Origin: Pedosphaera sp.
GTDB taxonomy: Bacteria; Verrucomicrobiota; Verrucomicrobiia; Limisphaerales; SIBH01
Direction of reading: 5' to 3'
Length of the DNA stretch: 38,267 bases
Assembly (NCBI GenBank): GCA_009695285.1
Contig: SIBH01000005.1
Span: forward strand, 1-38,267
Positions 1-38,267 of the stretch are shown piece by piece. The position numbers were made by a program, and so were the translations under genes. The first letter of the stretch is position 1; every line of letters starts with the position of its first letter. Under the pieces are notes generated by a model. It saw only the letters and a program-made list of their open reading frames with translations. It ran no database searches and had not been told where the DNA came from.

Positions 1-245
1 TCGAAATTCGTGCGCCACATCATGCCGGTGGCCGTTTCCTGGGCGGTGAGCGCGCACTCGGTCCGCAGCTCATGCGCGCCGACATAGACTTTGATGACCG
101 GTAAATTAGTCTGGGCGTATGGTAGATAAGACATCGCGTTCGTGATGGGCGGGACGTTGGTGGTGGCCGGCACGACCGGAGCAGGCTTCGTGCAGCCGGC
201 CACCGCCAGCACGAAGCCCAGTGAAAGCATCCAGAGAAATTTCAT
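1..245 (-). CDS. DUF192 family lipoprotein (3' end outside window)
   Basis: An uninterrupted minus-strand frame opens with ATG at 245 and runs off the left edge, so about 81 N-terminal residues are visible. The start gives a lipoprotein signal peptide: a short charged n-region (MKF), a hydrophobic core and the lipobox VAGC, with Cys18 as the predicted lipidated residue. A Pro/Thr-rich linker follows. The last visible part (IKVYVGAHELRTE, then a TAQETATGMMWRT segment) matches the start of the DUF192 domain, whose members typically read 'EVADTPEERARGLMFR'. DUF192 proteins are small beta-rich, usually exported proteins of unknown function. It lies 48 bases downstream of the small membrane protein on the same strand and is probably the last gene of the aroE-pilD transcript. 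Assignment rests on the N-terminal third of the domain only. Confidence 0.75.
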   Translation of the reverse strand, partial: MKFLWMLSLGFVLAVAGCTKPAPVVPATTNVPPITNAMSYLPYAQTNLPVIKVYVGAHELRTECALTAQETATGMMWRTNF

Positions 246-293
246 GACGGAAAGGTGCGGGAGTTTCGGCTCATTTTCAACTGTCATCGCGCG

Positions 294-668
294 TCAGGTC
301 AAATCCAAGTTGCCGCGAACGATGCGGCCCAGCAACCAGCGGATCCCGAAACCGCACGCCATACAGAGGACGAAGACGACCAAGGCACGGTTGCGTGTCT
401 CGCGCACGGCCCAACCGGTCGCAGCCGGATCATCCGAGCCGGCTTCGCCGTCCTCGCGGTTCGCCACGGAAGGATGATTTTCAGCGGTGGCCTCCGGGAT
501 CGCGGCCAAGTGAATCGTAAATTCATTCCGGACCCGATCCACCGTGATTGGATCACAACACATCGTGGTGATGCCAGCCCAGAGAACAGGCCGCGCCGCC
601 CAACGCGCGCCGAAGAACAGCAACCCAAGCCACAGCGCCATGCCGACAATAATATGCCGCGCGCTCAT
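294..668 (-). CDS. small two-helix membrane protein of unknown function
   Basis: A 124-residue protein. It has one hydrophobic segment at residues 6-20 (IIVGMALWLGLLFFG) and a second near the C-terminus (about 96-113, ALVVFVLCMACGFGIRWL). Between them is a hydrophilic stretch of about 60 residues that includes an acidic EDGEAGSDD patch. I do not recognise a family. The ATG at 668 sits 6 bases after the prepilin peptidase stop, and no competing minus-strand ORF fits better, so it is read as a co-transcribed gene. The competing frame 299-649 on the same strand is Arg-rich and looks like a shadow. The position between a prepilin peptidase and an exported lipoprotein hints at an envelope role, but that is only context. 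Confidence 0.6.
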   Translation of the reverse strand: MSARHIIVGMALWLGLLFFGARWAARPVLWAGITTMCCDPITVDRVRNEFTIHLAAIPEATAENHPSVANREDGEAGSDDPAATGWAVRETRNRALVVFVLCMACGFGIRWLLGRIVRGNLDLT

Positions 669-674
669 GAGGAA

Positions 675-1769
675 TCATCTCCCGAAAATCCACCCCATGA
701 TCTGCGGTCCGGCGAACATCCAGATCACCGCCGCCAGCGCGATGTACGGGCCGTAGGGCAGCTTACTCGACCATTCCTGGCGCTTCATCGCGATCAACGT
801 CACGCCCACCGCCGCGCCGATGACCGAACTGGCCATCAGCGAAAACAGCGTCGCCTGCCAGCCCAGAAACGCGCCGATCGCCGCCATGAATTTCACATCG
901 CCGAAACCCATCGCCTCACGCGGCACCACGATCTGGTCGGTGACCACTTCCATGTGGTGCGTGTCCTCGGGGTTGAAAACGTCCTCTCCGATCATCAGCT
1001 TGTCCTGGCTGAGGCGCACGCTGGCGTTGGCATAGCACCGGTCCACCAACTCCACCGTCTTCGCCTCGAGACAGATCGTGTCGGACTTGCGGTAAAAAAA
1101 TTCGTCGTAGGGCATCTCCCGATCCGGCAGCAGCACGCTGTTCTCCGTGAAGACGACCCGACTGCCGGGCGCCAACTCGATCTTCTGCCGGCCAAAGAAC
1201 AGTTTCCCGGCGCGCAGAATCGCATAAACCGTCCCGCCGCCGACGAGGATGCCGAGGAAGCTCTCCCCCAGCGACGCCACCGCCGTGGCTTGGCCGTGCA
1301 GCGCCGGAAAAAAAAACGAGCAGATGAATCCCACCACGATCCCGCCGATGGTGATTTCGTCCGGGATGATGAAATGCTCGAAGTCGATGAACGTGGCCGC
1401 GATCAATCCCGCCAGCACCAGGCAGTCGACCAGCGCCACTCCGGCGGACTGCTTGCCGAACACCAGCCAGCAGGCGAGAAACGCAAAGCCGGTCAGCAGC
1501 TCGACGAGAAAATAGCGGGCAGAAATCGGGGCCGCGCAGTTTTTGCACCGGCCGCGCAGCGCCAGCCAGGTGACGAGCGGGATGTTGAGAAACCACGGGA
1601 TGGAATACTTGCACTTTGGACAATGCGACGGCGGCGAGACGACGCTCAAGCCGAGCGGCATCCGGTAAATGACCACGTTCAGGAAGCTGCCAACCAGGCA
1701 GCCGAAGGTGAAGAAGACGAGCGCCCAGAATTGAAACGGGACCTTGGCCCAGACGCCGGGATCAAACAT
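675..1769 (-). CDS. pilD: prepilin peptidase (A24A family) with large cytoplasmic insertion
   Basis: Polytopic membrane aspartyl protease that cleaves, and in many family members N-methylates, type IV pilin or type II secretion pseudopilin leader peptides. Visible family marks: N-terminal GSFLNVVIYRMP; a zinc-type pair CPKC and CKNC flanking the first loop; first catalytic Asp in FIDFEHF (about residue 129); second in the diagnostic GFGDVK (about 291). ATG at 1769 is preferred over ATG at 1811. It is preceded by GGGGAG seven bases upstream, starts directly with the usual short N-terminal leader, and overlaps aroE by 8 bases rather than 50. The protein is 364 residues against about 250-290 for typical members. 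The excess is a hydrophilic block at about residues 195-285, just before GFGD. It could serve a type IV pilus or a type II system; no pilin gene is in the window. Confidence 0.9.
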   Translation of the reverse strand: MFDPGVWAKVPFQFWALVFFTFGCLVGSFLNVVIYRMPLGLSVVSPPSHCPKCKYSIPWFLNIPLVTWLALRGRCKNCAAPISARYFLVELLTGFAFLACWLVFGKQSAGVALVDCLVLAGLIAATFIDFEHFIIPDEITIGGIVVGFICSFFFPALHGQATAVASLGESFLGILVGGGTVYAILRAGKLFFGRQKIELAPGSRVVFTENSVLLPDREMPYDEFFYRKSDTICLEAKTVELVDRCYANASVRLSQDKLMIGEDVFNPEDTHHMEVVTDQIVVPREAMGFGDVKFMAAIGAFLGWQATLFSLMASSVIGAAVGVTLIAMKRQEWSSKLPYGPYIALAAVIWMFAGPQIMGWIFGR

Positions 1770-2703
1770 GGGCGCGCTCCCCGCCGTAAATGTTTTTCTC
1801 CAGCGCCGCACGCATGACCGCGACGGGCGCGGGCCGGCCGCTCCAAATTTCCAGCGCCTTTGCGCCCTGATGGAGCAACATACCGAGACCGTTGGCCGTG
1901 CGGCACCCGGCCTGTTTCGCCGCCTGCAGCAACGGCGTTTCCGCCGGGCGATAGATCATGTCATAGACCGCCTTCGCCTGGGCGAAGGAAAAATGCTTTT
2001 CATCGAGCGGCGAGACGTCCCCCGCTTTCAAGCCGAGCGAGGTGGCGTTGAGCAGCAGATCGACGGTGAGATTGCCCGGATAGGCGGCGACGGCGGTGAC
2101 CTTCGGAAAGCGCAGTTGAATTTCCTCGGCCAGTTCCACCGCCTTGCGATGCGTGCGGTTGGCGAGAAAGAGCGCGCCGACGCCGGCGGCGGCGAGCTTG
2201 AGCGCGGCCGTCCGGCCCGCGCCGCCCGCGCCGAGCAGCAGGACTTTCGCGCCGTCCACGTCGAGCTTCAGATCCTCGTGGAGCGAACGCATGATTGCGT
2301 CGGCATCGGTGTTGAAACCGTGCGAGCGGATTTCGCCGGAAACTTCACCGGGGAAATGATCGAGTGGCCGCCAGTTTCCATCATCATCCCGCGCCTCGAA
2401 GCGGATGGTGTTGACCGCGCCCCAGATTTCGGCGGACTCGTCGAACACATCCACCATTTCCAGGGCGAGCAGCTTGTGTGGGACGGTGAGATTGAGGCCG
2501 ATGAACTTCATCGCCTTCGCGCCGGCGATGGCCTCGCGGAGATTGTCCGGGTGGACGGCAAAGGCGAGGTAACGCCAGTTCAGGCCCAGCGCGGCCAGGC
2601 CGGCGTTCTGCATCGCCGGCGAGGCGGAATGTTTGATAGGATGGCCGTAAACCGCGCAGTACCGCGTCGTCGCAGTGATCGGGTTGGCGAAGAGTTCAGG
2701 CAC
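1762..2703 (-). CDS. aroE: shikimate dehydrogenase AroE
   Basis: Cytosolic NADPH-dependent reduction of 3-dehydroshikimate to shikimate in chorismate biosynthesis. Landmarks: the substrate loop GHPIKHSASPAMQNA (residues 20-34) with the Ser-x-Ser pair; NLTVPHK with catalytic Lys77; AVNTIRFEA; NTDADA; the Rossmann motif GAGGAGR; NRT; NATSLGL; YDMIYRPAETPLL; and NGLGMLLHQGA near the C-terminus. At 313 residues it is longer than the roughly 270-residue norm, mainly through about 20 extra residues between AVNTI and the NTD motif. The start is GTG at 2703. No Shine-Dalgarno sequence precedes it and a promoter ends six bases upstream, so translation may begin on a leaderless mRNA. It overlaps the prepilin peptidase by 8 bases, suggesting co-transcription. 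Confidence 0.95.
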   Translation of the reverse strand: MPELFANPITATTRYCAVYGHPIKHSASPAMQNAGLAALGLNWRYLAFAVHPDNLREAIAGAKAMKFIGLNLTVPHKLLALEMVDVFDESAEIWGAVNTIRFEARDDDGNWRPLDHFPGEVSGEIRSHGFNTDADAIMRSLHEDLKLDVDGAKVLLLGAGGAGRTAALKLAAAGVGALFLANRTHRKAVELAEEIQLRFPKVTAVAAYPGNLTVDLLLNATSLGLKAGDVSPLDEKHFSFAQAKAVYDMIYRPAETPLLQAAKQAGCRTANGLGMLLHQGAKALEIWSGRPAPVAVMRAALEKNIYGGERAHV

Positions 2704-2709
2704 GGGCTG

Positions 2710-2738
2710 TTTATAGGCGGGGGGGCGTCAAAGTTCAA
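2710..2738 (-). promoter_or_regulatory. predicted sigma70-type promoter of aroE (near-leaderless)
   Basis: Read on the minus strand, TTGAAC (2738-2733) and TATAAA (2715-2710) are separated by exactly 17 bases that include a run of seven C. The -10 box differs from consensus at one base and the -35 at two. Only six bases separate the -10 box from the GTG start of aroE, so transcription would begin at or next to the start codon. Prediction from sequence only. Confidence 0.5.
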
Positions 2739-2813
2739 AGGGCAAAGTTGGCCGGGGCGAACCGGCGGAAGGTCATCTCAGATTCTTGCAGCCCGGTTGG
2801 CGCTCGTGGCCGC

Positions 2814-4937
2814 TCAGAGCTTGGACTGGCGCACCGGCGGTGCCGTGGAGGATTTTATCTTCTCGTATTCGGCGGTGAGCTTTTCGAGATGCTTCTGTTC
2901 GGAGGCGATGTCCTTGGCCAGCTTCTCGGCGGCTTTCTTGTCTTTCTTCTCGTCGCTCGCGGAGAGTTTTTCCTGCTCGCGCTTCTTGACGGCGATGGAT
3001 TCGCGGACACGATAGACACCGGAATAAAATTGGGCCGCCTTGAGCCGGGCGACCGTGGCCCGGGCCGCCGCCAGTTCCGCCGCCGGATCAATTGCTTTGA
3101 CCGGCACCGCGCGCTCCAGTTCATTCGCCCGCCGGGTCTTGATCGCCAGCACTTCGGTGGCGTTGGTCACTTGCAGGCGGAGTTTGTTCCGGACTTCCCG
3201 CTGGGCGGTGACCTTGGCCTGCAGCTCGTCGGTGGTGTTTTTGGCGAGGTTGGCCTTGAGTTTTTCCACCTCAGCCTCCTTCGCCACGACCGACGCCTGA
3301 AGCTGCTTCAACTCGGCCGTGGCCTTGTCCATTTCCGCACGGGCCTTGTCTTTTTCCGCCTTGGCCCGGGCGAGGTCAGCCGGGCTGTTCACGGCGACAG
3401 GTTTCGCGACGACCTTCTGAAGTTCGGCGACCCGCTGCTCGGCGGCGACAAGCTGCGCGGCAAGGGTGGGCGGGTTGGCGGAAATCTCGTCCAGAACCTT
3501 GATGCTCTCGGCGCTCCAGACGGTGAGCCGGCCGGTCCAGTCCGCTGCGAACACGCGGGTGCCGTCGTGATTGAAAGCGACACGGACCGGCAGTTCATTG
3601 GTGAAATCGAAGGAGCGGAGTTTTTTGCCGGTGCCGTCCCACGCGATGACCTGGTTGTCCCGGCCGCAGGTGACGAGTCGCCCGTCGTGCGCGTAGTCCA
3701 CGGCTAGCGCGCCGCCGGCGTGGGCGATCCAGGTGCCAGCCTGCCTGCCTTCCTGCGTCTCCCAGATTTTCAAAGCGCCGTCCTCGCTCACGGTAGCGAA
3801 AACCTTGGAGTCGCCGCGCCACGCAATGGCGGTGACGGCGGACTTGTGCCCGGCGGTGTTGTGCAGTTCCTCGCCGCTCGCCGCCTCCCAGACGAACAGG
3901 CCGCCGTTGCGGTCGCCGCTGGCGAGCAGTTTGCCATCCGGGCTGAAGGCGAGGGCCGTCACCCAGTCGGTGTGCTTCTTGATCTTGTGCTCCAGTTCGC
4001 CGGTCTTGGTGGAATAAATTTTTACGAGCCGGCCGGGGCCGCCGAGTGCGAGGCGGGTCTGGTCGGCGCTGATGTCGGAGGCGAGCACGGAATCATACTC
4101 GTCGCCGATGGTCATGACGCGGTCGCCGGTGGTCACGTTCCAGACGAGCACCCGGCCGGACTTGCCGGCGTGACCGCCGCCGGCCACGAGAAGTTTTCCG
4201 CTGGGGCTGAATTTCAAATCGCACGGCTGGCCCTCGGGGAACGGCAGGACGCCGAGCAGTTCGAGCGTCTCGGACTGGTAGAGCAGCACCTGCTTCTGGC
4301 CGGCCACGGCGAGGAGCGGCGACCACGGGCTGCCGGCCAGGCCGGTGATGGCTGAGGGGCGCGCGGTGAGGACGGGCGGTTCCAGCAGCAGGTCGCCGGG
4401 CATCGGCGGCGGGCCGGAGGGGCGGCCGATGGAGGCGGCGCTGAGGGCGAGGTCCATCGTCGGCTTGTTCGCCGCGATGGCCTTGCTGCCGGAGGATTCG
4501 AGCAGTCCGCCCGCGATCCACTTTTTGAAGACGGCCAACTCCTTGTCCGGCAGTTTCGGTTTGTTCGGCGGCATGTTCGGTTCGTCGAGGTGGTTGATGA
4601 CCTTGTGGAGCTTGCTGCCGTCGGGATCGCCGGAGACGACGATCTTGCCGGAGGCGCCGCCGCTTATCAGCGCGCCGTAGCTGGTCATGTCGAGGTCGCC
4701 TTTTTTCTTGTCAGGATTGTGGCACTTGCCGCAGTGGCTCTCGATGACCGGCAGAAGGTGGTCCTGATAGGTGACCTTCTCCTGCGCGCGCGCGGCGGGG
4801 GCGAGGAGCAATGCCGCCGTGGTGAGTGACAGCAGGGCCGAGCGGAAAAAGATGACGGGCGAGACGCCCGGGGACACAGCCGGGACGGCTGCGCCACTAA
4901 CTGGCGGACAGGGCATTTTTGAAACAGAGGGGGACAT
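2814..4937 (-). CDS. exported c-type cytochrome / seven-blade WD40 / coiled-coil protein
   Basis: A 707-residue protein. A signal peptide core (about residues 29-52, ending PAARAQ) follows an unusually long n-region. Next is a single haem-c domain of the planctomycete/verrucomicrobial type with CGKCH at 69-73 and a distal MPPNKPKLP segment that can supply the axial Met. Residues of about 190-480 form seven WD40-like blades (repeated SPDGKLLASGD..LFVWEAASG pattern), a closed propeller. The C-terminal 200 residues are rich in Lys, Glu and Ala and read as a long coiled coil. It is the last gene of the DUF1501 operon, 24 bases after the DUF1549/DUF1553 gene. It probably acts as an exported haem-bearing scaffold; redox partners are unknown. 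The start is uncertain: ATG 4937 and ATG 4916 both precede a palindromic repeat that encodes part of the n-region, and neither has a Shine-Dalgarno sequence. Confidence 0.88.
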   Translation of the reverse strand: MSPSVSKMPCPPVSGAAVPAVSPGVSPVIFFRSALLSLTTAALLLAPAARAQEKVTYQDHLLPVIESHCGKCHNPDKKKGDLDMTSYGALISGGASGKIVVSGDPDGSKLHKVINHLDEPNMPPNKPKLPDKELAVFKKWIAGGLLESSGSKAIAANKPTMDLALSAASIGRPSGPPPMPGDLLLEPPVLTARPSAITGLAGSPWSPLLAVAGQKQVLLYQSETLELLGVLPFPEGQPCDLKFSPSGKLLVAGGGHAGKSGRVLVWNVTTGDRVMTIGDEYDSVLASDISADQTRLALGGPGRLVKIYSTKTGELEHKIKKHTDWVTALAFSPDGKLLASGDRNGGLFVWEAASGEELHNTAGHKSAVTAIAWRGDSKVFATVSEDGALKIWETQEGRQAGTWIAHAGGALAVDYAHDGRLVTCGRDNQVIAWDGTGKKLRSFDFTNELPVRVAFNHDGTRVFAADWTGRLTVWSAESIKVLDEISANPPTLAAQLVAAEQRVAELQKVVAKPVAVNSPADLARAKAEKDKARAEMDKATAELKQLQASVVAKEAEVEKLKANLAKNTTDELQAKVTAQREVRNKLRLQVTNATEVLAIKTRRANELERAVPVKAIDPAAELAAARATVARLKAAQFYSGVYRVRESIAVKKREQEKLSASDEKKDKKAAEKLAKDIASEQKHLEKLTAEYEKIKSSTAPPVRQSKL
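4857..4898. repeat. palindromic intergenic-type repeat inside the start of a gene
   Basis: Two adjacent hairpins: GGGCG-AGA-CGCCC (4857-4869) and CAGCC-GGGAC-GGCTG (4877-4891), followed by CGCCACT. Both stems are perfect. This looks like a dispersed REP-like element. I have the impression that similar sequences are common in Pedosphaera-like genomes, but that needs a genome search. Here it is translated as part of the signal-peptide n-region of the cytochrome/WD40 protein. Confidence 0.55.
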
Positions 4938-4961
4938 GGTCGGAGCAAATCGCGGGCCGTT

Positions 4962-7652
4962 TCAATGGTTGAAAATGAACTCTTTGGAATTCAGCAGCGC
5001 CCAAAAGACATCGTTGAGGACTGCCTCCTGGTTTTTGCCGTCCTTGAGAAAGCCGTTCAGTTTGCCCGTTTCTTTCGCGGTCGGCTTGCGGGCCAGGCAG
5101 CGCAGATACAGATCCTCGATGATTTCCGCGCTGGTCTTTTTCTCGGCCAGCAGTTTTTTCACGATGCCGCCCTCGGCGATCTTGCCCTGGGTGGTGTCAC
5201 CGTTCAGGAGGTGCAGGGCCTGGGAAAGATTCGGCTCCACGCGCACTTCGCAGGAGCAGACGGTGCCGCGCGTGGCCCGGCCGAAGGTGGTGAGGAAATA
5301 ATTGTTCACGGCACCGTCGGCGATCTCGACGGAACGCGAGCCGCGGGGCAGGCCCTGAAACTTGTCCTTGGTGGCCGTGACTTCGGTGATGCAGTCGAGC
5401 ATCACCTCGGCGCGCATCCGGCGAATGGCGGCGTGAGAAAAATTCCGGTCGTCCAGCGCGTTGCTTTCGTTGACCTGCGACGACAACTGATAGGTGCGCG
5501 AGTTGCAAATGTCGCGGACGAGCTTCTTGAAGTCGTATTTGTATTCGGTGAATTTCGCGCCGAGCGTTTCGAGCAGTTCGGGGTTCGACGCCGGATTGCT
5601 CACGCGCACGTCGTCCACCGGCTCGATGATGCCCTTGCCCAGAAAATGCGCCCAGACAATGTTCGCCAGATTCTTCGCGAAGTACGGATTCTCCGGCGAG
5701 GCGATCCATTTGGCCAAGACTTCGCGGCGGTTCTGGCCCTTGGCGATTTCCGGCACGGCGCCGCCGAGAAATTTCGGGGCCATCGTCCGGCCGCCGAGTG
5801 GATGCTTCACGTCGCCGTCGGCCTTGTCGTAAATGACCGTCTCGCGCGGATCCTCGGCGGGCTTGCGGCCGACCTGCGGGAAAAACGCGGCGAAGCTGTA
5901 GTAGTCGTTCATCGTCCAGCGGTCGAATGGATGGTTGTGGCACTGCGAGCACTGGATGCGCATGCCCATGAAAACCTGGGCGACGTTTTCCGAGGTCTTG
6001 AGCGTGTCCTTCTCGATCTGGAAGTAGCTCGCCGAGGGATTTTTGAAGTTGCTCCCAGAAGCGGTCAGCAGTTCCTGCACGATCTTGTCGATCGGCACGT
6101 TGTTGACAAATTTGTCCTGGAGCCAGTTGTAGTAGAGCAGCGCCGCCTTCGGGCTGAACTGGTCGTTGTTGGAACGGATTTGCAGCAACTCGGCGAACTT
6201 CATCACCCAGAGGTCGGCGAATTCCTCGCGGCCGAGCAGTTCGTCAATCACGGCTGCGCGCTTGCCGGCGCTCTGGCTCTCCGAGAATTCCCGCACCTGC
6301 CGCGGGGTGGGCAGCGTGCCGGTGATGTCGATGTAAACGCGGCGGATGAACGTGGCGTCGTCGCAAAGTTCCGACGGGGTCATGCGCAGCTTCTTGAGCT
6401 TGTTGTGCACGAGGCCGTCGATGTAGTTGTTCTCCGGCGTCTCCGGGAAATCAAAGCGCAGATTTTTCGGAATCACGATCACCTGCGCGCCGACGGTGAA
6501 GGTGTCGAACCGCGCCGTGACGAAGGCCTCGCCGCGCTGACCGGCCTTGACCGTGCCGTCATCCGCGACTTTCGCACTCGGCTCGTTGTTGCTGAAAAAC
6601 GCCGCCAGGGTGGTGACATCGCGATCGGTACCGTCGGAATAGGCCGCGCGGACGGTCAGGCGCTGGGTGTTGTTGCTGCCTTCGAGCACGGCCTGGCGCG
6701 GATGGATCTCAAGGCCGGTGACGCGGGCGACGTTCGTGCCGTCCTTGGGCACGCCCGCCTCGATCCAGCGCAGCAGCGTGCGGCTCAGTTCACTGTCGGC
6801 CTTGAAGCGTTCGCCGCCGGTGTGTGGGACACGGCCCAGGCCTTTTTCCATGAGCAGGCTTTCCGCCGGCAGCGCGAGGTTCACGCGACGCCCGATGCTC
6901 TCCCGCGTCAGTCGGAAATAATCGCCGTCCGGATCGTAGCCAAAGAGCGAGAGGTGGAAGCCGTCCTTGCCGCGCGACGAGCCGTGGCAGCCGCCGGAGT
7001 TGCAGCCGGCCTTCATGAAGACCGGCATCACGTCGAGGCGGAAGCTGATCTGTCGTTCCACCTTGGACTGCTCCACCTTCACCGGCACCTTCAGAACTTG
7101 GCCGCCATATTTCACGGTTAGTTCCGTGCTGCCGTCGGCGGCGGGATGGGCCACCTGCTTTTCAAAACGAATGATGGATTTGTCAGCAAAAGAATAGCTC
7201 GCGTCCTCCGTGACATCACGCGTGAGTCCGTCGGGATAAATCGCCTGGACCACCAGGGACTGCCGGTCGCCCTTTGTGGAAAGATTGATGCTCGTCGGGA
7301 AAATTTTCACTTCGCTGGGCGGGGGGCCGGTGACAAACGACAAGATGCCGCCGGATTTTCCGCGCGTCAGAAACCAGCCGCCGACCGCGAGCAAGGCGAG
7401 CAGCACGGCGGCCATCGCCAGCACCGGCACACGGCGGCGGGCCGGAGCGGGCCGGGCGGCGGGCGCGGGCATCGGAATGGGAACCGCTGCCACGGGGGCC
7501 GCAGCAGACGTTTGGGGAACGACCACCGGCGCGACCACTGCGACCGCCAGAACGGTGATCGTTGTGGCGCAGGCCGGGCAGCCGATCTGACGCCCCACCA
7601 TGTCGGCCTCGGCGGAGAGGCGCTGACCGCAGTTGGGACAGGCAAACTTCAT
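4962..7652 (-). CDS. membrane-anchored PSCyt1-DUF1549-DUF1553 haem protein
   Basis: An 896-residue protein. Domains in order: a zinc ribbon with Cys pairs CPNC (5-8) and CPAC (25-28); an Ala/Pro linker; one membrane helix (about 75-96); an Ig-like beta domain (about 110-195); a PSCyt1 domain with the spaced haem motif CNSGGCH (217-223, CX4CH); a second Ig-like domain; DUF1549 (PSCyt2) beginning near NYIDGLVHNKL and containing a canonical CSQCHNHPFDRW; and DUF1553 (PSD1), from REVLAKWIASPENPYFAKN to the C-terminus. These families were defined in Rhodopirellula and are abundant in Planctomycetes and Verrucomicrobia; their reaction is unknown. If the helix is oriented as usual, the zinc ribbon is cytoplasmic and both haems are outside. 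It starts 3 bases after the PPC protein stop, so translation is probably coupled. Confidence 0.92.
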   Translation of the reverse strand: MKFACPNCGQRLSAEADMVGRQIGCPACATTITVLAVAVVAPVVVPQTSAAAPVAAVPIPMPAPAARPAPARRRVPVLAMAAVLLALLAVGGWFLTRGKSGGILSFVTGPPPSEVKIFPTSINLSTKGDRQSLVVQAIYPDGLTRDVTEDASYSFADKSIIRFEKQVAHPAADGSTELTVKYGGQVLKVPVKVEQSKVERQISFRLDVMPVFMKAGCNSGGCHGSSRGKDGFHLSLFGYDPDGDYFRLTRESIGRRVNLALPAESLLMEKGLGRVPHTGGERFKADSELSRTLLRWIEAGVPKDGTNVARVTGLEIHPRQAVLEGSNNTQRLTVRAAYSDGTDRDVTTLAAFFSNNEPSAKVADDGTVKAGQRGEAFVTARFDTFTVGAQVIVIPKNLRFDFPETPENNYIDGLVHNKLKKLRMTPSELCDDATFIRRVYIDITGTLPTPRQVREFSESQSAGKRAAVIDELLGREEFADLWVMKFAELLQIRSNNDQFSPKAALLYYNWLQDKFVNNVPIDKIVQELLTASGSNFKNPSASYFQIEKDTLKTSENVAQVFMGMRIQCSQCHNHPFDRWTMNDYYSFAAFFPQVGRKPAEDPRETVIYDKADGDVKHPLGGRTMAPKFLGGAVPEIAKGQNRREVLAKWIASPENPYFAKNLANIVWAHFLGKGIIEPVDDVRVSNPASNPELLETLGAKFTEYKYDFKKLVRDICNSRTYQLSSQVNESNALDDRNFSHAAIRRMRAEVMLDCITEVTATKDKFQGLPRGSRSVEIADGAVNNYFLTTFGRATRGTVCSCEVRVEPNLSQALHLLNGDTTQGKIAEGGIVKKLLAEKKTSAEIIEDLYLRCLARKPTAKETGKLNGFLKDGKNQEAVLNDVFWALLNSKEFIFNH

Positions 7653-7655
7653 GGG

Positions 7656-10019
7656 CTACTTCTTCACTTTGGGTTCCGCCTTGGACGCGACGGTTTTCGG
7701 TCCCGCACCTTTTTTCGGCGCGGTGATGCGGAGAATGCCGCCGCTGCCCAAGTTGTGCGGGATAATTTGGGAGCTGGTTTTAATATCAACGCTGCAAAAC
7801 AAGGTCTTGCTGGAACCGGGCGCGGCCTGCGGCTCGACGGTCACGTTGAAGACCACCTCCTGATCCGCCGAGGAAATTTGCAGGTCCGGCGCGGTGACAT
7901 GATCCGGCAGGCCGAGTAGCTTAACGGTGGCCTTGCCTTCAAATGGTTTTTTCTGTTCGAGCTTGCAGACGACTTTGACCGGCTGGCCCGGCTCGGTCGA
8001 GGCGGGTTCAATTTTGCCAACGATAAACGGCTCGGCGATTTCAATCGCGGCGAGCTGCGAGGAGACGAAGAGCGGGCCGCCTTGCACCGTGGCCGATCCG
8101 AGCACGGCGATCTTCCACTTGCGCGCCTCGGACAGGCCGCTGGCGTTGAGCTGATAGATCGCGCTCTTCGCCCCTTTCGGAATCGTGATGTCCGGCTGCG
8201 AGCCGACGCCGGGCGGGTTCCACATCATCTTCACGGTGATCGGCTCGTCGAAGCCCGGCTTGCGCTCGGCGGTGACCTGCAAATCCATCACGCCGAACTG
8301 CACGAGCGGAACCTTGGGTTCGACGATGGAAATTTTGAAGGGCGCGGCCTCAGTCACAGCCACGTAGAGTTTGCCGACCTCGGTGGAGTAGTAAAAAGTC
8401 TGACCCGGCGCATCAATGTATTCGGCGCGTTGCCGGAAGGAGCCTCGCACTTTCTTTGACGGGTCGGCCGAGCTGGCGTAGAAGTCGAGCATCTTGCCGC
8501 CGATGGGCGCGTCGGCCGCCGCCTCGAAGACGAGCGGTTCCAGATCCACCTTGGCGGGCAGCGTGTCAGCCTGGAGCGTCACGCCCCTGGGCAGACCGTC
8601 GCCGCTGAACACCAGGTCGCCGGTGAAATTGGCGCGCTTGGCGAGCATCATGGTCGCGAAACGGTTGCCGCGCGGCACGGTGATGTATTGCCGGTCCTGT
8701 GAATTGTTGCGCGCCACCTGCGGGATGGACACGGCCACGGCCGGCTCCTGCGGCGTGATCTCGACGCGATAGACGTAGTCCGGCCCGCCCTGGTGGATCT
8801 GGTCGGAAATCTTGAGCAGATATTCGCCGTCGGCGGCCGGGGCGAATTTCACGACGCTGTCCACGCCGGCGCCGTCGTCGTTGGCGGCCACGCTGACGCC
8901 CTTCGCGTCGAATATTTCCAGGACCGAGTCGAGCGGGGAACGCAGCCGGCGCGCATAAACATTCACGTCCAGCGGCTCGCTTTTTTTCGCGAGGAACTTG
9001 AACCAGGCGGCGTCGCCGTCCTTGGCGATGATGCCATTCAAGGCGACCGGTAGTTCCGCGTAGGTGGAGGTGGCGTGATCCTTGTCGGTGTTCTGGCCGG
9101 AGGCGAGGACGTTCGGGAAGGAGGAGACGCGCATCCGGTTCGGCGACGGCGCGAACAGGCCGTTCTGCTCGACGAACGCGCCGAATTTTTCCTGCGGCGC
9201 GTCGGGCAGCTTGATCTCCTGCATGAATTCGCCGGTGGCGTCGCCGATGAATTTCACCTTTAACAATTCCCCCGCTTTGCCGCCCGCCGGGTAAACGGCC
9301 GTGGGCCGCGGGAAATTTCCAATGTGCAGACGGTAGGCCGATTCGGAACCGCCATAGGAGGCGTCGCGGATCTGGACGTAAAAAAATCCGTCAGTCGGCG
9401 CGAGCAGCGTGATCAGCGAGTCCTGCTGGAGCAGCGCGGTGTCGTCCGAACTGGCGAGCTCCTTGCCGGTCCGGTCAAGCACGGCCAGCCGGGTGTCGAG
9501 CATCGCGCGGCCCAGTCGGATGGCCTCGACTTCGGCCGAGAGCCGGTCGCCCTTTTTCAAAACGACCCGGAACCAATCGACCTGCTCGCCGCCGCAGGAG
9601 CCGTTGACGGTGACGTTGAGCGGAATGGTCATCGCCTTTTCGAGCGTGTTGTTGGTCTTGCCGACGATCAGGTTCGGATACGGACTGACGTAAAACGTCC
9701 GCAGATCAGAAACCCCCGTGGCGGTGCGGAGGCGCAACGGGTGTTCGCCTAGCCGGCAGTCGGGGGCGATGCGGACTATGGCGCGGATGTTGTTGGTCTT
9801 GCTGGTGTCGAGCTTCACCACCTCGAGGCCCGGCGAATAGAAGATGACTTCCTGGGCGTCCTCGAGCCGCAGGCCGTTGAAACGAATTTCCAGTTCTCGG
9901 CCGCGCTGGCCGCCGGCGGGCGACGTGGAGGTCAGCTTGGGCGAAACCGCCCCGGCCGAAACCGCCAACGCGAGCAGCAGCCCGGTGAACGTGGTGGCTT
10001 TCATAGGCCGGGTTCTCAT
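7656..10019 (-). CDS. exported pre-peptidase C-terminal (PPC) domain protein
   Basis: About 787 residues. The N-terminal signal peptide (KATTFTGLLLALAVSAGA) is followed by an IPT/TIG-like segment starting PKLTSTSPAGGQRG. Two PPC-type beta-sandwich domains follow, at about residues 125-235 (QVDWFRVVLKKGDRL..YVQIRDASYGG) and 325-430 (DAAWFKFLAKKSEPL..YLLKISDQ), then about 350 residues of beta-rich sequence without an assigned family. No catalytic motif is visible. Such proteins recur beside DUF1501 and DUF1549/DUF1553 genes, so it is probably an extracellular binding or structural partner of them. The stop of DUF1501 and the ATG share one base (TGATG at 10021-10017), a classic coupling arrangement. 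ATG at 10004 is an alternative start; a TTG at 10022 is less likely. Confidence 0.88.
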   Translation of the reverse strand: MRTRPMKATTFTGLLLALAVSAGAVSPKLTSTSPAGGQRGRELEIRFNGLRLEDAQEVIFYSPGLEVVKLDTSKTNNIRAIVRIAPDCRLGEHPLRLRTATGVSDLRTFYVSPYPNLIVGKTNNTLEKAMTIPLNVTVNGSCGGEQVDWFRVVLKKGDRLSAEVEAIRLGRAMLDTRLAVLDRTGKELASSDDTALLQQDSLITLLAPTDGFFYVQIRDASYGGSESAYRLHIGNFPRPTAVYPAGGKAGELLKVKFIGDATGEFMQEIKLPDAPQEKFGAFVEQNGLFAPSPNRMRVSSFPNVLASGQNTDKDHATSTYAELPVALNGIIAKDGDAAWFKFLAKKSEPLDVNVYARRLRSPLDSVLEIFDAKGVSVAANDDGAGVDSVVKFAPAADGEYLLKISDQIHQGGPDYVYRVEITPQEPAVAVSIPQVARNNSQDRQYITVPRGNRFATMMLAKRANFTGDLVFSGDGLPRGVTLQADTLPAKVDLEPLVFEAAADAPIGGKMLDFYASSADPSKKVRGSFRQRAEYIDAPGQTFYYSTEVGKLYVAVTEAAPFKISIVEPKVPLVQFGVMDLQVTAERKPGFDEPITVKMMWNPPGVGSQPDITIPKGAKSAIYQLNASGLSEARKWKIAVLGSATVQGGPLFVSSQLAAIEIAEPFIVGKIEPASTEPGQPVKVVCKLEQKKPFEGKATVKLLGLPDHVTAPDLQISSADQEVVFNVTVEPQAAPGSSKTLFCSVDIKTSSQIIPHNLGSGGILRITAPKKGAGPKTVASKAEPKVKK

Positions 10020-11359
10020 CAAGCGAGCAGTTCTTTGACGACGTTGCCGTCCTTGACGATGACAATCGGCCGCGGGCCGGGCGCGTAGAGCACCTTGTTC
10101 GAGTCGATGCCGAGCTGGTTATAGACCGTGGCCGCCAGGTCCGCGACGGAGAGCGGGTCGCGATCCGGTTCGCCGCCGGTCGCATCGGAACTGCCATGCA
10201 CGAGGCCGCGCTTGATGCCGCCGCCCGCGAGCGCGATGCTGAAGACTTTCGGATAATGATCGCGGCCCGCCGTGCCGTTGATCTTCGGCGTGCGCCCGAA
10301 TTCGGTCGTCACCATGACGAGGGTGGAGTCGAGCATCCCGCGCTGTTCGAGGTCGCGGATGAGCGCGGCGAAGGCCTGGTCGAACCTCGGCATCTGGCCA
10401 GTCATCGCGGTCTTGATGTTGTCGTGATGATCCCAGCCGCCATAGGTGAGCGAGGTGAAACGCACGCCCGCCTCGACGAGCCGGCGCGCGAGCAGCATCC
10501 GCTGGCCGGCCTCGTTGCGCCCGTATTCATCGCGCAGCTTCTCCGGTTCGTCACCGATGGAGAAGGCCGCGCGGGCCTTCTCCGAACTGACCATCGCGTA
10601 GGCGCGCCGATAGAAGGCGTCCATGCCGTCGAGCGCGTCAGATTTTTCCAGCGCGCTGAAATGCTCGTCCACCGCCGCGCGCATCGACTTGCGCTGCTCG
10701 AAGCGGGCCGCGTCCACGCCGCCGGGTAGGGTCAGATCACGGACCTTGAAATCCTTGCTCGCCGGATCGCCACCGAGGCTGAACGGCCCGTAGGCCGAGC
10801 CGAGATAGCCGGTGCCGGCAAAACTATTCGGCATCGAGGGAATGCAGACGTAGGGCGGCAGATCGTTGCGCGAGCCAAGCTCGTGGGAGACGACGCTGCC
10901 GAAGCTCGGAAAATGAATCGCCGGACTCGGACGGTAGCCGGTGAACATGTTGTGCGTGCCGCGGTCGTGGTCGGCCTCGCCGTGGGTCATGGAGCGGACG
11001 ACGCAAATCTTGTCGGCGATCGCGGCCGTCTGGGGCATCGTCTCGGAGAAATGGACGCCCGGCAGCCTGGTCTTCACCGTCCCCATCGGTCCGCGATATT
11101 CGATGGGCGAAAAAACTTTCGGGTCGAACGATTCCTGAGCGGACATGCCGCCGGGCAGATAAATGTTGATGATGGATTTGGCGGCGGGGCCTTTGCTGGC
11201 GGCGGCGAGTTTGGCGGCCGGTGCGGCCTCGAGCCGGAGCAGGTTGCCGAGCGAAAGGCCGAGGCTGCCGACGACTCCGACGTAGAGAAACTCGCGCCGG
11301 GACGGACGCCAGATGTGATCAGGGCTGTTGCACCAGGAGGATTTGTTTTTGTTGCTCAT
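10019..11359 (-). CDS. DUF1501 protein with Tat signal
   Basis: A 446-residue protein. A twin-arginine motif SRREFLYVG (RR at 21-22) is followed by a hydrophobic segment (VGVVGSLGLSLGNLLRL), so it should be exported folded. DUF1501 belongs to the alkaline-phosphatase/sulfatase-like superfamily. Conserved blocks are visible: INIYLPGGMSAQESFDPK, the DHDRGTHNMFTGYRPSPA stretch, SLTYGGWDHHDN, VMVTTEFGRTPKING and GRDHYPKVFSIALAGGG. These carry the His/Asp residues expected for metal binding. The substrate is unknown. It is the first gene of the four-gene operon. The region upstream (11360-11545) shows no convincing promoter, and no Shine-Dalgarno sequence precedes ATG 11359. The position just after the glnA terminator supports an independent transcript. 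Confidence 0.93.
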   Translation of the reverse strand: MSNKNKSSWCNSPDHIWRPSRREFLYVGVVGSLGLSLGNLLRLEAAPAAKLAAASKGPAAKSIINIYLPGGMSAQESFDPKVFSPIEYRGPMGTVKTRLPGVHFSETMPQTAAIADKICVVRSMTHGEADHDRGTHNMFTGYRPSPAIHFPSFGSVVSHELGSRNDLPPYVCIPSMPNSFAGTGYLGSAYGPFSLGGDPASKDFKVRDLTLPGGVDAARFEQRKSMRAAVDEHFSALEKSDALDGMDAFYRRAYAMVSSEKARAAFSIGDEPEKLRDEYGRNEAGQRMLLARRLVEAGVRFTSLTYGGWDHHDNIKTAMTGQMPRFDQAFAALIRDLEQRGMLDSTLVMVTTEFGRTPKINGTAGRDHYPKVFSIALAGGGIKRGLVHGSSDATGGEPDRDPLSVADLAATVYNQLGIDSNKVLYAPGPRPIVIVKDGNVVKELLA

Positions 11360-11545
11360 AATCAGTTCATGGTTCGCGGTTAAAACTTTTCAGGGTGCAA
11401 TGTCACCAAAATGCCTGGCTGACCGATAAAATCAACATCGTTGTCGAATTATCTTGGGCGCCTGATGGGACGATTTGAGCCAGTAGTCCTACCCAGCAAC
11501 TCAACGGCGCAATTCGTCCGGCGCTCGAGTTCGAGTCACATCTCG

Positions 11546-11581
11546 AAAACAAAAACCGGCGCGGACTTGCGTCCGCGCCGG
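11546..11581 (-). terminator. Rho-independent terminator of glnA
   Basis: On the minus strand a perfect 11-bp stem, CCGGCGCGGAC / GTCCGCGCCGG, closes a GCAA tetraloop. It is followed by TTTTTGTTTT and begins 36 bases after the glnA stop. It separates glnA from the DUF1501 operon that follows on the same strand. Confidence 0.9.
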
Positions 11582-11617
11582 GGTGTTTAGTTTCTGGATC
11601 TCTGTTGTCAGGGAAGA

Positions 11618-12658
<1,041 letters not shown>

Positions 12659-12750
12659 GGACGTGGGGGTTGGTGTGTTTTGCGTTTAATTATTTTTTGA
12701 TCAAGCAAAGCGACGCTCCGATTTTTCTCGAAGGTCATTTTTGAATTTTT

Positions 12751-12766
12751 AGCAGGGTGAATGCCA
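12751..12766 (-). promoter_or_regulatory. predicted sigma54 (RpoN) promoter of glnA
   Basis: Minus strand TGGCATTCACCCTGCT. The -24 GG (12765-12764) and the -12 GC (12753-12752) are exactly ten bases apart, and TGGCA and TGCT agree with the consensus TGGCACG-N4-TTGCW. Expected start of transcription is about 12740, giving a leader of about 80 bases to ATG 12658. The same type of site precedes glnK. Confidence 0.75.
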
Positions 12767-13031
12767 CGCCGCAAGAGAATTGCTGGGCCGACGGCAGGAA
12801 CGCGTTCTAGCCCGCTCTGGCCGGTGGTTTTCGGGGGTCACAGTTTTTGTTCCGCCTCGGCCCGGCCGGAAATTTGCCTGTGATTTTTTGTTCAGCCTGC
12901 GCGAATCCGCTCGCCCCGATGTGGAATCGGCCGACGAGCGCCCTGGCCGTCGGCGCACTGGAGAAATTCCAAAAGCATTGAAGCGGCGGGGCGTCCTCCC
13001 CTACCCTGCGAGGCCGTGCGGTGGTTTGCTT
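12767..13031. other. divergent intergenic region between glnA and the kinase-PP2C gene
   Basis: Upstream space for glnA (minus) and for the kinase-PP2C gene (plus). The plus-strand reading frame is open back to 12780, but the translated extension is Arg/Pro-rich and unlike any domain, so it is not taken as coding. No convincing NtrC palindrome or sigma70 promoter was found by eye. GGTGG shortly before ATG 13032 is a weak candidate ribosome site. Confidence 0.4.
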
Positions 13032-14234
13032 ATGTTGAAAATCAAAGACACGCTCCGGGCGACGGTGAACCTGACCTTCGATGGCCGGGTGGTGAAGGTT
13101 TACCACGGGCCGGATGCCCTGGCGCGGTTCGCCAGCGAGGTGCGCGTCCTGCGCTATCTCGAAATGCGCGACTGCCCGTTTGTCCCGCGTCTGCTCGACG
13201 CCGACGCGGAAAAAGTTCGCATCATCACGACTAATTGCGGCAGCCGCGTGGAGCATCTGGATGCAGCGCGCACCAAGGAGTTGTTCGCCGAGTTGGAAAA
13301 GTTCGGCGTGCGCCACGATGATCCGGACATCCGCAACGTCACCTATCGCCCCAAGGACGGGCGGTTTTGTCTGATCGATTTTGAGTTTGCCGCCATTCTG
13401 CCCGACGCGCCCATGAAACCACGCCCGGAAATTTCCAATACTCTCACCTGGTCCGGACTCTCGGATGTCGGCCGGGTGCGGCAGAACAACGAGGATTCCT
13501 TTGTCGGAATGCGTTTTGACGCGCATGAGATTCACCGCCTGGGCAAACACGGCGACGCCACGACCGGCGCGGCGAATTTTGTCTTCGCCGTGAGCGACGG
13601 CATGGGCGGCGCGAAGGCCGGCGAGTTTGCCAGCAACATCGCCGTCGAGAAAATCACCACCCTCCTGCCGAAATCATTTCGCAAAAACACGGCCGGCGGC
13701 GATGACGCGGTGGCGAAGGTGTTGACAAAGTTGTTTCGCGAGATTCACGGCCAGTTGGTTTATCTCGGCAATTCCTACGACGAATGCCACGGCATGGAGG
13801 CCACGATGAGCCTGTGCTGGTTCTCGCCGGGTCGCGTCTTCTTCGGCCACGTCGGCGACAGCCGCATCTATCATCTGCCGGCCGGCGCGGCTGAAATCAA
13901 ACAACTCACGCAGGACGACACCCACGTGGGCTGGCTCTTGCACCACGGTCAGATCACGGAATACGAGGCCCGCACGCACCCGCGCCGGAACGTGCTGCAA
14001 AAGTCGCTCGGCGGCGGGAATCAATTTGTTGATCCGCAGGTCGGCGCCGTCGCCTGCGAATCCGGCGACATCTTTCTCCTCTGCACGGACGGACTGACCG
14101 AAGGGCTATTCAACGGACACCTAGCGGAAATGCTCCAAGCGAAGGATCAGAACATTGCCCGAACCCTCGTCGAGACGGCGGTGAAAAACGACGGCCGCGA
14201 CAACACCACGGCGCTGGTGATTCAAGTTGTATGA
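13032..14234 (+). CDS. minimal protein-kinase-like domain fused to PP2C phosphatase
   Basis: A 400-residue cytosolic protein. Residues 1-125 carry the kinase signature in compressed form: Lys22 in VVKVY (beta3), Glu36 in SEVRVL (helix C), HDDPDIRN at 95-102 matching HxDxxxxN (Asp97, Asn102), and IDFEF with Asp116 in the DFG position. There is no clear Gly-rich loop and almost no C-lobe: about 20 residues follow before the next domain. Residues 139-400 are a PP2C Ser/Thr phosphatase: SDVGRVRQNNEDS (metal Asp155), VSDGMGG (Asp189), GHVGDSR (Asp276), CTDGLTE (Asp353) and GRDNTT (Asp390). A bifunctional switch, or a phosphatase with a pseudo-kinase regulator, are both possible. ATG 13032 is chosen because the upstream in-frame extension has no domain character. 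It is separate from the glnA unit. Confidence 0.9.
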   Translation: MLKIKDTLRATVNLTFDGRVVKVYHGPDALARFASEVRVLRYLEMRDCPFVPRLLDADAEKVRIITTNCGSRVEHLDAARTKELFAELEKFGVRHDDPDIRNVTYRPKDGRFCLIDFEFAAILPDAPMKPRPEISNTLTWSGLSDVGRVRQNNEDSFVGMRFDAHEIHRLGKHGDATTGAANFVFAVSDGMGGAKAGEFASNIAVEKITTLLPKSFRKNTAGGDDAVAKVLTKLFREIHGQLVYLGNSYDECHGMEATMSLCWFSPGRVFFGHVGDSRIYHLPAGAAEIKQLTQDDTHVGWLLHHGQITEYEARTHPRRNVLQKSLGGGNQFVDPQVGAVACESGDIFLLCTDGLTEGLFNGHLAEMLQAKDQNIARTLVETAVKNDGRDNTTALVIQVV

Positions 14235-14391
14235 TCTTGGACCGCTCCTGTCATGGCGAAAGCGCCCCCTGCACCCGGCACGTTGACAGCACCCGGCCTG
14301 GTGCGAATGGTGCCTCTGGCAAAACTGACGGCCCGGCCGTGCAGACGAAGATTCAAAAATCATCACTGCTGATGTACGTTTCGTTCCTCAC

Positions 14392-17300
14392 ATGAACAAA
14401 CTGTTTTTGTCCGTCATCGTCGCGCTGTTGAGTTTTTCGGCCGCCGCCCGGGCCGACTGGCTCGCGTTCATCGATCAGATGCGCGGCCCGGCCACGAGCA
14501 ACCACGTCACCGCGTTAGATCTGGTCGTGGCCGACGGCGCCCGGCTGACCAATGTGCTGACCGGCACCGCGCTGACGGCGGGGTTCAGCGTGGCCCGCGC
14601 CGGGACGGTCAGCTATTCGACCGTCATGAGCGATCCCGACGCCGGCACCCCGGCGCACCAGGCCTTCAACGGCTTTATCGACTTCACCGGCAGTCCGTCC
14701 GGCCAGAACGGGTTCCGCTTGTACAACTCGCTCGGCGCCGTCTGCACGCTGACGTTCACCAATCTTGATCCGGCCCGGCGCTACCACTTCGCCGCCACCT
14801 CGGTGCGCGGCGCGCTTTATCCCATCCGCTGGACCGCGTGCGTGCTCCAGGGCGCGGACGCGTTCATCGAGGCGCACACCTCGGGCTGCATCACCAACGG
14901 CGATCCGCGCATCGCGCCGGGCACGATCACGAACGGCCAGGTCGCCTTCAACACGGGCAGCAACTCGGTGAACGGCGATCTCATCCAGTGGCGGCAAATC
15001 AATCCCGGCGCGGACGGGCGGTTCTCTGTGCAGACGGAGCAGTGGCTCGGGGCCATTCCCGGCGGCACGGCGGGAGACAGTTACTCGTACGGGCTGACCG
15101 CGATCCGAATCGAGGAGATCACCGTGAACAGCCCGCCCACCGTTTTCCTCACCAGCCCCGACAACAATTCCAGCGTCAACGTCACCTCGAACGTCGTCAT
15201 CACCGCCGTGGCCACCGACCCCGGCGGCACCGTCACCAACCTCGCCTTCTACACAAACAACGTCCTCCTCGCGGACGACTCCGCCAGTCCCTACAGCGTG
15301 ACCGTCTCGAACCTGCCCGCCGGGATTCACCTGCTCACCGCCGTGGCCGCCGACAACACCGGTCTGCTCGCCACCTCCGCGCCGGTGCGTCTCGTGGTCC
15401 TGCCGCCCGGCAACCTCGTCGGCGCGGCCGGCTATACGAATGCCTTCAGCACCCTGCCCGCCGCCACCGCGTGGTCCACGATCACCAACGGCGGCAGCGC
15501 CGGCACGATCACCACCCCGGCCGGCCTCGACAGCACGGTGCAAACGAATCTCGCCGCCGCCATTCGCGGCGGCCTGGTTTCCGGCTCCGGAAATCCCGCC
15601 GCCCAGGGCGTCGCCGCCGTCTGGAGCAGTTCGGGTTTTCTCCAGACCAGCCCGCTCACCATCGGCTATGTCAGTCTCCTAGGCACCTTCGTGAACAACT
15701 CCGGCGCCGACGCGGCGGCGGTCCGGGTCAGCTACAGCTTCTTCACCAATGCCATCGTCGAAACCCTGCCCACGCAGGGCGTCTATTACAGCCTCACCGG
15801 CGCGACCGGCAGTTGGACCCGCCTGCCCGCGCTGTCCTTTCAGCCGGGCGGCACGCCGGACGCGGTCGTCACGCTCTCGTCGCCCTGGGCCTACGGCAGT
15901 CGGCTTTACCTGCTCTGGGCCGACGCGAACTTCTCGAACACCGACATGATCTGCCAGCTCGACAACTTCTCGCTCACCCTGGTCAACTCCCTCGCCTGCT
16001 CGATCACCAATCCGCCCGGCGGCGCTTCCTTCGAGCAGCCGGCGAACATCCCGCTCGGCGCAGCCGCCGGCGGCCTGGCCGCGATCACCAACGTCAGTTT
16101 CCTCACCAACGGCTTCACGGTCGGCCAGGTCATCGCCAGTCCCTACACGCTCGTCTGGAGCAATGCCCCCCTCGGCGGTCATGCGCTCACCGCCATCGCC
16201 ACCGACCTCACGGGCGCGCGCGCCACTTCCGCGGTCGTCAACATCACGGTCACGCCGCCGGTCACGAACACCGTTCCACCCGTCCTCGCCACCGTTGTTC
16301 CGACGCGCGGCGTCGTCCTCGCCAGCCTCACTTCCATCCAAATCATCTTCAGTAAGCCCGTCTCCAACGTGGATGCCGCCGACCTGCTCGTGAACGGCGT
16401 GCCCGCCACCGGCCTCAGCGGGGGCGGATCGAACTACACCTTCACCTTCCCCCAGCCGCCGATCGGCGCGGTCGCCATCACCTGGCCGACCGGCCACGGC
16501 ATCCTCGACCGCGGCAATCCTCCCCTGCCCTTCAATGAAACCGCCACCAACGCCACATGGACTTATTCGCTGGTGGACAGCACGCCGCCCGTCGTCGTCG
16601 CCCAGTTGCCCGCCACCGGCGCCACGCTTTCGAATCTCACGTCCCTTCAAGTCACCTTCAGCGAGAGCATGGCGAACGTGGACGCCGCCGACCTCCTGGT
16701 GAACGGCGCGCCCGCCGTCGGACTCGGCGGCGGCGGATCGAGCTACACGTTCGCCTTCTCACCGCCCGCGCCCGGCCTGGTCAACATCACTTGGGCCGGC
16801 GGACACGGCCTCACCGACGTTTCCGGCAATCCCTTCAACAGCGTCGGCGCAGGCGCGACGTGGAGCTACTCGCTGCAGTCGCCGGTCGTCACGCTCATCG
16901 CCAGCAACAGCGTCTGGCGTTACTTCAAGGGACTCAGCGAAGCCTCCTCGCCCGCCACCGCCTGGCGCGCCACCGCCTTCAACGCCGCCGCGTGGCCCAC
17001 TGGGCCGGCAGCCTTCTTCTACGGCGCCGACCCTTACACCGGCACCGTGCTCAACGACATGGTCAACAATTACACGACCGTCTTCCTGCGCCAGCAGTTC
17101 ATCGTCAACTCGCCCTCCGCCCTCTCGAACCTGGTGGTGAACGTGCAGGTCGATGACGGCGCAATCGTGTGGATCAACAACACCGAAGTCGTCCGGCTCC
17201 GAGTCGGGGCCGGCGAGATTCCGTTCAATGAACTTGCCAGCCAGAACGCTCCCGAGCAATTCGCCGGCGGCGCGGTTTGGTCAACATTCAACCTCGCCAA

Positions 17301-20300
17301 TCCGCAGGCCTTCCTCGTTGCCGGCACCAACACCATCGCCATCCAGGCGCTCAACGTCTCCCTCGCCGGCAGCAGCGATTTCGGCATCGACGCCTTCGTC
17401 ACCGCCGAACTCTCCGACCCTGGCACGCTGCCACCCACCATTCTCACCCTGAATCCCCCGGCCGGGACGGTCTTCGCGCTCACCAATATCACCGTCACCT
17501 TCAGCAAGCCCGTCGCGAACGTGGATGCCGCCGACCTGCTCGTGAACGGCGTGCCCGCCACCGGCCGGGCCGGCGGCGGCGCGAGCCACACCTTCAGCTT
17601 CGCGTCGCCCGCCTACGGCAACGTCGCCCTCACCTGGACTGCGGGCCACGGCATCACCGACACCAACGCCGCGCCGCTCGCCTTCAACGCCACCGCGCCC
17701 GGCGCGACCTGGCAATACACGCTCCTCAACCCGAGCACGCCCGCGGTCAGTTCGCAGACGCCGCCCGCCAGCAGCACGATCAACGCGCTCACGCAGATTC
17801 AAGTCACCTTCAGCGAACCCGTGACGAACGTGAACGCCGCCGACCTCCTCATCAACGGCGTGCCCGCCGGCGGCCTCGCCGGCACGAACGCGAATTACAA
17901 CTTCACCTTCCCGCCGCCCGCCTTCGGCAACGTCGCTGTCACCTGGGCCGTCAGCCACGGCATCACCGATCTCGAAATTCCAGCCAACGCCTTCGCCTCA
18001 TCGGCCGCCGGCTCGACCTGGTCCTACACGCTCGCGGATCAGATGCCGCCCGGCGTCGCCGCGCAGAATCCGCCCGCGGGCGCGAGTGTGACCAACCTTA
18101 CTTCGCTCTCCGTGACCTTCAGCGAACTCGTGACCGGGGTGAACGCCGCCGACTTCCTCATCAACGGCGTGGCCGCGACGGGACTGGGCGGCAGCGGCTC
18201 GAATTACACCTTCACCTTCGCCCAGCCCAACACCTCCGTGCTCAACGTCGGCTGGGCCGCTGGCCACGGCATCGCCGACGCCGCCGCGAATCCTTTCAAT
18301 GCCGGTGGCGTCGGCGCGACCTGGCAATACTTCACGCCAGACAATCTCCCGCCCGCCGTCAGCACCATCAGCCCGCCGCCCGGCGCGACCGTGCGCGACC
18401 TCACCCAGGTGCAGGTGACCTTCAACGAGCCGGTCCTCGGCGTGAACGCCGCCGACCTGCTCATCAACAGTGTCCCGGCCACGAACGTGACCGGCTCGGC
18501 GGCCGGCCCATACACCTTCCTCTTCAGCCAACCCGTGACCGGCGCGGTGGAAATCATCTGGGCCGCCGCCCCGGGGATCACGGACCTCGCCTTGCCGGGG
18601 AACGCCTTCGAGGGCGGCGCGTGGAGCTACGTGCTGAATCCCGACGCCGTCTTCGCGGCCAAGGTGCTGATCAGCGAAATCATGTACCTGCCGCCGACCA
18701 AGGGCACGAATGACGAATGGATCGAGTTGCGGAACATCGACACGGTGCCGGTGAACCTGAACGGCTGGCGCTTCAGCAAGGGCGTGGTTTTCACCTTCCC
18801 GAAAGTGACCATTCCGGCGGGCGGCCATCTCGTCATCGCGGCCAGCACCAATTCGTTCCGCGCCAAATATCCGGCCGTGACGAATTACGTCGGGCCGTGG
18901 CTCGGCAGCCTGGCTAACAACGGCGAGAGCATCCGGCTGGAAACCGCGCTGGGCGAGATCGTGAACGAGGTGAGCTTCGCCTCGGAAGGTGACTGGGCGG
19001 TGCGCCAGCGCGGACTGCCCGACGGCGGCTTCCGCGGCTGGGTCTGGGCGAGCGCGGCCGACGGCTTCGGGCCGACGCTGGAGATGATCAACCCGGCCCT
19101 GCCCAACCAGCATGGGCAGAACTGGCGCGTGAGCACAGCGCCTAACGGCACGCCCGGCGCGGCCAATTCCATCGCCAGCACGAATGTCCCGCCGCTCGTT
19201 CTCGAGGTGGCGCACTTCCCCGTGGTGCCGCGCTCGACTAATCCGGTGACGGTCACGGCCAAGATTCTGGACGAGCGCACCAATGGACTGGCGGTCACGC
19301 TTTTCTATCGCAACGCCTCCACCGTCACTCCGCCCGCCTTCTCCGAGTTGGCGATGTTCGACGACGGCGCGCACAACGACGGGGTGAGCAACGACCAAGT
19401 CTGGGCCGCGACCATCCCGGTGCAGGCGGACAAGACGATCCTCGAGTTCTACGTGCGGGCCGTGGACGCGGACAACAACACCAATCACTGGCCGGCCGTG
19501 GCGTACGCCGCGCCGGACCAGGGCGGCGCGCGGCTCACTCCCGAGACCAGCGCCAACGCGGTCTTCCAAGTGGACGACACGGTCTATGTTTTCTCGCAGC
19601 CGCAGTACCGGTTGACCATGACGGAGCAGGAGCGGCAGGAGCGTTTTGTCAGCACCGGCAACGCGGAGTTCAACGGCACATTCATCTCCAGCGACGGCAC
19701 GGGCATCGAGGCCCGCTACAACGCCAGCTTTCGCGAGCGCGGCAACGGTTCGCGCGGCGCGGAGCCGGCCAATCAGCGGGTCAACATCCCGACGGACCGC
19801 CTCTGGAAGGGCCAGCGCGAGTTCAACCTCAACACGCGTTACACCCACGCCCAATACGCCGCCTACCTCCTTTCGCGGAAAGCCGGGATGGACGCGGAAT
19901 GGGCGCAGATCGTGCGCGTTTACATCAACGGCACCAACAGCGCGAGCAGCGGCCTGCCGCAGTTTGGTTGCTACATCCATGTCGAGGCGCCGGGCAGTGA
20001 AATGGCCGCCGCGCACTGGCCCCTCGACAGTGACGGCAATGTCTATCGCATCTCCAGCGGCGGTCATGCGGCGACCCTGGCCGCGCACCAGCCGCCCACG
20101 GCCGCGAACTACATCAACCTCGGCTACGTCAAGGCCTCCAATTCCGCCGAGAACGACTACTCGGACCTGACCAACCTGACCTACGTGTTGAACGTGGTGC
20201 CCAACGCGACCTACGAGGCGGAGGTGCGTGCCATCGTCAACGTGGACGCCTGGCTCACCTACTTCGCCGTCAACTCCCTCCTCGAAAACAGCGAGACTTC

Positions 20301-23300
20301 CATCGGCAGCGGCGTCGGGGACGACTCCGGCCTCTATCATGCCTTCGGGGAAAACAAGTGGTACTTCATCGCGCATGACCTGGACACGGTGCTGGGCCAA
20401 GGCGACTCGGCCGGCAACACCAGCGAGAACATTTTCATCGCGGCCAATCTCGCCTCGATCAACCGCTTCCTGCACTGGCCGGCCTTCGAGGCGGCGTACT
20501 ACGCCAAGCTCCGGCAGCTTTGCACGACGGTGTTCTCCCCCGGCGAAGTGGCGAAGACGCTGGACGAAGGACTGGGTTCCTTCACGGCCACGGGAAACAT
20601 TCAAGCCATGAAGCAGTTCAACACCAACCGCGTCGCCTACATTCTCTCGCAACTGCCGCCAGACCCGAACGCGCTCTACGTGGCGGCCACGAACCTCGGC
20701 GGCGGCCTCGGTGCGAACACCGTGCTCGCCTCGTCCAACGTGAATTACTTCATCACCAGCAGCCTCACCATCTCGAACGGGGCCACACTCACCATCCAGC
20801 CCGGCGTCAACGTGCGGCTCGCCGCCGGTGCGAACCTCACCGTGGCCAGCGGCGGACGGCTCCTCGCCGAAGGCACGGCCGCGCAGCCCATCCTCTTCAC
20901 CCGGAGCGGCGGCGCCAACTGGGGCCGCATCATCATCAACGGCGCCGTCGGCTCGCCCGAAAGCCGCCTCGCCTACGCGCGCCTCGAGTTCAACGCCACG
21001 AGCACGACCACCCCGGCCATCGAGGTCGCAGCGGGGACGGCGGTCCTGGACCACCTGACTTTCGGCAACACCGCGTCGCCCTACATCCGCGTCGATGGCG
21101 CGTCCTTCGTGATCAGTCATTGCGAGTTTCCGACGACGACCGCGTCCTTCGAGCCGGTGCATGGCACGGGCGGCATCAAGACGGGCGGGCGCGGCATTTT
21201 TTATCGCAACTGGTTTGGCCGGCCTAACGGTAACAACGACGTGGTGGACTTCACCGGCGGCAACCGCCCCGGCTCGCCCATCGTGCAGTTCCTCGACAAT
21301 GTTTTCACGGGCAGCGACGACGACCTCCTCGACCTCGACGGCACCGACGCCTGGGTCGAGGGCAACATTTTCCTGCACGCGCATCGCAACGGCTCGCCCA
21401 ATTCCGCGAGCGCCGTCAGCGGCGGCAACGACAGCGGAAACACTTCTGAGATCACGATCATCGGCAACATCTTCTACGACGTGGACCAGGCGGCGACGGC
21501 CAAGCAGGGAAATTTCTACACCTTCCTGAACAACACCGTGGTGCATCAGAGCGGCTCGGGTTTCGGCGACGCGGGCGTGACGGCGGTGCTGAACTTCGCC
21601 GACGATGATATCGCACCGGCGCGGGGCATGTTGGTCGAAGGCAACATTCTTTACGACCTCGAGCGGCTCACGCGCCATGTGACCAACGGCACGACCGTGG
21701 CCAGCAACACCACGTTCATCGGCAACTTGATGCCGCTCGCGTGGGCCGGCCCCGGCGCCTCGAACTCGACCAACCCGCCGGTCTTCCAGTATGTGCCCGC
21801 GCTGGCCGAGACGACCAACTTCACCAACTGGGCCTCGGCGCAGATTCTCCGCCAGTGGCTCAGTCTCCAGCCCGGCTCGCCCGGCCTCGGCGACGGCCCG
21901 AACGGCTGCGATCAGGGCGTCATTCCCATCGGAGCCACCGTGGCCGTGGGCGCGGGCGCGACGACGAATGACGCGACGTTCACCGTGGGCCTCCACCGCA
22001 CCGGCGGCGTCATCACCGCCTCGGGCGGATTCCCGAACGGCTCGGGCTACACGCATTACAGGTGGCGGCTCGACGGCGGGGCGTGGAGCGCGGAGACGGC
22101 GGCGGGCACGGTACTGAACCTTCCCGGTTTCCGCAGCGGCCCGCACCGGCTCGACCTCAGCGGCCGGCGCGACACCGGCACCTGGCAGGACGACGCGGAC
22201 TCCGGCGAACTGGCGCTGGTCACCTCGGTGTTCAACGGAAGCGCGCAGCAGGTGCGGATCAACGAGGTGCTGGCCAGCAACGGCTCGTCCATTCCACACG
22301 AGGGCACCCACCCGGACGTGATCGAACTCCACAACCCCGGCGGCGCGGCGGTGGACATTTCGGGACTGCGCCTCACGGACAACTTCAGCAACCCGGACCG
22401 GTTCAGCTTCCCCACCGGGACGATGATTCCGGCGGGCGGTTACCTCCTGGTCTATGCGAACAACGAGGACGGCACCTCGGGCCTCCACACCGGTTTCACG
22501 TTGAACAAGGACGGGCAGTCGCTCCATCTCTACGACGCGGTGGCGCGCGGCGGGGTGCTGCTCGACACGGTGACGTTCGGGTTGCAGTTGACAGATTTTT
22601 CGGTGGGCCGCTTCGGGACGAACTGGGCGCTCTGCACGCCCACGGCGGGCGGGCCGAATCTGCCGGCGGCGACGGGGCCGGCGCAGGGGTTGGTGATCAA
22701 TGAAATCCTCGCCGCGGAGCTGACGGCGTTCCCGGATGATTTTGTCGAGCTGTTCAATCCAGGTGCGTGGCCGGTGGCGCTGGCGGGTTTGTTCTTCACG
22801 GATAATCCGGCGCACTGGCCGGATCGCAGCCCGGTGCCAGCGCTGACCTACCTGGGCGCGGGCGGCTATCTCGCGTTTCGCGCGGATGGCCGCACCAACC
22901 TGGGCGCGGACCATCTGAACTTCTCCCTCGAAGCGGAGCGCGGCCTAGTCGCGCTGTTGCACCCGGATTATTCGGTAATTGATTGCGTCCTCTACGGCCC
23001 GCAACGGACGGACGTCTCGCAGGGCCGGGTAGTGAACAATGTTTACGACAACAACTTCTTCACCACGCCGACGCCGGGCGCGCCGAATCCGGGAATCATC
23101 TCGACGAACTCCGGCGTGGTGCTGAACGAAATTCTCGCCGCCAACAGCACCATCACCGAACTGGACGGAAGCACGCCGGACTGGATCGAGCTCTACAACC
23201 TGGGCGCGACCAACTTTGGCCTTGGCGACTACAGCCTGTCGGATGATTCGCTGCTGCCGCACAAGTATGTCTTCGCGCCGGGCACCATCATCGCGGGCCA

Positions 23301-25389
23301 CAGCTACCTGCGGCTGCGCTGTGACGGTTCGCTGCCGCCTTCGTCCACGAATACCGGGTTCAACCTCAAGGCGGAGGGCGGGAGCGTTTACCTGTTCGAC
23401 CGCCCAGTCGGCGGCGGCGCGCTGCTCAACGCGGTGACGTATGGCTTGCAGGCGGTGGACTTCTCGATCAGCCGCGTACCCAACGGAACCGGCGTCTGGG
23501 CGCTGACCTTGCCGACACCAGGCGGCGCGAGCCTGCTCGCGGCGACGGCGAACACCGCCTTGGTGAAGGTGAACGAGTGGATGGCCAATCCGGACGCAGG
23601 CGAAGATTGGTTCGAGCTGTGGAATCCCAACAACCAACCGGTGGCCGTCGGCGGCTATTTCACGACGGATGATTTGAACAACCGCACCAAGTCGCCCATC
23701 CCTGCGCTCTCCTTTCTCGGCGCGAGCACGAACGGCTACCAGCGTTTCTGGGCGGACAGCCTGCCGGCCAGCGGCGCCAACCACGCGAGCTTCAAGTTGA
23801 ACAACGGCCCGGCAGGCGAGTCGGTCGGATTCGCGAACCCGTCCGGCACCCTGGTTGATTCCATATCTTACGTGGCGCCGGCGGCGGGCGTGTCCGAGGG
23901 ACGCTTCCCGGATGGCAGCGCGACCATCGCGCTCTTCCCCGGCACCGGCTCGCCGGGCGACGCCAATTACCTGCTCCTCACCAGCGTCGTCATCAACGAG
24001 GCGCTGTCGCACACCGACCCGCCGCTGGAGGACGCCATCGAATTGCGCAACCTGACGGCGGCGCCGGTGGACATCAGCCACTGGTGGTTGAGCGATGCGA
24101 AAAACTCCCTGCGGAAATACCGGATCACGAACGGCGTGACCATTCCGCCCCACGGCTACGTGGTCTTCTACGAGCACCAGTTCAACAGCGACCCGTCGAA
24201 CAACGTGCGGGCCTTCTCGCTCAACTCGGCGAAGGACGACGACATCTTCCTCTCGACCGGCGGCACGAACGGCAACCTGACCGGCTACCGCACCACCGTG
24301 GATTTCGGCGCGGGGGCCAACGGCGTCTCCTTCGGCCGCCACGTCACCAGCGACCAGCGGCAGGAATTCGTGGCCCTGAGCACGCGCTCCTTCGGCCAGG
24401 ATGATCCCGGCACGCTGGCCGAATTCCGCACCGGCACCGGCCTGGCGAATCCCTACCCGAAAGTCGGCCCGGTCGTCATCTCGCGCATCATGTATCACCC
24501 GCCCGACGTCGGCACGAACGACAACACGCTCGACGAATACCTCGAGTTGAAAAACATCACCGGCGCGACCGTGCCGCTCTTCGATCCGGCGGCGGCCACC
24601 AACACCTGGCGTTTGCGCGACGCCGTGGACTTCAACTTCCCGCCGGGCGTGTCGCTCCCCGCCGGCGGCCAGCTCGTGCTGGTCAGCTTTGATCCGGTCA
24701 ACAATCCCGGCCAGCTCGCCGCCTTCCGCGGCCTTTACGACCTCGCCACCGGCGTGCCCGTCCACGGCCCCTACAACGGCAAGCTCGCCAACAACGACGA
24801 CCGGGTGGAACTCTCCCGGCCCGACAGCCCGAACCTGGGCGACGTGCCCTACCTCCTCGTGGACCGCGCGCATTACCGCGACCTGCCGCCCTGGCCATCC
24901 GCGGCGGACGGCACGGGCCTGGCCCTCCAGCGCGTCAGCCTCACTGGCTTTGGCAACGACCCGACCAACTGGCTCGCGGTGGCGGCCACCTTTGGCGGCG
25001 TGGTGGACACCGACGGCGACGGCCTGCCCAACGCCTGGGAACTCGCCTACAACCTGAACCCGAACAGCGCCCTCGACGCGAACCTCGACGGCGACGGCGA
25101 CGGGTTGACGAACTTGCAGGAATACTTCGCCGGCACCAGCCCGCTCGATCCGTCGAGCACGCTCCGCGTCCAGGCGGCCTCCACCGGCCTGGCCGGCGCC
25201 ACCAACGCCGTGCTTCACTTCGAGGGCGTGGCTGGGAAATCCTACACGATCCAGTTCACCCCCGCGCTGCCCGGCGGTTGGTCGAACCTCGCCAGCACCG
25301 GCCCGCTCCCCGCGTCCGGCCCGAGGTGGTTCACGAACCAGTTGCCGCCCGGCACGCCGCAGCGGTTCTACCGCGTCCTCACGCCGTAG
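14392..25389 (+). CDS. giant secreted lamin-tail / CotH kinase / beta-helix protein
   Basis: A 3665-residue protein with a Sec signal (MNKLFLSVIVALLSFSAAARA). Approximate order: N-terminal beta-sandwich (20-245); Ig-like (247-340); jelly-roll-like (345-535); Ig-like (537-628); Ig-like Big_5/SbsA-type repeats 1-2 (629-830); galactose-binding-like (832-1013) with VDDGAIVWINN; repeats 3-6 (1014-1418); lamin-tail domain 1 (1425-1590); Ig-like (1600-1720); CotH kinase (1728-2093) with FRERGNGSR, REFNLNTRY, WLTYFAVNSLLEN and AHDLDTVLGQGD; right-handed parallel beta-helix (2094-2490); lamin-tail domains 2-7 starting near 2621, 2767, 2909, 3057, 3198 and 3361; a DTDGDGLPNAWE / DGDGDGLTNLQE calcium-type repeat pair (3538-3590); and a C-terminal beta domain ending FYRVLTP. 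No membrane anchor, LPXTG or PEP-CTERM was seen. Probably a surface or secreted adhesin-like protein. The start has no Shine-Dalgarno sequence. Confidence 0.93.
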   Translation: MNKLFLSVIVALLSFSAAARADWLAFIDQMRGPATSNHVTALDLVVADGARLTNVLTGTALTAGFSVARAGTVSYSTVMSDPDAGTPAHQAFNGFIDFTGSPSGQNGFRLYNSLGAVCTLTFTNLDPARRYHFAATSVRGALYPIRWTACVLQGADAFIEAHTSGCITNGDPRIAPGTITNGQVAFNTGSNSVNGDLIQWRQINPGADGRFSVQTEQWLGAIPGGTAGDSYSYGLTAIRIEEITVNSPPTVFLTSPDNNSSVNVTSNVVITAVATDPGGTVTNLAFYTNNVLLADDSASPYSVTVSNLPAGIHLLTAVAADNTGLLATSAPVRLVVLPPGNLVGAAGYTNAFSTLPAATAWSTITNGGSAGTITTPAGLDSTVQTNLAAAIRGGLVSGSGNPAAQGVAAVWSSSGFLQTSPLTIGYVSLLGTFVNNSGADAAAVRVSYSFFTNAIVETLPTQGVYYSLTGATGSWTRLPALSFQPGGTPDAVVTLSSPWAYGSRLYLLWADANFSNTDMICQLDNFSLTLVNSLACSITNPPGGASFEQPANIPLGAAAGGLAAITNVSFLTNGFTVGQVIASPYTLVWSNAPLGGHALTAIATDLTGARATSAVVNITVTPPVTNTVPPVLATVVPTRGVVLASLTSIQIIFSKPVSNVDAADLLVNGVPATGLSGGGSNYTFTFPQPPIGAVAITWPTGHGILDRGNPPLPFNETATNATWTYSLVDSTPPVVVAQLPATGATLSNLTSLQVTFSESMANVDAADLLVNGAPAVGLGGGGSSYTFAFSPPAPGLVNITWAGGHGLTDVSGNPFNSVGAGATWSYSLQSPVVTLIASNSVWRYFKGLSEASSPATAWRATAFNAAAWPTGPAAFFYGADPYTGTVLNDMVNNYTTVFLRQQFIVNSPSALSNLVVNVQVDDGAIVWINNTEVVRLRVGAGEIPFNELASQNAPEQFAGGAVWSTFNLANPQAFLVAGTNTIAIQALNVSLAGSSDFGIDAFVTAELSDPGTLPPTILTLNPPAGTVFALTNITVTFSKPVANVDAADLLVNGVPATGRAGGGASHTFSFASPAYGNVALTWTAGHGITDTNAAPLAFNATAPGATWQYTLLNPSTPAVSSQTPPASSTINALTQIQVTFSEPVTNVNAADLLINGVPAGGLAGTNANYNFTFPPPAFGNVAVTWAVSHGITDLEIPANAFASSAAGSTWSYTLADQMPPGVAAQNPPAGASVTNLTSLSVTFSELVTGVNAADFLINGVAATGLGGSGSNYTFTFAQPNTSVLNVGWAAGHGIADAAANPFNAGGVGATWQYFTPDNLPPAVSTISPPPGATVRDLTQVQVTFNEPVLGVNAADLLINSVPATNVTGSAAGPYTFLFSQPVTGAVEIIWAAAPGITDLALPGNAFEGGAWSYVLNPDAVFAAKVLISEIMYLPPTKGTNDEWIELRNIDTVPVNLNGWRFSKGVVFTFPKVTIPAGGHLVIAASTNSFRAKYPAVTNYVGPWLGSLANNGESIRLETALGEIVNEVSFASEGDWAVRQRGLPDGGFRGWVWASAADGFGPTLEMINPALPNQHGQNWRVSTAPNGTPGAANSIASTNVPPLVLEVAHFPVVPRSTNPVTVTAKILDERTNGLAVTLFYRNASTVTPPAFSELAMFDDGAHNDGVSNDQVWAATIPVQADKTILEFYVRAVDADNNTNHWPAVAYAAPDQGGARLTPETSANAVFQVDDTVYVFSQPQYRLTMTEQERQERFVSTGNAEFNGTFISSDGTGIEARYNASFRERGNGSRGAEPANQRVNIPTDRLWKGQREFNLNTRYTHAQYAAYLLSRKAGMDAEWAQIVRVYINGTNSASSGLPQFGCYIHVEAPGSEMAAAHWPLDSDGNVYRISSGGHAATLAAHQPPTAANYINLGYVKASNSAENDYSDLTNLTYVLNVVPNATYEAEVRAIVNVDAWLTYFAVNSLLENSETSIGSGVGDDSGLYHAFGENKWYFIAHDLDTVLGQGDSAGNTSENIFIAANLASINRFLHWPAFEAAYYAKLRQLCTTVFSPGEVAKTLDEGLGSFTATGNIQAMKQFNTNRVAYILSQLPPDPNALYVAATNLGGGLGANTVLASSNVNYFITSSLTISNGATLTIQPGVNVRLAAGANLTVASGGRLLAEGTAAQPILFTRSGGANWGRIIINGAVGSPESRLAYARLEFNATSTTTPAIEVAAGTAVLDHLTFGNTASPYIRVDGASFVISHCEFPTTTASFEPVHGTGGIKTGGRGIFYRNWFGRPNGNNDVVDFTGGNRPGSPIVQFLDNVFTGSDDDLLDLDGTDAWVEGNIFLHAHRNGSPNSASAVSGGNDSGNTSEITIIGNIFYDVDQAATAKQGNFYTFLNNTVVHQSGSGFGDAGVTAVLNFADDDIAPARGMLVEGNILYDLERLTRHVTNGTTVASNTTFIGNLMPLAWAGPGASNSTNPPVFQYVPALAETTNFTNWASAQILRQWLSLQPGSPGLGDGPNGCDQGVIPIGATVAVGAGATTNDATFTVGLHRTGGVITASGGFPNGSGYTHYRWRLDGGAWSAETAAGTVLNLPGFRSGPHRLDLSGRRDTGTWQDDADSGELALVTSVFNGSAQQVRINEVLASNGSSIPHEGTHPDVIELHNPGGAAVDISGLRLTDNFSNPDRFSFPTGTMIPAGGYLLVYANNEDGTSGLHTGFTLNKDGQSLHLYDAVARGGVLLDTVTFGLQLTDFSVGRFGTNWALCTPTAGGPNLPAATGPAQGLVINEILAAELTAFPDDFVELFNPGAWPVALAGLFFTDNPAHWPDRSPVPALTYLGAGGYLAFRADGRTNLGADHLNFSLEAERGLVALLHPDYSVIDCVLYGPQRTDVSQGRVVNNVYDNNFFTTPTPGAPNPGIISTNSGVVLNEILAANSTITELDGSTPDWIELYNLGATNFGLGDYSLSDDSLLPHKYVFAPGTIIAGHSYLRLRCDGSLPPSSTNTGFNLKAEGGSVYLFDRPVGGGALLNAVTYGLQAVDFSISRVPNGTGVWALTLPTPGGASLLAATANTALVKVNEWMANPDAGEDWFELWNPNNQPVAVGGYFTTDDLNNRTKSPIPALSFLGASTNGYQRFWADSLPASGANHASFKLNNGPAGESVGFANPSGTLVDSISYVAPAAGVSEGRFPDGSATIALFPGTGSPGDANYLLLTSVVINEALSHTDPPLEDAIELRNLTAAPVDISHWWLSDAKNSLRKYRITNGVTIPPHGYVVFYEHQFNSDPSNNVRAFSLNSAKDDDIFLSTGGTNGNLTGYRTTVDFGAGANGVSFGRHVTSDQRQEFVALSTRSFGQDDPGTLAEFRTGTGLANPYPKVGPVVISRIMYHPPDVGTNDNTLDEYLELKNITGATVPLFDPAAATNTWRLRDAVDFNFPPGVSLPAGGQLVLVSFDPVNNPGQLAAFRGLYDLATGVPVHGPYNGKLANNDDRVELSRPDSPNLGDVPYLLVDRAHYRDLPPWPSAADGTGLALQRVSLTGFGNDPTNWLAVAATFGGVVDTDGDGLPNAWELAYNLNPNSALDANLDGDGDGLTNLQEYFAGTSPLDPSSTLRVQAASTGLAGATNAVLHFEGVAGKSYTIQFTPALPGGWSNLASTGPLPASGPRWFTNQLPPGTPQRFYRVLTP
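16366..16414 (+). repeat. 49-bp exact direct repeat, copy 1
   Basis: Starts at AACGTGGATGCC and ends at CACCGGCC. It is identical over 49 bases to 17518-17566 and encodes the NVDAADLLVNGVPATG core of Ig-like repeats 1 and 3. Confidence 0.9.
17518..17566 (+). repeat. 49-bp exact direct repeat, copy 2
   Basis: Identical to 16366-16414, displaced by 1152 bases. The flanking sequence diverges at once on both sides. Confidence 0.9.
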
Positions 25390-25414
25390 CTGGCGGCCTT
25401 TTTGCATTTCTCAC

Positions 25415-25440
25415 CGGAGCAGCCGACGTCAGGAGGCTCT
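25415..25440. repeat. imperfect palindrome centred on GACGTC
   Basis: GGAGCAGCC-GACGTC-AGGAGGCTC lies in the convergent space after the giant gene. The outer GAGC/GCTC and the central GACGTC are self-complementary. It resembles a dispersed intergenic element, but no second copy was found in this window. Confidence 0.35.
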
Positions 25441-25483
25441 GATCGACCCGAACTCCAGAGTGAAATCGTGGAGCGCGAAGGCA

Positions 25484-25574
25484 GCGCGGCATTCATGCCG
25501 CTTCAACGTGGATAACTATTTGGTGTTCGACGCTGGCTGGTCATACGGACGGTGAAGCGGCGTGAACGCCGCGC
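25484..25574. repeat. REP-like inverted pair of palindromes
   Basis: Two 22-base arms, 25484-25505 and 25553-25574, are inverted copies of each other (20 of 22 positions) separated by 47 bases. Each arm is itself a hairpin: GCGGCAT-TC-ATGCCGC and GCGGCGT-GA-ACGCCGC. This head-to-head layout is typical of REP doublets or small non-autonomous elements. The rest of 25390-25655 holds no gene that I can support. Confidence 0.65.
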
Positions 25575-25655
25575 TCCTGCGGCCTGGCTTTGGTCTCGCA
25601 CTTTTTCCACTTCGGAGTCCGGCCCGAACTGCGAACGCTGGCGCTCGCGGCCAAC

Positions 25656-25689
25656 AAAAAAGCCGCGCCCGGTTTGCACCGGGCGCGGC
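25656..25689 (-). terminator. Rho-independent terminator of glnK-amt
   Basis: On the minus strand a perfect 12-bp stem, GCCGCGCCCGGT / ACCGGGCGCGGC, closes a GCAA loop and is followed by TTTTTT. It begins 19 bases after the amt stop. There is no T tract on the plus strand, so it serves only the minus strand. Confidence 0.9.
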
Positions 25690-25708
25690 GTGAATTCAGA
25701 ACGGCGGC

Positions 25709-27196
25709 TTAACCGTGGTAGCCTTCTTCGCCGTGTTCGGCCACGTCTAGACCAGTGGTCTCGACTTCCTCGCTGACCCGCAGACCAGTGACGGCCTTCA
25801 CGATGTAGGCGATGACGGCCGTGCCCACGACGGCCAGCACTAGGGTGATGCCGATGGCCTTCACCTGCTCCATCCACAGGCCGTTGCCGACCAGTTGGAA
25901 GAGTCCGTTGGCTTTGGCGTAGGTGTTGGCGTCGGTGAGGTTGGAGTTCACGCTGCTCGTGGCCAGGAAGCCCGTCATCAGCGCGCCGAGGGTTCCGCCG
26001 ACGGCATGGACGCCGAAGGTGTCGAGCGCGTCGTCATAGCCGAACCACGCCTTGAGCTTGAGCACGGCGAAGAACGGAATGATGCCCGCCGCCACGCCGA
26101 TGATCATCGCCCCCGTGGCGTCCACGAAACCGGCCGCCGGGGTGATCACCACCAGGCCGGCGACCGCGCCGGAGCAGAAACCGAGGATGCTGGGCTTGCC
26201 ACGGAAGATGTATTCCGCCATGGCCCACACGAAGGCCGCCACCGCCGCCGCCAGCGTGGTCGTCATGAAGGCGTTCGCCGCCACGCCGTCCGCCGCCACT
26301 GCGCTGCCCGCGTTGAAGCCGTACCAGCCGACCCACAACATGCCGGTGCCGATCATGCACATCACCATGCTGTGCGGCTGCATCGATTCCTTGCCGAAGC
26401 CCAGGCGCTTGCCGAGGATGATGCAGAGGATCAAGGCCGACCAACCCGAGGACATGTGGACCACCGTGCCGCCCGCGAAATCAATCGCCTTGATCTTCGC
26501 GTCACCATTCCAGACGCCGTTCATCAGGCCGTCCACGCCCCACACCATGTGCGCGAGCGGGAAATAAACCACGAACATCCAGAGCGTGACGAAGAGCAGG
26601 ATGGCCGAGAACTTCATGCGCTCGGCAATCGCGCCAATGATCAGCGCGGGCGTGATGATCGCGAACATCATCTGATACATCGCGAAGACGTTCTGCGAGA
26701 CCCATCCCGCGTAGTCCGTGTTGGGCATGGAGTCCACGCCCTTGAGGAACGCAAATTTCAGGCTGCCCAGATAGGGACTGCCGCTGGCAAAGACTAGGCT
26801 GTAGCCCACGAGATACCAGAGAATCGTCACCAGGCCGGCGATGCCGAGGCATTGCGCGAGCACGGAGAGGATGTTTTTCTTGCGCACTAGGCCGCCGTAG
26901 AACAGCGCCAGGCCGGGCAGGGTCATGAACAGCACCAGCGCGGCGCAGATCATCATGAAGCCGTTGTGGCCGGGGCCGGGGCCCGCGATCTTGGACGGCG
27001 CATTGGTGTTGCCACCGCGCGCGCCGTTGTTCATGTAGGCTTCGAGGTCTTCGATGCGCTCACGGTCGGACCGATCCGGAGGCGCGGCCGGGGCCGCCGG
27101 GGCGGCGGGAGCGGCCGGCGCGTCAGCGGCGCGGACGGTCAAGACACCCGCGACCAGCACGGCCAGCAGGGAGAGGGAGAGGAATAGTTTTTTCAT
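25709..27196 (-). CDS. amt: ammonium transporter Amt
   Basis: Inner-membrane trimeric ammonium channel feeding glutamine synthetase. The 495-residue protein begins with a signal peptide (MKKLFLSLSLLAVLVAGVLTVRA), a PAAP-repeat linker and a short acidic helix. The 11-helix Amt core follows, starting FMMICAALVLFMTLPGLALFYGG. Family residues are present: the pore-His segment TVVHMSSGWSAL and the second conserved His in FGVHAVGGTLGAL; MKFSAILLFVTLW and GWYGFNAGSA also match. The C-terminal tail (GLRVSEEVETTGLDVAEHGEEGYHG) matches the conserved cytoplasmic tail involved in PII gating. ATG 27196 is preferred over an in-frame TTG at 27208 because it opens a normal signal peptide. It lies 37 bases after glnK in the same transcript. 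Confidence 0.97.
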   Translation of the reverse strand: MKKLFLSLSLLAVLVAGVLTVRAADAPAAPAAPAAPAAPPDRSDRERIEDLEAYMNNGARGGNTNAPSKIAGPGPGHNGFMMICAALVLFMTLPGLALFYGGLVRKKNILSVLAQCLGIAGLVTILWYLVGYSLVFASGSPYLGSLKFAFLKGVDSMPNTDYAGWVSQNVFAMYQMMFAIITPALIIGAIAERMKFSAILLFVTLWMFVVYFPLAHMVWGVDGLMNGVWNGDAKIKAIDFAGGTVVHMSSGWSALILCIILGKRLGFGKESMQPHSMVMCMIGTGMLWVGWYGFNAGSAVAADGVAANAFMTTTLAAAVAAFVWAMAEYIFRGKPSILGFCSGAVAGLVVITPAAGFVDATGAMIIGVAAGIIPFFAVLKLKAWFGYDDALDTFGVHAVGGTLGALMTGFLATSSVNSNLTDANTYAKANGLFQLVGNGLWMEQVKAIGITLVLAVVGTAVIAYIVKAVTGLRVSEEVETTGLDVAEHGEEGYHG

Positions 27197-27233
27197 TTTT
27201 TGGTTCAATTAAGGTTTGAGTGGTTGCGGTGGG

Positions 27234-27578
<345 letters not shown>

Positions 27579-27714
27579 TTACGGTTGGTTAACTGCGGTT
27601 ACGGAACGGGCTTCTCGAACAACGAAAAGTCCCCACTGCGGACGGAATGCAAAGTGGCTGCGACCGGCGGCCGCATGATGATTGTGACAATAACGTTTCA
27701 ACGAATCGGCTTTT

Positions 27715-27731
27715 AGCAACACCCTTGCCAT
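27715..27731 (-). promoter_or_regulatory. predicted sigma54 (RpoN) promoter of glnK-amt
   Basis: Minus strand ATGGCAAGGGTGTTGCT. GG (27729-27728) and GC (27717-27716) are exactly ten bases apart, and TGGCA-G and TTGCT match the consensus TGGCACG-N4-TTGCW closely. Transcription would start near 27704, leaving a leader of about 130 bases before ATG 27572. Confidence 0.85.
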
Positions 27732-27984
27732 GCTTTTATATTTTTCTGCGATGCGGGTGAAACTGTTGATTTCAGGGACGATTGCGCAGGTATGAATTTT
27801 TTGGTGGCGGGAGGTGTGTCTGTTGCATTTTGACCGCACCGGTTCTATTTAGCCATGACGACGTTCACAAATCGCCATTTGATCGTGGAGAATGGCCAGA
27901 GGCTGAAGTATGAACGCAGCACGCCTGAAGCCGAGCCAGCCGGCCGGGTGCGGCAAACGACCCGCTGGGTGCGAGGAATTGAAC
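27732..27984. other. intergenic region upstream of the glnK promoter
   Basis: Noncoding space of about 250 bases between the end of the Sm-like/LamG gene and the glnK promoter, the expected place for an activator (NtrC-type) enhancer. By eye I see no clear palindrome of the TGCAC..GTGCA kind. A 58-codon plus-strand ORF at 27855-28031 overlaps the neighbouring gene antisense and is not supported. No T-tract terminator for the upstream minus-strand operon was seen. Confidence 0.4.
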
Positions 27985-29463
27985 CTACTTTTCGAATTCG
28001 AGCCCGCCCCCGTTTTCAAGCGGGTCGATGAGATCCTGCTCGGGCTTCTGCTTGTCTAGGTTGAACTGGATGGAGGAGAAGGCGGCCGGTGAGAACCTGG
28101 CCTTGCCGAAATTCAAGCTGCTGCCGGTCACCTGCTGGTCATCCCATCGCTCCAGTTGGAAGGTGACGCTGCCACGATCGCCGAAAGACACTCTCACATC
28201 ATTCGCACCGGACGCCGCTTTCTCAGCCTTCTCGCCCGCCAGGTCAATCTGATCAATGCGGTCCAGCGGCACGCTCAACGGGGCGAACGCCGTCTCGAAA
28301 TTCATCTTGCCGTCCTTGATGGATTTGAGCGTGCCGGAAATTTTGTCGTTGTTCACCAACCGCACCAGGTCGTCCTTGCTCTTGGCGGTCTTGCCGGTGC
28401 TCTCCTCAAACTTGCCATCCCAGGTGGTCACGCGAATGTTGCTCACCCGGACAAATCCCTGCCCTTGCTGGTTAAAAAGCAGGCCAGTGCCGCTGCCCGC
28501 AAAGTCCCCGCGGTCGGTCCACTGCTTGATGAGCGCGCCGTCCATCAGCAGTGCAATCGTTTTCTGCTCCTTGTTCACGCGGAGGGAAAAATGCGCCTTC
28601 GTCTTCTGGTTCAAGGACGGGACTTCCGCCTGCCCAAAACTGCCGGAATCTCCGGTGCGGCTCATGCGCTGCAAGTTCAGCGAGGTGTAATTCATCGAGA
28701 GCAGATAGCAGTTGCCGGCGTAACCATCGAGAGTGTCGGTATAGAAGGCGAGGTTCAACTGGAGGTAGCCGCGCCAGCTCATGTCAAATTCGATGTTCGA
28801 CATCGCCGGCAGTTTCACATCGCGGCCGACTGATCCCTGGCCCACGCTGGTAAATCCGCCATTGCTGAACTTCCACGATCCGCCCTCGCGACCGGGTCGC
28901 ATGGCGCGAAATCCTCCTCCGCCGGTGCCTTTGATTGTCCAGCCTTCCGGACCGGTCGGGCCTTCAAACACGCTGGAGAGCCGCGACAGGCCCGGCGACA
29001 GCGACTGCACCATTTTTCGCGGCAGGGTTAACGTGCCGGCGTACCAGGTTTCAAGAATGAGTTTGTCGTCATCCAGCATGACCAGTTCTCCCACCAGTTC
29101 GTCGCCGTTGGTCAGGCGCGCGGCGCAGGTCTGGCGCGGCGCGGCATTGGTGGATTTCGGCCTGTCCAGCTTGATCCGGCCGATGCCGGCAGGATTCAAC
29201 TCCATCACCTGCTTGACCGAGGGATGCTGCCAGCGCGCCCCATTTTTCGAGTCGAGCGAGATGAATGTGCCGTGAAGAACATCGCCGTTGAGCAGTTCGA
29301 GCGTATCACCGCGTGCCGCCTCAGGGTTGCTCGCGGGCGGTGGGACGTCGATGCCGGGCGCGTCCGGGGTTTTGCCCGGCCCGTCCTTGAGGATGACGAT
29401 TTCCGCGCAGGCGAAACCGGCGAGAGCCACGGCCAGGCCAGGGAGAAGAATGATTTTTTTCAT
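27985..29463 (-). CDS. secreted protein with Sm-like barrels flanking a LamG-like domain
   Basis: A 492-residue protein with a Sec signal (MKKIILLPGLAVALAGFACA). Two short beta-barrel-like repeats come first (about 52-98, DTLELLNGDVLHGTFISL; and 113-157, ARLTNGDELVGELVML..LTLPRKMVQSL). A concanavalin/LamG-like beta domain follows (about 160-345), with a typical WKFSNGG..VGQGSVGRDVKLP edge and a SLRVNKEQKTIALLMDG strand. Then come two more repeats (about 358-405, DLVRLVNNDKISGTLKSI..VPLDRIDQIDL; and 420-470). The repeat pattern, hydrophobic-NGD-x-hydrophobic-x-G-x-hydrophobic and then a L-x-hydrophobic-P-x-x-x-I strand, resembles the Sm/SH3-like barrel. No enzyme motif is seen. It is the last gene of the BatA cluster, 26 bases after the prenyltransferase-like gene. 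Confidence 0.82.
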   Translation of the reverse strand: MKKIILLPGLAVALAGFACAEIVILKDGPGKTPDAPGIDVPPPASNPEAARGDTLELLNGDVLHGTFISLDSKNGARWQHPSVKQVMELNPAGIGRIKLDRPKSTNAAPRQTCAARLTNGDELVGELVMLDDDKLILETWYAGTLTLPRKMVQSLSPGLSRLSSVFEGPTGPEGWTIKGTGGGGFRAMRPGREGGSWKFSNGGFTSVGQGSVGRDVKLPAMSNIEFDMSWRGYLQLNLAFYTDTLDGYAGNCYLLSMNYTSLNLQRMSRTGDSGSFGQAEVPSLNQKTKAHFSLRVNKEQKTIALLMDGALIKQWTDRGDFAGSGTGLLFNQQGQGFVRVSNIRVTTWDGKFEESTGKTAKSKDDLVRLVNNDKISGTLKSIKDGKMNFETAFAPLSVPLDRIDQIDLAGEKAEKAASGANDVRVSFGDRGSVTFQLERWDDQQVTGSSLNFGKARFSPAAFSSIQFNLDKQKPEQDLIDPLENGGGLEFEK

Positions 29464-29489
29464 GCAGTTAGAGTTGGGAAGATTTCAGT

Positions 29490-30485
29490 TCAACGTTCGT
29501 AGATCGGAAGGTAGCGGTAGTTCAGCGCCATTGAGAGCAGGGCGGAGGCTGTGCAAAAAGTCGTGCCGTTGCTCCCATCCCAGCCGCCGTCGCCGCGCTG
29601 GCTGGTTTTGAGCGTGGCCACATTGGCGGCGTTCCATTCCGTCCAGGCCGCGACCGAGGCGTGAAAATAAGCCTGGGAGGCGTAGTAGAGATAATAGTGA
29701 TAGTAGCCGCCGTCCGACTGGTTGCCGCCCCGGTTCAAAAACTGGAACGCGCCCTTGAACGTGGAGGAATCCTTCTGCTTGGCCAGTCCGAAGACGAGCG
29801 CGCCGATCGCGGTGCGCGGGCCGTTCGAACCTTCCGGGCCGGTGTAGCCGAAGCCGCCGTCCTGTGAACGGCACCGGCCGTAAAATTGCAGCGCCTTGCG
29901 CACCGCCTCCTCCGGCACCCCGAGGCCAGCGTTGCGCGCGGCAAAGAGCGCGACCAGATTCGCGCCACTCACGGTGGTGTCCGCGTCGGAGCTTTCCGGG
30001 GAATAACGCCACGCGCCGTAGCTGTTCCGCACCTGGGAATTGAGGATCAGTTTCACCGCCTCCTGCAACGCCAGGCCGAGCCGCGGATCGTTCACCGTTC
30101 CGTAGGCCTCCGCCAGCGCCAGGGTCGCGAAGCCGTGGTTGTACATCGAACTACCGATGTAGCCAGTCTCCTTGCTCTGCGCGCCTAGAATGAAATTCAA
30201 CCCGCGCTTGATGCTCGGCGCGTAGGGGCCGTTGTTCGGATCCTCGCCATGCGCCAGCATGCTCAGGATCGCCAGCCCGACGACGGCCGGCTGCGAGCCC
30301 ATGCCGTCACTCCAGCTTCCCTGCGCGTTCTGCGACTGCACGAGAAATTGCAGGCCCTTCACATACATCCGGTCAACCTCGAAGGGCACTCCCTCGCCGG
30401 TTCCTTCAAACAACTCCTGCGCGCCGGCGCGCCCGGCGAAAACGCCCGCCAGCAGCACCAGCACCAGTTGGAAACAGCGTTTCAT
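29490..30485 (-). CDS. secreted prenyltransferase/squalene-cyclase-repeat protein
   Basis: A 331-residue protein. A signal peptide (MKRCFQLVLVLLAGVFAGRAGA) is followed by an alpha/alpha-toroid of the prenyltransferase/squalene oxidase superfamily. QW-like turns recur: QGSWSDG, GYIGSS, GAWRYSP, DGGFGYTG, DGGYYHYYLYYASQ and DGGWDGSNG. A DADTTVSG segment sits where cyclases have DxDD, but the second pair is not preserved, and an exported protein is unlikely to cyclise prenyl chains. A binding or structural role is more plausible. ATG 30485 is chosen because it begins the signal peptide; an in-frame GTG at 30500 overlaps the upstream stop by three bases. It is co-oriented with, and 11 bases from, the DUF4175-like gene. 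Confidence 0.87.
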   Translation of the reverse strand: MKRCFQLVLVLLAGVFAGRAGAQELFEGTGEGVPFEVDRMYVKGLQFLVQSQNAQGSWSDGMGSQPAVVGLAILSMLAHGEDPNNGPYAPSIKRGLNFILGAQSKETGYIGSSMYNHGFATLALAEAYGTVNDPRLGLALQEAVKLILNSQVRNSYGAWRYSPESSDADTTVSGANLVALFAARNAGLGVPEEAVRKALQFYGRCRSQDGGFGYTGPEGSNGPRTAIGALVFGLAKQKDSSTFKGAFQFLNRGGNQSDGGYYHYYLYYASQAYFHASVAAWTEWNAANVATLKTSQRGDGGWDGSNGTTFCTASALLSMALNYRYLPIYER

Positions 30486-30496
30486 AAAAAGTTCGC

Positions 30497-33400
30497 TCAC
30501 GGTTTCGGCTGATCCACAGCCTTGTAATAGTTTTGCAGCGCGTCGCGGAATTCCGCCGGCACCACCCGCGTGGCCCGGCCGGCGGTTTTGCTCGTCGTGC
30601 GGGCCTCATCACCGGCACCGCGCGTTGCACCGGTGATGGGCGTGTTCCGCTTGTCCGTCGTGCCGCCCATCATGCTTTGGCCGGGCGACGATCCTGCGCC
30701 CATGCCCATCATCTGCGAGAGCATGCCCATCATGGCGGAACCTTTGCCTTTGCCCGACTTCATCATTGCCTTGATCTCGGCGTCGATCAGGTTGATCGCG
30801 TCAGTCTCGGCATCATAAGTCGGCTTGTCGGTGCGTGGCTTGCTCAGCAGTTTATCCGCCTCGGTCATTGCTTCGTGCGCCTTCGGCAAAAACTCGCTCG
30901 GTCCCGTGTCAACCAGCCGTTGGAGATCATCGGCCACGAAACTTTGAAACACCGAGAGCAGCTTGCTGTCCTCGCGGTAGCTGAACCGGCCTTCCTTCAA
31001 CTCTTCGAGCGCGGTGGTGTTTTCGCGCACGTTCTCCTCCGCCTGCCGCAACCGCAGTAGGGCCAGCAACCGGCGCAACGCCGCCTCGGACATCTGGCCC
31101 GACTCGCCTTGCGAATCGGAAGTCTCCGGGTCGTCCTTTTGCGCGTCCTCGATGACCGCGGCCCACTCGTTGAATTTTTTGGAAAACCCGTCGGCCTGGG
31201 CCGAGGCCCGGACGGCGACGTAACGCCGAAGCAGGTCGATGTTCTTTCCAATCTCCTCAATCACCTTCGTCTCCTTCATCTGCAGCACGACGTGCCCGTA
31301 GTTCGTGATGCTCGTGCGGTCGAAGAACCGGCTGATCTCGTCCTGCAAACTCTGCGATTCCTGGCCGCTCTTCTCCTGGCCGGACACCAACCGCGAGGCG
31401 GTGGCCTTGTGCGGCGCGGGCAACTGGTCCGCCGCCAGGCCGATGGTTTCGGGCAGCATTTTGCGGAGCGTCTCGCCGATCTCTTTTTCGAAACCGGCCA
31501 CCTTGCGCAGCCGGGCCGCGAGTGTTGAAGCCTGCATCCTGTCGAGCGTTGAACCGATTTTCTTCTGCAGTTCCTGGAGCGCGGCCACAATCTTGTTTTC
31601 CTGCTCGACGGCCTTGGCGACCTCCTCGGAGCGCTGGCCGGGATTCTGTTGCGCGCTGGAGAGCGACTGCGCCGCCGGTGGCATCTGTTCGCCGGCGAGG
31701 CTCTGCATCACCTCCAGGTGCCGCGCCCATTGCTGTATCATCGAGTTGGGAATCGACTTGTTTCGCATCGCCTCGCGCATCGTCTCCGCGGCCTTCTGCG
31801 CCAGTGCCTCGGTCTTGCGGGCGATGGCCGACTGCTCGGCGGCCTGGTCACCGAGTTTTTTCGCGGCGGCCTCGGCGGCGAGTTTTTCGGCGGGAAGATT
31901 TTTCGTCTCGCGCCCAGCCTCGGCCAGCGACTCCTCGCGGCGCGTGACCTCCTCCAGCTCGGCGGCGATTTTTTCAAACTGCTGCTGCACCAGCCGCGCA
32001 TGCTCCTCGCGGCTGAGGATGTAAATGCGGTGCAGCGCCGATTCCGCGCGGCGGCGGCCCGGCAGATAATCCGTGGCGTAGGCCCGCAGCGTCACCACCG
32101 TGTCCTCCGGCAAATGGAGCAGCGTGGGCGAAAAGCGGAAGCCTGACGCCAGCGATCGGGACTGCGGCGCGCCCGGCTTCAGCACGGTGTCGGCTCGCGC
32201 CACGAGGTTCGTCTCCTGCCGCCGCACACATTCCCAGGTCACGCCCAGTTCGCGCAGGCCGTAGTCATCCTCGGCGGCGGTTTTGATTTCCAAAACTTCC
32301 TCCGCCAGCATCGCCACCGACGCGGCCTGGTCGGGACAATTCGGCTCCGGGGACCCGTCTTTTTTGCTGAGCAAGCCCAGCGCCCACGCGGCCGGCGCGG
32401 CGAGGCCGAGTTGGTCGCGCCAGTCGAAGGTCGCGCGCGTCAGGCCGTCGAGCGGGAGCTGCCGTGTTTGAAATTCCGCGCCGCGCACCGTCAACTCGTC
32501 GGGCTTGGCCGGGCCGGCCTCGAGCCGCGTCAGGCCCACCGTGGCCGTGGCGAGGGCGCGGCTGGCCTGGCCTTTGAAAATCACCTGGCTCCCTTCGAGA
32601 AACGAGAACGCGCCGTTGCGCACCGGCTCGTCGGCGTCCGGGTGCTGCAGGTACTCGGGAAAATGAATTCGCGCCGCGAGCTGCTTGAGCGCGGGACGAA
32701 ACGTCGGCTCGACGCCGATGCGTTTGGTGACATCGCCGATCTTCACCGTCAGCAGCCCGGCCTTGGTCTGCGCGGGGATTTTGAAGAGCGCCTGGCCGCC
32801 GACAATGGGCGCGGCGACGGCCGTCTGCCGGTCATACTGGCCGGTGGCGCGCGGGCTTTTCCAAAACGGATGCAGCCGCACGCGGCAAAGAATTTCAAAC
32901 GGCTCGCCGTGCGGCACGACTAGGCTCGACGGCAGTTGTTCGAGGCTGACGAACGTGTAGCGCTCGACCGATTTTCCCGGCCACGCCCAGCGGGCGAAGG
33001 CGTTCCAGCTCGCGCCCGGCACGAAACACCACGGCGCTAGGAGCAGCGCCAGGAGCAGCATCGCGACGAGGAAATACATCTTGGGCTTGCGCGTCGCGAC
33101 CGCCGCGCCGAAGTCGAAGCTCACCGCCTCGGTGGAAACCTGGTCGATGGCGGCGCGGCACAGCTCGGCCGAGACGTTGGCCGGGCGCTTTCCCTCGTCA
33201 GCCAACTCCACGATGCCCAGCAGGCGGTCGCCGAGGCGGCGATGTTTCCGCTGAACGACATTGGCCAGCGCGCGGGAATCACGCCGCTGCCAGACCCAGT
33301 GCTGGAGCCAGCCCCACGCGAACCACGCCGAGACGCCCAGCCCGGCCAGCGTGCAGACCGCGCGCAAGACCGGGGGCGTGTCCCAGAACCGGTCGGAAAT

Positions 33401-33550
33401 AAAAATCAGCGCGTAGGAAGTGATCAGCCCGCTCAACGCGCCGCAGACCGCGATGGTCGTGTCCACGCACCAGAGCCGCCGCTCCAGGGCCTGGAACTTG
33501 AGACGCAGATTCTCCGGCAGTTGGGTTGGATAGCTGGTTTGATGTTTCAT
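30497..33550 (-). CDS. DUF4175-like membrane protein with long coiled coil
   Basis: A 1017-residue protein. Three N-terminal membrane helices (about 31-52, 61-82, 157-178) are followed by a beta-rich exported region that starts WPGKSVERYTFVSLEQLPSSLVVPHGEPF and contains Ig-like strands. A long Ala/Glu/Lys/Gln-rich coiled coil covers about 520-720, then a helical region. A Met/Gly-rich low-complexity stretch (MMGMLSQMMGMGAG) precedes the C-terminal VVPAEFRDALQNYYKAV. A closing helix of this type is typical of the large proteins encoded beside BatA/VWA genes in Planctomycetes and Verrucomicrobia. Function is unknown; the shape suggests an envelope scaffold. It starts 12 bases after the VWA/GATase-like gene. 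Confidence 0.82.
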   Translation of the reverse strand: MKHQTSYPTQLPENLRLKFQALERRLWCVDTTIAVCGALSGLITSYALIFISDRFWDTPPVLRAVCTLAGLGVSAWFAWGWLQHWVWQRRDSRALANVVQRKHRRLGDRLLGIVELADEGKRPANVSAELCRAAIDQVSTEAVSFDFGAAVATRKPKMYFLVAMLLLALLLAPWCFVPGASWNAFARWAWPGKSVERYTFVSLEQLPSSLVVPHGEPFEILCRVRLHPFWKSPRATGQYDRQTAVAAPIVGGQALFKIPAQTKAGLLTVKIGDVTKRIGVEPTFRPALKQLAARIHFPEYLQHPDADEPVRNGAFSFLEGSQVIFKGQASRALATATVGLTRLEAGPAKPDELTVRGAEFQTRQLPLDGLTRATFDWRDQLGLAAPAAWALGLLSKKDGSPEPNCPDQAASVAMLAEEVLEIKTAAEDDYGLRELGVTWECVRRQETNLVARADTVLKPGAPQSRSLASGFRFSPTLLHLPEDTVVTLRAYATDYLPGRRRAESALHRIYILSREEHARLVQQQFEKIAAELEEVTRREESLAEAGRETKNLPAEKLAAEAAAKKLGDQAAEQSAIARKTEALAQKAAETMREAMRNKSIPNSMIQQWARHLEVMQSLAGEQMPPAAQSLSSAQQNPGQRSEEVAKAVEQENKIVAALQELQKKIGSTLDRMQASTLAARLRKVAGFEKEIGETLRKMLPETIGLAADQLPAPHKATASRLVSGQEKSGQESQSLQDEISRFFDRTSITNYGHVVLQMKETKVIEEIGKNIDLLRRYVAVRASAQADGFSKKFNEWAAVIEDAQKDDPETSDSQGESGQMSEAALRRLLALLRLRQAEENVRENTTALEELKEGRFSYREDSKLLSVFQSFVADDLQRLVDTGPSEFLPKAHEAMTEADKLLSKPRTDKPTYDAETDAINLIDAEIKAMMKSGKGKGSAMMGMLSQMMGMGAGSSPGQSMMGGTTDKRNTPITGATRGAGDEARTTSKTAGRATRVVPAEFRDALQNYYKAVDQPKP

Positions 33551-33562
33551 AATCCAGGTGCG

Positions 33563-35758
33563 TTAAATCATCCCTGCAACTTTCCGCGCCGTCCAGTAAA
33601 TGCCCAGCAGTAAAAGGATGAGTCCGCCCCACCAAGGATTCGACCACAGCCGGAGCCGCCGCTCGACCGGCTCGGTCTCTGGGAGCGCCGAGATTTTCTT
33701 CACCAGCTCGTCCAGACTGCCCGTCGTGACGCTGGCACCGCGCGTCAGGTCGGCTAGTTCGCGCAGCACGGCGGCGTTGGCCGGCTGGCCGATTTTTTCG
33801 CGCTGCGGCTGATCGACGAGGATTTCCGTTTCGAGCCGGCGTCCGCCCTTTTCGCCGGCGACGGTCAGCTTGTATTTGCCACCCTCGCGCGGGGTGAAGC
33901 CGCTTTTGTAAACTCCCCAGCCGCCCGTGACCGGCGCGAACTCCAGCCGCTCGGACTTGCCGGATGGGGAGACGATTTTCGCCGTCACCGTCTCGCGCTC
34001 CGACGCACTGTCCAGATCGAGCAGGGTCGCCTGGAAGAAAACCCCTTCGCCGACGCGCGGATTTTCCGGGCTGAACGAAAGGCGGATCCCCTCGCCCTGC
34101 GCCATGTGCCGCTTGTGCGACATCCAGCGCACGACCTGTCCCCAAAAACGGTAGTGATACTTGTCCTCGACCCCGCGCCGCCAGCGCCACGCGCTGTCCG
34201 TGCCCATGAAGAGCACCTCGCCGCTGCCGAAGGGCCGGGTCACGAGCAAGGGCACCCTGCCTCCGGCGTTGCGCATCGCCGAGTGGACGGCCAGCACTTC
34301 CGAGCCGGGCCGGCTGCGCTGCACGGCGGCGCTCCAGTAAAAGCCCGGCAGATTTTTCCAGATGGCTTCATTGCGGTTTTCGTCCGACGCCAGCAGGGTC
34401 AGGAAATGGCCCCGGCCCGCCGGAGTCAGGACGAGATTAGACTCATTCGCCGCCGCGATGCCCTCGGATTTTTTGTCGTCAAAGACCACCGGCAGCAGCT
34501 CGCTGATCGGGTCGGAAGCGAACGTCAGTTGCCGCCCGCGCGCGCCGGGCAGGAAGACCAACCCGCTGCCCTGCTGCTCGACGAGGCCCTTGATCAACTC
34601 GGTGTCGCGGCTGGTCAACTCGTTGCCGCCGAGGCCGACATCGCCCAGAAAAACTACGTCGTATTTGGCGAGCGCCTCCTTGCTCTCCGGAAACGCGCTG
34701 AGGTAATTGCTCCCCGAGCCGACGGCCATGCCCGGATGAAAGAGCAGGCAGCGCATGTCCACGCCCGGATCCCGCGCGAGAGCGTTGCGGAGGAAACGAT
34801 ATTCCCAGCGCGGCAGCGATTCGACGACCAGCACGTTGAGCTTCTCGGTGCGGATGGCGATGCGGAAATCCTGCTCGTTGTTGTCGGGCAGCGCCTCCTC
34901 CGGCTGCACCGGCAGCTTGAGGTTGAAGGTGAACTCGCCGAGCGCGCGCGGCGCCATTACCAGCGAATCCTGCAACTGCCCCCAGGCCGGGATGGTGATC
35001 TCCTTCCGCACCTCCACGCCGTTGCCGCCCTTGAGCGTCACGGTGGTTTTGACTTCGCGCGGCAAATAACTTTGCACCTTGAACGGAATGGAAATCTGTT
35101 CGCCCAGCAGCCCGTAGGACGGCGCGGCCACCGGCAGCAGCACCAGGTCGGGCAGCGGCGTCTCGCTGCCAATCGCCACCGAATAGACCGGCACGTTGCG
35201 CGCGCGAAAACGGGTCGCGGCCCCGAGCGGCGACTGGCCCAAGTTCCAGTCGCCGTCCGAGAGGATCAGCACGGCCTTGAGATTTTTCTGCCGTTGCAAC
35301 AGCGCCTCAAGCGCGGCATTCAGGTCGGTGCCCTCGTCGAAACGCGCCGGCCCGGCGTTGGTGGACGACTTGGAAAAATCTTCGACGATCACCCGCGCAT
35401 TCTTCTCCAGCGGCCTCCAGAAATTTGTCGCGCGCCGTTCGGCCAGCCACTCGTCGCGGCGCAGCACGTTCCCCTCACCGACTACTACGTCGCGCGTCAC
35501 CATGCTGCCGGAGGCGTCGCCCAGGATGACGATCTCCGGCTGCTCAGTGATGATAATTTTCCTGACGAACTCCGGCCGCAGCAGGGTGAGGCCGATCATC
35601 GTCATCACCAGCAGGCGCAATCCTTCGAGCGCGAGAATTTTTCCGCTGCCGCCGCGCCGCCGCCAGTTTGCCCAGCACAGCCAGGCCGAGACGAGCCAGA
35701 CCAGCGCCGCCAGCGCGAGGATCAGGAACGGCGCGGAGAATGACCAGTGGCCCGTCAT
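33563..35758 (-). CDS. membrane VWA / glutamine-amidotransferase-like protein
   Basis: A 731-residue protein. Two N-terminal membrane helices (about 10-31 and 40-61) precede a VWA domain with a complete metal-ion adhesion site: DASGS, EGTDLNAAL and LSDGDWN. Ig-like strands come next, then a class I glutamine-amidotransferase-like fold (LNVLVVESLPRWEYRFLRNAL, YDVVFLGDVGLG, GSGLVFLPGARG) without an evident catalytic Cys, a C-terminal Ig-like domain and a last helix (GGLILLLLGIYWTARKV). ATG 35758 is chosen: it overlaps the BatA stop as ATGA and removes an Arg/Pro-rich extension that would otherwise begin at 35869. Probably part of a membrane complex with the BatA protein. Confidence 0.88.
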   Translation of the reverse strand: MTGHWSFSAPFLILALAALVWLVSAWLCWANWRRRGGSGKILALEGLRLLVMTMIGLTLLRPEFVRKIIITEQPEIVILGDASGSMVTRDVVVGEGNVLRRDEWLAERRATNFWRPLEKNARVIVEDFSKSSTNAGPARFDEGTDLNAALEALLQRQKNLKAVLILSDGDWNLGQSPLGAATRFRARNVPVYSVAIGSETPLPDLVLLPVAAPSYGLLGEQISIPFKVQSYLPREVKTTVTLKGGNGVEVRKEITIPAWGQLQDSLVMAPRALGEFTFNLKLPVQPEEALPDNNEQDFRIAIRTEKLNVLVVESLPRWEYRFLRNALARDPGVDMRCLLFHPGMAVGSGSNYLSAFPESKEALAKYDVVFLGDVGLGGNELTSRDTELIKGLVEQQGSGLVFLPGARGRQLTFASDPISELLPVVFDDKKSEGIAAANESNLVLTPAGRGHFLTLLASDENRNEAIWKNLPGFYWSAAVQRSRPGSEVLAVHSAMRNAGGRVPLLVTRPFGSGEVLFMGTDSAWRWRRGVEDKYHYRFWGQVVRWMSHKRHMAQGEGIRLSFSPENPRVGEGVFFQATLLDLDSASERETVTAKIVSPSGKSERLEFAPVTGGWGVYKSGFTPREGGKYKLTVAGEKGGRRLETEILVDQPQREKIGQPANAAVLRELADLTRGASVTTGSLDELVKKISALPETEPVERRLRLWSNPWWGGLILLLLGIYWTARKVAGMI

Positions 35759-37734
35759 GTCGCGACACTCCTGGCGGTTTTCAAATCCGTGCGCTCCTCG
35801 CGGCCGGGCAGGATCAGCACCGCCTCGACGATCAGGAACAACGCCACGCCGAACAGAAACAGCCGCCACAATTCCGACTGCGTCCGGCCTTCGCCGCTGC
35901 GCTGTTCCTCGAATAACTGCACCGGCAGCGGGCCGAATAGCGCCTTCGCCTTGGCCGCCTCCAGAATCTCCCGATCGTCCTCGCGCGCCGGACGGTTCAC
36001 CGCGACCAACCGCCCGCCGCCGCGATACACTCCGGCGCGCAGGCGAATCTCCTTCGGCGCGGTGGTGTCAACCGGCGTCCAGCGTTCCCCGCCCAACGTC
36101 ACCGCGTCGCCGCACTCCAGAAAGACGGCCCGCGCGAACCGCCGCCCGCCGTCCTGGAGCAAGCGTTGCAGCATCGGCACCAGCACCGCGCCGTCGTTGA
36201 GGTCCGACCACTCGGCGTTCGGCAACGACGCGCAAAAAAGAATCTGCCCCTGGCCCGCCGCGCGCCGCGTCAGAAACGCCGAGCCGTCGCCGAAGGTGGC
36301 GAGGGCGGTTTTTTCCCCGACGATGGCCTGCCTTTTTTGCACCACGAGTTCGGCCAGCGGCAGCGCCAGCCCTTCCTCGGTTTTGGCGAGCGGCCCATCG
36401 GTTTCCTCCCACTTTGAAATTTGAAACGGCTGGTCGGCGGGCGCGGTTTGCAGTTCGTCCCAGCCGGCAGCTTCAAATTTTCCGGCGGCGCCCGGCGGAA
36501 AGAAAACCAGCATCCCGCCCGCCACGGCGAAGGCCTGCAGCCGCGCCGCCACCGGGCCGGTTGGTGGCGCGCCCTGCCAGACGACCATCGCGTAGTCCCC
36601 CCAGTTCGCGCTCTCGACCGCAGCGGGCGCGATGACCTCGCAAATCTGGTTGGTGTTTTTCGGATCGGGCGCGGCGGCCAGTTGCAGGAAGCGGCGGCTG
36701 GGCGCGTCCGTCGCGACCACCGCCGAACGCAGGACCGGCGGCGCGCCATAAACGAAGAAACTTTTGTTGTCCGCGAGGTTCGCATCCGCCGGCAGTTCGA
36801 CAAAGCCCCAGCCTTCCGCGTCCCGGCCGGCGAGCGGCACGGTGTGGCGGTAGCGGAGCGACTGGCCGTCCATTTTCAATTCCACCTGCGAACGCGCGCC
36901 GTCCACCGTCATCGCCAGCGGCAGCGTGGCCGCGCCGGTGGCGTTGCGTTCGAGGTCGAGGACAATTTCCAGCGCGGCCTGGCCGTCGCGCTGGCGGCGG
37001 TTCACTTCCAGAATCGCGACCGAGGCGTTGGCCTCCGGCTCCTTGTTGAGCGCGAGCAGTCGTATGCGGACACGCTGCGGCAACGCGGCGAGACCGGCGG
37101 CCAGCGCAGGCCAGCGGTCGCTCTCGGGCCGCCAGTTGGCGCGCTGCAAATCGGACGCGATCCAGATTTCACCGGAACCGGGACGGTTTTGCGCGAACCA
37201 GTCGAGCGCGGTCTGGAGCAACGCCGGGAGGTCGGCGGCGGTGTCGGTCGCGGCGGTCGCCGACAATTCCGGGAGCGTGGCCGCGCCGGCGATTTCCTGC
37301 GGGGCGCGGACCGCGCTTTCGAGGAGAACGAACCGGCTCGATTCCTCAAACCCCTGCGCCGCGTCGGAAAAAAGTTTCAGCGCCGTGCCGCGCCGGGTCA
37401 GCGTGTTCCCGGCGTCGCGCACCTCCATGCTGGCGGAGCGGTCCTGCACGAGCAGGATCACGTCCGGCGCGGTGGCCATCATCCAGCCGAGCCAACCGCC
37501 GGAGAGTGGACGGCTCAGGGCGAGGATCAGCACCAGCACGGCGAGAACACGAAAGAGCAGCACGAGAAACTGCCGCAGCCGCGCGTAACGGGTGGATTTG
37601 CGCGTGGCCGAGCGGAGGAACATCATCGCCGCCCACGGCATCGGGCGGTGCCGGAGGCGGTTGAAAAGATGAATGAGAATCGGTAGCAGCAGCAGCGGCA
37701 GTCCCCACAAAATGAATGGCTGGAGGAACGTCAT
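35755..37734 (-). CDS. BatA-domain / VWA membrane protein
   Basis: A 659-residue protein. The N-terminal double-membrane-helix BatA module (LQPFILWGLPLLLLPILIHLFNR, then FLVLLFRVLAVLVLILALSRPL) is followed by a VWA domain with a DRSAS metal-site motif at about 96-100. A glutamine-amidotransferase-like region comes next (YAMVVWQGAPPTGP, MLVFFPPGAAGKF), then a C-terminal helix (LWRLFLFGVALFLIVEAVLIL). BatA-type proteins usually work with MoxR AAA ATPases and DUF58 proteins in metal- or complex-assembly modules; those genes are not in the window and may lie beyond the right edge. It starts one base after the PQQ-repeat gene and overlaps the next gene by four. Confidence 0.9.
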   Translation of the reverse strand: MTFLQPFILWGLPLLLLPILIHLFNRLRHRPMPWAAMMFLRSATRKSTRYARLRQFLVLLFRVLAVLVLILALSRPLSGGWLGWMMATAPDVILLVQDRSASMEVRDAGNTLTRRGTALKLFSDAAQGFEESSRFVLLESAVRAPQEIAGAATLPELSATAATDTAADLPALLQTALDWFAQNRPGSGEIWIASDLQRANWRPESDRWPALAAGLAALPQRVRIRLLALNKEPEANASVAILEVNRRQRDGQAALEIVLDLERNATGAATLPLAMTVDGARSQVELKMDGQSLRYRHTVPLAGRDAEGWGFVELPADANLADNKSFFVYGAPPVLRSAVVATDAPSRRFLQLAAAPDPKNTNQICEVIAPAAVESANWGDYAMVVWQGAPPTGPVAARLQAFAVAGGMLVFFPPGAAGKFEAAGWDELQTAPADQPFQISKWEETDGPLAKTEEGLALPLAELVVQKRQAIVGEKTALATFGDGSAFLTRRAAGQGQILFCASLPNAEWSDLNDGAVLVPMLQRLLQDGGRRFARAVFLECGDAVTLGGERWTPVDTTAPKEIRLRAGVYRGGGRLVAVNRPAREDDREILEAAKAKALFGPLPVQLFEEQRSGEGRTQSELWRLFLFGVALFLIVEAVLILPGREERTDLKTARSVAT

Positions 37735-37735
37735 G

Positions 37736-38267
37736 CTATTGGCCCGTCATCCGCCCGGTGCGCGCCGCGTCGCGTTGCAGTTGCGGCCAGGGGGCCTTGC
37801 CGGAATTTTTCGGCCCCTTAATCGCATACAACTTCCGGTCGCCGGAGCCAACGTAGATGGTGCCACCCGCGCCAATCGCCGGCGAGGACTGCACCCAGAA
37901 GCCGGTGGTGAATTCCCAGCGCGGCTTCCCGTCCGGCCCGCAGGCGCGCAGCTTGCGATCCTTCGAGCCGATGTAGATCACGCCGTCGCGATCGAGCGCC
38001 GCCGAGGAATGAATGGAGTTGGCCGTGGCGGCCGCCCATTTTTTGGAGCCGTCCGGATTGAGCGCGTAGAGGTTGAAATCATCCGAGCCGAAATAGATCA
38101 CGCCGTCCACGCCGAGGGCCGGCGACGAGCTGATCTCGCTGCGGGTCTCGAAGGCCCATTTCTGGGAGCCGTCCGGGTTGAGCGCGTAGAACTTCGCGTC
38201 GCGCGAGCCGAAATAGATCGTCCCGTCCGCGCCGATCGCCGCCGAACCACTCACGGCGTCGCCGGTG
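37736..38267 (-). CDS. PQQ-like beta-propeller repeat protein (5' end outside window)
   Basis: The minus-strand frame is open to the right edge, so only the C-terminal 176 residues are seen. They form four consecutive repeats of exactly 40 residues with the pattern SSPAIGxDGTIYFGSxDxKLYALNPDGSxKW, typical of quinoprotein/PQQ-type propeller blades. The protein then ends in a PWPQLQRDAARTGR tail common in exported propeller proteins. The GTG at 38254 is an internal Val codon, not a start. The propeller is probably extracytoplasmic, although its signal peptide is not visible. One base separates its stop from the BatA gene. Confidence 0.88.
   Translation of the reverse strand, partial: TGDAVSGSAAIGADGTIYFGSRDAKFYALNPDGSQKWAFETRSEISSSPALGVDGVIYFGSDDFNLYALNPDGSKKWAAATANSIHSSAALDRDGVIYIGSKDRKLRACGPDGKPRWEFTTGFWVQSSPAIGAGGTIYVGSGDRKLYAIKGPKNSGKAPWPQLQRDAARTGRMTGQ

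Follow-up and report, generated by a model that had tools for sequence, protein, structure and literature searches.

A truncated kinase paired with a PP2C phosphatase and linked to a GlnII-type glutamine synthetase in Verrucomicrobiia

The Pedosphaera sp. DNA analysed here (contig SIBH01000005.1, 38,267 nucleotides; hereafter the window) contains at 13032-14234 of the forward strand, from the ATG at 13032 to the stop at 14234, an ORF for a 400-residue protein in which a strongly reduced kinase is fused to a PP2C phosphatase (Table 1). We believe that this protein unites in one chain the two parts of a regulatory module, a minimal and, judged from its sequence, probably catalytic kinase and an opposing PP2C, and that the pair may control nitrogen assimilation by reversible Ser/Thr phosphorylation, the neighbouring glutamine synthetase (GS) being the first candidate target. 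We give this reading a probability of about one half. Its strongest clue, absent from the initial annotation of this DNA, is the link to a GlnII GS. The pairing of a kinase with a PP2C is of a known kind; for the truncated kinase and its GS link, no description was found in the open-licence literature.

Table 1. Position, strand and main traits of the kinase/PP2C gene and of the nitrogen-related features in the window
Feature	Position	Strand	Remarks
Mini-kinase domain, residues 1-123	13032..13400	+	Gly loop missing from the N-lobe; hinge and a single C-lobe helix present; HDDPDIRN as catalytic loop and DFE as metal loop; activation segment and alphaF-alphaI absent
Linker, residues 124-136	13401..13439	+	In-frame ATG at 13413 matches the PP2C start codon of relatives in which PP2C is a gene of its own
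PP2C (PPM) phosphatase domain, residues 137-400	13440..14234	+	Metal-binding motifs DGMGG, GDSR, DGL and GRDN conserved
GlnII-type glutamine synthetase (GS)	11618..12658	-	Divergent from kinase; 373 bp start to start
Sigma-54-like promoter TGGCATTCACCCTGCT	12751..12766	-	108 bp upstream of GS start, directed at GS
Ammonium transporter (Amt)	25709..27208	-	3665-aa gene between Amt and PP2C; in many relatives Amt lies shortly downstream of PP2C
PII protein GlnB	27234..27572	-	T-loop with both Ser49 and Tyr51

The residue numbers of the initial annotation are correct for this ORF; an upstream in-frame TTG would give 484 residues, and almost all homologues begin at the ATG equivalent to 13032. That annotation had proposed a kinase fold of about 125 residues and had named structure prediction as a possible refutation. 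The AlphaFold model of residues 1-123, built on a 96-row alignment, is kinase-like (pLDDT 94.6, pTM 0.88), and Foldseek matched it to kinases with a probability of 1.00 (244 PDB matches at E<=0.001). The predicted N-lobe consists of strands 2-6, 10-14 and 19-24, helix C at 29-45 and strands 54-58 and 63-67, and the predicted C-lobe remnant of one helix (78-89) and two strands (103-106 and 111-114) flanking the catalytic and metal loops. In the alignment, HDDPDIRN is the counterpart of HRDxKxxN and DFE that of DFG, and the kinase stops directly after subdomain VII: as the annotation had expected, there is nearly no C-lobe, and DFE118 is followed only by a short strand and the linker. The five catalytic residues that it had listed (Lys22, Glu36, Asp97, Asn102 and Asp116) lie at the positions given and, like P52, H95, R101, T104, Y105 and E118, are invariant in all 96 aligned homologues, against a mean column identity of 64%. 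The motif HxD...RNxTY was present in 138/138 distinct homologues, the catalytic motif being H-(D/E)-D across the mini-kinase family. Two details had to be amended. The Gly-rich loop, previously called unclear, is in fact absent, since the beta1-beta2 turn (residues 7-9) carries no glycine and lies within an invariant K5-x-T7-x-R9 (R9 in 95/96), and the distance from the hinge (C69-G70) to H95 of HxD is about 25 residues and not 28. The single helix in this interval, 78-89, shows that alphaD is missing.

Members of the protein kinase-like (PKL) superfamily share ten key residues, and nine of these are each missing from at least one family (Kannan et al. 2007, PMC1821047). The mini-kinase keeps seven of them, K72, E91, P104, H164, D166, N171 and D184 in PKA numbering (K22, E36, P52, H95, D97, N102 and D116 here), and lacks G52 of the Gly loop, H158 (by count, Glu89 stands there) and D220 (there is no alphaF). 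Because nine of the ten are dispensable among PKL families, these three losses do not exclude membership, and the mini-kinase is a PKL member outside every named family. A sequence search against the PDB gave no significant match for the kinase. In the Foldseek comparison the top match was the archaeal RNA kinase Ark1 (8yv5, E 4e-7, TM 0.72), followed by Kae1-Bud32, PRPK and RIO1/2, and the NCBIfam profile arch_bud32 (TIGR03724) matched weakly, with 19.5 bits against an equivalog cut-off of 125. The mini-kinase shares with Bud32/PRPK, RIO and KdoK the small size, the Lys/Glu/HxD/N/D catalytic set and the fold match. However, it has 125 residues instead of the approximately 220-230 of the matched PRPK chains, it lacks the P-loop glycine, alphaD, alphaF (D220) and the later helices, and its partners are a PP2C and a GS, whereas those of Bud32 and RIO are Kae1 or the ribosome.

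The PP2C half was also as predicted, complete and downstream of the kinase, with its first strand starting at residue 137 in the full-length model (pLDDT 93.9), in which the placement of the two domains is less certain (pTM 0.77). It belongs to the PP2C/PPM family (PP2C_2, 56.3 bits against a cut-off of 24), and the aspartates of DGMGG, GDSR, DGL and GRDN were found in 73/73 or 74/74 homologues. The Stp1_PP2C profile scored 183.5 bits, under its cut-off of 230, and the PDB sequence matches included PstP (2cm1) and 2J82, which we take to be the cyanobacterial PphA. A role as a defence system was considered and rejected, PADLOC having given no more than a weak match on the PP2C part. In systems of the PknB-PstP and PrkC-PrpC type the kinase and PP2C genes are neighbours, and the arrangement seen here resembles these Hanks pairs (Stp1/IreP family) in that a kinase adjoins a PP2C. 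Their kinases, however, are full-length and mostly membrane receptors, whereas the mini-kinase is soluble, minimal, sometimes fused and linked to GS.

Among relatives, mostly metagenome-assembled genomes, the kinase is usually a gene of its own of about 125-150 codons with the PP2C gene next to it. The kinase stop and the PP2C start overlap in an ATGA-type junction in 54/121 distinct loci and are otherwise often a few bp apart. The initial annotation had named failure of the two domains to co-occur in orthologues as grounds for refutation; PP2C adjoins or is fused to the kinase in 127 of the 136 assessable loci. It had also suggested a search for the same fusion elsewhere, and fusion was found, as a minority form, in 14/138 distinct loci, the window holding one of the fused forms. 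The kinase tree, although based on few alignment columns, indicates at least six changes of fusion state, and places the window, L022 and L023 in one supported group. Fusion in the same frame occurs in three further genomes (L022, L023 and L024), with the internal Met replaced in L023 and L024, which rules out a sequencing error of the contig. Since the junction in the window differs by a single base from the usual ATGA overlap, fusion is easily made. The idea of a one-chain kinase/phosphatase switch thus stands as far as a reduced kinase paired with PP2C is concerned; a rare fusion with repeated changes of state is not the essence of the system, nor its general mode. An ATP-sensor role for the mini-kinase, the other proposal of the annotation, is conceivable. 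The fused proteins of L023 and L024, two genomes placed in different families, do not differ over the part compared, by misbinning or recent transfer. In L103 the mini-kinase gene is not followed by PP2C, and the downstream region resembles the antisense of Amt. In one family (L167, L171-L177 and L239) the mini-kinase also lacks an adjacent PP2C, several copies adjoining, by eye, an MgtE magnesium transporter-like gene while PP2C remains by GS.

The constant neighbour of the module is GS. In 61 larger regions (the window plus 60, mostly of 9-17 kb), a divergent GS lay within 3 kb of the kinase in 52, Amt being present in 25 and GlnB in 22. Gene order varies within family f64: some genera (L168-L170 and L178) have kinase, PP2C and GS in this order on one strand, and in others (L304-L306 and L308-L310) the kinase lies beside an MgtE-like gene and PP2C is divergent to GS. 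Where the kinase has been relocated, PP2C still adjoins GS in 6/7 loci examined. The link extends to gene content. In a set of 80 genomes, GS was matched at E < 1e-150 in 52/52 genomes with the kinase and in 0/28 without it. Across 320 genomes of the order, 155 had the kinase and the close GS, 8 the kinase only, 4 the close GS only and 153 neither (Fisher p = 3e-75, a value that ignores the kinship of the genomes and therefore overstates their independence). Several of the 8 + 4 exceptions are incomplete genomes. Of the genomes scored as having neither, 29 gave GS matches of lower score. In one of these (G023) a close-type GS is split over contigs; the 15 full-length sequences examined (L279-L293) were 58-61% identical and formed a separate GlnII subgroup, which indicates that this class of GS does not generally depend on the kinase/PP2C pair. 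The neighbour GS scored 363.8 bits with the NCBIfam GlnII profile, under the equivalog cut-off of 500 and far above type I and III, and its best solved match was GS 4bax, followed by eukaryotic GS; by these sequence comparisons it is GlnII-like, in a subgroup of its own. S188, T237 and S303 are among the residues conserved in kinase-linked GS and not in the kinase-free subgroup, and are candidate phosphosites, only as a lead, since the two subgroups differ anyway.

A sigma-54-like TGG(C/T)A(C/T)-N4-6-(C/T)TGC(A/T) box directed at GS was found 89-128 bp upstream of this gene in 28/50 intergenic regions, against a mean of 1.15 and a maximum of 4 in equal-length pieces of the same loci. A GS controlled by sigma-54 is, as is well established, a typical feature of expression under nitrogen limitation (see also PMC12316311). 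In the window, Amt and GlnB lie about 11-13 kb past the end of PP2C. The product of the intervening gene (14392-25389, +), 3665 aa long, combines Ig-like repeats with five lamin-tail domains and carries a CotH kinase domain at residues 1781-2058.

The mini-kinase was detected in 163/320 genomes of the order to which the window belongs. When the phylum was sampled evenly, 81 matches were obtained, 78 in the same class (own genome included) and 3 outside it that were weak and different; the kinase/PP2C module belongs to the class Verrucomicrobiia. In another class of the phylum, a 456-aa frame (L160, from ~1633, +) has a distant kinase-like end (HRDMNRKN, DFEWA) that also stops shortly past the metal loop.

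Conserved catalytic residues, a fixed opposing enzyme and a constant GS partner are best read together as reversible phosphorylation in nitrogen assimilation. The module would act on one protein, of which the neighbouring GlnII GS is the first candidate, or else a protein regulating GS. Because the parts of the C-lobe that normally hold substrates are absent, substrate recognition by the kinase probably relies on docking to its partner, either PP2C or GS. Fold, invariant residues, pairing, recurrent fusion, GS linkage and co-occurrence, and the sigma-54-like promoter are computed results; from them we infer catalysis, substrate and direction of control, GS being the most economical substrate. 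Linkage and co-inheritance with GS are no proof of GS phosphorylation. Without alphaF-alphaI the mini-kinase may bind ATP and yet transfer no phosphate to protein, and the folds nearest to its model, those of RNA and ATPase kinases, count against the protein-kinase reading. The full version of our proposal, namely that a kinase of about 125 residues with no C-lobe past the metal loop is active and, with PP2C, reversibly phosphorylates GlnII GS, is tentative, and we incline somewhat against it.

A less probable explanation is that the mini-kinase regulates PP2C, by binding or hydrolysing ATP or by phosphorylating the PP2C, which would be the output and act on GS or on another protein phosphorylated by other kinases. 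A kinase truncated after DFE has no evident surface on which a foreign substrate could sit, its ATP and metal site is invariant, it is translationally coupled and recurrently fused to PP2C, and PP2C remains with GS where the kinase moves. Bud32, one of the fold neighbours, acts as an ATPase in KEOPS. However, the invariant set is the full catalytic one, including the catalytic-loop Asp and Asn, which goes beyond the needs of ATP binding, and throughout one sub-clade the kinase is unlinked from PP2C.

We regard it as improbable that the pair controls phosphorylation of PII (GlnB) on Ser49 of the T-loop, as occurs in cyanobacteria with PphA. The presumed PphA structure among the PDB matches would fit this proposal, as would the Amt and GlnB genes downstream in many loci, the window included. 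PphA is a PP2C, and the cyanobacterial PII kinase has not been firmly identified (PMC4285133, PMC10651672). The T-loop (RGSEY) retains Ser49; across L181-L217 and the window the whole loop is invariant, Ser49 and Tyr51 included. GlnD modifies PII on Tyr51, and full-length GlnD is present in nearly all genomes with the kinase. As controls, neither GlnD nor PII tracks the kinase in presence, a kinase-carrying genome (G465) having yielded no PII, and the constant neighbour is GS and not PII. We thus rejected PII-Ser49 as the main target, suggestive as the Amt-GlnB neighbours are. The two systems have in common a PP2C in nitrogen control; they differ in that no mini-kinase is known in the cyanobacterial one, and in the presence of GlnD and the constant partner GS here.

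That the mini-kinase phosphorylates a small molecule, like APH or Kdo kinases, PP2C being merely a co-regulated neighbour, is quite unlikely. The top Pfam match is APH (PF01636, 27.6 bits against a cut-off of 23.2), which each of the 96 aligned homologues also matches, and Kdo/WaaP comes next, but the aligned part covers residues 77-122 only (profile 151-199 of 239) and the C-terminal helical substrate part of APH is missing, as the chain stops after DFE and a short strand. Moreover, the kinase is paired and fused with a protein phosphatase in a neighbourhood without a product pathway. We give hardly any credence to an ArkI-type RNA kinase: Ark1 is the closest solved fold (8yv4, 8yv5) and the tRNA U47 kinase is likewise reduced, with DFE and a separate opposing enzyme, but ArkI has HGQ in its catalytic loop and retains, besides subdomains IX and XI, a YKR motif at the C-terminus (PMC9095486), whereas the mini-kinase has HxD, lacks all of these and has no C-terminal helix. 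ArkI acts on tRNA, and its eraser, KptA, is unrelated to PP2C, the protein phosphatase that partners the mini-kinase.

Type I glutamine synthetase is controlled by an adenylylation cascade, and we know of no dedicated covalent switch for bacterial GlnII. A conserved kinase and phosphatase that accompany GlnII throughout a whole bacterial class would supply such a switch. The mini-kinase also raises the question of the minimal fold for catalysis, for which a series of separate, overlapping, fused and relocated forms is at hand, and since complete single-contig genomes of the class carry the pair, an experimental test is within reach. If the full version of our proposal is true, nitrogen assimilation would be under a post-translational control of a new type, and the mini-kinase might be the smallest kinase fold that works.

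Follow-up and report, generated by a model that had tools for sequence, protein, structure and literature searches.

Nitrogen control has been well studied in Proteobacteria, and Verrucomicrobia, abundant in soil and freshwater, are known mostly from assembled genomes. Promoters read by sigma54 have the consensus TGGCACG-N4-TTGCW, with transcription usually starting 12 nt after the GC, and the NifA upstream sequence is TGT-N10-ACA. For glnK-amtB of E. coli, the accessible text of one report describes the RpoN holoenzyme and NtrC as both binding upstream and gives the NtrC box as the 17-bp TGCACCAnnnTGGTGCA (PMC8743547). The available portion of a Caulobacter study names glnBA and glnK-amt as direct targets of an NtrC that is without the GAFTGA loop, is reported at sigma70 promoters and has a motif unlike that of E. 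coli (PMC10274813). Within the Verrucomicrobia, excerpts on the methanotroph SolV list four ntrC genes and, in N2-fixing cells, a three- to fourfold increase of amtB with a threefold decrease of glnK; these excerpts define neither a promoter nor an enhancer (PMC3404531). An account of promoter-level nitrogen control in Verrucomicrobia was not found in the searchable literature.

We examined a verrucomicrobial window (the whole analysed stretch of DNA, 38,267 nt, equal to contig C93) from an assembly of 2.15 Mb that is 57% complete. Its source genome is alone in its family, and the nearest genomes compared share only the order. The window carries glnK-amt and glnII (Table 1), the latter about 13 kb downstream of amt, past a reading frame of 3665 residues on the opposite strand (14392-25389, plus) whose repeats look like those of a large secreted protein. 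The two sets of genes were also near each other on one contig in several relatives (e.g. G007:C14, G049:C2, G005:C6). The relative's GlnII (L221) to which the window's glnII was matched had NF041605 as its top NCBIfam match at 365.8 bits, under the cut-off of 500. A tRNA-like sequence near 27970 was also considered, and a tRNA search found none.

Table 1. Positions of the genes and predicted regulatory features in the window, in ascending order.
Feature	Position	Strand	Sequence	Remarks
glnII, glutamine synthetase, GlnII type	11618..12658	minus		88% identity to L221 GlnII
Predicted sigma54 promoter of glnII	12751..12766	minus	TGGCATTCACCCTGCT	Pattern [TC]GGCA-N8-GCT
Predicted enhancer of glnII	12876..12897	minus	GGCTGAACAAAAAATCACAGGC	Centre -146, 10.1 bits, null 95% 9.0
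amt, ammonium transporter	25709..27196	minus		TIGR00836 and PF00909 matches
glnK, P-II protein	27234..27572	minus		Pfam PF00543 match; Tyr51 present
Predicted 5' leader of glnK	27573..27704	minus		132 nt, no Shine-Dalgarno, no unusual fold
Predicted transcription start	27704	minus		Placed 12 nt past GC, usual sigma54 spacing
Sigma54 (-24/-12) promoter of glnK-amt	27715..27730	minus	TGGCAAGGGTGTTGCT	Best site in 68/71 homologous regions
Predicted enhancer, copy 2	27818..27839	minus	GTGCGGTCAAAATGCAACAGAC	Centre -124, 13.0 bits
Predicted enhancer, copy 1	27837..27858	minus	TCATGGCTAAATAGAACCGGTG	Centre -143, 10.3 bits, weaker copy

Sigma54 element and leader of glnK-amt

Read on the minus strand, positions 27731-27715 are ATGGCAAGGGTGTTGCT, an A followed by the promoter sequence of Table 1, with GG at 27729-27728 and GC at 27717-27716 spaced by ten bases. 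The single departure from consensus is the sixth base, A in place of C, and this base was variable in relatives too (T in 40, C in 15, G in 7 and A in 6 of 68). The exact form TGGCA-N6-TTGCT was observed three times in the 2.15-Mb assembly (once for the control pattern), one copy being the glnK site, while an exact search for TGGCAC-N4-TTGC did no better than its control pattern. Taken by itself, the window would allow the GG-N10-GC pair to be a chance match and glnK to be transcribed from a sigma70-type promoter. Chance would give about two one-mismatch copies of the sigma54 pattern per 38 kb, and sequences with at most one mismatch to TGGCA-N6-TTGCT were found at two places against a chance mean of 1.99, these two preceding glnK and glnII; two loose sigma70-like matches also lie in 27100-28100. 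Both of the latter are on the plus strand, however, pointing away from glnK, and the sigma54 site is kept in 68 of 71 homologous regions. We consider a chance match very improbable, and it is this conservation across homologous regions that sets the glnK site apart from chance, since the count within the window is itself at chance level.

The comparison drew on glnK homologues from 90 loci, one from each of 30 genomes and 60 from further stretches, which gave 94 usable glnK starts (none from L085 and two each from five loci). Seventy-one of these starts have amt within 260 nt, and 23 do not. Within 450 nt upstream, TGGCA-N8-GC was the best-scoring site for 68 of the 71 glnK-amt genes, all from one verrucomicrobial order, and the stricter TGGCA-N8-GCW was present in 67; the opposite strand had it in 2 of 71, and 200 shuffles averaged 1.03 (maximum 5). 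The site was absent from three glnK-amt regions (L072, the second gene of L077, and L090). It was also observed before 8 of the 23 starts that have no amt within 260 nt; some of the others belong to amt-first operons, and the site pair can precede amt (G019, locus L109). The first-pass annotation had called a near-consensus sigma54 promoter at 27715-27731 and had proposed conservation of GG-N10-GC in relatives as its check; both GG and GC were kept in 69 of the 71 glnK-amt upstream regions, and the matching sigma factor gene, rpoN, is present in the source genome (G000:C56, 192.7 bits) and was found in 107 of the 116 genomes searched. One relative's rpoN (G065:C123:2510-2985, minus) is in two pieces with a stop, either an assembly frameshift or a broken gene. 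A genuine sigma54 switch for the ammonium-uptake genes, common to the relatives, almost certainly lies at the marked site.

With the glnK ATG at 27572 and the predicted start at 27704, the leader would be 132 nt long with no visible Shine-Dalgarno sequence, close to the 130 bases given in the annotation. A leader of this kind could act as a riboswitch or regulate glnK through some other RNA mechanism, and among 60 relatives' leaders of at least 50 nt the mean fold z-score was -1.05, with 15 of the 60 below -2, so that some of these leaders carry hairpins. The window's own leader folds slightly worse than its shuffles (z = +0.5), predicted lengths span 27-229 nt (median 101.5, 68 loci), an Rfam scan of the window gave no match, and a search for shared sequence among relatives' leaders found none. 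Shine-Dalgarno-like tetramers were likewise rare, preceding glnK in 5 of 68 cases against a shuffled expectation of 8.4, and the 20 bases preceding these glnK starts are A- and C-rich. The available part of one survey counts some Verrucomicrobia among organisms in which the Shine-Dalgarno sequence is scarce (PMC10783764). Because the sequence is rare in relatives too, its absence appears general for these glnK genes and not special to this one. A conserved, structured leader, as would mark a riboswitch or leader RNA, was not found in this comparison; we regard RNA-based regulation here as highly unlikely, and the suggestion that the leader leaves room for a post-transcriptional element did not hold up.

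Upstream palindrome and the genes behind it

Upstream of the promoter, the spaced triplet CTG-N12-CAG was observed in 22 of 75 regions where 2.7 were expected (z 11.7), compared to best z values of 4.1-5.5 for any dyad in shuffled sequence, and the 8-mer TGGTCAAA or its complement was present in 21 of the 75 (0.8 expected). A matrix built from these dyads describes an AT-centred palindrome, TGGTCAAA...CCA, on a fixed TG-N12-CA frame, with near-invariant TG and CA separated by 12 bases and an AT-rich centre. In five-fold held-out scoring of the 74 regions that had 200 nt or more upstream (a partial GlnII, L263, was dropped), 67 scored above the 95% level of the null and 54 above the 99% level, the null being shuffled sequence and the loci sharing ancestry. 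The held-out test leaks its seed because the matrix was seeded from dyads of the same loci, and we imposed its symmetry ourselves. Of the 67 best palindromes, 61 were placed between -160 and -115, most of them 121-154 nt ahead of the predicted start, with positions clustering near -124, -134, -143 and -152. The strongest period of these 61 sites was 9.6 bp, and none of 2000 null draws was as strong, a significance that shared ancestry inflates.

In the window, copy 2 had a held-out score of 12.5 against a null 99% level of 11.9, and the 19-bp spacing between the two glnK palindromes recurs in several relatives. Activator sites had been forecast in 27732-27984, and the two conserved copies at 27818-27858 fall within this interval as the predicted footprint of an activator. 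Alignment with relatives, also suggested in the annotation, was borne out in part, yielding conserved enhancer palindromes but no shared leader sequence. Judged from its pattern across genomes, the palindrome seems to be an apparently new docking site for an activator; no work on it was found in the searchable, mostly non-subscription literature on verrucomicrobial sigma54, NtrC or enhancers.

The arrangement of enhancer and promoter also precedes glnII in the window, which argues for a small nitrogen regulon. Among the 27 GlnII starts with enough sequence, [TC]GGCA-N8-GCT was found within 160 nt of 22, the enhancer exceeding the null 95% level in 15 of those 22, and five starts were without the site (L240, L253, L259, L260, L261). 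We also searched 320 genomes of the order with a gene-blind pattern, TGGTCAAA followed 90-120 nt on by TGGCA-N8-GCT, and counted 93 places in 80 genomes versus about 29 for the reversed control pattern. Fifty loci were examined, 30 from the first 30 genomes with a match (one each) and 20 picked for a complete palindrome. When the palindrome was complete, a glnK, amt or glnII start lay within 500 nt of the pair in 32 of 33 cases (20 of them picked as complete), compared to a nitrogen gene within that distance in 2 of 17 cases when it was incomplete; among the 30 unselected loci the counts were 13 of 13 and 2 of 17. One complete match (L221) precedes a GlnII glutamine synthetase gene. In the order search a single complete pair (L222) had no nitrogen gene behind it, the frame there being one of 206 aa.

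A search of the class (384 genomes) placed a complete pair before amt in three genomes of one family in another order (L302-L304), and two complete pairs outside the order (L288 and L289) had no nitrogen gene nearby. In Chthoniobacter flavus, also of another order (L151), we observed TGGCACGGGCGTTGCA with a 13.5-bit palindrome at -121. Three genomes (G273-G275; L225, L226, L227) show a different gene order, in which glnK is followed by more distant amt matches and then by a second glnK 2.5-2.9 kb on; this arrangement is likewise preceded by enhancer and promoter.

A repressor or nucleoid-protein site would be another reading of the palindrome. Binding of an activator to it is a prediction, and a structural factor would also suit so strict a position. 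The palindrome nevertheless lies some 100-130 bp upstream of the sigma54 site, where an enhancer would be, is helically phased and often tandem, and complete pairs mark almost only nitrogen genes (32/33); we find a repressor or nucleoid-protein site improbable and favour the enhancer. Going a step further, we think it reasonably probable that an activator with its own DNA specificity (TGGTCAAA...CCA, TG-N12-CA, 9.6-bp steps, often tandem 19 bp apart), used instead of the known NtrC box, governs a minimal sigma54 regulon (glnK, amt and glnII) across the order and, beyond it, in one or more other families of the class.

Candidate activators

The source genome contains three full-size NtrC-type activators, each with a receiver, an AAA+ domain and a Fis-type helix-turn-helix (HTH_8), and GAFTGA is kept in the activators of this genome. 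Two of them, on C102 and C111, each adjoin a histidine kinase. The third is split across the ends of contigs C51 and C2 and has no adjoining kinase; its two pieces (L042, L043) contain an identical stretch. When ntrB was sought beside six genes of the C51/C2 type, no listed same-strand frame read as a kinase by eye. NtrC was the best NCBIfam match of the N-terminal half of the C51/C2 protein, and TIGR01818 gave 357 bits over 297 aa against the better NtrC-like half, the cut-off of 558.6 applying to a whole protein and this gene being split. Among the three, conservation is also highest for the C51/C2 type, with 77-85% identity over its N-terminal part in five genomes. These two properties make the orphan NtrC-like C51/C2 protein our first guess for the activator, a choice we hold by a slight preference.

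Presence and absence single out no activator because genomes without either type keep the enhancer and are unfinished. Of 116 genomes, 88 had the C51/C2-type protein (E up to 1e-100) and 105 the C102 type (E up to 1e-150). The enhancer was kept in genomes without the C51/C2 type (e.g. G013, G033) and in genomes without the C102 type (e.g. G076, G102), as seen at loci L012, L031, L019 and L060. Small genomes, G007 among them, likewise have all three types. Because the assembly is 57% complete, it may lack the true activator. Among the PF00158 and glnK matches listed for 15 genomes, no pair was within 10 kb. Self-regulation was likewise sought, and no clear enhancer with a sigma54 site was seen before the activator genes, save one palindrome (15.2 bits) upstream of the G056 copy. 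GlnD was above its cut-off in 34 of 38 genomes, the source genome having fragments only, and on these matches a P-II cascade is plausible in these genomes.

Proposed switch and comparison with known systems

We propose, with high confidence, that glnK-amt is transcribed from an enhancer-dependent sigma54 promoter at which an NtrC-type activator acts from two palindromes, and that the operon is co-switched with glnII. Promoter and enhancers are shown by sequence comparison, and nitrogen control and looping would follow from the target genes and established sigma54 biology. RpoN-RNA polymerase would sit closed at 27715-27730, and the palindromes at 27818-27858, located on the same face of the helix some 100 bp upstream, would be occupied by dimers of an NtrC-type AAA+ activator. 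Under nitrogen shortage the bound activator would loop to the polymerase and open it, and joint induction of uptake (amt), signalling (glnK) and assimilation (glnII) would follow. From the conserved enhancer motif the regulon can be predicted in uncultured members, with three proteins as candidates for binding it, and the 9.6-bp phasing across dozens of natural promoters offers a natural test of activator position against helical face.

The locus shares its operon content with glnK-amtB of E. coli. Unlike the 17-bp E. coli box in the accessible text, TGCACCAnnnTGGTGCA, the palindrome here is 16-18 bp long and of the form TGGTCAAA...; tried as the enhancer, the E. coli box was found in 7 of 74 regions at up to four mismatches (about 3.8 expected), hardly enriched, so that these regions did not show the E. 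coli-type box expected of an NtrC regulon. The 16-bp outer frame TG-N12-CA is shared with the NifA site, but the third base of the palindrome is G at 0.42 and T at 0.30 and its centre is strongly AT-rich; the exact NifA frame, TGT-N10-ACA, was also hardly enriched as an enhancer (5/74, 3.2 expected). With activators that keep GAFTGA and a sigma54-type promoter, the system here differs from that of Caulobacter as described in the available portion of that study, and SolV belongs to a different verrucomicrobial lineage from the source of the window. Both kinds of target of an NtrC regulon, glnK-amt and glutamine synthetase, lie behind enhancer-promoter pairs. The target set is that of NtrC, and by its sequence the promoter would work in the manner of NtrC and sigma54, the activator itself being only an NtrC-like candidate.
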